DNA from: Oceanithermus profundus DSM 14977
GTDB lineage: Bacteria; Deinococcota; Deinococci; Deinococcales; Marinithermaceae
Direction of reading: 5' to 3'
Length of the DNA stretch: 64,000 bases
Assembly: GCF_000183745.1 (NCBI RefSeq)
Contig: NC_014761.1
Coordinates: 558,001-622,000, forward strand
Shown: positions 1 through 64,000 of the stretch, piece after piece
How positions within the stretch are numbered: the stretch's first letter is position 1
Layout of the letters: every line of letters begins with the position of its first letter
Notes under the pieces: model-generated
The model's database searches: none
Told to the model about the DNA's origin: nothing
The model's input: only the letters and a program-made list of their open reading frames with translations
Translations under genes and position numbers: made by a program

Positions 1-602
1 CCGAAGATCCGGAGAAGGTGCTGCGCCAGGCGCTGGAAGACATGAAGTCGGCCTACCGATCCGCCAAGAGCGAGGTCGCCGGGGTGATGGCCGAGGTGCG
101 CGGGATGCAGCGCGAGGCCGCCGGCTACCTGGAGATGGAGACGGTGTGGCGCGACAAGGCCAAGCGCGCCCTGGCCGAGGGGCAGGAGGAGCTGGCGCGC
201 GAGGCGCTCAAGCGGGCGCGGCAGGCGCGCGCCCTCGCCGACGACCTGAACGCCCAGGCGCAGGAGCAGGAGCAGATTGTGGCGCGCCTGCGGCAGCGGC
301 TGGCGGCGCTGGAAGCGAAGATCACCGAGGCGCGCGCCCAGCTGAAGCAGCTCAGCGCCCGCCAGAAGAGCGTGCAGGCGGCCGAGTCGGTGCGACGGGT
401 GAGCGCCCGCCTGGAGGCGCACCCCGCGGCCGAGGCCTTCGCCGAGATGGCCGAGCGGGTGGCCCAGATGGAAGACCGCCATCAGGCCCTCCTCGAGCTG
501 GACGGCGAAGACGAGCTGGCCGCGCAGCTGGAGGAGCTGGCCGACCCCGCGGTCGAGGCCGAACTCGAAGAGCTGAAGCGTGAGCTGGAGGCGTCGTCGT
601 GA
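1..602 (+). CDS. pspA: PspA/IM30 family protein, 5' end outside window
   Basis: The frame is open from the first base (codon phase starts at 3) and opens with residues EDPEKVLRQALEDMK, which match the internal start of PspA/IM30 proteins, so the first 20-odd codons lie upstream. The protein is almost entirely charged, heptad-like coiled coil, rich in Glu, Ala, Arg and Gln, as expected of this ESCRT-III-like membrane-remodelling family. PspA coats the inner face of the cytoplasmic membrane and limits damage under envelope stress. Its stop overlaps the start of the rhodanese gene by 4 bp (GTGA), so the two are co-transcribed. The promoter is not in the window. Confidence 0.85.
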   Translation, partial: EDPEKVLRQALEDMKSAYRSAKSEVAGVMAEVRGMQREAAGYLEMETVWRDKAKRALAEGQEELAREALKRARQARALADDLNAQAQEQEQIVARLRQRLAALEAKITEARAQLKQLSARQKSVQAAESVRRVSARLEAHPAAEAFAEMAERVAQMEDRHQALLELDGEDELAAQLEELADPAVEAELEELKRELEASS

Positions 603-1042
603 GCCGCTGGGTGGTGGCCGCGCTGGTCCTCGGCGTGCTCGGCCTCGCCGTGTGGGTGGTGGCGGGCCGGAACACCGGGGCGGCGGCCCTTCCTGAGGTG
701 CCGGCGGGCGGCTACGCCGAGATCACCGTGGGCACCCTCGGCAAGCTGCTGGAGACGCCCGAGGAGGAGCGCGGCTTCGTCCTTCTCAACGTGCACGTTC
801 CCTATGCGGGGGAGATCCCGGGCACCGACCTGGTCCTCCCCTACAACCGGCTGCCCGAGTTCGCGGACCGGCTCCCCCAGGACAAAGCGACGCCCATCGT
901 GCTCTACTGCCGCAGCGGGGCGATGAGCCGGATGGCCGCGAGGACCCTGGTGGAGATGGGGTACACGCGCGTCTACGACGTGCCCGGGGGCATGAACGCC
1001 TGGCGCGCCAGCGGCGGCGCCCTCGTCTTCGTGAAGCGCTGA
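599..1042 (+). CDS. membrane-anchored rhodanese-like domain protein
   Basis: A 147-residue protein with an N-terminal hydrophobic segment (about residues 4-22, either signal anchor or signal peptide) followed by a single rhodanese domain. The active-site loop is CRSGAMS with the sulfur-carrying Cys in the usual place, and the domain ends with the conserved VYDVPGGMNAW segment. Single-domain rhodaneses of this size carry sulfane sulfur on the Cys; the anchor suggests action on the periplasmic face. The GTG start overlaps the pspA stop, giving a two-gene transcription unit with pspA. The physiological sulfur donor or acceptor cannot be read from the sequence. Confidence 0.85.
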   Translation: MSRWVVAALVLGVLGLAVWVVAGRNTGAAALPEVPAGGYAEITVGTLGKLLETPEEERGFVLLNVHVPYAGEIPGTDLVLPYNRLPEFADRLPQDKATPIVLYCRSGAMSRMAARTLVEMGYTRVYDVPGGMNAWRASGGALVFVKR

Positions 1043-1064
1043 ACCCCGCACCCTCCCGTGCGCA

Positions 1065-1090
1065 CCCGACCCGGCGGCCGCCGGGTCGGG
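1065..1090 (+). terminator. perfect 26-bp palindrome after the rhodanese gene
   Basis: Two 13-bp arms (CCCGACCCGGCGG and its exact complement) meet with no spacer, 22 bp after the stop codon, followed by a weak T-containing tail (cctcgttt). The position and GC content fit a transcription terminator, although the U-tract is poor. The 11-bp repeat promoter of the next gene begins 5 bp later. Confidence 0.55.
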
Positions 1091-1094
1091 CCTC

Positions 1095-1127
1095 GTTTAC
1101 CTCCTGTTAACCTCGCCGCCCCAGGCT
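1095..1127 (+). promoter_or_regulatory. direct-repeat promoter of the DUF5666 lipoprotein gene
   Basis: GTTTAC (1095-1100) and GTTAAC (1106-1111) form an 11-bp direct repeat. After exactly 10 bp comes a -10-like CAGGCT (1122-1127), itself inside the palindrome CCAGGCT-GT-AGCCTGG. No -35 hexamer is present. The same geometry occurs at 2681 and 7221. Eleven-bp repeats that replace the -35 are the hallmark of OmpR/PhoB-family activation, and an OmpR-family regulator is encoded at 4546. Confidence 0.55.
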
Positions 1128-1145
1128 GTAGCCTGGAGGTTCAAG

Positions 1146-2618
1146 ATGAGGATCAAAGGAGTACAAGGTTTACTCGCACTCACCACGTTGTTGGTGCTCG
1201 CCGCCTGCGGCACCCAGCCCGGCGCGAACACCGCCACGTCGGTCACCCTCGCGGGTGTGGTGGGTGGCACGGACGCCAACCCCACGCTTTCGGGTCAGGC
1301 GCTCGACCTTTCGTCGGCCAGCGTCACCGTCAACGGCGACGCCGTGCAGACGAGCGTGCGGCCCGGCATGTTCATCTACGCCCAGGGTGTGAGCCAGGGC
1401 GGCACCACCCGGGTGCAGTCGGTGGACGTGCAGATCGAGGTCAAGGGTCCGATCGAGAGCGTCGACGTCGCCGCCTCCCTGCTCACCCTGGTCGGGCAGA
1501 CCGTGAGCGTGGACGCGCTCACCCGCATCTACGAGGAGAACCCCGACGACACCTACACCACGCTGGCCCTCGCCGATCTGCAGCCGGGCGACTACGTCGA
1601 GGTCTCGGGCACCCGCCAGGCCGACGGCTCGGTGCTGGCCACCCGGATCGAGCGCAAGCTGGTGAGCTCCAGCGACCCCGAATACGGGCAGGTGGAGGTC
1701 AAGGGCACCGCGACCAACCTCGACACGACCGCGATGACCTTCGATCTGGGGGCCTATGCGGTGGATTACAGCGGAGCCACCGTCGAGGGCACCCCGGCCG
1801 AGGGCGCGTTCGTCGAGGTCAAGGGCCAGATCGACACCGCGGCGATGACGATCACCGCCACCAAGGTGGAGTTCAAGTCCGGGGACGCGGGGATGGACCA
1901 CGACGGCGACAAGGCGGAGCTCTACGGTCCGGTGGTCAACCTGGACGAGGCGGCCATGACCTTCGAGCTCGGCGGCTTCCTGGTCGACTACGGCAGCGCC
2001 ACCCTCGAGGGCACGCTCGCCGAGGGCGCTTACGTCGAGGTGAAGGGCACCTTTGACGCCGACGATCCCGCACTGATCCACGCCACCAAGGTGGAGGTCA
2101 AGTACGAGGACGGCGGCGAGGGCTCGAGCTACGGCGAGGTCAAGGGGCCGGTCGAGGCCATCGACACGGCCGCGATGTGGATCACCGTGGCGGGCCAGAC
2201 CTTCTGGGCCGACGCCAACACCATCGTCAAGCAGGACGACCCCGACGGCCCGCTCAGCTTCGATCAGGTGCAGGTCGGCGACTGGGTCGAGGTCAAGTAC
2301 GGCGACGCCACCGACGCCGACGGCCGCTTCTACGCCACCAAGATCGAGGTCAAGGGCGGCGCCTCGGACGGCGAGGGCCACGAGGGCTACCATGAGCTCG
2401 AGGGTGCGGCCGCCGGCGTGGACGCCGCGGTGATGACCTTCCAGCTCGGCGGCTACACCGTGGTCGTGAACGACGCCACCGTCTACGAGGTCTTTGACGC
2501 CTACGTCTCCGCCGCCGACTTCTGGAACCAGCTCGGCGAGGGCGACCGCGTCGAGGTGAAGGGGAACGTCGACGAGAACGGCGACTTCCTGGCCGTCAAG
2601 ATCGAGCGCAGCAACTGA
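1146..2618 (+). CDS. lipoprotein with about six DUF5666-type repeats
   Basis: A 490-residue protein starting with a signal peptide ending in a lipobox (LVLAAC, Cys about residue 21), so it is probably anchored to a membrane facing the periplasm. The rest is about six modules of 65-90 residues. The typical module begins G-P-V-x3-D-x2-AMTF-x-LGG and ends G-x-x-VEVKG...ATKVEVK, the pattern of DUF5666 beta-domains. Composition is acidic. The ATG is preceded by GGAGGT at good spacing. It is a separate unit, with a palindrome terminator on each side and its own direct-repeat promoter. A second DUF5666-like protein is encoded at 6454 in the same locus. The molecular function of DUF5666 is not known to me. 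Confidence 0.8.
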   Translation: MRIKGVQGLLALTTLLVLAACGTQPGANTATSVTLAGVVGGTDANPTLSGQALDLSSASVTVNGDAVQTSVRPGMFIYAQGVSQGGTTRVQSVDVQIEVKGPIESVDVAASLLTLVGQTVSVDALTRIYEENPDDTYTTLALADLQPGDYVEVSGTRQADGSVLATRIERKLVSSSDPEYGQVEVKGTATNLDTTAMTFDLGAYAVDYSGATVEGTPAEGAFVEVKGQIDTAAMTITATKVEFKSGDAGMDHDGDKAELYGPVVNLDEAAMTFELGGFLVDYGSATLEGTLAEGAYVEVKGTFDADDPALIHATKVEVKYEDGGEGSSYGEVKGPVEAIDTAAMWITVAGQTFWADANTIVKQDDPDGPLSFDQVQVGDWVEVKYGDATDADGRFYATKIEVKGGASDGEGHEGYHELEGAAAGVDAAVMTFQLGGYTVVVNDATVYEVFDAYVSAADFWNQLGEGDRVEVKGNVDENGDFLAVKIERSN

Positions 2619-2646
2619 GCCGACACCATCGTGCACCTGCTTTCCG

Positions 2647-2681
2647 CGCCGCCGCGGGGTCCTGTGGACCCCGCGGCGGCG
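2647..2681 (+). terminator. 16-bp-stem terminator hairpin
   Basis: A perfect 16-bp GC-rich stem (2647-2662 with 2666-2681) with a TGT loop follows the DUF5666 gene by about 30 bp. The last base of the stem is the first base of the next promoter's direct repeat, so terminator and promoter abut exactly and the short TTT tail belongs to both. Confidence 0.7.
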
Positions 2682-2713
2682 TTTACCTGGCGTTAACGCC
2701 GCGACCCTAGGCT
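2681..2713 (+). promoter_or_regulatory. direct-repeat promoter of the yceI-cytochrome-two-component operon
   Basis: GTTTAC (2681-2686) and GTTAAC (2692-2697) are spaced 11 bp apart, followed after 10 bp by TAGGCT (2708-2713) as -10. The leader to the ATG at 2755 is about 35 nt. Because the operon includes the response regulator, this site would make the regulator autoregulated if it is the cognate box (inference). Confidence 0.6.
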
Positions 2714-2754
2714 TTGTAAGGGAAGGAACGTTTGTGTTGGGGGAGGGAGTGGAG

Positions 2755-3294
2755 ATGCGAACGAAAGCTTGGTGGTTCCTGCTGATTGTGGCCTTCGCGC
2801 CGGTGCTGGCGGCGAACGCCTACGACGTCAGCGGCCACATCGTCTACGAAGCCAAGGGCCCGATCGGCGCGTTCAAAGGGGAGAACACCGCGGTCAGCGG
2901 CGCGCTGACCTGGGACCCGGAGCAGCAGACCGCCTCGGGCCGCGTCTGCGTCGACCTGGCGGCCTGGGACTCGGGCGAGCCGCTGCGCGACAAGCACACC
3001 CGCACCATGTTCGAGACCGACGTCTACCCGGAGGCCTGCTTCGAGCTCGAGGGCGTGCGCCCCGGGGCGGCGGCCGACGAGATCGTCCTGGAGGGCCGGC
3101 TTTCGATGCACGGCGTCACGTTGCCGCTGGAGATTCCCGGCAAGCTCGTGCAGAAGGCGGACGGCCGGCTCTACTTCGCGGGCTACTTCGAGACGAGGAT
3201 CACCGACTGGGGGATGAAGCGGCCCAGCATGATGGGCTTCAAGGTGCGGGACCTGGTCAAGGTGTGGGTCTACGGTGAGGGGGTGCCGCAATGA
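2755..3294 (+). CDS. YceI family periplasmic protein
   Basis: A 179-residue protein with a clear Sec signal peptide (RTKAWWFLLIVAFAPVLAANA) and a YceI lipocalin-like domain: it begins YDVSGHIVYEAKGPIGAFKG, has HTRTMFETDVYPEACFEL in the middle and MHGVTLPLEI late. YceI proteins bind long isoprenoids or amphiphiles in the periplasm, and several sit next to cytochromes, as here. I chose the ATG at 2755 over an upstream TTG because it carries a GGAG ribosome site and starts the signal peptide cleanly. It overlaps the cytochrome gene by 4 bp (ATGA), the first step of a tightly coupled six-gene operon. Confidence 0.85.
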   Translation: MRTKAWWFLLIVAFAPVLAANAYDVSGHIVYEAKGPIGAFKGENTAVSGALTWDPEQQTASGRVCVDLAAWDSGEPLRDKHTRTMFETDVYPEACFELEGVRPGAAADEIVLEGRLSMHGVTLPLEIPGKLVQKADGRLYFAGYFETRITDWGMKRPSMMGFKVRDLVKVWVYGEGVPQ

Positions 3295-4112
3295 CGCTGC
3301 CCCGCTGGAGCTGGCTCGCGTTGCTCCTGCTCCTCGGCCTGGTGCTGGCCGAAGGCGGGCGCTACCTCTGGGTGACCGTGGACCCCGAGACGCAGGCGCT
3401 GGGCCTCTCCGACGGCTCGCCGCTGCCGGCGGGGCTCGAGGGCCGCGTCGTGCCCGGTCAGTTCGTCGAGGTGAAGAACGGCCGCTTCGAGATCAAGAAG
3501 GACTGGCGGCCGCCGCTGGACATCGAGAAGACCTTCGTCCATCAGGACGCGCGCCGCGTCGTCTTCAGCCACGAGCGCCACTTCGCGGCGTTGGGGGCCA
3601 AGGGCGCCGCCTGCGAGGCCTGCCACGCCAGCCTGGACGAGGCCGTGAGCTGGCCCAGCCGCGCCCCCGACCCCGCGCTCGAGCCCCACGCCGAGGCCTC
3701 CCAGGGGCGGTTCTGTTCGACCTGCCACGACGGGGAGCGGACCGTCCTCGACGTGACCGCGAAGATGGAAGGGGCCCGCCCGCCGGTGGACGCGCGCATC
3801 TTCACCGCCTTCGGCCGCAGCGGCGACGAGAGCTGCAGCCGCTGCCACGCGCCCAAAGACCACGGGCAGGACTTCGTTCCCTGGCACGGCGAGGGGGCCG
3901 AGGACGGCCGCGCGGCCGCGAACTGCAGCAGCTGCCACCGCGGCGCCGAGGCGATCACGCCGGAGGAGACCCGGCAGGCGCAGGCGTTCTATCATGATCA
4001 GATGAAGCTGTTGCGTGACCCCGAGAACGAGCAGGCGTTCAACACCACGTTGCCGAACAACTTCTGCGCCTACTGCCACGGCCTCGACCTCAAGGCCTGG
4101 AGGGGGGACTAG
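3291..4112 (+). CDS. pentaheme c-type cytochrome
   Basis: A 273-residue protein with an N-terminal hydrophobic segment (about residues 7-22; uncleaved anchor or signal peptide) and five CXXCH heme-binding motifs at about residues 108, 142, 182, 212 and 260 (CEACH, CSTCH, CSRCH, CSSCH, CAYCH). The spacing and Cys/His-rich body resemble small multiheme electron-transfer proteins of the cytochrome c3/c7 superfamily rather than any enzyme I can name. It should sit on the outer face of the cytoplasmic membrane and pass electrons. It is translationally coupled to yceI and followed after 2 bp by a small membrane protein and the two-component genes. Confidence 0.8.
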   Translation: MTLPRWSWLALLLLLGLVLAEGGRYLWVTVDPETQALGLSDGSPLPAGLEGRVVPGQFVEVKNGRFEIKKDWRPPLDIEKTFVHQDARRVVFSHERHFAALGAKGAACEACHASLDEAVSWPSRAPDPALEPHAEASQGRFCSTCHDGERTVLDVTAKMEGARPPVDARIFTAFGRSGDESCSRCHAPKDHGQDFVPWHGEGAEDGRAAANCSSCHRGAEAITPEETRQAQAFYHDQMKLLRDPENEQAFNTTLPNNFCAYCHGLDLKAWRGD

Positions 4113-4114
4113 CC

Positions 4115-4549
4115 GTGAACTGGTTGCGCAAGCGTTTTCCCGCACTGGTGATGCTCTGGATCGCCGGCAGCTTCGGCATGCTCGCGCTCGAGCTGCTGAT
4201 GACCGGGCACACCGAGGAGACCCAGATCCTGGGCGTGCTCGCCAGCGCGGCCGGAGCGCTGATCGCGCTGCTGGCGCTCCTCGTGCCCCGGCTACGGGTC
4301 GGCTGGCTGGTGGGTTTCTTGGTCGTGGGCCTCTTCGGGCTCGTGGGCACCGCCCTGCACTGGGAGGAGGCCGGCGAATCGGAGGGGGCCGCTTACACGG
4401 CCGCGCGGTACGATGACGACGAGGGCGAGGACGGAGAGGACGGAGAGGCCGCGCCGCCGCCGCTGGCGCCGCTGGGCCTGACGGGGCTGGCCGCGCTGGG
4501 CGGGCTGGCGCTCTACGCGCGTGAAGAGGAGGCCGAGGAGGTCGGATGA
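4115..4549 (+). CDS. small membrane protein with acidic loop, unknown function
   Basis: A 144-residue protein with three N-terminal hydrophobic helices (about residues 10-29, 40-59, 64-85), then an acidic, low-complexity stretch rich in Asp, Glu and Gly (about 95-115), then another hydrophobic segment (about 119-135) and a charged tail. I do not recognise the family. It starts with GTG 2 bp after the cytochrome stop and its stop overlaps the response regulator start (ATGA). It could be an accessory membrane partner of the cytochrome or of the sensor kinase; this is inference from position only. Confidence 0.6.
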   Translation: MNWLRKRFPALVMLWIAGSFGMLALELLMTGHTEETQILGVLASAAGALIALLALLVPRLRVGWLVGFLVVGLFGLVGTALHWEEAGESEGAAYTAARYDDDEGEDGEDGEAAPPPLAPLGLTGLAALGGLALYAREEEAEEVG

Positions 4550-5208
4550 GGATCCTGCTGGTCGAGGACGAGGCGTCGCTGCGCGAGCCGATGGCGGCCT
4601 ACGTGCGCAGCATGGGGTACGACGTCGACGAGGCCGATTCCATCGAGGCGGCCCGTGAGGCGCTCTACGACGCCGAGCCCGACCTGGTGATCCTCGACGT
4701 GATGTTGCCCGAAGGCGTGGACGCGGGCTTCGAGTTCGCCAGCGAGCTGCGCGAAGCGGGGTTCGACGGCCCGGTGCTCTTCATCACCGCGCGCGACGCG
4801 GTGGAGGACCGGGTGCGCGGCCTCGACCTGGGCGGCGACGACTACCTGACCAAGCCCTTCAGCCTCGAGGAGCTGGCCGCGCGGGTCCGGGCGCTGCTCA
4901 GGCGGCAGGGATCGGTGCGCCGCAGCTTCTTCGAGCGCGGGCCCCTGCGCGTGGACTACGCGGCGCGCAAGGTGCACTGGCAGGGGCGCGAGGTCGCCCT
5001 CTCGGGGCGCGAGTTCGCGCTCATCGAGCTCTTCTCGCTCCACCCGGACCGGGTCTACAGCGCCGAGGAGCTGCTCGAGCGCCTCTTCCCGGGCACCGAC
5101 TCGGGGCTCAAGATCGTGCGTGTCTACGTGCACCGCCTGCGCACCAAGCTGGGCCCCGAGGTGGTGCAGACGGTGGCCGGCGGGTACCGGCTGGGGTTGG
5201 AACCGTGA
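4546..5208 (+). CDS. OmpR-family response regulator
   Basis: A 220-residue two-domain regulator. The receiver domain has the acidic pocket (E7-D8), the phosphoacceptor Asp at residue 51 (LVILDVMLPEG) and the YLTKPF Lys near residue 104. The C-terminal half is a winged-helix DNA-binding domain (ALSGREFALIELF, then VRVYVHRLRTKLG and VVQTVAGGYRL). OmpR/PhoB regulators bind 11-bp direct repeats as tandem dimers, and three such repeats lie in this locus (1095, 2681, 7221). It overlaps the upstream membrane protein gene and the downstream kinase gene by 4 bp each. Confidence 0.95.
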   Translation: MRILLVEDEASLREPMAAYVRSMGYDVDEADSIEAAREALYDAEPDLVILDVMLPEGVDAGFEFASELREAGFDGPVLFITARDAVEDRVRGLDLGGDDYLTKPFSLEELAARVRALLRRQGSVRRSFFERGPLRVDYAARKVHWQGREVALSGREFALIELFSLHPDRVYSAEELLERLFPGTDSGLKIVRVYVHRLRTKLGPEVVQTVAGGYRLGLEP

Positions 5209-6461
5209 GCCTGAGGCTGCGCATCGCTCTGGGCACCGCGGCCATCGCCGCGGTGGCTGCGGGGCTGCACTTCGTGGTCGGCTACCTCAGCTTCTCGGAG
5301 CTGTTGCGCGAGGACATCCAGCGCGACCTCGAGGTCTGGTCGGGGGCGGTGGCCGGCACCCTGGTCTTCCAGCAGGGGCGGCCGGCGCTCGCGGGCTCCG
5401 ACTGGCCCTGGGTGAGCGCCGGCGGTTCGCTGGGCTTCCGCGTGCGCAAGGGCAACGTCATCTACATCGAAGGCGGGGTGCTGCCCGAGGCGCAGGACCC
5501 GAACTGGGTCTGGACGGAGAAGCCCCTGCAGGACGGTTACGTGCTCGAGGTGGTGGCCTACGTGGGCGAGTACCGCAAGGCGCTGGCGGGGCAGCTGCGG
5601 GCGGGCCTGGTGAGCCTTCCGCTCGTCGTCCTGCTCGCCAGCGGCCTGGGCTGGTGGCTCGCGGGGCGCATCGCCCGCCCCATCGGCCAGCTCTCCGACG
5701 CGGCCGACGCGCTCTCGTCGATGCGCTTTCCCGACCCGGTGCCCCCGCCGCCGGGCGGCGACGAACTCTCGCGCCTGGCGCGCAGCTTCAACCGGATGGT
5801 CTACGCGGTGCGCGAAGCGCTGGAGCGCGAGCGCGCCTTCACCCGCTACGCTTCGCACGAGCTGCGCACCCCGCTGGCCACGATGCAGGCGCAGCTCGAG
5901 GCCCTGGAAGCGGGGCTCACCCCTCAGGAGCGGGCGCTGCCGGAGGCGCGCAAGGCGATCGAGCGGATGCGCGGCATCCTGGAAGGGCTGCTGACGCTGA
6001 GCCGCGAGCCCCAGGTGACGCTCGAGCCCCTGCCCGCGGGCGCGGTGCTGCGCTCGCTGGTCGGGGGCCTGGGCGAGGCCGCACGGCGCGTGCGCCTCGA
6101 CCTGCCCGACGAGGAGGTCTGGGTCGTGGGCGACGAAGAGCTCCTCAGGCGCGCCGTCGGCAACCTGATCGACAACGCGCTCAAGTACAGCGAGGGACCG
6201 GTGGAGGTCCGCCTGGCCGCCGAGGGGGGCGAGGCCGTCCTCAGCGTGCGCGACCACGGCGACGGCGTCGCCGAGGACCAGCTCGAGCGCCTGGCCGACC
6301 CCTTCGTGCGCTTTCACACCCGCGTCGCGGGCACCGGCCTGGGGCTTTCGCTTTCCAAGCAGGCGGCCCGTGCCATGCGCGGCCGCCTCGGCTTCGAGCC
6401 GGCGCGGCCGGGGCTCCGCGCCTGGCTGCGCCTGCCGCTCGTGGAGGACGCCGATGCCTAG
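5205..6461 (+). CDS. sensor histidine kinase
   Basis: A 418-residue membrane kinase. A first membrane helix lies near residues 5-25, then an extracytoplasmic sensor region of about 100 residues, a second helix near 130-150, a HAMP-like linker, the H-box RYASHELRTPLA with phosphorylated His at about residue 218, then the N-box (NLIDNALKY), DHGDG and GTGLGLS ATP-binding motifs. The arrangement is that of a classical EnvZ/PhoR-type kinase whose partner is the adjacent response regulator. The sensor domain is not one I recognise, so the signal is unknown; the cytochrome, YceI and PepSY neighbours suggest a redox, metal or envelope cue (inference). Confidence 0.93.
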   Translation: MSLRLRIALGTAAIAAVAAGLHFVVGYLSFSELLREDIQRDLEVWSGAVAGTLVFQQGRPALAGSDWPWVSAGGSLGFRVRKGNVIYIEGGVLPEAQDPNWVWTEKPLQDGYVLEVVAYVGEYRKALAGQLRAGLVSLPLVVLLASGLGWWLAGRIARPIGQLSDAADALSSMRFPDPVPPPPGGDELSRLARSFNRMVYAVREALERERAFTRYASHELRTPLATMQAQLEALEAGLTPQERALPEARKAIERMRGILEGLLTLSREPQVTLEPLPAGAVLRSLVGGLGEAARRVRLDLPDEEVWVVGDEELLRRAVGNLIDNALKYSEGPVEVRLAAEGGEAVLSVRDHGDGVAEDQLERLADPFVRFHTRVAGTGLGLSLSKQAARAMRGRLGFEPARPGLRAWLRLPLVEDADA

Positions 6462-7212
6462 GTGGATGCGCGCCCTCGCCGCCGCACTGTTGCTGGCGCG
6501 CCTGCTGCCCGGCGGGGCGCTGGCCGCCGGCGCGCCCGACGCGGCGGCCCCTGCGTACGCCGCCGACGCCGGGCCGCAGACGGACGCCGCGGGGCCCGTT
6601 CTGAACGACGATGACGACGACGGCGGCGACGACGGCGGTGGCGGCGGCCACGACGACGACGGATCCGACGACGGCCACGAAGACGGGTCGGGCAGCGACG
6701 ACGGCCACGAAGACGACGGGCACGAGACCTACGACCGCCAGTACAGCTTCTACGGGCAGGTCCGCTGGTCGGGCGAGCGCACCATCGTGGGCAACCGCGA
6801 GCTCGTCGGAGACGACCCCTGGCTGCCCTACCTGGCGCCGGGCATGCGGCTCGAGGTCAAGGGCGAGGCCCAGGGCAGCCGCATCCTCGTCACCGAGATC
6901 GAGATCAAGTACCCGACGGCCTGGGCCTACTACCTGGGCCCGGCTCAGGTGATCGGCCTCGAGGGCGGCTGGATCCGCGCCTGGCTCTCGGGCTCGGCGG
7001 GGCGCGACCTCTTCAAGCTGCTGCCCGCGGCCGGCGAAACCACCCCGGTGCTGGTGGCCTGCTACGAACGCGGCAGCTGGCGTTCGGTGCCGCTCGGCCT
7101 GCGCCCCGACGCCCGCCCCCCCACCGACGGCTGGTGGCGGCTTTCCGGCCGCCTCAGCGGCTCCGGGGTCTCCTGGACGCTCGCCGGCCGGTTGCCGGGC
7201 GACTGCGACTGA
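6454..7212 (+). CDS. secreted DUF5666-like protein with Asp/His/Gly-rich region
   Basis: A 252-residue protein with a signal peptide (WMRALAAALLLARLLPGGALAA), then a low-complexity region of Asp, Gly and His (about residues 50-90), which looks metal-binding, and then one DUF5666-like module (SFYGQVRW, MRLEVKGEAQGSRILVTEIEIKY) and a beta-rich tail. The ATG at 6454 follows GTGGAGGA and overlaps the kinase stop by 8 bp, making it the last gene of the 2755-7212 operon. Its relation to the 1146 lipoprotein suggests both are effectors of the same response. Binding of divalent metal by the acidic/His tract is an inference. Confidence 0.75.
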   Translation: MPRWMRALAAALLLARLLPGGALAAGAPDAAAPAYAADAGPQTDAAGPVLNDDDDDGGDDGGGGGHDDDGSDDGHEDGSGSDDGHEDDGHETYDRQYSFYGQVRWSGERTIVGNRELVGDDPWLPYLAPGMRLEVKGEAQGSRILVTEIEIKYPTAWAYYLGPAQVIGLEGGWIRAWLSGSAGRDLFKLLPAAGETTPVLVACYERGSWRSVPLGLRPDARPPTDGWWRLSGRLSGSGVSWTLAGRLPGDCD

Positions 7213-7220
7213 GGCCGGGG

Positions 7221-7253
7221 CTTTACCCAAGCTTTACACGCCGCCTCCACAAT
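7221..7253 (+). promoter_or_regulatory. direct-repeat promoter of the PepSY gene
   Basis: CTTTAC occurs twice (7221-7226 and 7232-7237), exactly 11 bp apart, followed after 10 bp by CACAAT (7248-7253) as -10. This is the same geometry as at 1095 and 2681. It also decides the start codon: an ATG at 7252 would lie inside the -10, so translation must begin downstream at 7273. Confidence 0.6.
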
Positions 7254-7272
7254 GCCCGTGGAGGTGGATGAG

Positions 7273-7980
7273 ATGAAAAAAACGACCTACATCCTCACGG
7301 CGGTACTCGGACTCACGGCGCTGGCTCTGGTCTTCGCGCAGGGCATGATGGGCGGCTACGGCTACCCGCAGGGTTCGGGCTACGGCTACGGCAGCGGCGG
7401 TTACGGCATGATGGGCGGTTACGGCGACGCCTCGCCCTGGGGCGGACCCGGCTACGGCATGGGCATGGGCATGGGGGGCTACGGCATGGGCGGCATGATG
7501 ATGGGCGGCGTCTACCTGCCCGACGCACGCCCGCTGGCCGAGGACGAAGCCAAGGCGCGGCTGCAGTCCTTCGTGGACCGCTTCGCCCCGGGGGCGCAGG
7601 TCCGCGACCTCATGGCCTTCTCGCAGAACTACTACGCCCAGATCGTGGACAAGGACGGCCGCGGCCTGGGTGAGGTGCTGGTCGACCGCTACACCGGCGC
7701 GGTCTACCCCGAACCCGGCCCCAACATGATGTGGAACCGCGGGCCCGCGGGCTGGGGCGTGCCGGCGCGCTACGACCTGGAGGCCGCGAAGCAGCTGGCC
7801 GAGAACTTCCTGGACGGCTTCCTGCCGGGCGCGCGGATCATGGAGGAGCAGGCCTTCTCGGGCTACTACACCTTCGACTTCGGCCGCGACGGCATCGAGG
7901 GCATGCTCTCGATCAACGCCTACACGGGCGAGGTCTGGGTGCACAGCTGGCACGGCCCCTTCCTCGGGGAAGACGAGTAG
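7273..7980 (+). CDS. secreted PepSY-domain protein with Met/Gly/Tyr-rich N-terminus
   Basis: A 235-residue protein with signal peptide (KKTTYILTAVLGLTALALVFA), then about 60 residues made almost only of Gly, Tyr and Met with repeated GGYGMM/GMGMGGYG units, then two PepSY-like repeats (about residues 85-150 and 165-230: EDEAKARLQSFVDRF...; LEAAKQLAENFLDGF...). Met-rich periplasmic tracts commonly bind Cu(I), and the next gene is a copper ATPase, so a copper-sequestering or sensing role is plausible but inferred. The start at 7273 has GGAGGT seven bases upstream. The promoter carries the same 11-bp repeat as the two-component operon. Confidence 0.75.
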   Translation: MKKTTYILTAVLGLTALALVFAQGMMGGYGYPQGSGYGYGSGGYGMMGGYGDASPWGGPGYGMGMGMGGYGMGGMMMGGVYLPDARPLAEDEAKARLQSFVDRFAPGAQVRDLMAFSQNYYAQIVDKDGRGLGEVLVDRYTGAVYPEPGPNMMWNRGPAGWGVPARYDLEAAKQLAENFLDGFLPGARIMEEQAFSGYYTFDFGRDGIEGMLSINAYTGEVWVHSWHGPFLGEDE

Positions 7981-8016
7981 CCTTGCGAAACGGCCCCAAG
8001 CGCTCGACCGTTCAAC

Positions 8017-8044
8017 CCCACCCCGGGAGGGGTGGGTGTATACT
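8017..8044 (+). promoter_or_regulatory. copA promoter with CsoR-like operator
   Basis: The inverted repeat CCCACCCC-GGGA-GGGGTGGG (8017-8036) sits directly upstream of a good -10, TATACT (8039-8044), covering the spot where a -35 would be. GC-rich inverted repeats with C-runs and G-runs upstream of copA are typical CsoR operators. No CsoR gene is in this window. Repressor identity is inferred. Confidence 0.55.
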
Positions 8045-8062
8045 TACCGGGAGGGGTGAGGC

Positions 8063-10810
8063 ATGAGTGAACGAAGCGTAACCATTGGCATCGAGGGCAT
8101 GACCTGCGCGAGTTGCGTGACCCGCGTGGAAAAGGCCCTGGCGCAGCAGCCCGGCGTCCGCAAGGCCAGCGTCAACCTGGCCACCGAGAAGGCGACCCTG
8201 GTCCTGGAGCCGGAGGCCGAGCTCGAGCCCCTACTCGAGGCGGTCCGCGAGGCGGGGTACACCCCGCGCGTGGAAACCGCGACGATCGGCATCGAGGGCA
8301 TGACCTGCGCGAGCTGCGTCTCGCGCGTGGAGCGCGCCCTTTCGAAACTCGACGGCGTGCTCGAGGCCACGGTCAACCTGGCCACCGAGAAGGCCACCGT
8401 GCGCTACCTGCCCGACACCGTCACCCTCGCGCGCATCGAGGCCGAGATCCGCGAAGCAGGGTACACCCCGGTGAGCCATGAGGAGGACGAGGCGGCCCCG
8501 ACCACGGACGCGACCCTGGCCGGTTTCGTGCGCGACCTGCGGCTGGCCACGCTGCTGACCGTTCCGCTGGTCATCATCAGCATGGGCCCCTTCGTCGTGC
8601 CCGCCTTGGGCGACTGGATGGAGGCGCTCGCACCCAAGCAGCTCTGGCGCTGGCTGGAGTTCGTGCTGGCGACGCCGGTCATCTTCTACGCCGGCCGGCG
8701 CTTCTTCCGCGGCGGCGTCGCCGAGCTGCGCCACAAGAGCCCGGGCATGAACACCCTGGTGATGTTCGGCACCTCGGCGGCCTACCTCTACTCGGTGCTG
8801 GCGCTGATCGCCCCGGGGTTGTTCCCCGAGGGCACGGCGCACACCTACTTTGAAGCCGCGGGCGTGATCGTCACGCTGATCCTCCTGGGCAAGTACCTGG
8901 AGGCCGTGGCCAAGGGGCGCACCTCGGAGGCCATCCGCAAACTGATGGAGCTGGGAGCCAAGAAGGCCCGGGTGGTGCGCGACGGGCAGGAGATCGAGCT
9001 GCCCATCGAGGCCGTGGTGCCCGGCGACCTGATCCGGGTGCGCCCGGGCGAGCGCATCCCCACCGACGGCGAGGTCGTCGAGGGTGAGGGGTACGTGGAC
9101 GAGTCGATGCTCACCGGCGAGCCGGTGCCGGTGCTCAAGCGCGCCGGCGACGCGGTGGTGGGCGGTACGGTCAACCAGAACGGCAGCCTGCTCTTCCGGG
9201 CGACGCGGGTCGGCGCGGACACCGTGCTCTCGCAGATCATCCGTATGGTCGAGGAGGCCCAGCAGTCCAAGCCGCCGGTGCAGGAGCTGGCCGACCGCAT
9301 CGCCGCGGTCTTCGTGCCCATCGTCCTCGTCGTCTCGGTCGTCACCTTCGCGGTCTGGATGTTGGTGGGGCCCGAACCCCGGCTCAACTACGCCTTCATC
9401 GCCTCGGTGAGCGTGCTGCTCATCGCCTGCCCCTGCGCCATGGGCCTGGCGACGCCCACGGCCATCATGGTCTCCAGCGGCCGCGGCGCCCAGATGGGCG
9501 TACTCTTCCGCAAGGGCGTGGCCATCGAGGGGCTCGCGCGCATCGGCACGGTGGTGCTCGACAAGACGGGGACGATCACCAAGGGCCGGCCCGAGCTGAC
9601 CGACCTGCGGACCGCTCCGGGGTGGCGTGAGGACGACCTGCTCACCCTGGCGGCCGCGGTGGAGAGCCTGAGCGAACACCCCATCGCCCAGGCCGTTCGC
9701 GAGCGCGCCGAAGGGCTGACGCTGCCCGAGGCCAGCGACTTCGAGGCCGTCCCCGGATTCGGAGCCCGCGCCCGCGTCGCCGGGCGCGAGGTCGCCGTGG
9801 GTGCGGCCCGGTACATGGAGCGTCTGGGCCTGGACACCGCCCGCTTCGCGGCGGAGCAGGCCCGGCTCGAGGACGCCGGCCGCACCGTGATCTACGTGGC
9901 GACCGATGGCGAGATCGCCGGCCTGATCGCGGTCAGCGACCCGGTCAAGGAGGGCAGCCAGGAGGCCGTCGCGGCCCTGCGCCGCGAGGGGCTGCACGTG
10001 GTCATGCTGACCGGTGACTCGGAGCGCACCGCCCGCGCGGTGGCCCGGGAGGTCGGCATCGACGAGGTGATCAGCGAGGTGCTGCCCGCGGACAAGGCCC
10101 AGGTGGTGCGCGACCTGCAGGCGAAGGGGCAGCGCGTCGCCTTCGTGGGCGACGGGATCAACGACGCCCCGGCGCTCGCAGGGGCCGACGTGGGCGTGGC
10201 CATCGGCACCGGCACCGACATCGCGGTCGAGGCCGGCGACGTGGTGCTGATGCAGGGCGACCTGCGCGCCGTGGTGCGCGCCCGGGCGCTGGCCAAGAAG
10301 ACGCTGTCCACGATCTACTGGAACTTCTTCTGGGCCTTCGGCTACAACACCGCCCTGATCCCGGTCGCCGCGGGGGTCTTCTACCCCTTCACCGGCCTGC
10401 TCCTGCAGCCGGCGCTGGCCGCGGGCGCGATGAGCCTCTCGAGCATCCTGGTGCTCACGAACTCGCTGCGCCTCCGTTACTTCCAGCCGCCGCAGTTCGC
10501 GGACGAGGCGGCCCCCGCGGCCCCCACGCCGCGCGCCGCGGCCACCGGGGCCCGGGTGCTGCTCTACACCAGCCCCGGCTGCCCCGACTGTGCGGCGGTG
10601 AAGGCCTGGCTAGAGGCGCGCGGCGTGGCCTACGAGGAGCGGGACCTGAGCCGCCCCGAGGTCGCCGACGAGGCCGTACGCAACTACGGGGTGCGCGTGG
10701 CCCCGATCACCGTGATCGACGGCCAGGCCCACTGGGGCACCTTCGCCGAGCAGCGGCGGGTGCTCGAGCAACGCCTGGGCGCCGGCGTGCCCGCCGAAGC
10801 GGCCAGTTGA
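8063..10810 (+). CDS. copA: copper-exporting P1B-type ATPase with C-terminal glutaredoxin-like domain
   Basis: A 915-residue fusion. Two heavy-metal-associated domains (GMTCASC at about 12-18 and 79-85) precede a full P1B-ATPase: membrane metal site CPC at about 456-458, phosphorylation motif DKTGT at about 500, SEHP nearby, MLTGD, and GDGINDAP at about 696. These are all intact, so Cu(I) export driven by ATP is expected at the cytoplasmic membrane. Residues about 831-905 are an extra thioredoxin-fold domain: [12 protein letters not shown] with CPDC at about 840-843 and a cis-Pro segment (VAPITVIDG), like NrdH/glutaredoxin. Most CopA proteins end before this. The gene stands alone between its own operator and a strong bidirectional terminator. 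Confidence 0.95.
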
Positions 10811-10826
10811 ACGCGGCCCCAACCAA

Positions 10827-10856
10827 GAAAAAGCAGGCCCGCGGGCCTGCTTTTTC
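10827..10856. terminator. bidirectional terminator between copA and HU gene
   Basis: A perfect 30-bp palindrome (GAAAAAGCAGGCCCG and its complement) lies between two convergent genes. It ends in a T-run on either strand, so it should terminate both copA and the HU gene. Confidence 0.9.
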
Positions 10857-10867
10857 GCGTACGGTCT

Positions 10868-11164
10868 TTATACGCGGACTTTTTCCTTCAGCGCCTTGCC
10901 GGGTTTGAAGGCCGGGTACTTGGAGGCGGGGATCTTGATCTTCTCGGTGGTGCCGGGCTTCACGCCGGTGCGGGCCTTGCGCTTGCGCACCTCGAAGGTC
11001 CCGAAGCCGGTGAGCTGCACCTTGTAGTCGCGGTCGAGGAAGGTGGCGATCTCGTCGAGGAAGGTATCGATGCAGGCCTTCGCGTCCTTCTTCTTCAGCC
11101 CGGTGATCTCGGCGACGTGGTTGACCAGATCCGATTTCGTAACCGTCTTCTTCTTGTTTGCCAT
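10868..11164 (-). CDS. hup: HU family DNA-binding protein
   Basis: A 98-residue nucleoid protein. It begins MANKKKTVTKSDLV, has the conserved GFGTFEVRKRKARTG beta-arm base and ends with the PAFKPGKALKEKV motif diagnostic of HU. A Lys-rich N-terminal extension of a few residues resembles Deinococcus-Thermus HU. It binds and bends duplex DNA without strong sequence preference. I chose the ATG at 11164 because of the strong AAGGAGGTG site just upstream; earlier in-frame codons lie in the promoter. Monocistronic, with its own -35/-10 and terminator. Confidence 0.95.
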   Translation of the reverse strand: MANKKKTVTKSDLVNHVAEITGLKKKDAKACIDTFLDEIATFLDRDYKVQLTGFGTFEVRKRKARTGVKPGTTEKIKIPASKYPAFKPGKALKEKVRV

Positions 11165-11198
11165 ACGTACACCTCCTTGAATATTGCTTTCCTTACGG

Positions 11199-11228
11199 AC
11201 TATACCACGCCTCGCCCCCAAAATTCAA
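11199..11228 (-). promoter_or_regulatory. HU gene promoter
   Basis: On the minus strand, TTGAAT (11228-11223) and TATAGT (11204-11199) are separated by 18 bp, a good housekeeping promoter with a leader of roughly 30 nt before the HU start. The -35 overlaps the end of the plsC gene. Confidence 0.65.
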
Positions 11229-11923
11229 GCCTGGTCCGCGTTTTCTGGCGTTTCTTGCTGTAAGGTTGTTTTTTTCAAGTATCCTTCCGGTAAGTAATCC
11301 TTGGGCAGCAACCGGGCCACCGCGGCCTCAATTTGGCGCGTCGCCGCTTCCAGGTGGGCCTTGTCGAGCCGGCCCTCGGCCCCGCCCAGATCGATGGGAT
11401 CGCCGATGACGACGCGTATCCTGCCCCCCAGGCGCGGCCTGCGCCCCGGAGGCCAGACCTCGCGGGTGCCGACGATGGCCACCGGCAGGACACGGGCTCC
11501 GGTGCGCAGCGCAATCGCCGCGGCGCCCGTCTTGAAGGGTTCCAGGTGGCCGCTGCGGCTGCGCCGGCCTTCAGGAAAGATTCCGAACGCCATGCCGGCG
11601 CGCAGCGCCCGGATGGCGGCCTTGACGGCCGCCAGGTCGCCGGAGCCGCGTTCCACCGGGATGGCGTAGAGCTTGCGCAGCAGCCAGCCCAGACCGGGGA
11701 TGCGGAAGAGGTCGCCGCGGGCGATGAAGGCGATGGGGCGGGGCAGGACCACCCCGATCACCAGCGGATCGATGAAGGAGTGGTGGTTGGCGGCGATGAC
11801 GACGGGCCCCTCGGGGGGGACGCGGTCCGCCCCTTCCACCTCGATGCGGTAGAGGAGGCGCAGCAAGCCGCGCACGATCCGTTTGACCGTGCGGTAGACG
11901 AGGTTCGGACGCGACCGGGCCAC
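11225..11923 (-). CDS. plsC: 1-acyl-sn-glycerol-3-phosphate acyltransferase
   Basis: A protein of about 232 residues with the PlsC motifs: NHHSFID (the HX4D catalytic block), FPEGRRSRSG (phosphate-binding block III) and the later TGARVLPVAI region. It acylates lysophosphatidic acid at the sn-2 position to make phosphatidic acid at the inner face of the membrane. The GTG at 11923 is the first usable start after the stop of the upstream endonuclease V gene (8-bp gap); the ribosome site is weak. The last gene of a minus-strand trio with nfi and the SIS gene. Confidence 0.85.
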   Translation of the reverse strand: MARSRPNLVYRTVKRIVRGLLRLLYRIEVEGADRVPPEGPVVIAANHHSFIDPLVIGVVLPRPIAFIARGDLFRIPGLGWLLRKLYAIPVERGSGDLAAVKAAIRALRAGMAFGIFPEGRRSRSGHLEPFKTGAAAIALRTGARVLPVAIVGTREVWPPGRRPRLGGRIRVVIGDPIDLGGAEGRLDKAHLEAATRQIEAAVARLLPKDYLPEGYLKKTTLQQETPENADQA

Positions 11924-11931
11924 AATTCGTT

Positions 11932-12663
11932 TTACCCGATATCCTGGCGGCCGACCAGGCCCAGCCGCCGCGCCCGGCCCGCCCAGAGGTGGGCCTGGCG
12001 CAGGGGCTCGGGCAGCTTCGTCTTTCGCGGCAGGGCGAGCACGGCCGCGAGTGCCTCGTTCATGCCGATGCGGTGCCCCGGGGAGACGTAGACGGGCTTC
12101 ACCCGCGTCCGGGTGCGCACCACCCAGCCCACCTGCCGCCCCCGGACGCAGGGGGTGCCGACGGGGGCGTTCTCGGCGCAGAGCGGCACGGCGGCGCCGG
12201 CTTCCTCGGCGAGGGCGCCCACGGGCTCGCCGAAGAGGCGGCTCTTGGCGACGCCCAGGCTGGAGAGCCCGGTGTGCACCCCCAGATGGGCGGCGATGCC
12301 CAGGCCGCGGGGGTGGGCGATGCCCTGGCCGTCCACCAGCAGCGCGTCCGGCTCGGCCCCCAGAGCCTCGAGCGCGGCCAGGTAGACCGGCGCCTCGCGG
12401 AAGGAGAGGTAGCCGGGCACGTAGGGGAAGACCTCGTCCGCCGCTACGCGGGCGACCCCGACGGCCAGCACCCGCCCGGCCGCCACGTCCCACAGCACCG
12501 CCGCGGCCACCAGGGGGCCGCCCCGGCGGATCGAGGCGTCGAGCGCGGCCAGCCGCCGCACCCCCGCCCAGCTCCCGGCGAGTTCGACGCGGGCGGTCAG
12601 CTCCCGTTGCAATGCGCCCGCCGCCGCGAGGTCCACAGGGCGGGGAAAGGGCGGCGGTTTCAC
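11932..12663 (-). CDS. nfi: endonuclease V (deoxyinosine 3' endonuclease)
   Basis: A 243-residue protein with the endonuclease V signatures: an early LAALDAS metal-site Asp, VDGQGIAHPRGLGIAAHLG in the middle (canonical VDGHGxAHPR block) and SPGHRIGMNEA near the end. The enzyme cuts one phosphodiester 3' of deoxyinosine, starting repair of deaminated adenine, which is frequent at high temperature. The GTG start overlaps the stop of the upstream gene (GTGA). Confidence 0.92.
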   Translation of the reverse strand: MKPPPFPRPVDLAAAGALQRELTARVELAGSWAGVRRLAALDASIRRGGPLVAAAVLWDVAAGRVLAVGVARVAADEVFPYVPGYLSFREAPVYLAALEALGAEPDALLVDGQGIAHPRGLGIAAHLGVHTGLSSLGVAKSRLFGEPVGALAEEAGAAVPLCAENAPVGTPCVRGRQVGWVVRTRTRVKPVYVSPGHRIGMNEALAAVLALPRKTKLPEPLRQAHLWAGRARRLGLVGRQDIG

Positions 12664-13547
12664 GCCTCTTCGCGCAACCGCGCCAGCACCTCGGCGTCGG
12701 CGGGGTTGCGGCCGTAGAGGATGGCCAGGTAGTACGAAGCCCAGGCGACGAAGTACCAGGCGGCCATCATCTCGGGGATCAGCCCCTCGGCCGGGGGTTC
12801 GGGAAGCTCGAGCACGGTGTCCACTCGCGTTTCCAGGATCTCGACGGCCAGGCGGGTGCGCTCGTCCTCGCCCACCACCACCGCGGCCAGCGGGTCGCCC
12901 TGCTCGTGCCGCGCCTCCAGCGCGGTGATGAAGAACTCGAGGCTTCCCGGCGGCGGGGCGATGGAGAGGCTGCCGGCGATGCGGGCGAAGGTCTGCTGCA
13001 GCGCGGCCGCCAGCCCGCGGTAGCGCTCGGAGACCACCCAGACGGGGATGCGTTCGATCAGGTTCCAGGCGAAGAACTTGGCGGGGTTGTCCTCGGTGGG
13101 CACCTCGGGCGCCAGCCCCGCGGCCAGCGCTTCGAGGGCGCGATCCACACGGGTTCCCGCCTCGGCCTCGCCCGTGGCCTCCTGCAGGAAGCGCAGGTAG
13201 CGGTAAGGGCTGAGCGGGTGGGGCTCCACCGGCACGTCCACCGCGTCGCCGAAGCCCACGCGCACCACCCGCGCGCCGCTGGCCTCGGCCGCGGCCACCG
13301 CACCGGCGGCCGCCCCCAGGTCGAGCCCGCCCTGCAGCACGAACTGGGTGCCGCCCTCGGTCATCAGCCGGGGGATCCAGAGGTGGGCCAGCTCCGCGGG
13401 CCACCAGGCCTCCCCGAAGCCGACCACCCCGTAGGGGGCGGGGTAGGCCTCGCGGGGGGCGGGGAAGCTGCCCACCAACCCGGTGAGGTCCCGGTGCAGC
13501 TGCCGTTCGTCGACCTTGTAGTCCTCGTGGGCGTCGAGGTTGCGCAT
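12660..13547 (-). CDS. SIS-family phosphoglucose/phosphomannose isomerase-like protein
   Basis: A 295-residue protein with an N-terminal half resembling a SIS sugar-phosphate domain and a C-terminal half like the bacterial PGI/PMI C-terminal domain (KFFAWNLIERIPVWVVSERY; FFITALEARHEQGDP). Family members interconvert glucose-6-P, fructose-6-P and mannose-6-P. Canonical PGI/PMI active-site residues are hard to verify by eye, so substrate is uncertain. It begins with ATG 6 nt downstream of a TAGGCT -10 (minus strand, 13559-13554), so the message is probably leaderless. First gene of the SIS-nfi-plsC unit. Confidence 0.7.
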   Translation of the reverse strand: MRNLDAHEDYKVDERQLHRDLTGLVGSFPAPREAYPAPYGVVGFGEAWWPAELAHLWIPRLMTEGGTQFVLQGGLDLGAAAGAVAAAEASGARVVRVGFGDAVDVPVEPHPLSPYRYLRFLQEATGEAEAGTRVDRALEALAAGLAPEVPTEDNPAKFFAWNLIERIPVWVVSERYRGLAAALQQTFARIAGSLSIAPPPGSLEFFITALEARHEQGDPLAAVVVGEDERTRLAVEILETRVDTVLELPEPPAEGLIPEMMAAWYFVAWASYYLAILYGRNPADAEVLARLREEA

Positions 13548-13971
13548 AGGTTCAGCCTAGCAGGTGAAGCCGGGGCGTGGATTCCTCTAACCCTTGACGC
13601 CTTTGAGAATCCAGAGCCCCTTGCCGGTCGTGAAGGCGAGCGGGCCAACATGACAGATGCGCAGGAGGAGGTCGAAGCGCCGGCCTTCCCGGTAAATGCC
13701 GAGGCCGGGATGGCAAGGAGCCTCAACGCGGCGACCCCCAGGCCCTTCAGGAGCCTGGTTGCGGACCGAGCATGAGCCAATCCAACGGCCCACGCCGCAC
13801 GGGCGCTGCGGGGGGGTGCGCTCAAAGATGGGGTCGGGCAAAAGCGGCATCGCGATGACCCAAGCCGCCACAACGGTTCTTCGAACCCCCGACTTGGGAC
13901 ATGCGTACGCGGCGACCCCACGGCCATGACCCTGGAAAGGGCTCATTTTCCTGGCATATAACGGTAACAGC
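13548..13971. other. gene-free spacer between divergent genes, possible eroded frame
   Basis: About 420 bp with lower apparent coding quality than the surroundings. It contains the SIS gene -10 (13554-13559) and the -10 of the next gene (TATAAC, 13957-13962). On the minus strand a stretch near 13590-13720 reads as plausible protein ending ILKGVKG and stop, and an overlapping frame continues it upstream (LLKGLGVAALRLLA), as if a frameshift broke a former gene. I cannot name a family. Short direct repeats of GCGGCGACCCC occur near 13730 and 13910. Confidence 0.3.
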
Positions 13972-14616
13972 ATGCGGACCGGACGAAAGCCCCTCCTCTT
14001 GATTCTCGCCTTAGCACTCGCGACGGCGCTCTCTGGTTGCCTTGAGACCGAGGCCAAGCTGACCTGGCACCCCGACGGCTCGATCGACCTCAAGCTGCGG
14101 CTCGAGGGCGACGCGCTCTCGGGGCAGGGGGGGCGGATCGCCGAAGAGCTGCGTTTGGGCGGTTTTCGCGACGTGCGCCTCTCGGCCACCCGCCTCAGCG
14201 CGGTGCAGCCGCTCAAGCTGGCGGGCTGGGACCGGTTCAGCGGTTGGCTGCCGGGCCGCTTCGCCTACGCCGACCGCAGCGGCCTGGTCTTCTCGCGCAC
14301 CAGCTGGGTCGTCTTCGAGGACTACGCCCTCGCCGGGACCCTCGACGTGGGCCGGATCGCCGAGCTGCCGTCGTTCGTGCGGGCGTTGGGACTGCCCTTC
14401 GTCTTTAAGGTCGAGGCCCCTTGGCCCGCCCTCAGCAGCAACGCCACCCGCGTGGAGGGGCGCACCTACGTTTGGCAGGCCCGACTGGGGCAGCCCTTCC
14501 CGGTGCGCATCGTCTACCGCCGCTGGTTCCCGGAGCGGGCCCTCGCGCTCGCCCTCGCCCTGGGCGCGCTCAGCCTAGTTCTTTGGCGTAGGTCACGACG
14601 GCGTCGGCGAGTTTGA
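13972..14616 (+). CDS. LPPM-like (DUF3153) lipoprotein with C-terminal membrane helix
   Basis: A 214-residue protein with a lipoprotein signal (LALATALSGC; Cys about residue 23), a beta-rich ectodomain typical of DUF3153/LPPM proteins (LETEAKLTWHPDGSIDLKLRLEGD) and a C-terminal hydrophobic helix followed by an Arg-rich tail (WRRSRRRRR). It is thus tethered at both ends, with the domain outside the cytoplasmic membrane. The function is unknown. The ATG lies 9 nt after a TATAAC -10 and lacks a ribosome site. Its 3' end overlaps the convergent acetyltransferase gene by 47 bp. Confidence 0.65.
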   Translation: MRTGRKPLLLILALALATALSGCLETEAKLTWHPDGSIDLKLRLEGDALSGQGGRIAEELRLGGFRDVRLSATRLSAVQPLKLAGWDRFSGWLPGRFAYADRSGLVFSRTSWVVFEDYALAGTLDVGRIAELPSFVRALGLPFVFKVEAPWPALSSNATRVEGRTYVWQARLGQPFPVRIVYRRWFPERALALALALGALSLVLWRRSRRRRRV

Positions 14617-15415
14617 ACCCCAACCGTTCGTAGAGGGCGATGGCCGCCTTCTCGTGATCGTGGGCGCGTACCTTGAGCTCGCGGGCCCCGCCGTCGAAGG
14701 CGCGGTCCGCCGCCGCGGCCAGCAGCGCCCGCCCCACGCCGCGCCCCCGGGCCTCGGGAACGACGCCCAGGTAGGCGATCTCGGCGGTGTCGGGGGTCGT
14801 CTCCAGCTCCACCAGCCCCACCGGGCGGTCCCCTTCGAAGGCGTACCACAGGTGCACGTCGGGGCGCTGGAAGTGCTCGATCAGCTCGAGCGCCGACCAG
14901 CCCAGGCGCAGGCTCCAGGCGTCCTCGCTCCTGCGGTACAGCTCGCAGTAGACTTCCGGGTCCAGGTTCTCCACGCGCGCGATGCGCACCCCTTCGGGCG
15001 GGGGGTAGGCGAGGTCGCGCGGGGGCGTGGTGAAGAAGTAGGAGGTGTGCACCGGGGCGTAGCCCCACGTCTGCAGCGCCGCGCGCAGGCTTTGGTTGGC
15101 CTCGTGCGGGAAGGCGTAGAGGGTGTGCCAGCCGCGGGCCACCGCTTCGCGGTCGGCGCGTTCGAGGAGGGGCGCGGGGTCGGCGTCCTGCACCAGCGGC
15201 CCCTCGAGGGCGCCGCCCTGGCGGAAGGGGTAGAGCGCGGCGTAGCCGGCGAGCCGCTCGCCCAGCTCCAGGACCCACCCTTCGTCGGCGGCCCACCAGA
15301 GCTCGTCCTCGCTGCGGGCTTCGGGCGCGAGCACCCGCCGCGCGGGGTCGGCGTCCATCCAGCGCAGCAGCGCGAGCAGACCGCTCAGGTCTTCGGGGCG
15401 CACCGGCCGTACCAT
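14570..15415 (-). CDS. tandem GNAT-family N-acetyltransferase
   Basis: A 281-residue protein with two GNAT folds. The second (about residues 145-275) has a clear acetyl-CoA motif A, AEIAYLGVVPEARGRGVGRALL, and the NEKAxxLYERLGF-type ending (EKAAIALYERLGF). The first is degenerate. The arrangement resembles mycothiol acetyltransferase MshD and other two-domain GNATs, but substrate is unknown. The ATG lies 10 nt after TACAAT on the minus strand. The 3' end overlaps the convergent lipoprotein gene. Confidence 0.8.
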   Translation of the reverse strand: MVRPVRPEDLSGLLALLRWMDADPARRVLAPEARSEDELWWAADEGWVLELGERLAGYAALYPFRQGGALEGPLVQDADPAPLLERADREAVARGWHTLYAFPHEANQSLRAALQTWGYAPVHTSYFFTTPPRDLAYPPPEGVRIARVENLDPEVYCELYRRSEDAWSLRLGWSALELIEHFQRPDVHLWYAFEGDRPVGLVELETTPDTAEIAYLGVVPEARGRGVGRALLAAAADRAFDGGARELKVRAHDHEKAAIALYERLGFKLADAVVTYAKELG

Positions 15416-15440
15416 GGTTGCCTTGATTGTAGCACCGCGC

Positions 15441-16070
15441 TCAGCCGTTCAGGCGCGCCAGCACGCCGTCCGCACCGTAGAAGCGCAGCTCGGTGAGCTC
15501 GGCGTAGTTTTGCTCGAAGCGCAGGCCTTGCGCGAGCGGCAGGAAGGGGAGGGCCAGCTGGAGGGCGATGCGGTTGACGGTGCAGTTGCCCACGATCAGC
15601 ACGGCCTCGCCGGGGTGGCGGTCGCGGAGCTCCTCGAGCAACGGCCGCGCGCGCCGGCGCACGTCCTCGAGGCTCTCGCCCCCCGGCGGGGCGAAGCCCG
15701 CCTCGTCGCGCTTCCAGCGCTCCACGAGCTCGGGCCAGCGCCGGCGCACCGTCGCGAAGTCCAGCCCCTCCCAGGTGCCCCAGGCGCGTTCGCGCAGCGC
15801 GGGCTCGAGGGTGTAGGGCGCTCCCAGCCGCTCGGCCAGGAGCCGCGCCGCCTCGGCTTCGGCACGGCTGTCGGGGGCGTAGACGTGCGCCGGGGCGTGT
15901 TCCGCCAGGCGCTCGGCCAGCGCCTCGAAGGCGCGCAACCCCTCGAGGGCGAGCGGGAGGCCCGGATGGCTGTAGAGCACGCCGTGCGGGTTCTCCACCG
16001 GCCCCGCACGCGTGAGCCAAAGCCGCGTCGGCGGCGGGGCGCCGTCCAGGAAGCGCGCCAGCATACCCAT
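15441..16070 (-). CDS. histidine-phosphatase-fold protein lacking both catalytic histidines
   Basis: A 209-residue member of the histidine phosphatase (phosphoglycerate mutase-like) superfamily by overall pattern: LWLTRAGPVENP at the start, PDSRAEAEAARLLAERLG, LRERAWGTWEGLDF in the middle and VLIVGNCTVNRIAL late. The catalytic RHG motif reads R21-A22-G23 and the second catalytic His (normally in SHGG) is replaced by N162. Without these the phosphohistidine chemistry is impossible, so it is probably a pseudoenzyme with a binding or regulatory role. The start at 16070 is 6 nt after GATAAT, a leaderless arrangement. Confidence 0.8.
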   Translation of the reverse strand: MGMLARFLDGAPPPTRLWLTRAGPVENPHGVLYSHPGLPLALEGLRAFEALAERLAEHAPAHVYAPDSRAEAEAARLLAERLGAPYTLEPALRERAWGTWEGLDFATVRRRWPELVERWKRDEAGFAPPGGESLEDVRRRARPLLEELRDRHPGEAVLIVGNCTVNRIALQLALPFLPLAQGLRFEQNYAELTELRFYGADGVLARLNG

Positions 16071-16076
16071 GGGGGC

Positions 16077-16098
16077 ATTATCCCACGGCGTATAAAAT
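16077..16098. promoter_or_regulatory. compact divergent promoter pair
   Basis: GATAAT on the minus strand (16082-16077) and TATAAAAT on the plus strand (16091-16098) serve the pseudo-phosphatase (start 16070) and lipid kinase (start 16105) genes. Each -10 ends 6 nt from its start codon. Only 34 bp separate the two starts, so each promoter's upstream part lies inside the other gene. Confidence 0.6.
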
Positions 16099-16104
16099 GG
16101 GCGA

Positions 16105-17052
16105 ATGGACCCCGCGGTCATCATCGTGAACCCCGCGGCCGGGCGCGGCCGGGTCGGGGGGCAGCTGGCGCGCATCCAGGCCTGGGTGCGCCGCTGGGCG
16201 CCCGAGGCGCCCGTCTGGGTCACCGAAGGCCCGGGCCACGCCAGCGAGCTGACCCGACGGGCCCCGCCGGACGCGCGGGTGGTGGCCGTGGGCGGCGACG
16301 GCACCGCCCACGAGGTGGTGCGGGCCCTGGGCCCTGGCCAGGTGCTGGGGCTGGTGCCCGTGGGTTCGGGCAACGACATCGCGCGCATGGCGGGGCTGCG
16401 CCGCGTCGGGCTCGAGCGGGCCCTGGCCACCGCGCTCTGGGGCGGGATCGTGCGGTACGACCGCGGGGTCGTCGACGGGGAACCCTTCGCCTCCAGCGCC
16501 ACCGCCGGACTCGACGCCGCGGTGGCGCGCCGCGCCTTCGCCGCGCCCCGCTACCTGCGGGGCCTGCCGCGCTACCTCTGGGCGCTGGCCGCGGAGCTGC
16601 GCGGGCTGGCGCTGCCCGAGGTGCGCGTCGAGGTCGACCGCGAGGAGGTCTACGCGGGCCCGATGCTGCTCGCCGCGGTGATGAACAGCGCCACCTACGG
16701 CGGGGGCTTTCCTATCGCCCCGATGGCGCGGCCCGACGACGGGCGGCTCGAGCTCGTCTGGGCGGGCGCCTTCACCCGCCTGGGGGTGCTGGGCATCCTG
16801 CCGCGGCTGCTCGCGGGGCGCCACCTCGGCCACCCCCGGATCGGCCACCGCTCCGGGGTGCGCTTTCGCTTGCGCTTCGACCGGCCGGTGCCGATCCAAG
16901 CGGACGGCGAGGTCCTTCCGGAACGGTCGGACTTCGAGGTCGTGCTCGAGCCCGCGGCCCTGCCGATCGCCGCCGACCCCGGCGCCCGCGAGGGCACGCC
17001 GGCGCGGGAGGAGGCGCGGCCGGTCACGGCCATGCCCGAACCCACCGTCTAG
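16105..17052 (+). CDS. diacylglycerol/lipid kinase family protein
   Basis: A 315-residue protein of the DagK/YegS/sphingosine kinase superfamily: nucleotide-binding start AVIIVNPAAGRGR, the glycine-rich VAVGGDGTAHEVV loop, LVPVGSGNDIARM, and the later MNSATYGGGFPIAPMARPDDG block. These enzymes phosphorylate a lipid hydroxyl with ATP at the membrane; diacylglycerol is the usual bacterial substrate but polyprenols are possible. The ATG is 6 nt after TATAAAAT with no ribosome site. Its TAG stop overlaps the convergent bshA stop in a shared CTAG. Confidence 0.88.
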   Translation: MDPAVIIVNPAAGRGRVGGQLARIQAWVRRWAPEAPVWVTEGPGHASELTRRAPPDARVVAVGGDGTAHEVVRALGPGQVLGLVPVGSGNDIARMAGLRRVGLERALATALWGGIVRYDRGVVDGEPFASSATAGLDAAVARRAFAAPRYLRGLPRYLWALAAELRGLALPEVRVEVDREEVYAGPMLLAAVMNSATYGGGFPIAPMARPDDGRLELVWAGAFTRLGVLGILPRLLAGRHLGHPRIGHRSGVRFRLRFDRPVPIQADGEVLPERSDFEVVLEPAALPIAADPGAREGTPAREEARPVTAMPEPTV

Positions 17053-18131
17053 CCGGCGCGGTACAGCTCCAGGTAGCGGTCGACGACGGCCCCGGGGTCG
17101 AAGCGGCGGCGGGCGTCGGCGCGCGCGGCCCGGCGCATCGCGGCGAGGCGGTCGGGGTTGGCCAGCAGCTCGGCGCTGACCCGCGCCTGACCGTAGACGT
17201 CCCCCAGCTCGACGAGCCGGCCGGTCTCGCCGTCGCGCACGACCTCGCTGAGGCCGCCCACGCGCGCGGCCACCACGGGCACCCCCGACGCCAGCGCCTC
17301 GAGCGCCGCCAGACCGAAGGACTCCTCCTGGGAGTGCAGCCAGAACAGGTCGGCCGCCCCGATCACCTCCTCGGGGTGGGGCGTGGGCGGGAGGAAGCGG
17401 ACGCGCTCGCGCACGCCCAGCTCGCGCGCCACCCGGGCGGCCTCCGGTCGCTCGGGCCCCTCGCCGAGAAAGACCAGCCGCGCCCGCACCCCGCGCCGCA
17501 GCAGGTGGGCGAAGGCGCGCACCAGGTCGGGGGTGCGCTTGATGGGGCGGAAGTTGGAGGCGTGCACGATCATGGCCTCCCCGGCCTCCACGTAGCGCGC
17601 CTTGCGGTCGGGGCGGGGGCGAAAGCGGTCGGCGTCGACGAAGTTGGGCACGACCTCGGCCGTGACCCCGAAGACGACGCGCGCCTGTTCGGCGAGCGAG
17701 CGCGAGACCGCGGTGACCCGCCCGCGGGCCAGCGCCCGCGCGGTCACCTCGCGAAAGGCGGGGTCGAGGCCCAGCTGGTTCACGTCGGTGCCGTGCAGCG
17801 TGTGCAGTACCGGCAGGTCGAGCTCCGCCAGACGGGCGCTGGCGGCGTGGGGGACGGCGTAGTGGGTGTGCACGACCTCGAGGGCGTGCTCGCGCGCGGC
17901 CGTGCGCAGCGCCCCAGCCGCGGCCAGGCCGTAGAGCGAGCCCGGAAGCACGGCGTGGTCCGGGGCGCGCACCGGGACGAAGCGCACGCCGCTCGCCGCG
18001 TCGAGGCGGAAAGGGCGGCGGCTGGAGACGAGCACGACGACGTGCCCGCGCGCGGCCAGGCCCATGGCCAGTTCCGCGGCGACCGTACCGCTGCCGCCGA
18101 GGCCGCCGTAGGCGAGCAGTCCGATGCGCAT
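17049..18131 (-). CDS. bshA: N-acetyl-alpha-D-glucosaminyl L-malate synthase
   Basis: A 360-residue GT4 glycosyltransferase of the BshA type. Diagnostic features are the N-terminal YGGLGGSGTVAAELA loop, VVHTHYAVPHA, LHGTDV, and the GT4 EX7E region (QEESFGLAALEALASG). BshA joins UDP-GlcNAc and L-malate in the first step of bacillithiol synthesis, and bacillithiol is the main low-molecular-weight thiol in Deinococcus-Thermus. The other bsh genes are not in this window. The ATG at 18131 starts the Rossmann-like strand MRIGLLAYG. A thiol pool fits the copper ATPase and rhodanese elsewhere in the window. Confidence 0.88.
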   Translation of the reverse strand: MRIGLLAYGGLGGSGTVAAELAMGLAARGHVVVLVSSRRPFRLDAASGVRFVPVRAPDHAVLPGSLYGLAAAGALRTAAREHALEVVHTHYAVPHAASARLAELDLPVLHTLHGTDVNQLGLDPAFREVTARALARGRVTAVSRSLAEQARVVFGVTAEVVPNFVDADRFRPRPDRKARYVEAGEAMIVHASNFRPIKRTPDLVRAFAHLLRRGVRARLVFLGEGPERPEAARVARELGVRERVRFLPPTPHPEEVIGAADLFWLHSQEESFGLAALEALASGVPVVAARVGGLSEVVRDGETGRLVELGDVYGQARVSAELLANPDRLAAMRRAARADARRRFDPGAVVDRYLELYRAG

Positions 18132-18209
18132 CGCCCCCAGTCTACCCAGCCCGCGGCGGGGGCGGACGACCGTTGCCGCGGGGGGCGGCGCGGGTGCAGA
18201 CTGAGGGCA

Positions 18210-19418
18210 ATGGAAAGCTCTTTGACGGGGCTGGCCCTGGCCACGCTGGTCGGGTTCGCGGTAGGGCTCGAACGCGAACGCGCCAAGCGCGAGCGCGAGA
18301 CGGGGGCGCTGGGCGGCGTGCGCACCTTCGCGTTGATCGGTCTGCTGGGGGGGCTCGTGGGGGTGCTGGGTTCCGGCGCGCTGGCGCTGACCGGATTTCT
18401 GGTGGTGGGGGCGCTGGCGCTGTGGTCGCTGACCCGCGCCCCCGGGGCCACCAGCGAGGTGGCGGCGCTCGTCGTCTACCTGCTGGGCCTGCTCGCGGGC
18501 GAAGGGCAGGCGACCGCGGCCCTTTTCGGGGGGTTGGTGACGCTGGGCCTGCTCACCTACCGCGAGCGCCTGCACCGCTGGTCGGCGCAGATCGGCGAGG
18601 AGACCCTCGAGGCGGCGGTGCTGCTGGCTCTGCTGTGGGGCGTGGTCTGGCCGCTGCTGCCCGAGGGGGGCTACGGTCCGGGCGGGGTGCTGCGGCCGCG
18701 CGAGGTGTGGCTGATGGTGCTGCTCGTCGCCGCGGCGAACTTCGCAGGGTTCGTGCTCACGCGCCTGTGGCGCGAGCGCGGCCTCTACGCCGCGGCGCTC
18801 GCCGGGGGGCTGGTCTCCTCGACCGCGGTGACCGTGTCCATGGCGGCCCGGGCGCGCGAGCACCCGGCGTCGTGGCGCACCTGGGCCGTCGCCGCGGGGC
18901 TGGCGACGGTGCTGATGTACCTGCGCGTGCTCGTCTGGGTGGCGCTGTTCGCGCCGGCGTTGCTCGAGGCGCTGGCCCCGGCGCTGGCCCTGTGGGCGCT
19001 GGTCAACCTGGCCGCCTGCCTCCTGCTGGCGCGCGGCGCCGGGGGCGGCGGCGGCTTCGAGCTGAAGAATCCGCTGGGCCTGGGCGCGGCGCTGCTCTTC
19101 GGGGGGCTGTACGCCCTGATCAAGCTGGCGGCCTACGCCGCCGGGATCTGGCTGGGCGCCGCCGGGGTCTACGCGGTGGCCGCGCTCTCGGGGCTGCAGG
19201 ACCTGGACGCCATCACCCTGAGCATGGCGCGCCTCTTCACCCAGGGCGGGCTCGAGGCGGGGCTGGCGGTGCGGGCGATCCTGCTCGCCACCCTGGTCAA
19301 CAACGCCGTCAAGGCGACGCTGGGCTACCTGGGGCACCCGCGGATGGGCTTCGCGCTGGCGCTGGCGCTCCTCCCCGGCGCCCTCGCCGCCTGGGCGTGG
19401 ATGGCCTGCTGCGCCTGA
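18210..19418 (+). CDS. MgtC/DUF4010 family membrane protein
   Basis: A 402-residue polytopic protein with about 10-12 hydrophobic helices. The N-terminal part has the MgtC/SapB signature (ATLVGFAVGLERERAKRE, GVRTFALIGLLGGLVG) and the C-terminal two thirds match DUF4010 (LVSSTAVTVSMAARA; LQDLDAITLSMARL; ILLATLVNNAVKA). Transport substrate is not established for this family. The ATG at 18210 is 7 nt after CAGACT, again leaderless-like, and the upstream bases overlap the divergent bshA promoter region. Confidence 0.82.
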   Translation: MESSLTGLALATLVGFAVGLERERAKRERETGALGGVRTFALIGLLGGLVGVLGSGALALTGFLVVGALALWSLTRAPGATSEVAALVVYLLGLLAGEGQATAALFGGLVTLGLLTYRERLHRWSAQIGEETLEAAVLLALLWGVVWPLLPEGGYGPGGVLRPREVWLMVLLVAAANFAGFVLTRLWRERGLYAAALAGGLVSSTAVTVSMAARAREHPASWRTWAVAAGLATVLMYLRVLVWVALFAPALLEALAPALALWALVNLAACLLLARGAGGGGGFELKNPLGLGAALLFGGLYALIKLAAYAAGIWLGAAGVYAVAALSGLQDLDAITLSMARLFTQGGLEAGLAVRAILLATLVNNAVKATLGYLGHPRMGFALALALLPGALAAWAWMACCA

Positions 19419-19460
19419 CGCGGCCGTCGGCGCCGGTTCGACCCGCCTGCGGCCCTGGGG

Positions 19461-19466
19461 TACAAT
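19461..19466 (+). promoter_or_regulatory. -10 of the his operon
   Basis: TACAAT lies 7 nt before the GTG start of hisC, with TTCGAC 18 bp upstream as -35. No ribosome site precedes the GTG, so the message is probably leaderless. Confidence 0.6.
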
Positions 19467-19473
19467 CGGGGAC

Positions 19474-20562
19474 GTGAAGGCCTTCAAGCCCCACCTGCTC
19501 GCCCTGCCCGACTACCCCTACACCGCCCGGCAGGCCCTGATCAAGCTGGACCAGAACGAGAGTCCCTACGGCCTGCCGCCCGAGCTGAAGGCCGAGCTGG
19601 CGGCGCGGCTCGAGGCCCTGCCCCTGAACCGTTACCCGGAGATGCACGCCGAGAGCCTGGCCGAGCGCATCGCCGACTTCGAAGGCTGGCCCGAGGCGGG
19701 GGTGGTGGTGGGGCCCGGCTCCAACACGATCATCACCGCCCTCGTCGCCGCCTCCCAACGCGTCCTGGACGTGCACCCCTCGTTCGCCCTCTACAAGCAC
19801 GCCGCCGAGCTGCTCGGCACCCCCTACCGCGCCGTCCCCCTCGAGGAGGGGTTCGCGCTGCCCGTCGAGGCGCTGCTCGCGGCCCTGGCCGAGGAGGAGC
19901 CCCAGGGGGTGTTCTTCCTGCCCAACCCCCACACCCCCACCGGGCACTTCTTCATGCAGGACCGGGTCCAGGTCCTCTGCGAGGCCGCCGCCCAGCACGA
20001 CTGGCTGATGATCCTCGACGAGGCCTACTACCAGTTCGCCCCCGCCGACCTCAAGCGGCAGGCCCTCGGCCAGCCGCACCTGGGGGTGCTGCGCACCTTC
20101 TCCAAGGCGTGGGGGCTGGCCGGGGCGCGCGCCGGCTACCTGCTCGCCTCCGAGGAGGTGGCCCGGGTGGTGCGCCACCTGCTGCCGCCCTTCGGCGTAC
20201 CCGCGCCCACCGCGCTCGCCGTCGAGCTCGCCCTGGAGCACCCCGGCTACGTTACCGAGGCCGTGGAGAAGGTGCGGCGCGAACGCGAGCGCGTCTACCT
20301 GGAGCTGAAGGCCCACCCCACCTGGACGGCCTACCCCAGCCACACCAACTTCCTGCTCGTGCGCACGCCCGACGCCCAGGCCGCCTTCGAGGGGCTCCTG
20401 AAGCGGGGCATCCTGGTGCGGCGGCAGGACCACATTCCCGGCCTCGAAGGGACGATCCGGGTGACGATCGGCACCCCCGTCGAGAACGACGCCTTCCTGC
20501 AGGCGGCCTTCGAACTGGCCAAGGAGGAGAAGGAGATCGCGGATGCGGCAAGCGAAGATTGA
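19474..20562 (+). CDS. hisC: histidinol-phosphate aminotransferase
   Basis: A 362-residue PLP enzyme of fold type I: LDQNESPYGLP at the N-terminus, GPGSNTII, LPNPHTPTG, the DEAYYQFA segment, and the PLP-binding Lys in RTFSKAWGLAGARAGY. It converts imidazole-acetol phosphate and glutamate to histidinol phosphate in histidine biosynthesis. The GTG at 19474 is a leaderless start. Its 3' end overlaps hisB by 20 bp, so the two are translationally coupled. Confidence 0.93.
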   Translation: MKAFKPHLLALPDYPYTARQALIKLDQNESPYGLPPELKAELAARLEALPLNRYPEMHAESLAERIADFEGWPEAGVVVGPGSNTIITALVAASQRVLDVHPSFALYKHAAELLGTPYRAVPLEEGFALPVEALLAALAEEEPQGVFFLPNPHTPTGHFFMQDRVQVLCEAAAQHDWLMILDEAYYQFAPADLKRQALGQPHLGVLRTFSKAWGLAGARAGYLLASEEVARVVRHLLPPFGVPAPTALAVELALEHPGYVTEAVEKVRRERERVYLELKAHPTWTAYPSHTNFLLVRTPDAQAAFEGLLKRGILVRRQDHIPGLEGTIRVTIGTPVENDAFLQAAFELAKEEKEIADAASED

Positions 20563-21127
20563 ACGGATCACGCGCGAGACCGAGGTGCGCCTGACGCTGG
20601 ACCTCGACGGGCCCACGGGCGGGAAGATCGCCAGCGGCCTGCCCTTCCTCGACCACATGCTCGAGCAGCTCGTCCGCCACGGGCGTTTCCGGCTCGACCT
20701 CGACGCCCGCGGCGACCTCGAGGTGGACGTGCACCACCTCGTCGAAGACGTCGGCATCGCCCTCGGCATGGCGCTGGAGCGCGCCCTCGGCGACCGCGTC
20801 GGTCTCGAGCGTTACGCCAGCGCCTTCGCCCCCATGGACGAGACGCTGGTGCACGTCGTGCTCGACTTCTCGGGCCGCCCTTACCTGGCCTTCGCGCCCG
20901 AGTCGGCGGGCGTCGAGGGCGCGGCCGGCGGGGTCAACGTCTACCACCTGCGCGAGTTCCTGCGCGGGCTGGTCAACCACGCCGGGCTCACCCTGCACCT
21001 GCGCGTGCTCGCCGGGCGCGAGGCGCACCACGTCATCGAGGCTTCCTTCAAGGCCCTGGCGCGCGCGCTCCACGCGGCCACGCGCGTGACCCGCGACGAC
21101 CTGCCCAGCAGCAAGGGCGTGCTCTAG
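20543..21127 (+). CDS. hisB: imidazoleglycerol-phosphate dehydratase
   Basis: A 194-residue IGPD of the monofunctional kind (no phosphatase domain). The metal-binding His clusters are visible: FLDHMLEQLVRHG, DVHHLVEDVGIALG, and the later EAHHVIEASFKALARAL. It dehydrates imidazole-glycerol phosphate in histidine synthesis. A GGAGAAGGAGA stretch before the ATG, within hisC, acts as ribosome site. Confidence 0.95.
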   Translation: MRQAKIERITRETEVRLTLDLDGPTGGKIASGLPFLDHMLEQLVRHGRFRLDLDARGDLEVDVHHLVEDVGIALGMALERALGDRVGLERYASAFAPMDETLVHVVLDFSGRPYLAFAPESAGVEGAAGGVNVYHLREFLRGLVNHAGLTLHLRVLAGREAHHVIEASFKALARALHAATRVTRDDLPSSKGVL

Positions 21128-21138
21128 CCGGCCGGTTT

Positions 21139-21768
21139 ATGCGCACCCTGGTCATCGACTACGGATCTGGAAACCTGCGCAGCGCCGCCAAGGCGCTGGA
21201 GGCCGCGGGCTACGACGTGCGCGTCGGCGACGACCCCCGCGACGCCGCTGCCGCCGAGCTGCTGGTGCTCCCGGGGCAGGGGCACTTCGCCCAGGTCGCC
21301 GGCAACTTCCGGGCTTCGGGTTTCGAGGCGGCGGTGCGCGAACACCTCGCCGCCGGCCGGCCCTTCCTGGGCATCTGCGTAGGGTTGCAGCTCCTCTTCG
21401 AGGGGTCCGAGGAGGCCCCGGGCGTTCCCGGACTCGGCTTCGTTTCCGGCACCGTGCGCCGTTTCCGCGCGCGTAAGGTGCCCCACATGGGCTGGAACAC
21501 GCTCGAGGTGGAGGAGGGACCCTTCGCGGACTTCGACGGCCGCCACTTCTACTTCGTCCACTCCTACTACGCGCCGGTCACCGAGGGCAGCGTCGGGCTC
21601 GCCCGCTACGAGGGGACGCCGTTCACCGCGCTCTACCTGAAGGGGAACGTGGTGGCGCCGCAGTTCCACCCCGAGAAGAGCAGCCGCGCCGGGCTGGCCT
21701 TCCTGCACGCCCTCAGGCGCTACTTCGAGGAAGCCGCGAGCTCCAGGTCCTCGGGTCTCACCAGGTAG
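21139..21768 (+). CDS. hisH: imidazole glycerol phosphate synthase, glutaminase subunit
   Basis: A 209-residue class I glutamine amidotransferase: starts VIDYGSGNLRS, nucleophile Cys in GICVGLQLLFEGSEE, then HMGWNTLEV, FYFVHSYY and the catalytic His/Glu in APQFHPEKSS. It supplies ammonia to HisF (not in the window). It follows hisB by 11 bp. Its last 49 bp overlap the convergent PfkB gene, so the C-terminal EEAASSRSSGLTR tail is encoded antisense to the kinase C-terminus. Confidence 0.95.
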   Translation: MRTLVIDYGSGNLRSAAKALEAAGYDVRVGDDPRDAAAAELLVLPGQGHFAQVAGNFRASGFEAAVREHLAAGRPFLGICVGLQLLFEGSEEAPGVPGLGFVSGTVRRFRARKVPHMGWNTLEVEEGPFADFDGRHFYFVHSYYAPVTEGSVGLARYEGTPFTALYLKGNVVAPQFHPEKSSRAGLAFLHALRRYFEEAASSRSSGLTR

Positions 21769-22646
21769 CCCTGGGCGCCCACGTGGGTGGCCACCAGCGC
21801 CCCGGCGACGTTGGCGCGGCGGGCGGCCTCGAGCAGGTCGCGCCCCTCCATCACCGTCGCGGCGAAGGCCGCGGTGTAGGCGTCGCCGGCTCCGGTGGAG
21901 TCGATGACGTCGTCCACCACGTGGGGTTCCACGAGGGCTTCGGTTTCCGGGGTGACGACCATCGACCCCAGGGCCCCCAGCTTGACGACGGCGCGCTCGA
22001 TGCCGTAGGCGCGCAGCCGCTGCACGCCGCCGCTGATCGAGGCCTCGCCGGTGAGCGCCGCGAGTTCGTGCTGGTTCATGAGCAGGTAGTCCACGCCCCT
22101 GAGGTCTTCGAGCAGGTGCTCGCCCGCGGCGCGGATGGCTCCGGTGCCCAGGTCCGCGAAGATGGGAAGCCGCCGTTTCGTCGCGGCGGCCAGCACCTTG
22201 AGGGTGTATTCGCGGCTGGGGCCGCCCGCCAGCGCGTAGGCGGAGACCACCACTGCGTCCACCTGGTCGAGGGCGCGCGCCTTGAAGGCGGCGGCGTCGA
22301 GGTGGCGGCTGGCGCTGGCGCTCGAGACCATGGTGCGCTCGCCGCCGGCGATGACGAAGACGAGGATGCTCGAGGTCGGCCGCTCCTCGTCCTCCTGGAG
22401 ATGGCTCAGGTCCACGCCGACCCGTTTGAGGTTCACCAGTGCGGCTTCGCGAAAGGGGCCCGTCCCCACGCGTGCGGCCAGCGCAACCTTGTGGCCCAGG
22501 CTCGCCAGGTTGGCGGCCACGGTGGCCGCGGCGCCCCCCGGCTTGATCAGCGCCCGCTGGGCGGGCGTTTCCTCTCCGGGGCCGGGCATCGCGTCCACGA
22601 AATACATTAGGTCTACCGAGACGTCCCCGATCACAAAGAACCGCAT
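21720..22646 (-). CDS. PfkB family carbohydrate kinase
   Basis: A 308-residue ribokinase-like kinase. It has the N-terminal GDVSVDLMYFVD strand, the GGAAATVAANLASLG sugar-binding motif and the C-terminal anion-hole and base motif DDVIDSTGAGDAYTAAFA. These enzymes phosphorylate sugars, nucleosides or sugar acids with ATP; the exact substrate is not deducible. The ATG at 22646 has a GGAGG site 5 nt upstream. It diverges from the nap operon. Confidence 0.85.
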   Translation of the reverse strand: MRFFVIGDVSVDLMYFVDAMPGPGEETPAQRALIKPGGAAATVAANLASLGHKVALAARVGTGPFREAALVNLKRVGVDLSHLQEDEERPTSSILVFVIAGGERTMVSSASASRHLDAAAFKARALDQVDAVVVSAYALAGGPSREYTLKVLAAATKRRLPIFADLGTGAIRAAGEHLLEDLRGVDYLLMNQHELAALTGEASISGGVQRLRAYGIERAVVKLGALGSMVVTPETEALVEPHVVDDVIDSTGAGDAYTAAFAATVMEGRDLLEAARRANVAGALVATHVGAQGYLVRPEDLELAASSK

Positions 22647-22882
22647 CGTGCCTCCTCAGGCGGATTGTTTTATACCATAGTACATCCTGCGCTTCCTGGA
22701 ACGTCCCGCGCGTACGGTCTTTGGTCCCGGTCCGGGTGCTTAAGCTGGAGGGGAAGGATCGAGCGGGCCATCGACGTACCGCCAAGGCTTAGGCTGAGCC
22801 CCTAGGTTAAATGTCCCTATATGGCCCCCCGACCTCATGGCATCGTCAGGGTGGAACACTTGACACCAAGGGAGGCAAGGGT
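22647..22882. other. divergent intergenic region upstream of napA
   Basis: This 236-bp region separates the PfkB gene from napA. A TAGGCT -10 candidate occurs at 22790-22795, giving a leader of about 80 nt to napA; further AT-rich candidates (TAGGTT, TATATG) follow nearby. I see no convincing FNR-type TTGAT-N4-ATCAA box. The napA ribosome site is GGAGGCAAGGG just before 22883. Confidence 0.4.
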
Positions 22883-25699
22883 ATGGAATCGTCGAAGCCG
22901 AAGAAGAAACACGAAGCCCTCTCCACCGACCGACGCAGCCTGCTCAAGGCCGCGGCGGCCAGTGCCGCGGCCGCGGCTGCGGGGCTCTCGGTCGCGCAGG
23001 GAGGAACGAACGAGGCCGAGAAGGACTGGCGCTGGGACAAGGCCGTCTGCCGCTTCTGCGGGACCGGCTGCGGGGTCATGGTGGCCACCAAGAACGACCG
23101 CATCGTTGCGGTTAAGGGGGACCCGCTGGCCCCGGTGAACCGCGGCCTGAACTGCATCAAGGGCTACTTCCTGGCGAAGATCATGTACGGCAAGGACCGC
23201 CTCACCCGCCCCCTGCTGCGCGTCAACAGTAAGGGCGAGTTCGACAAGAAGGGCGAGTTCAAGCCGGTCTCCTGGAAGAAGGCCTTCGAGGTCATGGCCG
23301 ATCAATTCAAGAAGGCCTACGGCGAGTTGGGCCCCACCGGGATCGCCTTCTTCGGTTCGGGCCAGTACACCATCCAGGAGGGCTTCGCCGCCAGCAAGCT
23401 CATCAAGGCGGGGTTCCGTTCCAACAACATCGACCCCAACGCCCGCCACTGCATGGCCAGCGCCGTCGCCGCCTTCATCCAGACCTTCGGCATCGACGAG
23501 CCCGCCGGCTGCTACGACGACATCGAGCTCACCGACAGCTTCGTGCTCTGGGGTTCGAACATGGCGGAGAACCACCCGGTCCTCTGGGCGCGGGTGATCG
23601 ACCGCAAGCTGTCGGCGCCCGACCGGGTCAAGGTCGCCGTGCTCTCGACCTACCAGCACATGAACGCCGACATGGCGGACCTGGCCATCATCTTCAAGCC
23701 CCACACCGACCTGGCCATCCAGAACTACATCCTGCGCGAGATCCTCTACAACCACCCCGACGCCATCGACCGCGACTTCGTCGACAAGTACACCACCTAC
23801 GCCACCGGCTACGTCGACATCGGCTACGGCATGCGCTCGGATCCGAACCACCCGAAGTACTCGGACAAAGAGCGCGAGACGATGCAGAAGGAGCTGGCCA
23901 AGACGGTCTCCGAGGCCGAGGCCAAGGCGCTCGCCTTCCTGGGGCTGAAGCCGGGCGACAAGCTGGAGATGAAGCACCGCGCCGCTGCGGGCGCGCACTG
24001 GCAGATCGCCTTCGAAGACCTCAAGAAGGCACTCGAGCCCTACACCCTCGACTTCGTCGCCGAGCTGGCCAAGGGCGACCCCGACGAGCCGCTCGAGAGC
24101 TTCAAGAAGAAGCTCCAGGAGCTCGTGCAGATCTTCGTCGAGCAGGGCCGCAAGGTGGTCAGCTTCTGGACGATGGGCTTCAACCAGCACACCCGCGGCA
24201 CCTGGGTCAACGAGCAGGTCTACGCCATCCACCTGCTCCTCGGCAAGCACGCCAAGCCGGGCTCGGGCGCCTTCAGCCTCACCGGCCAGCCCTCCGCCTG
24301 CGGCACCGCGCGTGAGGTCGGCACCTTCGCCCACCGCCTGCCCTCGGACATGGTCGTGGCCAACCCCAAGCACCGCGAGATCGCCGAAAAGATCTGGCGC
24401 GTTCCCGAGGGGACGATCAACCCCAAGGTGGGGGCCAACTTCGTGCAGATCATGCGCGACCTCGAGGACGGCAAGATCAAGTGGGCCTGGGTGCACGTCA
24501 ACAACCCCTGGCAGAACACCGCCAACGCCAACCACTGGGTCAAGGCCGCCCGCGAGATGGACAACTTCATCGTCGTCTCCGAGGTCTACCCGGGCATTTC
24601 GACCAAGGTGGCCGACCTGATCCTGCCCACGGCGATGATCTACGAGAAGTGGGGCGCCTACGGCAACTCCGAGCGCCGCACCCAGCACTGGCGTCAGCAG
24701 GTCACCCCGCCGGGCATGGCCATGCCCGACATCTGGCAGTACATGGAGTTCTCCAAGTTCTTCAAGCTGAAGGAGGTCTGGAAGGAGCACAAGCTGCCCG
24801 ACGGCACCGTGCTCCCCGACGTGCTCGACAAGGCCAAGGCCATGGGGTACGACCCCGAGCAGACCCTCTTCGACGTCCTTTTCAACCACCCCGAGCTGCG
24901 CAAGTTCGCCTGGCCCGACCCCATCGGCGAAGGCTTCCTCAACACCGAGGCCGTGGGCGACGGCCGCGCCATCCAGGACGCCGAGGGCAAGCCTTTCAAG
25001 GGCTACGGCTTCTTCGTGCAGAAGGCGCTTTGGGAGGAGTACCGCCAGTTCACGCTGGGCACCGGGCACGACCTCGCCGACTTCGACACCTACCACCGCG
25101 TGCGCGGCCTCCGCTGGCCGGTGGTCGACGGCAAGGAGACCCCCTGGCGCTTCAACACCAAGTACGACCCCTTCGCGCGCAAGGCCAACCCCGGCGGCGA
25201 GTTCGCCTTCTACGGCAAGGCCAAGAAGAAGATCCCCAAGGGCAACCTCTTCGGGCCCGAGGCGGGCACCTCGGTCGACCTGACCAACCGCGCCAAGATC
25301 TTCTTCCGCCCCTACATGGATCCCCCCGAGATGCCCGACGACCGCTACCCCTTCTGGCTGGTCACGGGCCGCGTGCTCGAGCACTGGCACTCCGGCACGA
25401 TGACGATGCGCGTGCCCGAGCTCTACCGCGCCGTGCCCGAGGCGCTCGTGTACATGAACCCCGAGGACGCCAAGAAGATCGGGGTGAAGGACGGGCAGTT
25501 CGTCTGGGTGGAGAGCCGCCGCGGCAAGGTCAAGGCGCGCGCCTCCACGCGCGGCCGCAACCGCCCGCCCAAGGGGCTGATCTTCGTGCCCTGGTTCGAC
25601 GAGCGCGTGCTCATCAACAAGGTCACCAACGATCAGCGCTGCCCCATCTCCAAGCAAACCGACTACAAGAAGGCGGCGGTGAAGGTCTACCCCGCCTAG
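22883..25699 (+). CDS. napA: periplasmic nitrate reductase catalytic subunit
   Basis: A 938-residue molybdoenzyme. A Tat signal ([11 protein letters not shown] at residues 17-18, followed by an Ala-rich core) is followed by the 4Fe-4S motif with Cys at 56, 59, 63 and 91 (CRFCGTGC...NCIKGYF) and the Mo-ligating Cys190 in ARHCMASA. The C-terminal molybdopterin-binding domain is complete. NapA reduces nitrate to nitrite in the periplasm. I chose ATG 22883 because it has the ribosome site and begins the Tat signal; an upstream in-frame ATG at 22811 lacks both. First gene of napAGHBFLD. Confidence 0.95.
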
Positions 25700-25709
25700 G
25701 GAGGTTAGG

Positions 25710-26426
25710 GTGCACGAGGTCGACAAAACCCGCCGCCGCATGATCTTCCGCACGCTGCAAGGGGTGACCCTTACCGCGGTGGGCGGCGCCTTCTGGGCGG
25801 GTTTCGTGCACGAGAACGCACAGGCGGACCTGGTGCTCAGGCCCCCCGGCGCCCTGCCCGAGGACGACTTCCTGGCGACCTGCATCCGTTGCGGCCTCTG
25901 CGTCAGCGACTGTCCCTACGACACGCTGCGGCTGGGGGCTTACGGCGACGACGTGCCCGTGGGCACGCCCTACTTCAAGCCGCGCGAGGTGCCCTGCTAC
26001 CTCTGCGAGGACATCCCCTGCGCGGCGGCCTGCCCCACGGGCGCGCTCGACCTGCTGGGCCTCACCGACGAAGAGGGCGAGCTCGACGTCAGCCGTTCGC
26101 GCATGGGGGTGGCCGTCGTCGACTACAACAACTGCATCGCCGCGCGCGGCCTGCGCTGCGACGCCTGCGTGCGCGCCTGCCCTTACATCGGCGACGCCAT
26201 CTTCGTCGACACCCGGCGCAACCCGCGCACGGGCAAGCACGCCATGCTGGTGCCCGTCGTCGACGCCGACTACTGCACCGGGTGCGGCCTGTGCGAGCAC
26301 GCCTGCGTGACCGAGAAGGCCTCGATCCTCGTGCTGCCGCGCGACGTGGCGCTGGGCAAGGCCGGCGAACACTACGACCTGCCCGCACCCAACTTCACGC
26401 CGGAGGTGCCCGAGAATGAAATCTAG
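25710..26426 (+). CDS. napG: NapG-type ferredoxin of the quinol dehydrogenase module
   Basis: A 238-residue protein with an N-terminal RRRMIFRTLQG Tat-like signal and four 4Fe-4S binding clusters (CIRCGLCVSDCPYD, CYLCEDIPCAAACP, CDACVRACP, CTGCGLCEHAC), as in MauM/NapG. With NapH it passes electrons from menaquinol to NapB/NapA; no NapC is present or required. The GTG start has GGAGGT upstream and it overlaps napH by 11 bp. Confidence 0.93.
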   Translation: MHEVDKTRRRMIFRTLQGVTLTAVGGAFWAGFVHENAQADLVLRPPGALPEDDFLATCIRCGLCVSDCPYDTLRLGAYGDDVPVGTPYFKPREVPCYLCEDIPCAAACPTGALDLLGLTDEEGELDVSRSRMGVAVVDYNNCIAARGLRCDACVRACPYIGDAIFVDTRRNPRTGKHAMLVPVVDADYCTGCGLCEHACVTEKASILVLPRDVALGKAGEHYDLPAPNFTPEVPENEI

Positions 26427-27234
26427 GCTGCGCTACGTCTACGACCACTACCGCTTCCTCATCCTGCGGCGTACGTTGCAGCTGGGCATCTTGCTGCTCT
26501 TCTTCGGCGCCAACGCCTGGGGCTGGAGCCTGCTCGTGGGCGACCTGAGCAGCTCGCGGATCCTGAACACGGTGCCGCTCGCCGATCCGCTGGCGGTGCT
26601 GCAGCTCCTGCTCGCGGGCGGCGCGCTCGCCGGCCAGGTGCTCGTGGGGGCGTTGATCGTGCTCGTGGCCTATGCGCTGATCGGCCGGGCGTTCTGTTCC
26701 TGGGTCTGTCCGGTGAACCTGATCACCGACCTGGCCGAGTGGGTGCGGAACCGCCTGGGCTTTCGCGAGCCGCCGCTGATGTACCTCAACCGCAACCTGC
26801 GCTACGTCGTGCTCGCGATGGTGCTGGTGCTGAGCCTGCTGCTCTCGCTGCCGGTCTTCGAGTTCGTGAGCCCGATCGCCGCGGCGTCGCGCGGCGTCGC
26901 CTTCGGCATGGGCATGGGGTGGGCGCTGCTGCTCGCGATCTTCCTCTTCGACCTCTTCGTGGTGCGCCACGGCTACTGCGGCCACATCTGCCCGCTGGGC
27001 GCGTTCTACAGCCTCACCTCGCGCTTCCGCAGGGTGCGCGTGCGCCACGAGAAGGACAGCTGCACCCTGTGCGGGCTTTGCTTCAACGCCTGCCCCGAAC
27101 CCCACGTGCTGAACCTGATCGGCAAGCACGACGGCACGGTCAACAACCCCGAGTGCACCAACTGCTTCCGCTGCGTCGAGGTCTGCGACGACGACGCCCT
27201 GTTCGTGAGCCTGAGTGGAGGATGGTCAAAATGA
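26416..27234 (+). CDS. napH: NapH-type membrane quinol dehydrogenase subunit
   Basis: A 272-residue integral membrane protein with four main helices, the two cytoplasmic CX3CP motifs typical of NapH (CSWVCPVN and CGHICPLG), and a C-terminal pair of 4Fe-4S motifs (CTLCGLCFNACPEPH; CTNCFRCVEVC). It oxidises menaquinol at the membrane and hands electrons to NapG. Its stop overlaps the napB start. Confidence 0.93.
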   Translation: MKSRLRYVYDHYRFLILRRTLQLGILLLFFGANAWGWSLLVGDLSSSRILNTVPLADPLAVLQLLLAGGALAGQVLVGALIVLVAYALIGRAFCSWVCPVNLITDLAEWVRNRLGFREPPLMYLNRNLRYVVLAMVLVLSLLLSLPVFEFVSPIAAASRGVAFGMGMGWALLLAIFLFDLFVVRHGYCGHICPLGAFYSLTSRFRRVRVRHEKDSCTLCGLCFNACPEPHVLNLIGKHDGTVNNPECTNCFRCVEVCDDDALFVSLSGGWSK

Positions 27235-27863
27235 AGGAAATGAAAGCGATGGTCTTGTTGTTGGGTCTTTTCGTGGTGGCGGTGCTGGCCTTCTTGGTCT
27301 ACGACGCCACCGCCAAGAAAACCTCGCCCGCGCCGCCAGCGACGGCGACCGCCGTGGAGCAGCCGGCGTCCACGGCGAACGCGCCCGCGGAAGCGGCGAC
27401 CCCGTCCGCCGAATCGACGGGGGCCGGCATCCGCAGCAGCGACCTGCTGACGTCGGGGAGCGAGGAGCTGCCGGTGCCCACCACCAACGCGCCGGCCCCG
27501 GGCAGCGCCGAGCGCCTGCCGCGCGCCTACGAGAACGCTCCCCCGCAGATCCCGCACTCCATCGAGGGCCTGGTGCCCATCACCCTGGGCAACAACGCCT
27601 GCCTGAGCTGCCACCTGCCGGGCGTCGCCGAGAACGTCGGGGCCACGCCGCTGCCGCCGACCCACATCAAGATGGACCTCTTCTCGGACAGCGAGGGCAA
27701 GAAGGTCCCCGTCGACCCTGCCCGCTACGCCTGCACCCAGTGCCACACGCCGCAGGCCGACGTGCAGCCCCCGGTGCCCAACGAGTTCCAGCCCGAGTTC
27801 CGCAACCCCGAGCTCAAGAACAAGTCCAACCTGGACCAGCAGTGGAACGAGGGGGTTCAGTAG
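27231..27863 (+). CDS. napB: diheme cytochrome subunit of periplasmic nitrate reductase
   Basis: A 210-residue protein with an N-terminal hydrophobic helix (about residues 5-24), a long Ala/Pro/Thr/Ser linker (about residues 28-95) and a NapB domain with two CXXCH motifs at about 124 (CLSCH) and 168 (CTQCH), plus the conserved PPTHIKMD and VPNEFQP segments. It delivers electrons to NapA. The linker makes it longer than usual NapB. The ATG at 27231 is 9 nt after GGAGG and overlaps the napH stop by 4 bp; an earlier ATG at 27222 abuts the ribosome site and is unlikely. Confidence 0.92.
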   Translation: MKEMKAMVLLLGLFVVAVLAFLVYDATAKKTSPAPPATATAVEQPASTANAPAEAATPSAESTGAGIRSSDLLTSGSEELPVPTTNAPAPGSAERLPRAYENAPPQIPHSIEGLVPITLGNNACLSCHLPGVAENVGATPLPPTHIKMDLFSDSEGKKVPVDPARYACTQCHTPQADVQPPVPNEFQPEFRNPELKNKSNLDQQWNEGVQ

Positions 27864-27864
27864 C

Positions 27865-28326
27865 GTGAAGCGGCGCGCCTTCCTGGCCCGGCTCGCACCC
27901 AAGTCGGGGAGGCGCGTCCTCCCGCCCTACACCACGACGGAGACCGACTTTTCCCCCTGTCTGAACTGCAGCGGGCCCTGCGTAACGGCCTGTGAGGAGG
28001 AGACGGGCGTGCTCGTGCGCGACGCCGCGGGACGCCCGTTCCTCGACTTTCAACGGGCGGGCTGCACCTTCTGCCGCGCCTGCCTGGACGCCTGCCCGGA
28101 AGGGGTGCTGGAAGGGCCGGGGCGGTCGCCGCTGGCGCAGGTGTGGATCGAAACCGGCGCCTGCCTGGCCCACCGCGGGGTGGTCTGCGTGGCCTGCAAG
28201 CAGGCCTGCCCGGAAGACGCGGTAACCTTTGAGGGGATGATGCGGCCGCGGATCAACGAAGCCTGCACCGGATGCGGGTTGTGCGTGCCCGCCTGCCCCG
28301 TGGAGGCGGTGGCGTGGTCCGGATAG
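27865..28326 (+). CDS. napF: NapF-type ferredoxin
   Basis: A 153-residue cytoplasmic ferredoxin. Cys groups are CLNCSGPCVTAC, CTFCRACLDACP, CVACKQACP and CTGCGLCVPACP, giving three to four 4Fe-4S sites. The N-terminal KRRAFLAR motif is typical of NapF, which helps load Fe-S clusters or activates NapA before export. GTG start preceded by GAGGGGG; it starts 1 bp after the napB stop. Confidence 0.88.
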   Translation: MKRRAFLARLAPKSGRRVLPPYTTTETDFSPCLNCSGPCVTACEEETGVLVRDAAGRPFLDFQRAGCTFCRACLDACPEGVLEGPGRSPLAQVWIETGACLAHRGVVCVACKQACPEDAVTFEGMMRPRINEACTGCGLCVPACPVEAVAWSG

Positions 28327-29234
28327 CCCTGCTGGTGCTGGGGACGGCGCTGGGCGGCCTGGGCCTGGCGGCGCAGCTGCACGCCGCCGTGAGCGCCTGG
28401 ACGGCCGGACCGGACGCCGTCTACCTGGGGACCGAGGACGGCCGGGTGCTGCGCTACCTCCCCGAAACCGACGCCCTGGAGGAGGTGTGGCGGCTCGCGC
28501 CGGTCGAACGCGTGACCGGGACCGGGCAGCCCAAGCTCTACGCCTTGGACGTGCGGGACGGCGTGTTGCTGTGGGTGCGCGAGGGTTCGAGCGGCTTCCG
28601 GGTCGTCGAGCGCTTCCGCCCGGGCGAGCGGCCCCGGGTGGTCGTTTCCGAGGCGCTCGAGCTGCCGGTGGTGGCCGCCTGGTTCGACGATCCCGACGGC
28701 TACGTGCTCGTGCTCCTCGACGGCGAGGTCGTCTGGGTCGGCCCTACGGGCGAGGTGCGTCGCCGCGTGCAGGTCACGCGCAGCGCCGTGGGCGCCGCCG
28801 ACAAGCACGGCCGCCGCCTGGCGATCGGCGACGAGGGCGGACTGGTGACCCTCGTGGACCTGGACTCGGGCCGGGTCGTGCTGCAGAGCGCTCAGCACCG
28901 CGACAAGGTGCTGTCGCTGGATTTGGGGGGGCGCTGGGTGCTCTCGGGCGGACGCGACCGCAAGGGCGCGGCCCTGGACCTCTCCGGCGGGGCCTCCCTG
29001 GCGCTGCGCGCCCGTTTCTTCGTCTACGCCGTCGCCCTCGACCCCGAAGAGCGGCTGGCGGCCTACACCTACGACGAGACCGGAACCCTGCGCGTCGTCG
29101 ACCTGGTGGCGCGGCGCGAGCTGCTGCTCCGCGGCGGCTTCAACGGCGTGGACCGGCTGATGTTCTGGAACGAAGACTGCCTGATCCTCGCCAGCGAGCA
29201 AGGACGGGTGTGGTGCTGGAGGTGGCGAGAATGA
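28314..29234 (+). CDS. napL: NapL-type periplasmic beta-propeller protein
   Basis: A 306-residue protein with a signal peptide (RIALLVLGTALGGLGLAAQLHA) and WD40/quinoprotein-like beta-propeller repeats (TAGPDAVYLGTEDGRVLRY; GDEGGLVTLVDLDSG; SEQGRVWCWRW). NapL of this kind is found in the nap operons of Campylobacter and Wolinella, between napF/napB and napD, exactly its position here. Its role is unclear even there. The GTG at 28314 starts the signal peptide and overlaps napF by 13 bp. Confidence 0.75.
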   Translation: MVRIALLVLGTALGGLGLAAQLHAAVSAWTAGPDAVYLGTEDGRVLRYLPETDALEEVWRLAPVERVTGTGQPKLYALDVRDGVLLWVREGSSGFRVVERFRPGERPRVVVSEALELPVVAAWFDDPDGYVLVLLDGEVVWVGPTGEVRRRVQVTRSAVGAADKHGRRLAIGDEGGLVTLVDLDSGRVVLQSAQHRDKVLSLDLGGRWVLSGGRDRKGAALDLSGGASLALRARFFVYAVALDPEERLAAYTYDETGTLRVVDLVARRELLLRGGFNGVDRLMFWNEDCLILASEQGRVWCWRWRE

Positions 29235-29599
29235 ACGTATCGGGACTGGTGGTGCGCGTGAACCCCGAGCGGTTCGCACAGGTTCTGGAAGTGCTGGAGG
29301 CCGCGCCGTGGGCCGAGGTTTACACCCACGACGGCGAGAGCAAGCTGGTCGTCGTGATCGAGGCCGAGGACACCGCGGCGGAGATGGCCGTCTACCGCAC
29401 GATCGAGGGCGTGGAGGGCGTGCTCTCGGTGGAGCTTGCCTACAGCTACAGCGAGGAACTGGAAAACGCCCGCGACGAGCTGGAGGTCCAGGACGGGGTG
29501 CCCGAGGTGCTCTCGGACGAGGTCCCGGCCGACCGGGTGCGCTACGGCGGCGACGTGCGCACCCTGCTCAAGGAGCACCTGGAAAAGCTGCAGGACTGA
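29231..29599 (+). CDS. napD: NapD chaperone for NapA
   Basis: A 122-residue protein beginning MNVSGLVVRVNPERF, with the ferredoxin-like NapD fold (VYTHDGESKLVVVIEAED; MAVYRTIEGVEGVLSVELAYSY). NapD binds the NapA Tat signal and holds back export until the cofactor is inserted. The C-terminal extension of about 35 acidic residues is longer than usual. The ATG overlaps the napL stop (ATGA). Last gene of the nap operon. Confidence 0.9.
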   Translation: MNVSGLVVRVNPERFAQVLEVLEAAPWAEVYTHDGESKLVVVIEAEDTAAEMAVYRTIEGVEGVLSVELAYSYSEELENARDELEVQDGVPEVLSDEVPADRVRYGGDVRTLLKEHLEKLQD

Positions 29600-29603
29600 C
29601 GCC

Positions 29604-30179
29604 TCAAAGCCAGCGCAGGTCGCCGTTCGTCACGTCGTAGACGGCGCCTTCCAGCCGCAGCCGGCCGGCTGCGGCCTCCTGCGCCAGCAGCGGGGAAGCG
29701 GCCAGGAGGTCGCTCAGGACCCGCCGCACCTGCAGAGGGGCCGCCGCGTCGGCGTCGCCGACGTCGGGAGGAAGGCCGGCGCGCAGTTCGCGCACCAGCC
29801 GGGCCAGCTGTTCGGGCAGTCCGGCGCCGCCCTCGACGGCGGCCTTGAGGGCGCCGCACTGGGTGTGCCCCAGCACCACGACGAGCGGCACCCCGAGGCT
29901 GCCGACGGCGAACTCGAGGCTGGCGACCCCGGCCGCACCCGCCATCTGGCCGGCGCTGCGGACCACGAAGAGCTCGCCGAGGGGGGCGTCGAAGAGGGTC
30001 TCAGGGGCCACCCGGGCGTCGGCGCAGCCCACCACCGCGGCTACGGGGCGGTGCGCCCGCGGCAGCGACAGGGAGGCGGGCGCCGCGTCGCTGTGCAGCC
30101 GCTGCAGGAAGCGTCGGTGCCCTTCGCGCAGGCGGGCGAGGGCTTCGTCGGCGGAGAAGCGGTTCGTCGGCTCGGGCAT
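29604..30179 (-). CDS. beta-class carbonic anhydrase
   Basis: A 191-residue protein with the zinc-site motifs of beta-carbonic anhydrase: CADAR (Cys52, Asp54, Arg56) and GHTQCGA (His105, Cys108). The enzyme interconverts CO2 and bicarbonate in the cytoplasm. On the minus strand TAAACT (30192-30187) ends 7 nt before the ATG, so the message is probably leaderless even though GGGGAGG lies between. It diverges from the DUF4129 gene, with 49 bp between the two starts. Confidence 0.92.
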   Translation of the reverse strand: MPEPTNRFSADEALARLREGHRRFLQRLHSDAAPASLSLPRAHRPVAAVVGCADARVAPETLFDAPLGELFVVRSAGQMAGAAGVASLEFAVGSLGVPLVVVLGHTQCGALKAAVEGGAGLPEQLARLVRELRAGLPPDVGDADAAAPLQVRRVLSDLLAASPLLAQEAAAGRLRLEGAVYDVTNGDLRWL

Positions 30180-30228
30180 CCTCCCCAGTTTAGCGCGTTC
30201 TAATTGGGAATCTTCTTATACTGACGGG

Positions 30229-31623
30229 GTGAAGGCCCTGCTCCCGGTCGCCGCCGTCTTCTGGCTCGTCGCGCTCGAACCGCGCCTCTGGCCCGGGGCG
30301 CTGGCGTACCTGCTGGCGTGGCTCCTGCTGGCGCGTTGGCAGGGGGAGCTCGTGTGGGGCGCTCCGCTCTTCGCCCTCTACCTGTTCTGGGGGCTCGAGC
30401 TCAGCCCCGAGGCCTTCGGCGACCTGACGTTGCGGCTGCAGCTCGCGGGGCGGCTGACCTCGGGGCTGCTGGTCTGGGCCTACGCCGCCGGCCTGGCGCA
30501 GCGCGGGAGCCGCTGGGCGGTGGTCCCGCTCTTCGCCTGGGCGTTCCTGCTGCGGCCCGAGGCGGGGGTGGTGGGCCTGGGTCTGGCCGCCTGGGCCTAC
30601 TGGAACTTCTGGTACCTGCGCGCGCAGTACCTCGAGCGCGGCGCTGCCTTCAGGATCGCGCCGCGGGCGCTCGCCGCCGCGGTCCTGGCCGCCCTGGCCC
30701 TGGCCGCCCTGGCGGGCCTTTCGGGGTGGACGCCGCTCGCTGCGCCCCGCGCCGCCCCGCCCCCGGCGCCGCCCTGGGCGGCGCTGGAATCCCCGGCGCC
30801 CGAGCCGCCGCCGGCCGCGCCCGGCCTCGCGGGCGGCGCCGCCCGCGCCCCCGCGCCGGCGGCCGGCGCGGCGCTGCCCGGCTGGGTGGACGCGCTGAGC
30901 CGCTACGCCGCGGTGCTCGCGGCGGTGGCCTCGTTCCTGCTCCTGCTCGTCCTCGCCCGGATCGTCTGGATCCTGCTGCGTCCGGGCGGGCGGCGTTTCG
31001 GGTTCGCGCCCCGGATGCTCGTACTGGCCGCGCTGGTCCTGGTATCGCTGCTCTTCTGGATGGCCTGGTACGGCTTCCTCTACGGGGGCGAGGGCGTGGG
31101 CGCGGGCGCCTTCGCCCCGCGCCCCGTTCCCGTGACGGCCCCCGCCGTGTCCGGCGGGGCGGAGCCCGCGGAGCCGCCGCCCGCCGCGCCCCGCTGGCCG
31201 GGCCGGGTGCTGGGCGGGGCGCTGGCCCTGGGCACGCTCGCGCTCGCGGTGCTGATCGCGGGGCTCGCCTTCGTACTGTGGCGGCTCCTGCGGGGCCGCG
31301 CTTCCGAAGCGGCGGACGCGCCGGCGGGCGGCGCGGGCCCACGCCCGCGGACCGAGCGGCACGCGGGCCGGGTGCGGGCCGCTTACCGGACCTTCCTGCT
31401 CGCGATGCGCCCGCGCCTGCCGCGGCAGGCGAGCGAGACGCCGCACGAGTACGCGCACCGGATCGCCGTGCGCGAGCCGGCGCTGGCGGAGGCGGTCTGG
31501 GGGCTGACGCGGCTCTACGAACCGGTGCGTTACGGCGGGCTGGCCGACGAGGCCGAGGCGGCCGCGGCCGAGGCCTGGTTGCGGCGGATCGAGGCGGAGC
31601 TGGAGAAAGGGGAGGAAACGTGA
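30229..31623 (+). CDS. DUF4129 domain membrane protein
   Basis: A 464-residue protein with several membrane helices in the first 170 residues, a Pro/Ala-rich periplasmic region, further helices (about 225-250, 265-285, 325-350) and a C-terminal cytoplasmic DUF4129 domain (RAAYRTFLLAMRPRLPRQASETPHEYAHRI; LTRLYEPVRYG). DUF4129 proteins occur with MoxR and DUF58, as here. The transglutaminase-like partner usual in such clusters is absent. GTG start 6 nt after TATACT (30217-30222), so leaderless. Confidence 0.75.
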   Translation: MKALLPVAAVFWLVALEPRLWPGALAYLLAWLLLARWQGELVWGAPLFALYLFWGLELSPEAFGDLTLRLQLAGRLTSGLLVWAYAAGLAQRGSRWAVVPLFAWAFLLRPEAGVVGLGLAAWAYWNFWYLRAQYLERGAAFRIAPRALAAAVLAALALAALAGLSGWTPLAAPRAAPPPAPPWAALESPAPEPPPAAPGLAGGAARAPAPAAGAALPGWVDALSRYAAVLAAVASFLLLLVLARIVWILLRPGGRRFGFAPRMLVLAALVLVSLLFWMAWYGFLYGGEGVGAGAFAPRPVPVTAPAVSGGAEPAEPPPAAPRWPGRVLGGALALGTLALAVLIAGLAFVLWRLLRGRASEAADAPAGGAGPRPRTERHAGRVRAAYRTFLLAMRPRLPRQASETPHEYAHRIAVREPALAEAVWGLTRLYEPVRYGGLADEAEAAAAEAWLRRIEAELEKGEET

Positions 31624-32555
31624 TCGAGACTTGGTACGCGCGGGTCGCGCAGAACGTCGAACGGGTGATGGTGGGGCAGGAGGAGGCGCTGCGGCTGATG
31701 CTGGCCGGCGTCCTGGCCGGGGGGCACGTGCTGCTCGAGGACGTTCCCGGGACCGGGAAGACCACGCTGGCGCGGGCGCTGGCGGTCAGTTTGGGCCTCG
31801 GCTTCAAACGGGTGCAGTTCACCCCCGACCTCCTCCCCAGCGACCTGACCGGGGTCAACGTCTGGCAGGACGGAGCCTTCCGCTTCGTGCCCGGCCCCGT
31901 CTTCACCCAGGTGCTGCTCGCCGACGAGATCAACCGCGCCACCCCCAAGACGCAGTCGGCGCTCTTGGAGGCGATGGCCGAGGGGCAGGTGACCGTCGAC
32001 GGCGAGACCCGTCCGCTCGAGGCCCCCTTCTTCGTCGTCGCCACCCAGAACCCCATCGAGATGGACGGCACCTTCCCGCTCCCCGAGGCCCAGCTCGACC
32101 GCTTCCTGCTGCGGTTGCGGCTGGGTTACCCGGACGCCGAGGAGGAGGTGCGGATGCTCGAACGCCTGCGCGCGCGCCACCCCATCGAGGCGCTCGAGCC
32201 CGTTTCCGACGCGGCCGAGGTGCGCTCGATGCAGGAGGCGCTGGCGGGCTTGCGGATGGAGCCCGAGCTGGTCCGTTACGTCGTCGACTTGGTGCGCGCG
32301 ACCCGCGTCGACCCCGACGTGGCCCTGGGGGCGAGCCCGCGCGCGGCGCTGGCGTTGCAGCGCACGGCGATGGCGCTGGCGGCGCTGGCGGGGCGGGACT
32401 ACGTCCTTCCCGACGACGTCAAGCAGGCCGCCGGCCCGGTGCTCGCGCACCGGATCATCGTGCGGCCCGAGGTGCGCATCGAGGGGGTGACCGCGGCCGA
32501 GGTGATCGAGCGGGCCCTGAAGGCCGTGGCCGTTCCCGCCGAGGAGCTGGGTTGA
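31620..32555 (+). CDS. MoxR-type AAA+ ATPase
   Basis: A 311-residue AAA+ ATPase with Walker A GTGKTTLARAL, Walker B LLADEINRATPKTQSALLEAM, and the MoxR hallmark QNPIEMDGTFPLPEAQLDRF. MoxR ATPases act as chaperones, often for metal insertion or complex assembly, together with the DUF58 protein encoded next to them. The GTG start follows GGAGG and overlaps the DUF4129 stop (GTGA). Confidence 0.93.
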   Translation: MIETWYARVAQNVERVMVGQEEALRLMLAGVLAGGHVLLEDVPGTGKTTLARALAVSLGLGFKRVQFTPDLLPSDLTGVNVWQDGAFRFVPGPVFTQVLLADEINRATPKTQSALLEAMAEGQVTVDGETRPLEAPFFVVATQNPIEMDGTFPLPEAQLDRFLLRLRLGYPDAEEEVRMLERLRARHPIEALEPVSDAAEVRSMQEALAGLRMEPELVRYVVDLVRATRVDPDVALGASPRAALALQRTAMALAALAGRDYVLPDDVKQAAGPVLAHRIIVRPEVRIEGVTAAEVIERALKAVAVPAEELG

Positions 32556-33652
32556 GCCTCGCCCTGCTGCTGCTTGCGTTCGCCGCCGCGGCGCTCTGGG
32601 TGGCGCTGCCCGGCCTCGCCCCCGGCCGGCAGCGGGTGCGCACCGCCCGGCCCTACGGCGCGGCCGGCCGCGAGCGCCCGCTCGAGCTGGAGGTGGGCTT
32701 CGTCCTGCCCCTGCCGGCCTACTGGCGGGTCGAGTGGTCGCCCGCGACGCGGCTGGGTTTCCGCGGTCGGCAGGTCGCGGGCCTCGGCTGGGGGCGCGTG
32801 CGGCTGCGGCTCGAGGCCACCCTCCAGCCGCGGCGCCGCGGCGAGTACGAGCTTCCCGGCGCGCGCCTCTTCGTACGCGACTTCCTGGGGATCTACGAGC
32901 GCGAGGTGCGCCTCGAGGGTCCGCGGGAGCGCCTCTTCGTCTACCCCCGCATCTGGGAGCAGCTGCCGCCGCAGCTGGCGCTGACGCTGCTCGCCGAGGG
33001 GCCCGAGTCGCCCGAGCTCGGCCTCGAGGACGCGGGGCGCTACCGGGGCACGCGCGAGTACCGGCCGGGCGACGCGCTCCGGCGGATGCACTGGAAGGCG
33101 ACGGCCCGCCAGGGCCGCCCGATGGTGCGCGAGTTCGCCTGGGTGCGCGCCACGGGCGTCTGGATCTACATCGACGTTCGCGGCGGCGAGGTCTACATCG
33201 ACCACATGGCCGAGCTGGCCGCCAGCCTGGCCGTGCGGCTGATGGACCTGGGCCTCGCCGTGGGCCTGGCCTGGCCGGGGTTCGAACGCCCTCCCGCACG
33301 CGGCCTCGAGGCGCTGCGGGGGATGCTCGCCGCCCTGGCCCGGCTCGAGCCGGCGAGGGCGGGGGGCGCGCCGCCGCTGCCGCCGCCGGGGGTGAACCTG
33401 GTCGTGTTCACCCAGGACGCCCCGCCCGAGCTGATCGAGGGGGCCCTGGCGGCGCGGGCGCGGGCGGCGCGGGTGCACCTGCTCGCCTTCCCCGAAGGCT
33501 TCTTCCTGCGCCCGGGCGAGAAGGGCCGCCCCATCTGGGGCCGCACCGACGGCATGGCCCGCCTCCAGGAGCGGCGCGGTCTGCTCCACGCCGCAGGCGT
33601 CCACGTGCACGTCTTCCGCGGCGACGAGGCCGTGCGCTTCACGCGGGCGTGA
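32552..33652 (+). CDS. DUF58 domain protein (vWA-like partner of MoxR)
   Basis: A 366-residue protein with an N-terminal hydrophobic helix and the DUF58 core GTREYRPGDALRRMHWKATARQGRPMVREF. DUF58 proteins carry a vWA-like fold and work with MoxR ATPases; no enzymatic role is known. The start is a TTG overlapping the moxR stop (TTGA). The extracytoplasmic part appears small. The stop lies within the first repeat of the next gene's promoter (33648-33680). Confidence 0.82.
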   Translation: MSLALLLLAFAAAALWVALPGLAPGRQRVRTARPYGAAGRERPLELEVGFVLPLPAYWRVEWSPATRLGFRGRQVAGLGWGRVRLRLEATLQPRRRGEYELPGARLFVRDFLGIYEREVRLEGPRERLFVYPRIWEQLPPQLALTLLAEGPESPELGLEDAGRYRGTREYRPGDALRRMHWKATARQGRPMVREFAWVRATGVWIYIDVRGGEVYIDHMAELAASLAVRLMDLGLAVGLAWPGFERPPARGLEALRGMLAALARLEPARAGGAPPLPPPGVNLVVFTQDAPPELIEGALAARARAARVHLLAFPEGFFLRPGEKGRPIWGRTDGMARLQERRGLLHAAGVHVHVFRGDEAVRFTRA

Positions 33653-33680
33653 AGGTTTCGTGACCCTTCGCCGCTAGGCT
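33648..33680 (+). promoter_or_regulatory. direct-repeat promoter of the molybdoenzyme gene
   Basis: CGTGAA (33648-33653) and CGTGAC (33659-33664) form an 11-bp direct repeat (GTGANGGTTTC-like unit), then 10 bp, then TAGGCT (33675-33680), then 6 nt to the ATG at 33687. The spacing is identical to the boxes near the two-component operon, but the hexamers differ. The first repeat overlaps the stop of the DUF58 gene. Confidence 0.5.
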
Positions 33681-33686
33681 GGGCGC

Positions 33687-35153
33687 ATGAAGGCAACCCC
33701 GAACCCCCTCCGCATGCCGCGTTTCTACCTGGCGCTGGCCGCGGCGACGCTCGCCGCCGGGATCCTGCAGTTCCGCCTCGGGCTGGCGGCCCCGCCCGAG
33801 CTGCTCTTCGCCTGGCTGGGCCACCTCCTGGGCGTGCCCTGGATCTTCAACCTGGTGCACGCGCTGCCCTGGGGGCTGGACGCCTACGCCAAGTACGCCC
33901 TGCTCGCCGCCAGCTACCTGATCGTCGCCGGCGTCGGCGCGCTGTTCGCGCTCTGGGCCGCGCAGCGCCCGTGGCCGCTGCGCCTGGCGGCGGCGCTGGG
34001 CCTGGCGCTCGCCGGCACCGGCGGGGTGCTGCTGCCCCTGGCCGGCGCGGGCTTCTTCGGCCTCGCGCCCGACAACTACGCCTACCCGCCGGGGCCCGCG
34101 CTGCTCGCCGCGGCGGGGCTTGCCGCGCTCTTCGCCCTGCTGCTCGGGGGTGCGGCGCCCCGGCCGGCCACCGACGCGGGCCGCCGCCGGAGCCTAAAGG
34201 GGCTGGCGCTGCTGGCCGCGGCCGCCGCCGGGCCCCTGCGGCTGGCGCGCGCCGCCGGCGACCTCTGGGGGCGGATCCGCGGGCTTTCCCCCGAGATCAC
34301 CCCGACCGAGGACCACTACCAGGTTTCCAAGAACGTCGTGAACCCGCGTCTGCGCGCGGACCGCTGGCGCTTCGAGATCGGGGGGCTCGTCGAGACCCCG
34401 CTGACGCTCACCCTCGAGGACCTGAAGGCCCTGCCGGCGGTGGAGCGGCCCAGCACCCTGATCTGCATCTCCAACCCCGTCGGGGGCAGGCTCGTGGGCA
34501 ACAGCGTCTGGACCGGGGTGCGCCTGCGCGACCTGCTCGAGCGCGCCGGGGTGCGCCCCGAGGCCACCGAGCTGGTGCTGCGCGCCGCCGACAACTACAG
34601 CGACTCCTTCCCGCTCGACGCCGCGCTCTACGAGGAGACGATCCTCGCCTACCTGCAAAACGGCGAACCGCTCACGCCCGACCACGGCTTCCCCGCGCGG
34701 CTGCTGGTGCCGGGCATCTACGGCATGAAGAACGTCAAGTGGCTCACCCGCATCGAGCTCGCCGGCGAGGACTACCGGGGCTACTGGCAGAAGCGCGGCT
34801 GGAGCGACCGCGCGGTGGTGCGCACGATGAGCCGCATCGACACCGGCGTGGCCACGCCCACCGGAGACGGCCGGGTGGCCATCGGCGGCGTCGCCTTCGC
34901 GGGGCGGCGGGGCGTCCGCGCCGTGGAGGTCTCCTTCGACGACGGCCGCAGCTGGCAAGCTGCGGAATTGAAACCCGGTTCCAGCCGCATCACCTGGACG
35001 CTTTGGCGCTACCTCTGGAAGGCCGAACCGGGGACGTACGCGGTAACCGTGCGGGCCGTCGACGGCGAGGGGCGCACCCAGGACCCGACCCCGAGGCCGC
35101 CGCTCCCCGACGGCGCGACGGGTTACCACCGGCGTAAGGTGCGCGTGGTCTGA
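33687..35153 (+). CDS. polytopic molybdopterin-dependent oxidoreductase (sulfite oxidase family) with internal Tat motif
   Basis: A 488-residue protein. About four N-terminal membrane helices (near residues 13-33, 69-91, 98-118, 135-153) are followed by RRRSLKG (166-172) and a hydrophobic stretch that looks like an internal Tat signal-anchor, then a sulfite-oxidase-type Mo domain (LTLEDLKALP; the Mo-ligand Cys in TLICISNPVGG; ARLLVPGIYGMKNVKWL) and a C-terminal dimerisation-like beta domain (VEVSFDDGRSWQ). The folded cofactor domain should lie outside the membrane. The substrate is unknown. The ATG is leaderless, 6 nt after TAGGCT. Confidence 0.85.
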   Translation: MKATPNPLRMPRFYLALAAATLAAGILQFRLGLAAPPELLFAWLGHLLGVPWIFNLVHALPWGLDAYAKYALLAASYLIVAGVGALFALWAAQRPWPLRLAAALGLALAGTGGVLLPLAGAGFFGLAPDNYAYPPGPALLAAAGLAALFALLLGGAAPRPATDAGRRRSLKGLALLAAAAAGPLRLARAAGDLWGRIRGLSPEITPTEDHYQVSKNVVNPRLRADRWRFEIGGLVETPLTLTLEDLKALPAVERPSTLICISNPVGGRLVGNSVWTGVRLRDLLERAGVRPEATELVLRAADNYSDSFPLDAALYEETILAYLQNGEPLTPDHGFPARLLVPGIYGMKNVKWLTRIELAGEDYRGYWQKRGWSDRAVVRTMSRIDTGVATPTGDGRVAIGGVAFAGRRGVRAVEVSFDDGRSWQAAELKPGSSRITWTLWRYLWKAEPGTYAVTVRAVDGEGRTQDPTPRPPLPDGATGYHRRKVRVV

Positions 35154-35181
35154 GGCGCGGCTCACCTCCCCGTTCTATACT
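35149..35181 (+). promoter_or_regulatory. promoter of the NifX-like gene, possible weak direct repeat
   Basis: TATACT (35176-35181) is a good -10. Upstream by 10 bp is GCTCAC (35160-35165), and 11 bp before that TCTGAG (35149-35154), a weaker match to the NNTNAC direct-repeat pattern seen elsewhere in this window. The leader carries a GGGGAGGTG ribosome site. Confidence 0.35.
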
Positions 35182-35198
35182 GCCGGGGAGGTGAAACC

Positions 35199-35537
35199 AT
35201 GCGCATTGCGATCGCCGTTCTGCCCAACGCCACCGACACCTTCCCCGGCCCCTACGGCCATGCGCCTTTCTTTGCGATCTACGACCGCAAGGACGGGGCC
35301 TGGCAGCGCATCGAACTGCGCGACAACCCCTACAAGGCCCTCGAAGGCGGGGGCAAGCCCCGCCTGATGAAGCAACTTCTCGCCGACTGCGACCTCTGGG
35401 TGGGGGCCCAGTTCGGCCACGGACCCGGCCACGGGCACCACCACGGGCCCGGACACGAGCCGCCGGCGCACCGGCGCGAGGTGCCCCGGGGGTTGAGCGT
35501 GCGCGAGGTGCTGGCGCTGCTCGAGCAGGACGCCTAG
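35199..35537 (+). CDS. NifX/NifB-like dinitrogenase cofactor-binding family protein with His-rich loop
   Basis: A 112-residue protein with the ribonuclease H-like NifX/IssC pattern (MRIAIAVLPNATDTFPGPYGHAPFFAIYD; a truncated core) and a His/Gly/Pro tract around residues 71-90 (GHGPGHGHHHGPGHEPPAH). Family members bind Fe-Mo or other metallo-clusters; outside nitrogen fixers the role is unknown. The His tract suggests binding of Ni, Zn or Cu. It follows a molybdoenzyme gene but has its own promoter. Confidence 0.7.
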   Translation: MRIAIAVLPNATDTFPGPYGHAPFFAIYDRKDGAWQRIELRDNPYKALEGGGKPRLMKQLLADCDLWVGAQFGHGPGHGHHHGPGHEPPAHRREVPRGLSVREVLALLEQDA

Positions 35538-35818
35538 CGGCAACCTTCCATTCGGCGTCCCCCTCGGAAGGGGCGGTTCGCGGCGGCGCGTGGCAGGGGG
35601 TGGCCGAGCAGCGAACGACCCCGGACCTCCGGCGGCTCTTGCAGGGCCAAAACCCCCAGCCAGACCTCCCCAAAGGGGGAGGTTTCAACTTCCCGTCTTC
35701 GACCCGTGCCTCAAACCCCGACCCCCGGCCGGGTCCTGGCCCCAACTTTCGCTGGGGGGACGGGGGAAGCCGAACGCGGCGACGGGGGTGGGGTGAACGA
35801 AGCGTTCGGACGCGGCGC
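35538..35818. other. intergenic stretch with terminator-like hairpin
   Basis: About 280 bp between convergent genes. It contains an 8-bp hairpin ACCTCCCC-AAAG-GGGGAGGT (35664-35683) followed by TT, plausible as a terminator for the NifX-like gene. The rest is GC-rich with no convincing gene or repeat. Confidence 0.4.
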
Positions 35819-37602
<1,784 letters not shown>

Positions 37603-37669
37603 GGCCCGTGTCGCCTGCGATACATCCCGGACCGGCCGTCCCCCCTAGGCTCAGAGGCGGAGGGATCCA

Positions 37670-38134
37670 ATGAAACGATGGTGGCTGGTGGTCATAGCGG
37701 CATTGACGTTGGGCGCGGCGGCGCAGATGGGCGGCACCGCCGAGGCGCTTTGGAAGTTCCTGCAGAGCCAGGGGTACACGCTGGGCTGGCACTACATCCC
37801 CGGCGAACCCACAGGCAAGTACCCCGGGGGCGCGCCCCACGGCGCGATCCTGCGCACCTTCACCAACGACATCGCCTTCGACGCACTCTCGGCGAAGACG
37901 TTCCCGCTGCCCGAGGGCGCGATCATCGTCAAAGAGAACTACACGCCGGGCGGCGAGCTCGCGGCGGTCACGGTGATGCAGAAGATCGCCGGCTTCAACC
38001 CCGAGGGCGGCGACTGGTTCTGGGCCAAGTACGCGCCCGACGGGGCCGTCCAGGCGAGCGGCAAGGTGGGCGGCTGCATCGGTTGCCACGCCCAGAAGAA
38101 GGCCACGGACTGGATCTTCAGCGGCAACGAGTAG
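37670..38134 (+). CDS. cytochrome P460-family periplasmic heme protein, copy 2
   Basis: A 154-residue paralogue of the upstream gene: same signal peptide start (MKRWWLVVIAALTLGAAAQ), PEGGDWFWAKYAPDG, and CIGCHAQKKATDWIFSGNE at the end. The two differ in many surface positions, so the duplication is not recent. It has its own TAGGCT -10 candidate (about 37646) and AGGCGGAGGGA ribosome site, and no direct-repeat box. Confidence 0.8.
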   Translation: MKRWWLVVIAALTLGAAAQMGGTAEALWKFLQSQGYTLGWHYIPGEPTGKYPGGAPHGAILRTFTNDIAFDALSAKTFPLPEGAIIVKENYTPGGELAAVTVMQKIAGFNPEGGDWFWAKYAPDGAVQASGKVGGCIGCHAQKKATDWIFSGNE

Positions 38135-38153
38135 CCCCTCGTCCCAGGCGAAA

Positions 38154-38175
38154 ACCCCCGGCCGCGGCCGGGGGT
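38154..38175. terminator. bidirectional terminator
   Basis: A 22-bp perfect palindrome (ACCCCCGGCCG and its complement) with A-run before and T-containing tail after, between convergent P460 copy 2 and slyD. Confidence 0.75.
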
Positions 38176-38192
38176 CTTGGTGTTGCGGGGGC

Positions 38193-38663
38193 TTAGTGGT
38201 GGTGGCCGCCGGAACCGTGGACGTGGCCGTGCGCCAGCTCTTCGGGGGTGGCGTCGCGCACTTCCTTGACCTCGACCGCGAAGTTCAGGGTCTTGCCGGC
38301 GAGGGGGTGGTTGAAGTCGACGGTGACGTCCTCGCCCTCGACCTTGGTGACGGTGAGGGGCAGAGGGTTGCCCTGGTCGTCCTGGGCGTAGAACTGCTCG
38401 CCCACCTCGACCTTGGCGTCGTCGGGGAAGGCCGAGCGGGGTACGACCTGCACGCCTTCCTCGTTGCGTTCGCCGTAGGCCTCCTCGGGGGCTACGGTCA
38501 CCTCGAACGACTCGCCTGCTGCGCGGCCCTCGATCTCCTTCTCGAGGCCGGGGATGATCTGCTGGTGTCCGTGGATGTAGGCCAGCTCGCCCTGGTCCAC
38601 CGTCTCGCCGTCGACGGTGAGGGTGTAGGCGATCGTGACCACTTTGTCTTTGCTTGCGTTCAT
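38193..38663 (-). CDS. slyD: FKBP-type peptidyl-prolyl isomerase, SlyD-like
   Basis: A 156-residue SlyD-type protein. The FKBP half begins VVTIAYTLTVDGETVD; the IF (insert-in-flap) chaperone domain lies around residues 65-130 (EEAYGERNEEGVQVVP; NHPLAGKTLNFAVEV). The C-terminus is His-rich (AHGHVHGSGGHHH), as in SlyD proteins that bind nickel. It catalyses prolyl isomerisation in the cytoplasm and assists folding. The ATG follows GGGAGGA. Confidence 0.93.
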   Translation of the reverse strand: MNASKDKVVTIAYTLTVDGETVDQGELAYIHGHQQIIPGLEKEIEGRAAGESFEVTVAPEEAYGERNEEGVQVVPRSAFPDDAKVEVGEQFYAQDDQGNPLPLTVTKVEGEDVTVDFNHPLAGKTLNFAVEVKEVRDATPEELAHGHVHGSGGHHH

Positions 38664-38697
38664 GCGTTCCTCCCTTCGGTTTTACCGAAGTCTTCTC

Positions 38698-38730
38698 AGC
38701 CTAACCGAGGTCGGTGAGGGAATCGTAAAT
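38698..38730 (-). promoter_or_regulatory. slyD promoter with NNTNAC direct repeat
   Basis: On the minus strand ATTTAC (38730-38725) and CCTCAC (38719-38714) are 11 bp apart, followed after 10 bp by TAGGCT (38703-38698). The geometry equals that of the boxes at 1095, 2681, 7221, 33648 and 37088. Leader about 30 nt. Confidence 0.45.
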
Positions 38731-38771
38731 GCGCTTACTTTTGCTAGGGCCACATCTGCCAGGGTAGGGTC

Positions 38772-39683
38772 ATGGAGCTCGAGCACGCGATCGGGAACAC
38801 ACCGATGGTGCGGTTGCGGCGGCTCACCGAGGGTGGGGCCGAGGTCTGGGTCAAGCTGGAGGGGGCGAACCCCGGGGGCTCGATCAAGGACCGCGCCGCC
38901 TGGGGGATGGTCCGCGGCGCCGAGGAACGCGGCGAACTGCGGCCCGGAAGCGGCCAGTGGATCGTCGAGGCCACCTCCGGGAACACCGGGATCGGCCTCG
39001 CCATGATCGCCGCCGCCCGCGGCTACCGCTACCTCAACGTCTCCACCGAGGGCCTCTCGCCCGAGCGGCGGGCCATCCTGCGGGCCTACGGCGCCGAGCT
39101 GGAGTTCGTGCCCTCGGCCGAGGGCATGCGCGGCGCCCGCGAGCGGGCGCGCCGGATCGCGGAGGAGAACGGGGCCTGGTGGGCCGACCAGTTCGCCAAC
39201 CCCGACAACCCCCGCGCCCACGAACGCGGCACCGGGCCCGAGATCTGGCGTCAGACGCAGGGACGGGTGGACGCGCTCGTCTGGGGGACGGGCACCGGGG
39301 GCACGATCTCCGGCTGCGCCCGCTACCTGAAGGCCAAGAACCCCGATCTGCTCGTGGTGGCGCTCGAGCCCGCCACCCATCAGGCGATCGCCGGCGGGCC
39401 GCTCGAGGGGCACGCCTTTCAGGGGATGGGGCCGGGGTTCGTTCCCGAGAACCTGGACCTGAGCCTCGTCGACGAGGTCTGGCCGGTGCCGCGGGACCCC
39501 GCCTTCGAGCTGGGCCGGCGGCTTTGGCGCGAGGAGGGACTGCTCCTCGGCCTCAGCTCCATGGCCAACCTCTGGGCCGCGTTGCGGCTCGCCCAGCGTC
39601 TGGGCCCCGACAAGCGCGTGGTCACGCTCTCGGCCGACTCGGGCCTCAAGTACCTGAACGTCGCCCCGTACGCGGACGCCTAA
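38772..39683 (+). CDS. cysM: cysteine synthase (CysM/CysK family)
   Basis: A 303-residue fold-type II PLP enzyme: IGNTPMVRL, the PLP Lys in NPGGSIKDRAAWGM, the SGNTGIGLAM substrate loop and GTGTGGTISG phosphate-binding loop. It makes cysteine from O-acetylserine (or O-phosphoserine) and sulfide or thiosulfate; I favour CysM over CysK weakly on length and loop sequence. The stop overlaps the convergent FUN14 gene by 4 bp. Confidence 0.9.
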   Translation: MELEHAIGNTPMVRLRRLTEGGAEVWVKLEGANPGGSIKDRAAWGMVRGAEERGELRPGSGQWIVEATSGNTGIGLAMIAAARGYRYLNVSTEGLSPERRAILRAYGAELEFVPSAEGMRGARERARRIAEENGAWWADQFANPDNPRAHERGTGPEIWRQTQGRVDALVWGTGTGGTISGCARYLKAKNPDLLVVALEPATHQAIAGGPLEGHAFQGMGPGFVPENLDLSLVDEVWPVPRDPAFELGRRLWREEGLLLGLSSMANLWAALRLAQRLGPDKRVVTLSADSGLKYLNVAPYADA

Positions 39684-39994
39684 CCGCGCCGCAGCCCCCA
39701 GACCATCCCGGCGGCGAAACCCCCGGCGAAGGGGGCGTTGTAGGTGAGCACGTCGAGCAGCCGCTGCCAGGCCGAACGCAGCTGCTCCTGCCCCAGGAGG
39801 GGATCCACGCTCGCCTGGATGCGGGTCCAGTCGATCTCCACGAAGCCGTAGTAGGCCATCACCTGCAGGCCGATGAAGAAGAGGCCGAGCACCAGCGCGG
39901 TCAGCTTGCCCACCTTCTTGAGGGCGTAGCCGGCCACGAAGCCGGCGAGACCGCCGAAGGTGATCTGGCCGATGTAGGGCTGCAGGGCTTCCAC
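39680..39994 (-). CDS. FUN14 family small membrane protein
   Basis: A 104-residue membrane protein with the FUN14 pattern: ITFGGLAGFVAGYALKKVGKL, then LVLGLFFIGLQVMAYYGFVEIDW, and a C-terminal glycine-rich helix FAGGFAAGMVWGL. Bacterial FUN14 proteins have no assigned function. It diverges from the acyl-CoA dehydrogenase gene. Confidence 0.78.
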   Translation of the reverse strand: MEALQPYIGQITFGGLAGFVAGYALKKVGKLTALVLGLFFIGLQVMAYYGFVEIDWTRIQASVDPLLGQEQLRSAWQRLLDVLTYNAPFAGGFAAGMVWGLRRG

Positions 39995-40053
39995 GTGCGC
40001 ATCATACCGCGGCCGTAAACTGAGAAGGAACCAAGCATGCTCGGAGGAGGCGC

Positions 40054-41661
40054 ATGGAACACCTCTCGTACGCCTACGGCAAGAACCACTACCTCGAAGA
40101 CCCCGACCTGCGCGCGGTGCTGGCGCATTTCTGGCCCGAAGCCCGGGACCGCGAGGCGGAGCTCGCCGACTGGGGCGCGTTCATGGGGCGCGAGGTCTAC
40201 GAGGCGGCCTACCACGTGGACCAGGGGGCGGAGCCGGTGCTGGTGATGCACGACCTCGACGGCCGGCGCGTCGACCGGGTGCGGCTGGCCCCGGTGCAGC
40301 GGCAGGTGCTCGAGCGCCTGCGCCCGATCGTGCGCCCGCCCTACGAAGGGGGCAGCTGGCACCACCACTTCGCCCTCGGCTACCTGCTCGCCGACCCCGG
40401 CCTCTACTGCATCCTCACGATCACCCACCAGGTGGCCTACCCCCTGCACAAGTACGCCCCCGACCTGGGCGCCTGGAAGGAGCGCGTCCTCTACGGGGAC
40501 GCCTGGGGCGCCACCTGGATGACCGAGATCCAGGGCGGCAGCGACCTGGGGGCGAACCGCACCGTCGCCCGGCGCGAAGGCGGGGTTTGGCGGCTGTTCG
40601 CCGGCGACAAGTACTTCGCCTCGGGCGCGGGCCTGGCCGACGTGGCCGTGGCCACGGCCCGGCCCGAGGGGGCGCCCGCGGGGCCCAAGGGGCTGGCGCT
40701 CTTCCTGGTGCCGCGGCTGCGCGCGGACGGGACCCTCAACTTCACGGTGCGCCGGCTCAAGGTCAAGAGCGGCACCCGTGCGGTGCCCTCGGGCGAGGTC
40801 GAGCTCGAGGGCAGCGAGGCCTACCTGATCGGCCGTGCCGAGGAGGGCATCTACTACACCCTCGAGACCCTGACGGTTTCGCGGCTGGCCAACGCCGTCG
40901 CCGCGATGGGGATCGCGGGCAAGGCGATTTTGGAGGTGCGCGAACGGGTGCAGCGGCGCGAGGCCTTCGGACGGCCGCTGGCGGCGTGGCCGCTGGTGCG
41001 GCACGACCTGCTCGAGCTGGCGGTGCGTCAGGCCGGCGGGCTGGCCCTCGCCTTCGCCGCCGTCGACGCCTTCGACCGCGCCTGGGCCGACCGCCCGCCC
41101 TACACCGAGCGCTACCACTTCGCCCGCTTCCTCTCGCACCTGGCCAAGAACCGCACCGCCGACCACGCCGCCGCGATCACCCGGCTGGCGATGGAGCTCT
41201 TCGGGGGGTTGGGCTTTTTAGAGGAGTACGCGGTGGCGCGCTGGCACCGCGAGGCGCTGATCACCCCGATCTGGGAGGGGCCGAGCAACGTCCAGGCCCT
41301 CGACCTGCTCGAGGCCATGCAAAAGAAACGGGCCCACGAACCCTTCCTCGCCTGGCTCGAGGAGCGGCTGGCCCGGCGAAGCGAGCCCGGCGCGGAGGCC
41401 GCGCTGGCCGCGGCCCGCCGCACCCTCGCCGAGCTGGCCGCGGCGGAGCCCGAAGCGGCCGTCTGGACGGCCAAGACGGCGCTCGCCCGGCTTGCCGACG
41501 CGGCGGCGGTGGCCGCCCTGTACGGGCTCGCGGACGGGCCCGGAGGCCGCTACCGCGAGCTCGCGGAGCTCTACGCGGACCGCTTCCTGCGCGGCGAACC
41601 CTTCCCGGCCGCGGCGGCGCACCGCACCGAGGTTTTCCTGCCGGGGAGGGGGCCGTCTTGA
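40054..41661 (+). CDS. acyl-CoA dehydrogenase family protein, AidB-like
   Basis: A 535-residue flavoprotein. It follows the AidB layout, with an N-terminal region (YGKNHYLEDPDLRAVLAHFWP), the FAD-binding segment WMTEIQGGSDLGAN, and the later AITRLAMELFGGLGFLEEYAVARWHREALITPIWEGPSNVQALDLLEA. AidB proteins bind DNA in E. coli and may protect it from alkylation; others act on isovaleryl-like acyl-CoAs. I cannot separate these by eye. GGAGGAGG precedes the ATG; TAAACT upstream serves as -10. Confidence 0.85.
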   Translation: MEHLSYAYGKNHYLEDPDLRAVLAHFWPEARDREAELADWGAFMGREVYEAAYHVDQGAEPVLVMHDLDGRRVDRVRLAPVQRQVLERLRPIVRPPYEGGSWHHHFALGYLLADPGLYCILTITHQVAYPLHKYAPDLGAWKERVLYGDAWGATWMTEIQGGSDLGANRTVARREGGVWRLFAGDKYFASGAGLADVAVATARPEGAPAGPKGLALFLVPRLRADGTLNFTVRRLKVKSGTRAVPSGEVELEGSEAYLIGRAEEGIYYTLETLTVSRLANAVAAMGIAGKAILEVRERVQRREAFGRPLAAWPLVRHDLLELAVRQAGGLALAFAAVDAFDRAWADRPPYTERYHFARFLSHLAKNRTADHAAAITRLAMELFGGLGFLEEYAVARWHREALITPIWEGPSNVQALDLLEAMQKKRAHEPFLAWLEERLARRSEPGAEAALAAARRTLAELAAAEPEAAVWTAKTALARLADAAAVAALYGLADGPGGRYRELAELYADRFLRGEPFPAAAAHRTEVFLPGRGPS

Positions 41662-41688
41662 CGTGGACTCGGTTCAAACCGGTAAGAT
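41658..41688 (+). promoter_or_regulatory. candidate promoter of the maltodextrin operon
   Basis: TTGACG (41658-41663, overlapping the previous stop codon) and TAAGAT (41683-41688) are 19 bp apart, a little long. Between them is the palindrome CGGTT-CA-AACCG. The leader to malE would be about 95 nt and contains the LacI-like operator. Confidence 0.4.
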
Positions 41689-41746
41689 AGAACCAGGCGC
41701 GGGAAACGGTGGAAACGAAGCTTGAACGTCCCCCGTTCGCGCTGAG

Positions 41747-41760
41747 TGGTAGCGCTACCA
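41747..41760. promoter_or_regulatory. LacI-family-type operator upstream of malE
   Basis: TGGTAGCGCTACCA is a perfect 14-bp palindrome with the central CG pair typical of LacI/GalR operators (MalR type). It lies 30 bp before the malE ATG. No LacI gene is in this window, so the repressor is unlinked. Confidence 0.6.
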
Positions 41761-41790
41761 TCGCAAGGTGGAGCGTAAGGAGGTGGTCGT

Positions 41791-42987
41791 ATGAAGAAAC
41801 TCTGGATGGCAGCCCTGGTGCTGCTGATGGGCATGGCCATGGCTGCGGGACAGATCACCGTCTGGACGCACTTCGGTGGGCCCGAGCTCGAGTTCCTGAA
41901 GGATCAGGCTCAGCGCTACGAGAAGGCGACCGGCGTCAAGGTCCAGGTCGTCGAGGTGCCCTTCGGCGACATCAAGCAGAAGTTCATCCTGGGCGCCCCC
42001 CAGGGCGAGGCGGCCGACCTGGTGGTCACCGTGCCCCACGACTGGGTGGGCGAGATGGCGGCGGCCGGGGTGCTCGAGCCCGTGGGCAAGTACGCCACCC
42101 AGGACTACCTCTCGGGGCTGATGCCGGTGGCCGTGGACGCCTTCAGCTACGGCGGCAAGCTCTTCGGCCTGCCGATGAACGCCGAGTCGGTGGCCCTGAT
42201 CTACAACAAGGACCTGGTCCAGACCCCGCCGGCGACCTGGGACGAGTTCCTGGCCCTCGCGAAGAAGTACACCACCGGCGACACCTTCGGCTTCCTCTAC
42301 GACCTCGGCAACCCCTACTTCAACTACGGTTGGTTCAAGGCCTACGGGGCCTACGTCTTCGGTAAGAATCCCGACGGCAGCCTCAACCCGGGCGACCTGG
42401 GCCTCGGCGGCGAGCCGGGCTACAAGGCGGGCCAGTTCATCAAGGACCTGCGCTACAAGTACGAGCTGATCCCCGAGGGCGTGGACTACGGCGTGGCCGA
42501 CGGCGCCTTCAAGGACGGCGTGCTGGCCATGATCCTCAACGGCCCCTGGGCGCTGGGCGACTACAAGAAGGCCGGGCTCAACTTCGGCATCGCGCCGCTG
42601 CCCGCGCCTCCCGGCGGCGACGCCTGGGGTCCCTTCGTGGGCGTGCAGGGCGTGGTCGTGAACGCCTACTCGAAGAACAAGATCGCCGCGGTGAACTTCG
42701 CCAAGGCGCTCGTCAACCCCGCCAACCAGGTGGCCTTCAACAAGGCCGGCGGCCGCATTCCGGTCTCGCTCGGCGCCCTCGAGCAGCTTAAGGACGATCC
42801 CGTGGTCAAGGGCTTCTCGACCACCATCGCCATGGGCGACCCCATGCCCAACATCCCGGCGATGGGCAAGGTCTGGGGCCCCTGGGGGAACGCGCTCGCG
42901 CTCATCACCCAGAAGCCCGATTCGGACGTGAAGAAGATCATCGACGACATGGTCGCCGAGATCACCAAGGCCATCAAGGGCGAGTAA
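41791..42987 (+). CDS. malE: maltose/maltodextrin ABC transporter substrate-binding protein
   Basis: A 398-residue cluster B binding protein with a signal peptide cleaved near MAMAAGQ and no lipobox Cys, so soluble in the periplasm. Features: ITVWTHFGGPELEFLKDQAQRYEKATGVKV, LMPVAVDAFSYGGKLFGLPMNAESVALIYNKDLV, and GVQGVVVNAYSKNK. It delivers maltose or maltodextrins to MalFG. Good AAGGAGGTGG ribosome site. First gene of malE-malF-malG-GH13-GH13. Confidence 0.93.
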   Translation: MKKLWMAALVLLMGMAMAAGQITVWTHFGGPELEFLKDQAQRYEKATGVKVQVVEVPFGDIKQKFILGAPQGEAADLVVTVPHDWVGEMAAAGVLEPVGKYATQDYLSGLMPVAVDAFSYGGKLFGLPMNAESVALIYNKDLVQTPPATWDEFLALAKKYTTGDTFGFLYDLGNPYFNYGWFKAYGAYVFGKNPDGSLNPGDLGLGGEPGYKAGQFIKDLRYKYELIPEGVDYGVADGAFKDGVLAMILNGPWALGDYKKAGLNFGIAPLPAPPGGDAWGPFVGVQGVVVNAYSKNKIAAVNFAKALVNPANQVAFNKAGGRIPVSLGALEQLKDDPVVKGFSTTIAMGDPMPNIPAMGKVWGPWGNALALITQKPDSDVKKIIDDMVAEITKAIKGE

Positions 42988-42995
42988 GCGAACGC

Positions 42996-43019
42996 GGGGG
43001 CGGCCTCCGGGCCGCCCCC
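42996..43019 (+). terminator. intercistronic hairpin between malE and malF
   Basis: GGGGGCGGCC (42996-43005) pairs with GGCCGCCCCC (43010-43019) around a TCCG loop. There is no T-run, so it probably protects the malE message or partly terminates, giving excess binding protein over permease, as in many ABC operons. Confidence 0.6.
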
Positions 43020-43032
43020 TCTGGGGTCTTCC

Positions 43033-44394
43033 TTGTACCGTCATCCTCCGGGACTTCGTGGTTTCTTGATCGCCGTCGCCCTCTTGGGGGGTGCGATGGT
43101 GATCGCCTTCGCCGCGGGCGCGGCGACCTTCTTCGCGCTCGAGTCCGCCGCCATGGCAGCAGGCCGGCCCGAAGGCGTGCCCAACTGGTGGATCCTGGTC
43201 ACCTCGGTGGCCTTTTTTCTTCCCGTCCTCTTCCTCCTGGGCCGCACCTTCCCCTTCCTCACCGACTGGTACTACCTGCTGCCGGCGATCGTCTTCCTGC
43301 TCGTCTTCACCGTCTACCCGATCGTGCTGACCGTCTACCTGGCCTTCACCGACTACTCGGGGGCCCGGAACGGTTTTCCCGACCGCGCGACCGAGACGGC
43401 GGTCGCCCAGGTGGAGGGGGCCCGCATCACCCTCGCCGCCGACCCGCTCCGGGCGCTCGGCTGCGGCGAGAGCTGCGTGGACGAACGGCTCGAGCTCGTG
43501 GGCGATGGCCACCGGGCGCGCTTCCGGGTGATCGCCGAGGCGGGCTCCACCCTCACCCTCGACCGTACGCCGGCGTTCGCCCCCCGCTACGCCTACCGGG
43601 TCAACGCCTACCACTTCATCGGTTTCAAGAACTTCGTTTTCATCTTCAAGAACGCCTCGAAGGCGCTCTGGCCGGTCTTCGTCTGGAACGTGGTCTTCGC
43701 CGCGTTCACGGTGCTCTCGACCGCGCTGGTGGGCCTGCTGCTGGGCGTGCTGCTGAACAACAAGGACCTCAAACTGCGCAACCTCTACCGGACGCTGCTC
43801 ATCATTTCCTGGGCGCTTCCGGGCGTGATCACCATCCAGATGTGGGTGGCGCTGCTCAACAAACAGTTCGGCGCCATCAACCGGCTCCTGGGGCTCTTGG
43901 GCGTCTACCCGATCCCCTGGCTGCTCGACCCGCTCTGGGCCAAGGTCTCGGTGCTGCTCGTCAACCTCTGGCTGGGCTTCCCCTACATGATGACGGCCAC
44001 GCTGGGGGCGCTTTCGACGATCCCCGACGAGCTCTACGAGGCGGCCAAGGTCGACGGGGCCAACGCGCTCGACGCTTTCCAGTACATCACCCTGCCGCTC
44101 CTCAAGACCGCCTTCGTCCCCATCCTGCTGGCTTCCTTCGCCTTCAACTTCAACAACTTCAACGTCATCTACCTGCTCACCGGCGGCGGGCCCGCCACCG
44201 AGGGGCAGCTCTCCACCGCCCAGGCGACGGACATCCTCATCTCCTGGGCCTACAAGACGGCCTTTCGCTCCGAGGGGCAGTCGGCCTACGGCCTGGGGGC
44301 GGCGATCAGCCTGGTCATCTTCGTGCTTACCGTGGGCATCAGCCTGGTCAACTTCCGCGTGAGCGGCGCCCTGCGTGAGGAGGGACGGCGGTGA
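43033..44394 (+). CDS. malF: maltodextrin ABC transporter permease MalF
   Basis: A permease of about 453 residues with eight or so membrane helices. It has a MalF-style extracytoplasmic loop (about residues 115-190) between early helices and the EAA loop EAAKVDGANALDAFQYITLPLL that contacts the ATPase. The start is uncertain: I used the TTG at 43033 after the hairpin, but a later TTG is possible. Its stop overlaps the malG start. Confidence 0.88.
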   Translation: MYRHPPGLRGFLIAVALLGGAMVIAFAAGAATFFALESAAMAAGRPEGVPNWWILVTSVAFFLPVLFLLGRTFPFLTDWYYLLPAIVFLLVFTVYPIVLTVYLAFTDYSGARNGFPDRATETAVAQVEGARITLAADPLRALGCGESCVDERLELVGDGHRARFRVIAEAGSTLTLDRTPAFAPRYAYRVNAYHFIGFKNFVFIFKNASKALWPVFVWNVVFAAFTVLSTALVGLLLGVLLNNKDLKLRNLYRTLLIISWALPGVITIQMWVALLNKQFGAINRLLGLLGVYPIPWLLDPLWAKVSVLLVNLWLGFPYMMTATLGALSTIPDELYEAAKVDGANALDAFQYITLPLLKTAFVPILLASFAFNFNNFNVIYLLTGGGPATEGQLSTAQATDILISWAYKTAFRSEGQSAYGLGAAISLVIFVLTVGISLVNFRVSGALREEGRR

Positions 44395-45905
44395 GCCGGC
44401 GCGCCTGGGGGGCCTTCGCGGGCCTGCTGCTCGCCTACCTGGCGGCGCAGTGGGCGTTCTTCGCGGCCCGCGGCCTGCGCCCCGACAGCTTCCTGATCTA
44501 CGGCTTCGAGCGCGGCGACTGGGGGCTGGCCCTGGGCTTCGCCCTCGCGGTGCTGGTTCTGGGCCTGGGGGTCCGGAGCTGGATCGGACGGCCGGGCGGC
44601 CTGCAGCTCGTGCTCTGGACCCTGGGCCTCGCCGAGCTGGGAGCCTACACCTGGGGTCTCGGCATCGAGCTGGCCGGGCGGGTGCAGCCCAAACCCGCCT
44701 TTGGGGCGGTCTTCGTCCCCGGCGGCTGGCGCTACGTGCTGGCGGGTTACGCCGCGGCGGTCGTCTTCCTCTTCGTCTACAGCTGGGCCGTCATCAAAGT
44801 GGGCAACTACCTCACCGGCCGGCGGCGGCCGGTCGGGCCGCTCTTCGGTCAGGCGCTCACCCACCTCTTCCTCTGGACCCTGGTCGTCCTCGTCTACTAT
44901 CCGGTGATGCAGGTGGTCAGCGCCTCGCTCGACCCCCGCAACAACCTCTTCAGCTTCCGCAAGGTGGAGAGCAGCTGGCTCTTGGTGCGGGCCAAGGTGC
45001 TGCCGGCACTCGATCAGGTCAGCTGGGCGAACTACGCCAAGCTGGTCGACGGGGTGGTGATCTACCCCTGGCAGTGGGGGGTGCTGGCGCTCGCGCTGGC
45101 CCTCTTGCTGGCGGCGCTGGGGCTCGCCGCGGCGGCCCGGCGGCGCGGCGGCGAGGCGCTCAAAGTGTGGCACGGCCGCGCACTCTTCGGCTTCGCGGCG
45201 GCGCTCTTCGTGCTCGTCGTCTTCCTCAGCCCCGACCAGTTCACCGGCACCGGCACCGAGAGCAAGTTCCTGCTCTGGGTGCGCAACACCCTGCTGGTCT
45301 CGGGCTCGAGCGGCCTTCTGGCCATCGCCCTGACGGCCACGGCCGGTTACGCCTTTGCCCGCTTCGACTTCCCGGGGCGCTACCCGACGCTGCTCACCTT
45401 CATCTTCATCCAGATGTTCCCCGGCTTCCTGGCGCTGGTGGCCATCTACTACCTGCTCAGCTGGCTCGACCTGCTGAACACCTTCACCGGCCTCTTGCTC
45501 GCCTATTCGGGCGGGATCATCAGCTTTGGAAGCTGGGTCTACAAGGGCTACGTCGAAAGCCTGGGGCGCAGCCTGGAGGAGGCGGCCTACATCGACGGCG
45601 CCACCCGCTGGCAGGCCTTCACCCGCATCGTGCTGCCGCTTTCGGCGCCGATGTTCGTCTTCATCTTCCTGCTCCAGTTCGTGGGCACCTACTCCGAGTT
45701 CATTATGGCCAACCTGGTGCTCACCGGCGTGGACAAGTGGACGGTGGGCCTGGGGCTCTACAGCTTCACCACCGGCCAGTTCTCGACCAAGTGGGGGCTG
45801 TTCGCCGCCGCCAGCGTGCTCGGCTCGCTGCCCATCCTGCTCATCTTTTACGGCTTCCAGCAGTACTTTGTCTCCGGTTACACCGCCGGCGCGGTCAAGG
45901 AATGA
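44391..45905 (+). CDS. malG: maltodextrin ABC transporter permease MalG, enlarged
   Basis: A 504-residue permease, much longer than E. coli MalG (296). An N-terminal extension of about 160 residues carries three to four extra helices. A further insert with two helices (about residues 225-280) splits the first core loop, and the core then resumes (LLVSGSSGLLAIALTATAGYAFARFDFPGRYP) with the EAA loop EEAAYIDGATRWQAFTRIVLPL. GTG start overlaps the malF stop. Confidence 0.88.
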   Translation: MSRRAWGAFAGLLLAYLAAQWAFFAARGLRPDSFLIYGFERGDWGLALGFALAVLVLGLGVRSWIGRPGGLQLVLWTLGLAELGAYTWGLGIELAGRVQPKPAFGAVFVPGGWRYVLAGYAAAVVFLFVYSWAVIKVGNYLTGRRRPVGPLFGQALTHLFLWTLVVLVYYPVMQVVSASLDPRNNLFSFRKVESSWLLVRAKVLPALDQVSWANYAKLVDGVVIYPWQWGVLALALALLLAALGLAAAARRRGGEALKVWHGRALFGFAAALFVLVVFLSPDQFTGTGTESKFLLWVRNTLLVSGSSGLLAIALTATAGYAFARFDFPGRYPTLLTFIFIQMFPGFLALVAIYYLLSWLDLLNTFTGLLLAYSGGIISFGSWVYKGYVESLGRSLEEAAYIDGATRWQAFTRIVLPLSAPMFVFIFLLQFVGTYSEFIMANLVLTGVDKWTVGLGLYSFTTGQFSTKWGLFAAASVLGSLPILLIFYGFQQYFVSGYTAGAVKE

Positions 45906-47644
45906 ACTACCACGACCACGACCCCGACTGCATCGACCCCCTGGTGCCCGAGCTGGGGGGCGAGGTGCGCCTTCGCGTGCGCACCGCGGCCCGCCGCGGG
46001 CAGCTCGTCTACCTGCACCACGGCGAGCTGGTGCGGCTCGAGCTGACCCCGGTCGCCGGCGGGCTGGAGGCGCGGGTGCCGGTGGTGGAGCCGGTGCTGC
46101 GCTACGCCTTCTTCCTGGAGGGCCGCTTCTTCGGCAGCCACGGCGACGAGGGCGCGCTGCCGCGCTACGACCGCTTCTTCCACCTGCTTACCGCCCCGGG
46201 CGTGCCCGACTGGGCCGCGGGGCGGGTCTTCTACCAGATCTTTCCCGACCGGTTCCGAAACGGCCGGCCCGAGCTAAGCCCGCGTTCGGGCGAGTGGAAG
46301 TACCAGGGCAAGCCGATCGTGGCCAAACCCTGGGGCGCGCCGCCCGATCCGGCGCAGGGCGCGCGCGAGTTCTACGGCGGCGACCTCTGGGGCGTGGTCG
46401 AGGCGCTCGACTACCTGGACGATCTGGGCGTCGGTGGCCTTTACCTGACGCCCATCTTCAAGAGCCCTTCGAGCCACCGCTACGACACCGAGGACTACCA
46501 CCAGATCGACCCCCACCTGGGCGGCCGGGCGGCCTTCGACGCCCTCGTCGAAGGCCTGCACCGGCGCGGCATGAAGCTGGTGCTCGACGGCGTCTTCAAC
46601 CACACCGGCGACCGCTTCTTCGGCTTCCAGGAGGCGCTAGAGAGCCCCCACTCGCCCTGGCGCGAGGCCTTCACCTTCCTTCCGGGCGGCCACTACGCCG
46701 CCTTCTTCGGGGTGCCGACGCTGCCCAAGCTGAACTACGCCAGCGAGCTGGTCTGGCGCTACTTCGTCACCGGACCCGACGCGGTGGTGCGCTACTGGAT
46801 CCGCGCCGGCGCCGACGGCTGGCGGCTCGACGTGGCCCAGCAGATCGGCGAGGGGGCCACCGACCGGGGCAACGCCCGGGTGCTGCGGGCCATCAAGGAG
46901 GCGGCCCGGGCCGAGGACCCCGGGGCCTACGTCTTCGGCGAGCTGGCCTTCGACACCGTACCCTACTTGCGCGCGCACACCCTCGACGGGGCGATGCACT
47001 ACGCCGGCTTCGCCAATCCGCTGCTCGAGTGGCTGGGCGGGCGCGACTGGTACGGCCATCCGGTGCGCACCGGCGCGGCCGAGGTCTGGCGGGCGCTGTG
47101 GGACCACTACGCCGCCCTGCCGCTGGGGGTGCGCCAGGCGATGTACACCCTGATCGGCTCCCACGACGTGCCCCGGCCGTTGTGGCGGTTGCGGGGCGAC
47201 GTGGAGAAGCTGAAGCTGCTCTTCGGGGTGCTGCTGACGTTCCCCGGCGCGCCCGGCATCTACTACGGCGACGAGATCGGCCTCGACCAGGCCAACCCGT
47301 ACGACGAATGGCGCGGCGACCCGCTGAACCGCGGTACCTTCCCCTGGGAGCCGGAGCGCTGGAACGAGGACGTGCGCGGCTGGGTGCGGCGGCTGGTGCG
47401 GCTGCGCCGGGAGCGCGTGGAGCTGCGCCGCGGGGGGCTCTTGCCGCTCGCGGGGCCCGAGGGGGCGCTGGCCTACCGGCGGCGCTACCGCGGGCGCGAG
47501 CTGTGGGTGCTGGCCGCGCCCGAGCCGGTGCGCTGGCGCCTGCCGCGGGCGCGCGAGCTCGTTGCGGAACGGGAAGTGGAAGGCGAGTTGGAGTGGCGGG
47601 GCATGCTGGTGCTCGAGCCGCTGGAAGGAGGAGGGGATGCGTAA
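45902..47644 (+). CDS. GH13 neopullulanase/cyclomaltodextrinase-like enzyme (cytoplasmic)
   Basis: A 580-residue alpha-amylase family enzyme without signal peptide. An N-terminal beta domain (residues 1-105) precedes the barrel: LDGVFNHTGD, nucleophile in DGWRLDVAQQIG, acid in YVFGELAFD, and LIGSHDVPRPL. The N-domain and YQIFPDRFRNG segment match maltogenic amylase, neopullulanase and cyclomaltodextrinase. It would break imported maltodextrins to glucose and maltose. The ATG overlaps the malG stop. Confidence 0.9.
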   Translation: MNYHDHDPDCIDPLVPELGGEVRLRVRTAARRGQLVYLHHGELVRLELTPVAGGLEARVPVVEPVLRYAFFLEGRFFGSHGDEGALPRYDRFFHLLTAPGVPDWAAGRVFYQIFPDRFRNGRPELSPRSGEWKYQGKPIVAKPWGAPPDPAQGAREFYGGDLWGVVEALDYLDDLGVGGLYLTPIFKSPSSHRYDTEDYHQIDPHLGGRAAFDALVEGLHRRGMKLVLDGVFNHTGDRFFGFQEALESPHSPWREAFTFLPGGHYAAFFGVPTLPKLNYASELVWRYFVTGPDAVVRYWIRAGADGWRLDVAQQIGEGATDRGNARVLRAIKEAARAEDPGAYVFGELAFDTVPYLRAHTLDGAMHYAGFANPLLEWLGGRDWYGHPVRTGAAEVWRALWDHYAALPLGVRQAMYTLIGSHDVPRPLWRLRGDVEKLKLLFGVLLTFPGAPGIYYGDEIGLDQANPYDEWRGDPLNRGTFPWEPERWNEDVRGWVRRLVRLRRERVELRRGGLLPLAGPEGALAYRRRYRGRELWVLAAPEPVRWRLPRARELVAEREVEGELEWRGMLVLEPLEGGGDA

Positions 47645-49772
47645 ACTCATCACGTTCTTGCTGGTGCTGGTTCTGGGTCTGGCCCTGGCCGTCAAGGTGA
47701 CCTTCAAGTACACGCCGCCGCCGGGGCTGGCGGTGGACTCGGTCAGCCTGCGCGGCAGCTTCAACAACTGGGGCGAAACGCCGATGCAGCCCCAGCCCGA
47801 CGGTTCCTGGGCGGTGACCCTCGACCTCGACCCGGGCGAATACACCTACAAGTTCTTCATCAACGGCCAGTGGCCGAAGGACATGTGCGACGACCCCACC
47901 TTCGGCCGTCCCATGGTCGACCCGACCGCCGACGGCTGCACCGACGACGGTTTCGGCGGCCAGAACGCGGTGCGCATCGTGGAAGCTCCGGTCGTCAAGA
48001 AGGCCAGCGGACCGGTGGAGCTCGCCTTCGAGCACGACCCCGCCCAGGCGCGCTACCTCTCGGTGGCCGACGGCCGGCTGGCCGTGCGTTTTTCGGCCGG
48101 GGCGGGCAGCGTAGCGAGCGCGGAGCTGATCGCCGGGGACGCGCGCTACGAGATGTACCCGCAGCTCGAGGCACGGGGGCGGGCGTTCTGGCGCGTCAGC
48201 CTGCCCGACGCGCCTACGAGCTACCGCATCCACGTGGTCCAAACGGACGGGCGCGAGGCCACCTTCGGCCCCTTTACCTACGGCGGGCAGGCCTTCCGCG
48301 GCCTCGACTGGGTGGGCGAGCGGGTGGGCTACCAGATCTTCCCGGAGCGTTTCAGGAACGGCGAGCCGGGCAACGATGAGCTGGCGCTGGCCAGCGACGA
48401 GTACATCTTCAACGCCCGGTGGCGGCGGCTCGACCCCGAGAACAAGCCCTTCCTCTCGCCCTGGAACGGACCGGTCACGCCGCAGCTCTGCTGCCACCAG
48501 TACTTCGGCGGCGACCTTACCGGCGTGATCCAAAAGCTCGACTACCTGGCCCGTCAGGGGGTGGGGCTCGTCTACCTGAACCCCGTCTTCGACTCGGGAT
48601 CGGCCCATGGCTACGACACCCACGACTACCTCAAGGTCTCGCCCAAGTTCGGCGACAAGGCCGTGCTGCGGGTCCTCCTCGACGGGGCCCACGCCCGCGG
48701 CATCAAGGTGCTCTTCGACTTCGTGCCCAATCACACCGGGCTGGGTTTCTGGGCCTTCCGCGACGTGGTGAGGCGCGGCCCCAACTCGCCCTACTGGAAC
48801 TGGTACTTCATCAAGAAGTGGCCCTTCGAGCCGGGCGACGCCAGCGCCTACGAGGCCTGGTGGAACATCGGCAGCCTGCCCAAACTGAACACCGGCAACC
48901 CCGCGGTGCGGCGGTACCTGCTCGAGGTGGCGAAGTACTGGATCCGCTTCGGCTTCGACGGCGTTCGGGTGGACGTTCCGGGCGACCTCATCGACGCCCA
49001 CGGCTTCTTCGCCGAGATGCGGCGCGAGCTCAAGAAGGTCAACCCCGAGGCCTACCTGGTGGCCGAGATCTGGCAGGCCGACGCCAGCTGGCTCGAGGGG
49101 GACGAGTTCGACAGCCTGATGAACTACGCCCTGGGCCGCGGCGCGATCCTCAAGTACGCCAAGGGCAAGCCGGCGGCGTTCGCCAACGGCAAGCGCGCGC
49201 TGCGGGAGATGAGCCAGGTCTACGCGGTGCTGCCGGAGGCGGCGACCGACATGGGCTTCAACCTCATCGACTCGCACGACACCAGCCGCCTGCTCACCGA
49301 CCTGGGCGGAGGAAAGTTCGGCCAGCAGCCCTCGCCCGAGGGGTTGGCGCGGCAGCGTCTGGCGACGGCGATCCTCTACACGCTGCCCGGCGTGCCGGTG
49401 CACTTCCAGGGCGACGAGTGCGCCTTCGTGGGCGAGAAGGACCCCTACGACAAGCAGCGCTACCCCCTGCAGTGGGAGCGCTGCGACGCCGAGATGCAGG
49501 CCTTCTACCGCGGGCTGGCGACGTTGAAGGAAAGCCTGCCCGCCTTCGATACCGCCGTCTGGCGCGCCTACCTGGGCGAGGGGCCGCTTCTCGGTTTCTA
49601 CCGCGGCGAGCCCGGCCCCGGAGAGGTGCTGGCGCTTTTCAACAACTCCACGGAGCCCCAGACCGCGCCGCTGCCCCCGGGCGCCTGGCAGGACGTGCAG
49701 ACCCGGCGGACCTACCGCAAACAGGTGCCGCTCGAGCCGCTGGGGTGGCGCTACCTGCGCCACCGCCCCTGA
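47637..49772 (+). CDS. secreted GH13 alpha-amylase/pullulanase-like enzyme
   Basis: A 711-residue exported enzyme. Signal peptide RKLITFLLVLVLGLALA, then a CBM48/AMPK-like starch-binding domain (VSLRGSFNNWGETPM; YTYKFFINGQW), an intermediate beta domain and a GH13 barrel with FDFVPNHTG, nucleophile in GVRVDVPGDLI, acid in LVAEIWQ and LIDSHDTSRL. It should attack starch or glycogen outside the cytoplasm and feed MalE. The ATG has GGAGGAGGGG and overlaps the previous gene by 8 bp. Confidence 0.9.
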   Translation: MRKLITFLLVLVLGLALAVKVTFKYTPPPGLAVDSVSLRGSFNNWGETPMQPQPDGSWAVTLDLDPGEYTYKFFINGQWPKDMCDDPTFGRPMVDPTADGCTDDGFGGQNAVRIVEAPVVKKASGPVELAFEHDPAQARYLSVADGRLAVRFSAGAGSVASAELIAGDARYEMYPQLEARGRAFWRVSLPDAPTSYRIHVVQTDGREATFGPFTYGGQAFRGLDWVGERVGYQIFPERFRNGEPGNDELALASDEYIFNARWRRLDPENKPFLSPWNGPVTPQLCCHQYFGGDLTGVIQKLDYLARQGVGLVYLNPVFDSGSAHGYDTHDYLKVSPKFGDKAVLRVLLDGAHARGIKVLFDFVPNHTGLGFWAFRDVVRRGPNSPYWNWYFIKKWPFEPGDASAYEAWWNIGSLPKLNTGNPAVRRYLLEVAKYWIRFGFDGVRVDVPGDLIDAHGFFAEMRRELKKVNPEAYLVAEIWQADASWLEGDEFDSLMNYALGRGAILKYAKGKPAAFANGKRALREMSQVYAVLPEAATDMGFNLIDSHDTSRLLTDLGGGKFGQQPSPEGLARQRLATAILYTLPGVPVHFQGDECAFVGEKDPYDKQRYPLQWERCDAEMQAFYRGLATLKESLPAFDTAVWRAYLGEGPLLGFYRGEPGPGEVLALFNNSTEPQTAPLPPGAWQDVQTRRTYRKQVPLEPLGWRYLRHRP

Positions 49773-49788
49773 CGCGGACCGAACGCAG

Positions 49789-49817
49789 CGAGGGGGCGGC
49801 CACGAGCCGCCCCCTCG
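49789..49817. terminator. terminator of the maltodextrin operon
   Basis: A perfect 12-bp stem CGAGGGGGCGGC / GCCGCCCCCTCG with loop CACGA lies between convergent genes, just past the amylase stop. The tail is T-poor on both strands. Confidence 0.65.
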
Positions 49818-49836
49818 AAGCCTTCCCGAGGGGGCG

Positions 49837-50850
49837 CTAGATCGTGAAGCGGCCCGCGAGCCAGTGCACCAGCAGGTAGCCCCCGCCCAGCAGCCAGACG
49901 TACATCGCGCCCGCCAGCAGCAAGGGCTTCGCGCCGGCCTGGCGGAACTTGTCCAGTCCCGTTTCCATGCCCAGCGCGGTCATGGCCATGGTGAGCAGGA
50001 AGGTGTCGAGTACGTTGATCTCGCGCACCCAGGCGTCCGGCAGCCAGTGCAGCGAGTGGAACGCCGCCACGCCCACGAAGTAGACCGCGAACCAAGGCAC
50101 CTTCACCCGGCCGCGGCTCCTCACGGCCACGCCCAGCATCAGCAGCAGCGGCACCAGCAGCATCACCCGGGTCATCTTGACGATGACGGCGCTGTCCGTG
50201 GCGGCCGGGCTCACCGCGCTGCCGGCGCCCACGACCTGCGCCACCTCGTGAACCGTGGCCCCGACGTAGAGCCCGTAGGCGGCGGGGTCCATCTGCAGCA
50301 CGCCGGCGCGAAACAGCAGGGGGTAGAGGAACATCGAAAGGGTGCCGAAAAGAACGACGGTGCCCACCGCCACCGCGCTCTTGTAGGGTTTGGCGTCGAG
50401 CGTGGCCTCGGTGGCCAGCACCGCCGCCGCGCCGCAGACCGAGGAACCCGAAGCGGTCAGCAGGGTGGTGTCCCGGTCCATACGCAGCAGCCGCACCCCC
50501 ACGAAGGCGCCGATCAGAAAGGTGGTGGCGAGCATGAAGGTCGACACAATCAGGCCCGGAGCCCCCACCTGGGCGATTTGCTGGAAGGTAATGCGAAAAC
50601 CGTAGAGCACCACGGCAAGGCGCAGCAGCGTCTTGGCGGAGAACTGGATGCCCGGCACCCAGGTTGCGGGCAGGTGGCCCCGCAGGGTGTTTGCGTAGAA
50701 CATGCCCAGGACGATGCCGACGATCAGCGGACTGAGCCGCAGTGCGGCGACCGGAGGCCAGGCGCTGATCTGAAAGGCAGCGAGCGAAAATAGCGCGACG
50801 AAGAGAAGGCCGTGGAAGGTGTGCGGGGCGTTTTGGCGGCTAAACGGCAT
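49837..50850 (-). CDS. YeiH/UPF0324 family membrane protein
   Basis: A 337-residue protein with about ten helices and the UPF0324 (YeiH) signatures LSPLIVGIVLGMFYANT, LLRLAVVLYGFRITFQQI, ASGSSVCGAAAVLATE, and YVGATVHEVAQVVGAG. Family members are annotated as putative sulfate or sulfonate exporters. The ATG at 50850 has AGGAGG upstream; an earlier in-frame start has none. Confidence 0.88.
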   Translation of the reverse strand: MPFSRQNAPHTFHGLLFVALFSLAAFQISAWPPVAALRLSPLIVGIVLGMFYANTLRGHLPATWVPGIQFSAKTLLRLAVVLYGFRITFQQIAQVGAPGLIVSTFMLATTFLIGAFVGVRLLRMDRDTTLLTASGSSVCGAAAVLATEATLDAKPYKSAVAVGTVVLFGTLSMFLYPLLFRAGVLQMDPAAYGLYVGATVHEVAQVVGAGSAVSPAATDSAVIVKMTRVMLLVPLLLMLGVAVRSRGRVKVPWFAVYFVGVAAFHSLHWLPDAWVREINVLDTFLLTMAMTALGMETGLDKFRQAGAKPLLLAGAMYVWLLGGGYLLVHWLAGRFTI

Positions 50851-50931
50851 GGTGCAAGTCCTCCTGCATACCCGCAAAGCATAACGCCGGAGGCCTCAAC
50901 GAAAGGTCAACGCAGCCCGTAGAATCGACGG

Positions 50932-51873
50932 GTGCGCGAATGGCCGCTCTCCCCAAACGATGACGGGGCGGTGCTCGCCCCCATGGCCAGCCTCACCGAC
51001 GCGCCCTTCCGGCTCGTCAGCGAGCGCTTCGGGGCGCTGTGGGCGGTGGGGGAGATGGTCATGGCGGGCTCGCTGCTGCAGGAGTCGGTGGAGGGGTGGC
51101 GGCTCTTGCGGCTCCACCCCGAGGAGCGTTCGCGGGTGGTGCAGCTCGCGGGCGCGGACCCGGGCGAGGTCGCCCGGGCCGCGGCCCGGGTACGGGAGCG
51201 GGTGGGCCCCCGCGCCATCGACCTGAACATGGGCTGCCCCATGCCCAAGGTGACGGCGCGGGGCGCGGGGGCGGCGCTGATGGACGACCCCGCGCGGGCG
51301 GCACGCATGGTGGCCGGAGTGCGCGAAGCGACCGGCCTGCCGGTGAGCGTGAAACTGCGGCTCGGGTTTTCGCGGGCGAACGCGGTGGAGGTGGCCCGGG
51401 CGCTTGAGCAGGCCGGGGCGGCGCTGCTGCGCGTGCACGGGCGCACGGCGCAGCAGCGCTACGGGGGCCGGGCCGACTGGGACGCGGTGCGCGAGGTGGC
51501 GCGGGCGGTGCGGATTCCCGTGGTGGGGACGGGCGACGTGCGCAGCGTGGAAGACTACCGCGCCCGCCGCGGCCTGGGGGTGGGCGCGGCCGTGGCGCGG
51601 GGCGCGCTGGGGCGGCCGTGGTTCTTCGCCGAGGTGCGCCGCGAGCGGGTGGACGCCGCCGCGCGGCGCGCGGCGGCCCGGGAGCACCTGAGCCTCCACC
51701 TGGCGTGGTACGCGGACCGCGGCGAGGTCTGGGCGCTGCGCGCCTTTCGCGGGCACCTAAAGGCCTACCTGAGCGCGGCCCCGGCCGAGGTGCGCGCCCG
51801 GGCGCTGGCGCTCGAGCGGGCGGAGGAGGTGGCCGAGGTGCTGGGGGCGTGGGTGGGTGTAGGTGGTACGTAG
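50932..51873 (+). CDS. dus: tRNA-dihydrouridine synthase
   Basis: A 313-residue Dus enzyme: LAPMASLTDAPFRLVSERFGA, catalytic Cys in IDLNMGCPMPKVTARGAGAALM, SVKLRLG, LLRVHGRTAQQRY, and VGTGDVRS. It reduces uridines in the tRNA D-loop with FMN and NADPH. The GTG start is 6 nt after TAGAAT (50920-50925): leaderless. The stop codon is the TAG inside the first unit of a heptanucleotide repeat. Confidence 0.92.
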   Translation: MREWPLSPNDDGAVLAPMASLTDAPFRLVSERFGALWAVGEMVMAGSLLQESVEGWRLLRLHPEERSRVVQLAGADPGEVARAAARVRERVGPRAIDLNMGCPMPKVTARGAGAALMDDPARAARMVAGVREATGLPVSVKLRLGFSRANAVEVARALEQAGAALLRVHGRTAQQRYGGRADWDAVREVARAVRIPVVGTGDVRSVEDYRARRGLGVGAAVARGALGRPWFFAEVRRERVDAAARRAAAREHLSLHLAWYADRGEVWALRAFRGHLKAYLSAAPAEVRARALALERAEEVAEVLGAWVGVGGT

Positions 51874-51915
51874 TACGTAGTACGTAGTACGTAGTACGTA
51901 GTACGTAGTACGTGG
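51867..51915. repeat. heptanucleotide tandem repeat TACGTAG x7
   Basis: Six perfect TACGTAG units (51867-51908) and a seventh TACGTGG. The first unit contains the dus stop codon, so copy-number changes would not alter Dus. The core TACGTA is self-complementary. Confidence 0.95.
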
Positions 51916-52009
51916 TGTGCTGTAGGGGTGAACTGCGTGTCCGCCCGTAGCGACGTAACTGCGGTCGGTTACGGCGAATGCGCGCCAACCTCGCTCGAAC
52001 GTCCGGTAA

Positions 52010-52041
52010 CGGTATGGGAGGGTTTGAAACCCTCCCCTACC
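52010..52041. repeat. inverted repeat GGGAGGGTTT-G-AAACCCTCCC with extended arms
   Basis: A perfect 10-bp stem (52016-52025 with 52027-52036), extended by CGGTA/TACCG beyond one mismatch. It could terminate dus. Its outer part (GGGGAGG...CCTCCCCTAC) resembles the hairpin at 63128-63157. Confidence 0.65.
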
Positions 52042-52245
52042 GGCTTGCTTTTCGGCAATGAAATCTCGGTCATTCGCGCGGCGTGGGTCCCGGAGGCTCC
52101 CGGGTCCCGGCAGCTGTGCCGCCTTCACCGGGGACATGGGAAAAGCAGGAGGTAGGGGGTGGGGTGAGAGGTGGGGAAGGCGGTTATATTTTCGAATGGC
52201 CTATGAAGGAGTTCGGTGGCGGGATAACGAACACGAAACTCGGTG

Positions 52246-52273
52246 TTCCCACTTCCCACTTCCCACTTCCCAC
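52246..52273. repeat. heptanucleotide tandem repeat TTCCCAC x4
   Basis: Four perfect TTCCCAC units in a row, 330 bp from the TACGTAG array. Same unit length, unrelated sequence. Confidence 0.9.
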
Positions 52274-52360
52274 ACCCCATATCCTGGCCCAGCCAGCCGT
52301 TCGGGCCCCGAGTGATGCGCTGGGGTCTTGTCGCTGCGCCCGGCCGGTAGACTGGGGGGC

Positions 52361-52876
52361 GTGGAAATCGCCCTGGGGAGCACGAACGCGGTCAAGGTGC
52401 TGGCTCTTCGGTGGGCGCTCGAGCGCCTGGGGCTCGACGTCGAGCCGCGCCCGGTGGAGGTGCCGAGCGGCGTGGCCGCCCAGCCCCTGAGCGAGGCCGA
52501 GACCGTGGCCGGGGCGCTGGCGCGCGCCCGGGCGGCGCGCGCGGCGCTGGGGGCCGCGCTGGGCGTGGGCATCGAGGGCGGGGTGGACCTGGAAGGGGGC
52601 TGGGTCGTCAACGTGGCCGCGGTGGACGACGGCGCGCGCAGCGCGCTTGGGCGCAGCCCCGGGGTGCGGCTTCCGGCCGACTGGCTGGCGGCGCTAAGGG
52701 CGGGGGAGAGTCTGGGCGAGCTCATCGAGGCCCGTTACGGCCCCGAGGCACGGGCGCTGGGGGCGATGGGCGTCTTCACCGGCGGCGCGCTCACCCGCCA
52801 GGAGGCCAGCGCCCAGGCGGCGCTAGCCGCGCTCGGCCGTTACTTCGCGCTGGTGGCGGAGGGCGGCGGCGAGTGA
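52361..52876 (+). CDS. inosine/xanthosine triphosphatase (YjjX/DUF84 family)
   Basis: A 171-residue protein beginning VEIALGSTNAVKVLALRWAL, with the metal-binding VGIEGGVDLEGG in the middle and ALGAMGVFTGGALTRQEA late, as in YjjX. It removes non-canonical ITP and XTP from the nucleotide pool. The GTG start is 7 nt after TAGACT (52348-52353), leaderless. Its last 54 bp overlap the convergent DUF72 gene. Confidence 0.88.
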   Translation: MEIALGSTNAVKVLALRWALERLGLDVEPRPVEVPSGVAAQPLSEAETVAGALARARAARAALGAALGVGIEGGVDLEGGWVVNVAAVDDGARSALGRSPGVRLPADWLAALRAGESLGELIEARYGPEARALGAMGVFTGGALTRQEASAQAALAALGRYFALVAEGGGE

Positions 52877-53395
52877 GCTGAAGTAGGCGTAGCCGGGTAG
52901 GTTCGGCAGCGGCGGGCGGTCGAGCGTGTACTGCCAAGCGCCGGGCCGGTTCACCGCGGTCCAGCCGTAGGGTTCCAGCAGCTCGCCGAGCTTCTCTTCG
53001 ACCTCGAAAGCGTAGTCGCCGGGGAGCTCGAGCTCCGCGAGCAGAGCCAGCCACTCGCCGAAAGCCGCCGGGTCGGTACCGGTTGGCACCGCGAAGCGCA
53101 CCCCGCCGCGGGCGCGGCCCAGCCGTTTGTGGCGGCGCAGGAAGCGGCGCAGGCCGCGGCGCTCCGCGCCGCCGGGGCGGTAGGTCAGGTAGCGGGGCGC
53201 GACCCAGGAGTAGACGAAGCCCCGCGGCGCGTAGGCGCGCCAGCGGCCGACCACGTCCCAGTCGGGCACGCGGCGGTAGGTCTGGGTCAGCTCGATCGAG
53301 TTGAAGCGCTCGAAGTAGCGCCGGCGGCGCTGCCGGGGCGAGAGCCCCGCCCAGTCGCCCTCGCTCGGCCAGCCCGAGGTGCCCAGGTAGAGCAT
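52823..53395 (-). CDS. DUF72 family protein, shorter than usual
   Basis: A 190-residue DUF72 protein: LYLGTSGWPSEGDW, FNSIELTQTYRRVPDW, FVYSWVAPRYLTY. DUF72 proteins are usually near 240 residues, and part of the TIM-barrel-like core seems missing, though the reading frame is intact. Function unknown. The ATG shares one base with the stop of the upstream hydrolase gene. Confidence 0.75.
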   Translation of the reverse strand: MLYLGTSGWPSEGDWAGLSPRQRRRRYFERFNSIELTQTYRRVPDWDVVGRWRAYAPRGFVYSWVAPRYLTYRPGGAERRGLRRFLRRHKRLGRARGGVRFAVPTGTDPAAFGEWLALLAELELPGDYAFEVEEKLGELLEPYGWTAVNRPGAWQYTLDRPPLPNLPGYAYFSSLAAALRHQREVTAERG

Positions 53396-54129
53396 CAGCG
53401 GCTCCAGTAGGCCAGCCACCCGGCGGCCTGCTCCAGCATGACCTCGGGCAGCTCGTGCCCCACGCCCTCGAAGACGATCCGGGCCAGGCGTCCGTCGCGT
53501 TCCTTGTAGGCGGCGCGCAGGGCGGCCACCGTCTCTTCCATCCGCGTCGGCGGCACCACCGGGTCGCGCGCGCCGTGCAGGTGCAGGATGGGCGTGGGCG
53601 GGTAGGCGGCGGCGCGGGTGACGGGCGGGTTTTCGTAGGCCTCGGCCCACTCGGGGTGGGCCTTTACGAAGTCGGGCGGGGCGTCGAGCGGGAAGCCGCT
53701 GGAGATCAGGATCGCCGCCGCCTGCGGACGCAGCAGCCCGCGCGAGATCAGCTCGTGCCAGACGTAGCCGCCCATGCTCGCGCCCGCGGCCAGCAGCGGC
53801 AGGCCGGCGAGCTCGGAACGCGCGGCCAGGGCCGCGGCCAGGCGGGGCAGCTCCGCGGTCTGGGCGGCGATCGCCCGCACCACGCCCTCGAGGTAGTTTT
53901 CGCGGTCTTTCGGGTCGAAGCGCCAGCGGTCCTCGGCCCGCTCGCCGTGCAGCGGCGCGTCGGGGTGGACGGTGGCGAGGCCGCGGGCGTGGAAGGGCGC
54001 GGCCAGGCGGGCGGTGCGCTCCTTGGAGCCGCCCGCGCCGTGCAGGAACAGCACCCAGCCCCGGGGCCGCTCGGGCAGGGCCAGGATGAGCGGCACGCCT
54101 TCCAGGTAGAGGCGTTCCTTGACGGCCAT
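53395..54129 (-). CDS. alpha/beta hydrolase
   Basis: A 244-residue alpha/beta-hydrolase fold protein: oxyanion loop LFLHGAGGSKE, nucleophile elbow AAGASMGGY (G-x-S-x-G), acid in LHGARDPVVPP and catalytic His in EGVGHELPE. The pattern is closest to dienelactone-hydrolase-like or esterase enzymes; substrate unknown. Preceded by prs with a 2-bp gap, so probably co-transcribed. Confidence 0.82.
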   Translation of the reverse strand: MAVKERLYLEGVPLILALPERPRGWVLFLHGAGGSKERTARLAAPFHARGLATVHPDAPLHGERAEDRWRFDPKDRENYLEGVVRAIAAQTAELPRLAAALAARSELAGLPLLAAGASMGGYVWHELISRGLLRPQAAAILISSGFPLDAPPDFVKAHPEWAEAYENPPVTRAAAYPPTPILHLHGARDPVVPPTRMEETVAALRAAYKERDGRLARIVFEGVGHELPEVMLEQAAGWLAYWSR

Positions 54130-54131
54130 GG

Positions 54132-55073
54132 CTAGTTGAACAGCGCCGAGATGGACTCGCCCCGGTGGATGCGGTCGATGGCCTCGGCGAAGAGCGGGGC
54201 CACCTTCATCACCCGCAGCTTTTCGGGTAGGGGATCGGGCGGGGCGCAGGTGTCGGTGGCGGCGACCGTCTTGATGGGGCTCTTCGCGATGCGCTCGAGC
54301 GCCGGGCCCACGTAGACCCCGTGGGTCACCGCGGCGTAGACCTCGCGCGCGCCGGCGTCCAGCACGGTTTCGGCGGCCTTGACGAGCGAGCCCGCGGTCG
54401 AGACCTCGTCGTCGATCACCAGGGCGATCTTGCTCTTCACGTCGCCCACCAGGCCGCGCGCCTCCACCTCGGTGTCGGAGAGGCGCTGCTTGTCGATGAA
54501 GGCGAGCGGCGTGCCCAGCCTGCGCGCCAGCGCGCTGGCGCGCTTGATGTCGCCGGCGTCGGGGGCCACCACCACGGCGTGCTCCAGGTCCTCGATCTGG
54601 GTTACGAAGTGGTTGGCGATCACCATCTCGGCCGAGAGGTGGTCCATGGGCACCTTGAAGAAGCCGTGCACCTGGGGCGAGTGCAGCGTCATGGTGAGCA
54701 CCCGGTCGGCGCCCGCGGTCTGCAGCAGGTCGGCCACCAGCCGCGCGGCCACCGAGATGCGCGGCTCGTCCTTCTTGTCGCTGCGGGCGTAGGAGAAGTA
54801 GGGGATCACCGCGGTCACCCGGTGCGCACTCGCCCCCTTGGCGGCGTCGATCATCATCAACAGTTCGAAGAGGTGGTCCTGCACCGGGGGCGTGAGCGAT
54901 TGCACGATGAAGACGTCGGCCTCGCGCAGCGACTCCTCGAAGCGGACGAAGAGGTTGTCGTTCGCGAACTTCTCGGTGCTGCTGCGGCCCAGCGGCAGTT
55001 CCAGGTGGTGGGCGATCTCGCGCGCGAGCGCAGGGTTCGACTTCCCGGTAAAGACTTTCAGGGGACGGTTCAT
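54132..55073 (-). CDS. prs: ribose-phosphate pyrophosphokinase
   Basis: A 313-residue PRPP synthase: [22 protein letters not shown] loop [55 protein letters not shown], and the PRPP loop [12 protein letters not shown]. The loop differs from the classical DDxxDTGGT but keeps the acidic pair. It makes PRPP for histidine, nucleotide and NAD synthesis. On the minus strand TATGCT lies 10 nt upstream of ATG 55073. Confidence 0.92.
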
Positions 55074-55271
55074 GCCGGCAGGTAGCATATCACACCCCGG
55101 CGCGGCGCCCGGCGACGGATTTGACCCTTTGCTGACGTGAAGCAGGGGTAGATTTGGGTTAGTGTAAGGGTTCGCTACCGTGTTCCTTGGGTTACATTGT
55201 TTGGAAACTGCACGATGTGAACGTAATTATGGGCTACAATAGGCGTAAATCCACCGTGCGGCCATGCTCGG

Positions 55272-57902
55272 ATGGGAGGTGTGGTGGGCAGGAGCTTCGA
55301 GTTCGTTCGTAACCTCTGGTGGCGCTTCCGCAGGCGGTTGCTGCCCCCCTTTCACCTGACCCCGGGCGAGTGGGCGATCCTTTCCCGGAGGCTTCCGGTC
55401 GTCGTCTATCAGGCCCTGGCCGACGAGCAGGGCACCACCCTCTTCGCCGCCGGAGCCATCGAGTCCATGCTGGGGTACACCGCCGCCGAGTGGGTGGGGC
55501 GTCCCGACGCCTGGTACGCGAGCCTTCATCCCGACGACCGCGCCAAGGTCATGCAGGCGCTGGCGCGGCTGGCCCCCGGAGCTTCGGTCGAGATCAGCTA
55601 CCGCATGCGGCACAAGGCCGGGGACTGGCGCTGGATCCGCGACACCGTGACCCTGTTCGAGGCGGCCCCCGGCCGGCGGTACTACCTGGGGGTAATGACC
55701 GACGTCACCCACGAAAAGGAGCTCGAGCAGGCGACGATGGAGTCGTCGGTCTTCCTCGACGAACTGCTGCGTTCGGGTCCTTGGGTGCTCTACCGCCTCG
55801 AAGGGCCCACGCAGCGCATCGGCTACCTCTCGCCCAACGCCCGCAACGTCCTGGGGCTGGACGCGGAAGAAATCTTGGGGCACACCCCCGAGCACCTCGT
55901 CGAGCGGGTGCACCCGGAGGACCGCGGCCTTTTCCGCCGCCACTTCGCGCTGCTGCGCCAGGCGGGCGGCGACCAGACGCGCGTGCGCTTCCGTCTGGAG
56001 TCGGGCGAGTACCACTGGATCGCGCTGCACGGACGCAGGGCCGCAGGCGACCCCGAGGTCTACCTGGGCTACCTGATGGACGTGGAGGAGAAGGCCCGGC
56101 ACGAGCAGTGGTCGCGCATGAACGCCGAGCGGCAGCGGGCGCTCTACGACCTGGGCAGCCAGGCCTGGGAGACGACCCAGCCCGAGCGCTTCTTCGAGAA
56201 GGTGGTCGAGGTGCTCGACCGCATCCTCGAGCCCGACTACGTCTCCATCATGGAGCACGATCCCGAGAACCGCAGGATGGTCGTGCGCGCCGGGAAACGG
56301 GTCCCCGTGGGAACCACCTTCGAACTCGACCGTTCCCAGGCCGGCTTCACCCAGAAGCTCAACGAGGTGGTGGTCGCGCACGACCTGCGCAACGAGCGCC
56401 GCTTCCCGGTGCCCGAGCGCCTGCTCGAATGGGGCATCCGCAGCACCCTGAGCGTACCGATCCCGGGGCGCCGGGCGCCCTACGGGGTGCTCGGCATCGG
56501 CTTCAAGGATCCCCGGCGAATGGACGAGAACACCGTTCGCTTCGTGCAGCAGGTCGCCCAGCTGATGGGTCAGGTGCTCCGCTACCGCAAGGTGATGGAC
56601 GACCTCGAGTTCAAGGCCTACCACGACGACCTCACCGGCCTGCCCAACCGCCGCGCCCTCTACCGGCACCTGTCGTACCTGCTCTCGAACGCCGAGGTCT
56701 CGGGGGCCGTGGCCTTCCTCGACCTGGTGGACTTCGGCGAGGTCAACGACACCTGGGGTCACGAGACCGGCGACCGTCTGCTGCGCTATGTGGGCTCGCG
56801 CCTCCAGGCGCTCGCGCCCGTCGGGGTATGGGCCGCGCGCTGGGGCGGCGACGAGTTCGTGGTCGTGCTGGTCGGCGACGATCCGCGGGCCCTGCTGGAG
56901 CAGGCGCTCGAGCACCTGAGCGCCTCCACGCCGCTGGGCGAACACCGGATCCGGCTCTCGGCACGCGCGGGCATGGTGCGGTTCCGCACCTTCGGCTCCG
57001 ACGCCGAAACCCTGCTGCGCCGGGCCGACATGGCCCTGGCCGTCGCCAAGGAGAGCAAGCGCGAGGTCTACGAGTACGAGGCGGGCCTGCAGGAAAAGGC
57101 CGCGGAGCGGCGGGCGCGCGTCGAGGCGTTGCGGAGGGCCATGGAGGACGGAGAGGGCGGGGAGCTGTACCTGCACTTCCAGCCCGTCGTCAACCCCGAG
57201 GGGCGGTACGTCGTCGCCGCCGAGGCGCTGTTGCGCTGGCGCGACCCCCGCACCGGCGAACAGATCTCCCCGGCCGAGTTCGTGCCCCTGGCGGAGCAGT
57301 ACGGCCTGGCGGTCAAGCTCGACGCCCGGGTGCTGCGCATGGCTCTCGACGAGGGGCTGCGATGGCTCGAGCGCTGGGGGGAGGCGGCGCCCCGGCTCTC
57401 GGTCAACGTCTCGCCCGAGAGCATCCTCGACCCCGCCTTCACGGCCAGCCTCGAGGAGCTGCTGCAGTCGACCGCCTACCCTCCAGAGCGCTTGACGCTG
57501 GAGATTACCGAGCGCATCATCGCCGACGTCGAGCACACCCGCGGCCCCCTCACCCACCTGCGCGAGCTCGGCGTGCGGATCGCGGTCGACGACTTCGGGA
57601 CCGGATACTCCTCGCTCGCCTACCTGGCCTACCTCGCCGTCGACATCCTCAAGGTCGACCGCGCCTTCACCCGCGACATCGGCAAGAACCCGCGCACCGA
57701 GGCGGTGCTGCGTTCGATCTTCGCCCTGGGCGGCAACCTGGGGCTGCAGATCACCATCGAGGGCGTCGAGGACGTGCGCCAGCTGGAGTGGCTGCGGCGA
57801 ACGGAGTGCGACTGGGTGCAGGGGTTCGGAATCGCCCGCCCCATGCAGGCGCAGGCCTTCACCCGCTGGCTGGACGACTTCCTGGCCTGCAACCGCGATT
57901 GA
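55272..57902 (+). CDS. PAS-PAS-GAF-GGDEF-EAL cyclic-di-GMP signalling protein
   Basis: An 876-residue cytoplasmic protein without clear membrane helices. Two PAS domains (about residues 40-150 and 165-275), a GAF domain (about 285-430), a GGDEF domain with an intact GGDEF motif (about 525) and no obvious RXXD I-site, then an EAL domain with AEALLRW, NVSPES, EITER, DDFGTGYSSL and KVDR. Both domains keep most catalytic residues, so it may make or degrade c-di-GMP depending on the sensed signal. The start is uncertain: ATG 55272 or GTG 55284, the latter better spaced from GGGAGG. Confidence 0.92.
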   Translation: MGGVVGRSFEFVRNLWWRFRRRLLPPFHLTPGEWAILSRRLPVVVYQALADEQGTTLFAAGAIESMLGYTAAEWVGRPDAWYASLHPDDRAKVMQALARLAPGASVEISYRMRHKAGDWRWIRDTVTLFEAAPGRRYYLGVMTDVTHEKELEQATMESSVFLDELLRSGPWVLYRLEGPTQRIGYLSPNARNVLGLDAEEILGHTPEHLVERVHPEDRGLFRRHFALLRQAGGDQTRVRFRLESGEYHWIALHGRRAAGDPEVYLGYLMDVEEKARHEQWSRMNAERQRALYDLGSQAWETTQPERFFEKVVEVLDRILEPDYVSIMEHDPENRRMVVRAGKRVPVGTTFELDRSQAGFTQKLNEVVVAHDLRNERRFPVPERLLEWGIRSTLSVPIPGRRAPYGVLGIGFKDPRRMDENTVRFVQQVAQLMGQVLRYRKVMDDLEFKAYHDDLTGLPNRRALYRHLSYLLSNAEVSGAVAFLDLVDFGEVNDTWGHETGDRLLRYVGSRLQALAPVGVWAARWGGDEFVVVLVGDDPRALLEQALEHLSASTPLGEHRIRLSARAGMVRFRTFGSDAETLLRRADMALAVAKESKREVYEYEAGLQEKAAERRARVEALRRAMEDGEGGELYLHFQPVVNPEGRYVVAAEALLRWRDPRTGEQISPAEFVPLAEQYGLAVKLDARVLRMALDEGLRWLERWGEAAPRLSVNVSPESILDPAFTASLEELLQSTAYPPERLTLEITERIIADVEHTRGPLTHLRELGVRIAVDDFGTGYSSLAYLAYLAVDILKVDRAFTRDIGKNPRTEAVLRSIFALGGNLGLQITIEGVEDVRQLEWLRRTECDWVQGFGIARPMQAQAFTRWLDDFLACNRD

Positions 57903-58059
57903 AAATCACTAGACCTGAGAATAAAATTGCGGTAAAATTTGACAAGGGTAGACTAAACTTATGAGCGATTTTGAACACGAACAGCCTTCAACCCTTCAGG
58001 CCGACCCCCAAGGGGCGGACCTAGAAACCAGCGAAACCACGGACGAAAGGAGGTCCGAG

Positions 58060-60486
<2,427 letters not shown>

Positions 60487-60500
60487 GCCCGGCCGCCTCT

Positions 60501-60533
60501 GCAACCCCCTGAAGCCAGGGGGTTGCTTTTTTT
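60501..60533 (+). terminator. strong intrinsic terminator after lon
   Basis: An 11-bp stem (60501-60511 with 60516-60526) with AAGC loop followed by seven T residues: a classical Rho-independent terminator. Confidence 0.93.
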
Positions 60534-60635
60534 ACGGCTGCGCCGGCCATGGAGCGCCCCACCCTAAACAAAATGAACGCAGGCGCACGCGCAACCGGAA
60601 ATCTTGTAAAATGCACCTGCCCCGGAGGAAAGCGC

Positions 60636-61280
60636 GTGGCCGTCTTTGGGAACCTCGAACACATCTCGCTGGCCGACCTGCTGCCGCTGCTGGCGACGCA
60701 GGAGGGGGCGCTCGAGATCTTCAACGTTCCCGGGCAGCCCGCCGCCACCCTGTACGTCCGCAAAGGCACCCTCTGCTGCCTGCACGTCGCGGGCAAGCCC
60801 GTCGACGCCCTGCAGCTGCGCAGCGCCGTCGCCAGGCTGATGCAGGCGCGCAAGGGGGCGTTCGAGTTCCACCCGGGGGTTCGCCCCCGGGGTCCTTCCG
60901 TCGTCGTCGGCGTGCCCATTCAGAGCCTGCTGGTGGCGGCCGCGACCTTCAACGACGAGTTCAACGAGGCCCGCGACGTCCTCGCCCACCCCGACACCCT
61001 GTTCCGCCTGGTCCGCCTGGAGCCCGTAGAGGACCGGCGCATCGCCCAGTTCCTTGACCGCGCCCGGGTGCTGCTCATCACCGGCGCGTCGGCGCGCGAG
61101 ATTTCCGAGCGCGCGGGCATCCTACTGGACGACGTTCGCTTCTACCTGCACAAGCTGCGCCAGCTCGGCATGGCCCTGCCCGTACGCGCCCGCACCGAGG
61201 CGCTGCCCCCGGTTCGCAAGGGCCTCGTAAAGCGGCTCTTGGGGAGGCTGAGCGAACGCTTCTCGAGGAGGTTCGGTTGA
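60636..61280 (+). CDS. DUF4388 domain protein with C-terminal winged-helix-like part
   Basis: A 214-residue protein. Residues 1-95 match DUF4388/PATAN-like domains (FGNLEHISLADLLPLLATQEGALEIF; LYVRKGTLCCLHVAG), which act in signalling and motility regulation in thermophiles and myxobacteria. The C-terminal half is helical with a charged Arg/Lys tail. I chose GTG 60636 because GGAGGAAA precedes it; the upstream in-frame ATG lies before the -10 (TAAAAT, 60607-60612). Confidence 0.72.
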   Translation: MAVFGNLEHISLADLLPLLATQEGALEIFNVPGQPAATLYVRKGTLCCLHVAGKPVDALQLRSAVARLMQARKGAFEFHPGVRPRGPSVVVGVPIQSLLVAAATFNDEFNEARDVLAHPDTLFRLVRLEPVEDRRIAQFLDRARVLLITGASAREISERAGILLDDVRFYLHKLRQLGMALPVRARTEALPPVRKGLVKRLLGRLSERFSRRFG

Positions 61281-61415
61281 GCGACCCGACCGAAGCGCGG
61301 CCCGGCCGTTGCTTTTACGGTGCGGGGCGATCGGGGCCAGCCCCTCGCCGTCGGGTCGGCGAGGATGGGGTCGGAACGGCGGCTCTGGGTCGAGAAAATC
61401 CCGCTCCCACGCGGC

Positions 61416-61444
61416 TTGACACCCCTTTGGGGGTATGATAGCCT
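61416..61444 (+). promoter_or_regulatory. promoter of the tRNA-tuf-secE-nusG cluster
   Basis: TTGACA (61416-61421), 17 bp, TAGCCT (61439-61444). A TATGAT overlaps just before but would give a 12-bp spacer. This should drive the four tRNAs and probably tuf and beyond. Confidence 0.65.
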
Positions 61445-61490
61445 AGTCCCTCGGGCAGGGTTCCATCCCCTGCTTTCGAGCGCCCAGGGT

Positions 61491-61566
61491 GCCACCCTAG
61501 CTCAACTGGCAGAGCACCCGACTTGTAATCGGGCGGTTGGGGGTTCGACTCCCCTGGGTGGCTCCA
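61491..61566 (+). tRNA. tRNA-Thr (anticodon TGT)
   Basis: Acceptor GCCACCC pairs with GGGTGGC (61556-61562). The D and T arms are complete (GGTTCGACTCC in the T arm), the anticodon loop CTTGTAA lies between CCCGA and TCGGG, and CCA is encoded at 61564-61566. Confidence 0.97.
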
Positions 61567-61579
61567 GGAAAACGTCCGT

Positions 61580-61665
61580 GGGCAGGTACCCAAGTGGCCA
61601 AAGGGGACGGTCTGTAAAACCGTTGGCGTATGCCTTCGCTGGTTCGAATCCAGCCCTGCCCACCA
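61580..61665 (+). tRNA. tRNA-Tyr (anticodon GTA)
   Basis: 86 nt with a long variable arm (type II). Acceptor GGGCAGG pairs with CCTGCCC; anticodon loop CTGTAAA; GGTTCGAATCC T arm; CCA encoded. Confidence 0.97.
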
Positions 61666-61668
61666 CCT

Positions 61669-61744
61669 GCGGGAGTAGCTCAGTTGGTAGAGCATCGGCT
61701 TCCCAAGCCGAGGGTCGCGGGTTCGAGTCCCGTCTCCCGCTCCA
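61669..61744 (+). tRNA. tRNA-Gly (anticodon CCC)
   Basis: Acceptor GCGGGAG pairs with CTCCCGC; the anticodon stem TCGGC/GCCGA encloses loop TTCCCAA, giving anticodon CCC; T arm GGTTCGAGTCC; CCA encoded. It decodes GGG. Confidence 0.95.
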
Positions 61745-61749
61745 GGCGT

Positions 61750-61825
61750 GCTCGCGTAGCTCAGCAGGTAGAGCACACCCTTGGTAAGGGTGAGGTCGCC
61801 GGTTCAAGTCCGGCCGCGAGCTCCA
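61750..61825 (+). tRNA. tRNA-Thr (anticodon GGT)
   Basis: Acceptor GCTCGCG pairs with CGCGAGC; anticodon stem CACCC/GGGTG with loop TTGGTAA; T arm GGTTCAAGTCC; CCA encoded. Second threonine tRNA of the cluster. Confidence 0.97.
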
Positions 61826-61832
61826 AAGGAGG

Positions 61833-61880
61833 TTCGGACCGCGCCCGTTTGGGCTTCGGCGCAAACGGGCCGGTTCCGAC
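61833..61880 (+). other. hairpin in the tuf leader
   Basis: GCCCGTTTG (61843-61851) pairs perfectly with CAAACGGGC (61862-61870) around a 10-nt loop; outer bases TCGGACCG / CGGTTCCGA extend the stem with bulges. It lies between the last tRNA and the tuf ribosome site, with no T-run, and may be an RNA-processing or regulatory element. Confidence 0.55.
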
Positions 61881-61895
61881 TGCAAGGAGGAAACC

Positions 61896-63113
<1,218 letters not shown>

Positions 63114-63127
63114 CACCGCGGCCCGTG

Positions 63128-63157
63128 GCGTAGGGGAGGCCTGCACCTCCCCTACGC
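63128..63157. repeat. inverted repeat GCGTAGGGGAGG...CCTCCCCTACGC
   Basis: A perfect 12-bp stem with a 6-nt loop between tuf and rpmG. It lacks a T-run and may be a processing site or attenuator. The arm GTAGGGGAGG recurs in part in the hairpin at 52010-52041. Confidence 0.7.
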
Positions 63158-63184
63158 TGCCGCGCGTAAAGGAAGAGGACCGAG

Positions 63185-63349
63185 ATGGCGAGCGACGTAC
63201 GCATTAAGGTATTGTTGGAGTGCACCGAGTGCAAGCGGCGCAACTACGCGACCGAAAAGAACCGCCGCAACACCACGGGCAAGCTGGAGATCAAGAAGTA
63301 CTGCCCCTGGTGCCGCAAGCACACCGTGCACAAGGAAGTCAAGGCGTAG
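63185..63349 (+). CDS. rpmG: 50S ribosomal protein L33
   Basis: A 54-residue protein, [17 protein letters not shown]..., with two CXXC pairs (CTEC, CPWC) forming a zinc ribbon, then [10 protein letters not shown]. This is the zinc-type L33, and it occupies its usual place between tuf and secE. AGGAAGAGGA precedes the ATG. Confidence 0.97.
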
Positions 63350-63351
63350 CG

Positions 63352-63534
63352 ATGGGTAAGATCATCACCTACTTCCGCGAGGCCCGGGCCGAACTGGCGC
63401 GGGTCAGCTGGCCGAGCCGGGACGAGATCATCCAGTCGACCGAGGCGGTGCTGCTGTTCACGCTGTTCTCGATGACGATCTTCTGGATCTACGATATGGC
63501 CTTCGGCGCGGTCATGCAAAGAATCCTGCAATGA
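63352..63534 (+). CDS. secE: preprotein translocase subunit SecE
   Basis: A 60-residue short SecE with the conserved amphipathic region [20 protein letters not shown] and a single C-terminal membrane helix ([20 protein letters not shown]). It clamps SecY in the translocon. It begins 2 bp after the rpmG stop; its stop overlaps the nusG start (ATGA). Confidence 0.96.
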
Positions 63535-64000
63535 GCATCGAATGGTACGCGGTCCACACCTACGTCGGTTACGAGGACAAGGTCAAGGAAAACCTTGAAA
63601 AGCGTGCCCGCGCCTTGGGCATGCAGGACAAGATCTTCCAGGTCCTGATCCCGACCGAAGAGATCGTCGAGCACCGCGAAGGCGGCAAGAAGGAGACGGT
63701 CTACCGCAAGCTCTTCCCGGGCTACGTCTTCGTGCAGATGGACCTGGGCGACAACCCCGAGGACCCCAACGAAGCCTGGGAGGTGGTGCGCAACACCCCG
63801 GGCGTGACCGGCGTGGTGGGCACCAGCGAGGGCGGCAAGTACCGCCCGGTCCCGCTCACCCCCGACGAGGTGCAGCGCATCCTTGAGGTGAGCGGGCTGG
63901 CGGGCCGCAAGGAAAGCCCCAAGCCCCAGGTCACCTTCAAGGAAGGCGACGTGGTGCGGGTGGTCAGCGGACCCTTCGCCGACTTCACCGGCGTGGTCAG
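63531..64000 (+). CDS. nusG: transcription termination/antitermination protein NusG, cut by window end
   Basis: The 156 codons visible contain the NGN domain ([50 protein letters not shown]) and the beginning of the KOW domain ([19 protein letters not shown]). The 3' end lies beyond the window. NusG links RNA polymerase to the ribosome or Rho. It completes the conserved secE-nusG pair. Confidence 0.97.

Follow-up and report, generated by a model that had tools for sequence, protein, structure and literature searches.

Which regulator reads the direct repeats that surround an OmpR-type two-component system in Oceanithermus profundus? Within the window, a 64,000-nucleotide stretch of the chromosome, the OmpR/PhoB-type response regulator RR1 (4546–5208; Response_reg and Trans_reg_C) and the sensor histidine kinase HK1 (5205–6461; HAMP, HisKA and HATPase_c) belong to an operon that starts with genes for a YceI-family exported protein (2755–3294; Pfam YceI, E = 2e-18), a multihaem c-type cytochrome (3291–4112; Cytochrome_C7, E = 2.2e-11) and a 144-residue hydrophobic protein (4115–4549; no Pfam match), and ends with a reading frame for a 252-residue Asp/His-rich protein (6454–7212; no Pfam match). 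The gene of a multi-domain DUF5666 lipoprotein (1146–2618; Pfam DUF5666 in five stretches, E = 1e-52) precedes the operon and that of a Met/Gly-rich protein (7273–7980) follows it, all on the forward strand. Pfam bore out the gene assignments of an earlier note on this DNA; its label of "PepSY protein" for the last gene corresponds to an existing but weak match (E = 0.0038), below the curated cut-off.

The earlier note had placed three promoters under the one regulator at 4546–5208, each with an 11-bp direct repeat at a fixed distance from the -10 and in the place of the -35. The repeats are located on the forward strand at 1095–1111 (GTTTAC-ctcct-GTTAAC, upstream of the DUF5666 gene), 2681–2697 (GTTTAC-ctggc-GTTAAC, at the promoter of the regulator operon, as described) and 7221–7237 (CTTTAC-ccaag-CTTTAC), with both spacings identical across all three. 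At a 17-bp spacer, the -35 position reads ACCTCC, ACCTGG and ACCCAA, respectively, none of them a consensus hexamer. The description of the -10 held for one site only: the strict repeat at 2681 is followed by TAGGCT (2708–2713), giving the single match in the window to the pattern including TANNNT, whereas the proposed hexamers at 1095 (CAGGCT, 1122–1127) and 7221 (CACAAT, 7248–7253) read CANNNT. CAGGCT is placed by consensus and spacing only, and TAGCCT at 1129–1134, 17 bp downstream of the repeat, competes with it.

The repeat is rare and clustered. STTTAC-N5-STTWAC occurs six times on the forward and never on the reverse strand of the O. profundus genome, with no match to a reversed-pattern control, so that frequent occurrence genome-wide, which the earlier note had named as a counter-argument, does not apply; five of the six matches fall inside 16.1 kb. 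When the first S was dropped and the gap relaxed to 1–21 bases, a 5-base gap accounted for 6 of 19 matches in the same genome (control, 7). Across 14 family genomes the strict repeat has 42 matches in 11 genomes (control, 0). Boxes also recur upstream of orthologues in family genomes, the other point on which the note could have failed, and this conservation supports a putative operator of the PhoB/OmpR type that takes the place of the -35.

A second OmpR-type system, RR2/HK2, lies within a copper cluster at 549447–551221 of the chromosome, 13 kb upstream of RR1. RR1 and RR2 are 46% identical in alignment, and both possess a receiver domain, a Trans_reg_C winged-helix domain and a direct-repeat candidate operator at their own promoter. 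We scored boxes out of 15, with C and G scored alike and with the -10 included, which inflates the agreement of the -10, and collected orthologue-upstream boxes scoring at least 13. Position 12, the first base of the second half-site, is G in 21 and A in 3 of the 24 RR1-linked boxes and never C, and it is C in all 25 RR2-linked boxes; counted as distinct cores, C stands there in 17/17 RR2-linked versus 0/19 RR1-linked ones. The G-type and C-type half-sites are otherwise nearly equal, and the recognition helices of RR1 and RR2 are consistently different. Because RR2-linked boxes carry C at position 12 and RR1-linked boxes G or A, the G-type sites at 1095 and 2681 most likely belong to RR1 and the C-type site at 7221 to RR2, which lies outside the window. 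The (G/C) letter of the earlier note merged these two classes, and one regulon for all three sites is not the best reading, as the classes split by linked regulator.

An own-promoter box lies directly upstream of RR1 at 7 of 10 loci, and two more (O. profundus and G002) have it at the operon start. The RR2 promoters score 14/15 at nine of ten family loci; at the other loci of the order 22 of 40 reach at least 13, and 18 of 40 stay below 13 within 600 bases. Among 30 paralogue loci, representing 25 distinct genes, none reaches 13, and on this ground we rejected the idea that such a box is common to the promoters of OmpR-type regulators. Among the putative targets, 13 of 14 DUF5666 orthologues have an upstream box of at least 13/15, and only four of nine YceI genes have a box. 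C-boxes precede the CueP, multicopper oxidase, copper ATPase and cupredoxin genes, and in Thermales relatives DUF305, CueP and multicopper oxidase genes; some stand upstream of genes with no copper link. The orthologue of the 7221 gene directly follows a rhodanese gene in four related genomes, of which three have RR1, on other contigs; the box is present in two of the four genomes with the simpler gene order.

We also compared box and regulator across 111 genomes of the order; as these are related to one another, they do not amount to independent observations. The strict C-box with TANNNT occurs in 33 of 49 genomes with RR2 versus 8 of 62 lacking it, leaving 16 RR2-positive genomes with no such box; within one genus (g13) the counts are 20/20 versus 1/7. 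Of 84 strict C-boxes, 57 lie within 10 kb of RR2, and 11 of 18 G-boxes lie within 10 kb of RR1. G-boxes also occur in G003, G005 and G011, although RR1 was not found there; all three assemblies are incomplete.

That RR1 alone governs all three window promoters and tolerates the C/G difference would fit the equal spacing of three sites around RR1, the almost identical remainder of the half-sites and the similarity of the two regulators. We nevertheless hold it to be quite improbable, since in the orthologue set the linked regulator separates the classes completely, none of the 84 strict C-boxes lies within 10 kb of RR1, and the C-box of the 7221 gene lies inside the RR2 cluster in G007 and G010, where RR1 is on a different contig. 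Joint control of the island, with both regulators binding both classes at different strength and the 7221 gene answering to both, is suggested by the closeness of the half-sites, the interleaved promoters and the mixed G..C boxes at C83 of G008 and in front of RR2 on C143 of G009. The clean class split across genera points instead to selection for separate reading, and genomes with one regulator keep mainly its class, as in G004, which has a G-box at RR1 and a single C..C match with no -10; joint control thus appears unlikely.

The boxes might even serve another factor, or be part of promoters that have nothing to do with two-component control, given that their binding by RR1 and RR2 is a prediction from sequence and that eight RR2-negative genomes carry strict C-boxes. 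The boxes are linked to the regulators and co-occur with them, are absent upstream of the 30 paralogue loci and have the direct-repeat form known for OmpR/PhoB-family sites (PMC4832192), all of which makes this hardly credible.

We therefore consider it probable that one island of O. profundus holds two interleaved sister systems of the OmpR/PhoB family, and that each recognizes a separate variant of an 11-bp direct repeat located 10 bp upstream of the -10. RR1/HK1 (4546–6461) would read the G-box, GTTTAC-N5-GTTWAC, in front of the DUF5666 lipoprotein gene (1095) and its own YceI-cytochrome-RR1-HK1 operon (2681), with the gene of an acidic exported protein (chromosome 64913) as a probable further target. 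RR2/HK2 would read the C-box, CTTTAC-N5-CTTWAC, which stands in front of its own operon, of the CueP-multicopper oxidase-DUF3105-copper ATPase genes, of a DUF302 gene, of the gene that follows 7221 and of a more remote cupredoxin gene. We infer that the phosphorylated regulator binds as a tandem dimer in the -35 place and recruits RNA polymerase, switching on the target genes and the regulator itself, and that discrimination would be achieved largely via position 1 of the half-site and the recognition helix. From its gene set, RR2/HK2 most likely responds to copper, and the RR1 gene set suggests periplasmic redox or metal handling. We give even odds to a wider statement: that what mainly separates the regulons of two paralogous Thermales systems is C versus G at position 1 of the half-sites, to which a fixed recognition-helix change corresponds, that their promoters interleave in Oceanithermus without blurring, and that RR1 governs a so far undescribed response to redox or metal conditions in the periplasm, with DUF5666 lipoproteins, YceI and multihaem cytochromes as its components.

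Several known regulators resemble these systems in part. Read on the opposite strand, the E. coli CpxR consensus, GTAAA-N5-GTAAA, becomes TTTAC-N5-TTTAC, and RR2 scores 174.5 bits against the CpxR model (cut-off 341). The recognition-helix region and model scores of RR1 lean toward PmrA/BasR and QseB, and PmrA/BasR structures are among the best solved-structure matches. PmrA sites also have a 5-bp gap, between half-sites that read YTTAAK; however, the half-site itself and the targets are different here, and the scores stay below the curated cut-offs for PmrA (RR1 155.6 and RR2 142.6 versus 330) and QseB (RR1 149.7 versus 345; RR2 not among the 25 matches listed). The E. coli pho box occupies the -35 region at a distance of 10 bp from the -10, but its half-site, CTGTCAT, differs from the RR1 and RR2 boxes. 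PhoB has a direct-repeat site, its own gene among the targets and strict spacing to core promoter elements (PMC10294691), a likeness that extends to the OmpR/PhoB family itself, and the PhoB model gives 162.6 bits for RR1 and 231.4 for RR2 (cut-off 296.2). BqsR of Pseudomonas aeruginosa, an OmpR-type activator with the repeat TTAAG-N6-TTAAG, its pentamers 11 bp apart and the downstream one overlapping the -35 at its own promoter (PMC4682146), is like these systems by description, with homology to RR1 known at the family level; its half-site is different from both boxes, and it responds to Fe(II). RR2 resembles CusR/CopR in its position beside copper genes preceded by C-boxes, with scores below the cut-offs of the heavy-metal regulator TIGR01387 (RR2 169.5 and RR1 132.5 versus 279.2) and the copper/silver regulator NF007346 (RR2 139.4 versus 420). 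In a contig search for RR1 relatives, the best 80 of 586 matches reached at most 47% identity and named no Thermales genus in their listed titles; they did not enter the other comparisons.

A literature search of partial coverage, based on titles and abstract starts with few subscription papers, returned neither regulon, these boxes, the CpxR consensus nor a two-component regulon of such type in the Oceanithermus family or order. The kind of system is already known, and the RR1 and RR2 regulons appear to be new members. For a pair of regulators conserved in this family and order they provide an operator code that can be tested, and they are a natural example of the way in which sister regulators may escape cross-talk, where a one-base swap per half-site should swap the regulator. 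DUF5666, a domain of unknown function, would gain a place in a defined regulon. Its fold model (mean pLDDT 80.1) resembles OB-type barrels including CusF and PilY2, with Z at most 9.0, near the range that the tool rates as common, and we did not adopt a function from the fold.

Hairpins with a stem of at least 6 bp ending within 5 bases of the box accompany 6 of 34 distinct family boxes versus 2 of 34 at a control distance, which rules them out as a general feature; the window's two G-boxes, together with near copies of them in G002, account for four of these six. The copA gene at 8063 has no box (9/15) and was rejected as a regulon member. Because the palindrome CCACCCCGGGAGGGGTGG upstream of it looks CsoR-like, copA is likely under a different regulator.

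The three promoters at 1095, 2681 and 7221 had been described in an earlier note as carrying an 11-bp direct repeat in place of a -35 element. All three repeats are present, with N5 and N10 constant throughout, and the -35 consensus, checked at 17-bp spacing, is absent from each. The proposed TANNNT form of the -10 element holds for 2681 (TAGGCT) and fails for 1095 (CAGGCT) and 7221 (CACAAT). In the Oceanithermus profundus genome (2,439,291 bases in two contigs, the window's contig having 2,303,940 and the window spanning chromosome positions 558001–622000), the strict repeat STTTAC-N5-STTWAC is rare, with six matches on one strand, none on the other and none for the reversed-pattern control; five of the six fall between chromosome positions 549147 and 565237. 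With the gap freed to 1–21 bases, the 5-base gap accounted for 6 of 19 matches (control for the loose pattern, seven). The 14 genomes of the family hold 42 strict matches in 11 genomes (control, none), comprising 23 C..C (C-boxes, CTTTAC-N5-CTTWAC), 17 G..G (G-boxes, GTTTAC-N5-GTTWAC) and two G..C.

One mismatch and a loose -10 gave 12 matches in the O. profundus genome (control, one), adding a C-type site at 551206, upstream of a CueP gene, and a G-type site at 64913, upstream of an acidic exported protein. The latter is similar to proteins behind G-boxes in the related genomes G012 (33% over 94 residues, E 3e-11) and G005 (35% over 206 columns, E 2e-20, partly via the acidic tail). We judged the four remaining matches (275375, 538648, 817457, 2072115) to be coincidental or ambiguous.

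Two further clustered sites lie upstream of the window, at 549147 and 556116. Downstream of site 549147, the genes encode, in order, a short SHOCT protein rich in Met, another OmpR-type regulator with its kinase (RR2/HK2, 549447–551221), and then CueP-family, multicopper oxidase, DUF3105 and copper P-type ATPase proteins; site 556116 is upstream of a DUF302 gene. The sixth strict site, at a distance of 63 kb from RR2, precedes a cupredoxin gene. These target genes point to copper as the presumable RR2 signal, as does the HK2 loop, whose Met and His residues outnumber those of the kinases with shorter loops in other genera.

We scored the upstream stretch of each orthologous gene, treating C and G alike and calling a box at 13 or more of 15. 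In the earlier note, lack of conservation upstream of orthologues would have refuted the idea; boxes are kept there: DUF5666 (13/14), SHOCT-RR2 (6/6), CueP (5/5), DUF302 (8/9), RR1, the regulator in the window (4546–5208; 7/10), YceI (4/9), multicopper oxidase (2/6) and DUF3105 (1/7). No box is expected directly at RR1 in O. profundus and G002, because RR1 lies inside the operon there. The gene at 7273–7980 has a box in 3/3 orthologues, all of the same genus, the others being unaligned near the start. Ten other cluster genes, mostly within transcription units, gave 0/70. For comparison, 30 loci (25 distinct genes) that encode different OmpR-type regulators in these genomes scored at most 12 in the 600 bases upstream. 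RR2 loci scored 14 in nine of ten cases in the family (12 in one) and at least 13 in 22 of 40 elsewhere in the order, where 40 of 43 known loci were covered; several low-scoring ones are RR2 copies downstream of a DUF3105 gene. Shuffled sequences reached 13 in at most 0.3%, and one reverse strand in the order set scored 14.

The earlier note had assigned all three promoters to one autoregulated regulon under RR1. The site classes speak against this, since they separate by linked regulator: position 12, the first base of the second half-site, is G in 21, A in 3 and C in none of 24 RR1-linked boxes, versus C in all 25 RR2-linked ones (distinct cores with C, 0/19 versus 17/17; the p-value of 1e-10 is not literal because the sequences share ancestry). 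A C-type match at a rhodanese gene in locus L214 was left out of this count, as was an L281 row that carries the label RR2 and represents that locus's DUF5666 box. The recognition helix differs in step with box class: that of RR2 is RVVDVHxAxLRKKL, and most RR1 relatives have a sequence around VRVYVHRLRxKL, with L241, L247, L248 and L254 deviating. A mixed G..C box at L204 5695 (G008:C83) lies upstream of a 548-aa protein that, by eye, looks cytochrome-like.

Across the order, 49 of the 111 genomes have RR2 (E 1e-75 or better). With TANNNT required, the strict C-box occurs at 84 sites in 41 of the 111 (control, none), in 33/49 genomes with RR2 versus 8/62 without; in genus g13 the figures are 20/20 and 1/7. 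This strict form misses many promoters of the family because their -10 starts with C. Within 10 kb of RR2 lie 57 of the 84 C-boxes, and none lies that close to RR1 relatives (94 of 119 rows entered). The strict G-box has 18 sites in 15 genomes (control, none), 11 of them within 10 kb of RR1 and one within 10 kb of RR2. In other genera, C-box genes include CueP, DUF305, multicopper oxidase, SHOCT proteins, DsbD-like proteins and an alpha/beta hydrolase; G026 lacks RR2 and still has a C-box at its CueP gene.

Synteny likewise suggests that 7221 stands apart from the RR1 regulon. The orthologue of its gene directly follows PspA and rhodanese genes in G007, G008, G010 and G011. In three of them (G007, G008, G010), contigs other than this one carry RR1 and its DUF5666, YceI and cytochrome genes; RR1 was not found in G011. 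The RR1 module sits between the rhodanese gene and the 7221 gene in O. profundus and G002, and both gene junctions are seen in G003, on two contigs. The C-box of this gene is present in G007, degenerate in G010 and not found in G008 or G011. From this synteny, 7221 is best read as a member of the RR2 regulon, in the midst of which the RR1 module would lie. Two regulons rather than one are most likely, as far as sequence comparison can tell.

According to the literature, tandem dimers bind the known sites of the OmpR/PhoB family, which take the form of direct repeats (PMC4832192), and PhoB promoters keep strict spacing relative to core elements (PMC10294691). The window sites agree with this, each with a pair of half-sites spaced by 11 bp where a -35 element would stand; judged by their sequences, the repeats are genuine, conserved and PhoB-like in form. 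We infer binding, activation and signals alike: an OmpR/PhoB-type regulator would bind the repeat in the -35 place and activate. The kind of system is already known; for these members, the literature open to our search gave no description.

RR1 boxes precede genes for the DUF5666 lipoprotein, YceI, multihaem cytochromes (3291–4112 in the window, with another in G002) and an exported protein rich in Asp and His. The lipoprotein (1146–2618) is predicted to be a chain of small OB-like barrels, with CusF and PilY2 among the best, yet weak, fold matches. In G071 (L314 4044–4060, G071:C39), the region between RR1 and an ApbE gene that diverges from it holds G-boxes that overlap on the two strands, which suggests a shared operator.

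Strong terminator-like hairpins lie at 1065–1090 and 2648–2680 (11- and 15-bp stems; z -3.4 and -5.5 against shuffles). The first stops 4 bases short of the G-box at 1095 and the second directly abuts the one at 2681, so that the TTT of each box might also serve as a short T-run; such hairpins also occur in G002 and are not general (6/34 boxes). The copper ATPase gene at 8063 has no direct-repeat box, and upstream of it lies a palindrome, CCACCCCGGGAGGGGTGG (8016–8033), which looks CsoR-like. In another family of the order, G015:C303:3934–3983 holds four overlapping matches, CTTTACTCGAG, forming a tandem half-site array with an 11-bp period. Near RR2 in G044 (C9:12434–12506), C-boxes stand back to back on opposite strands, 40 bp apart, and similar pairs occur in G047, G061 and G068.
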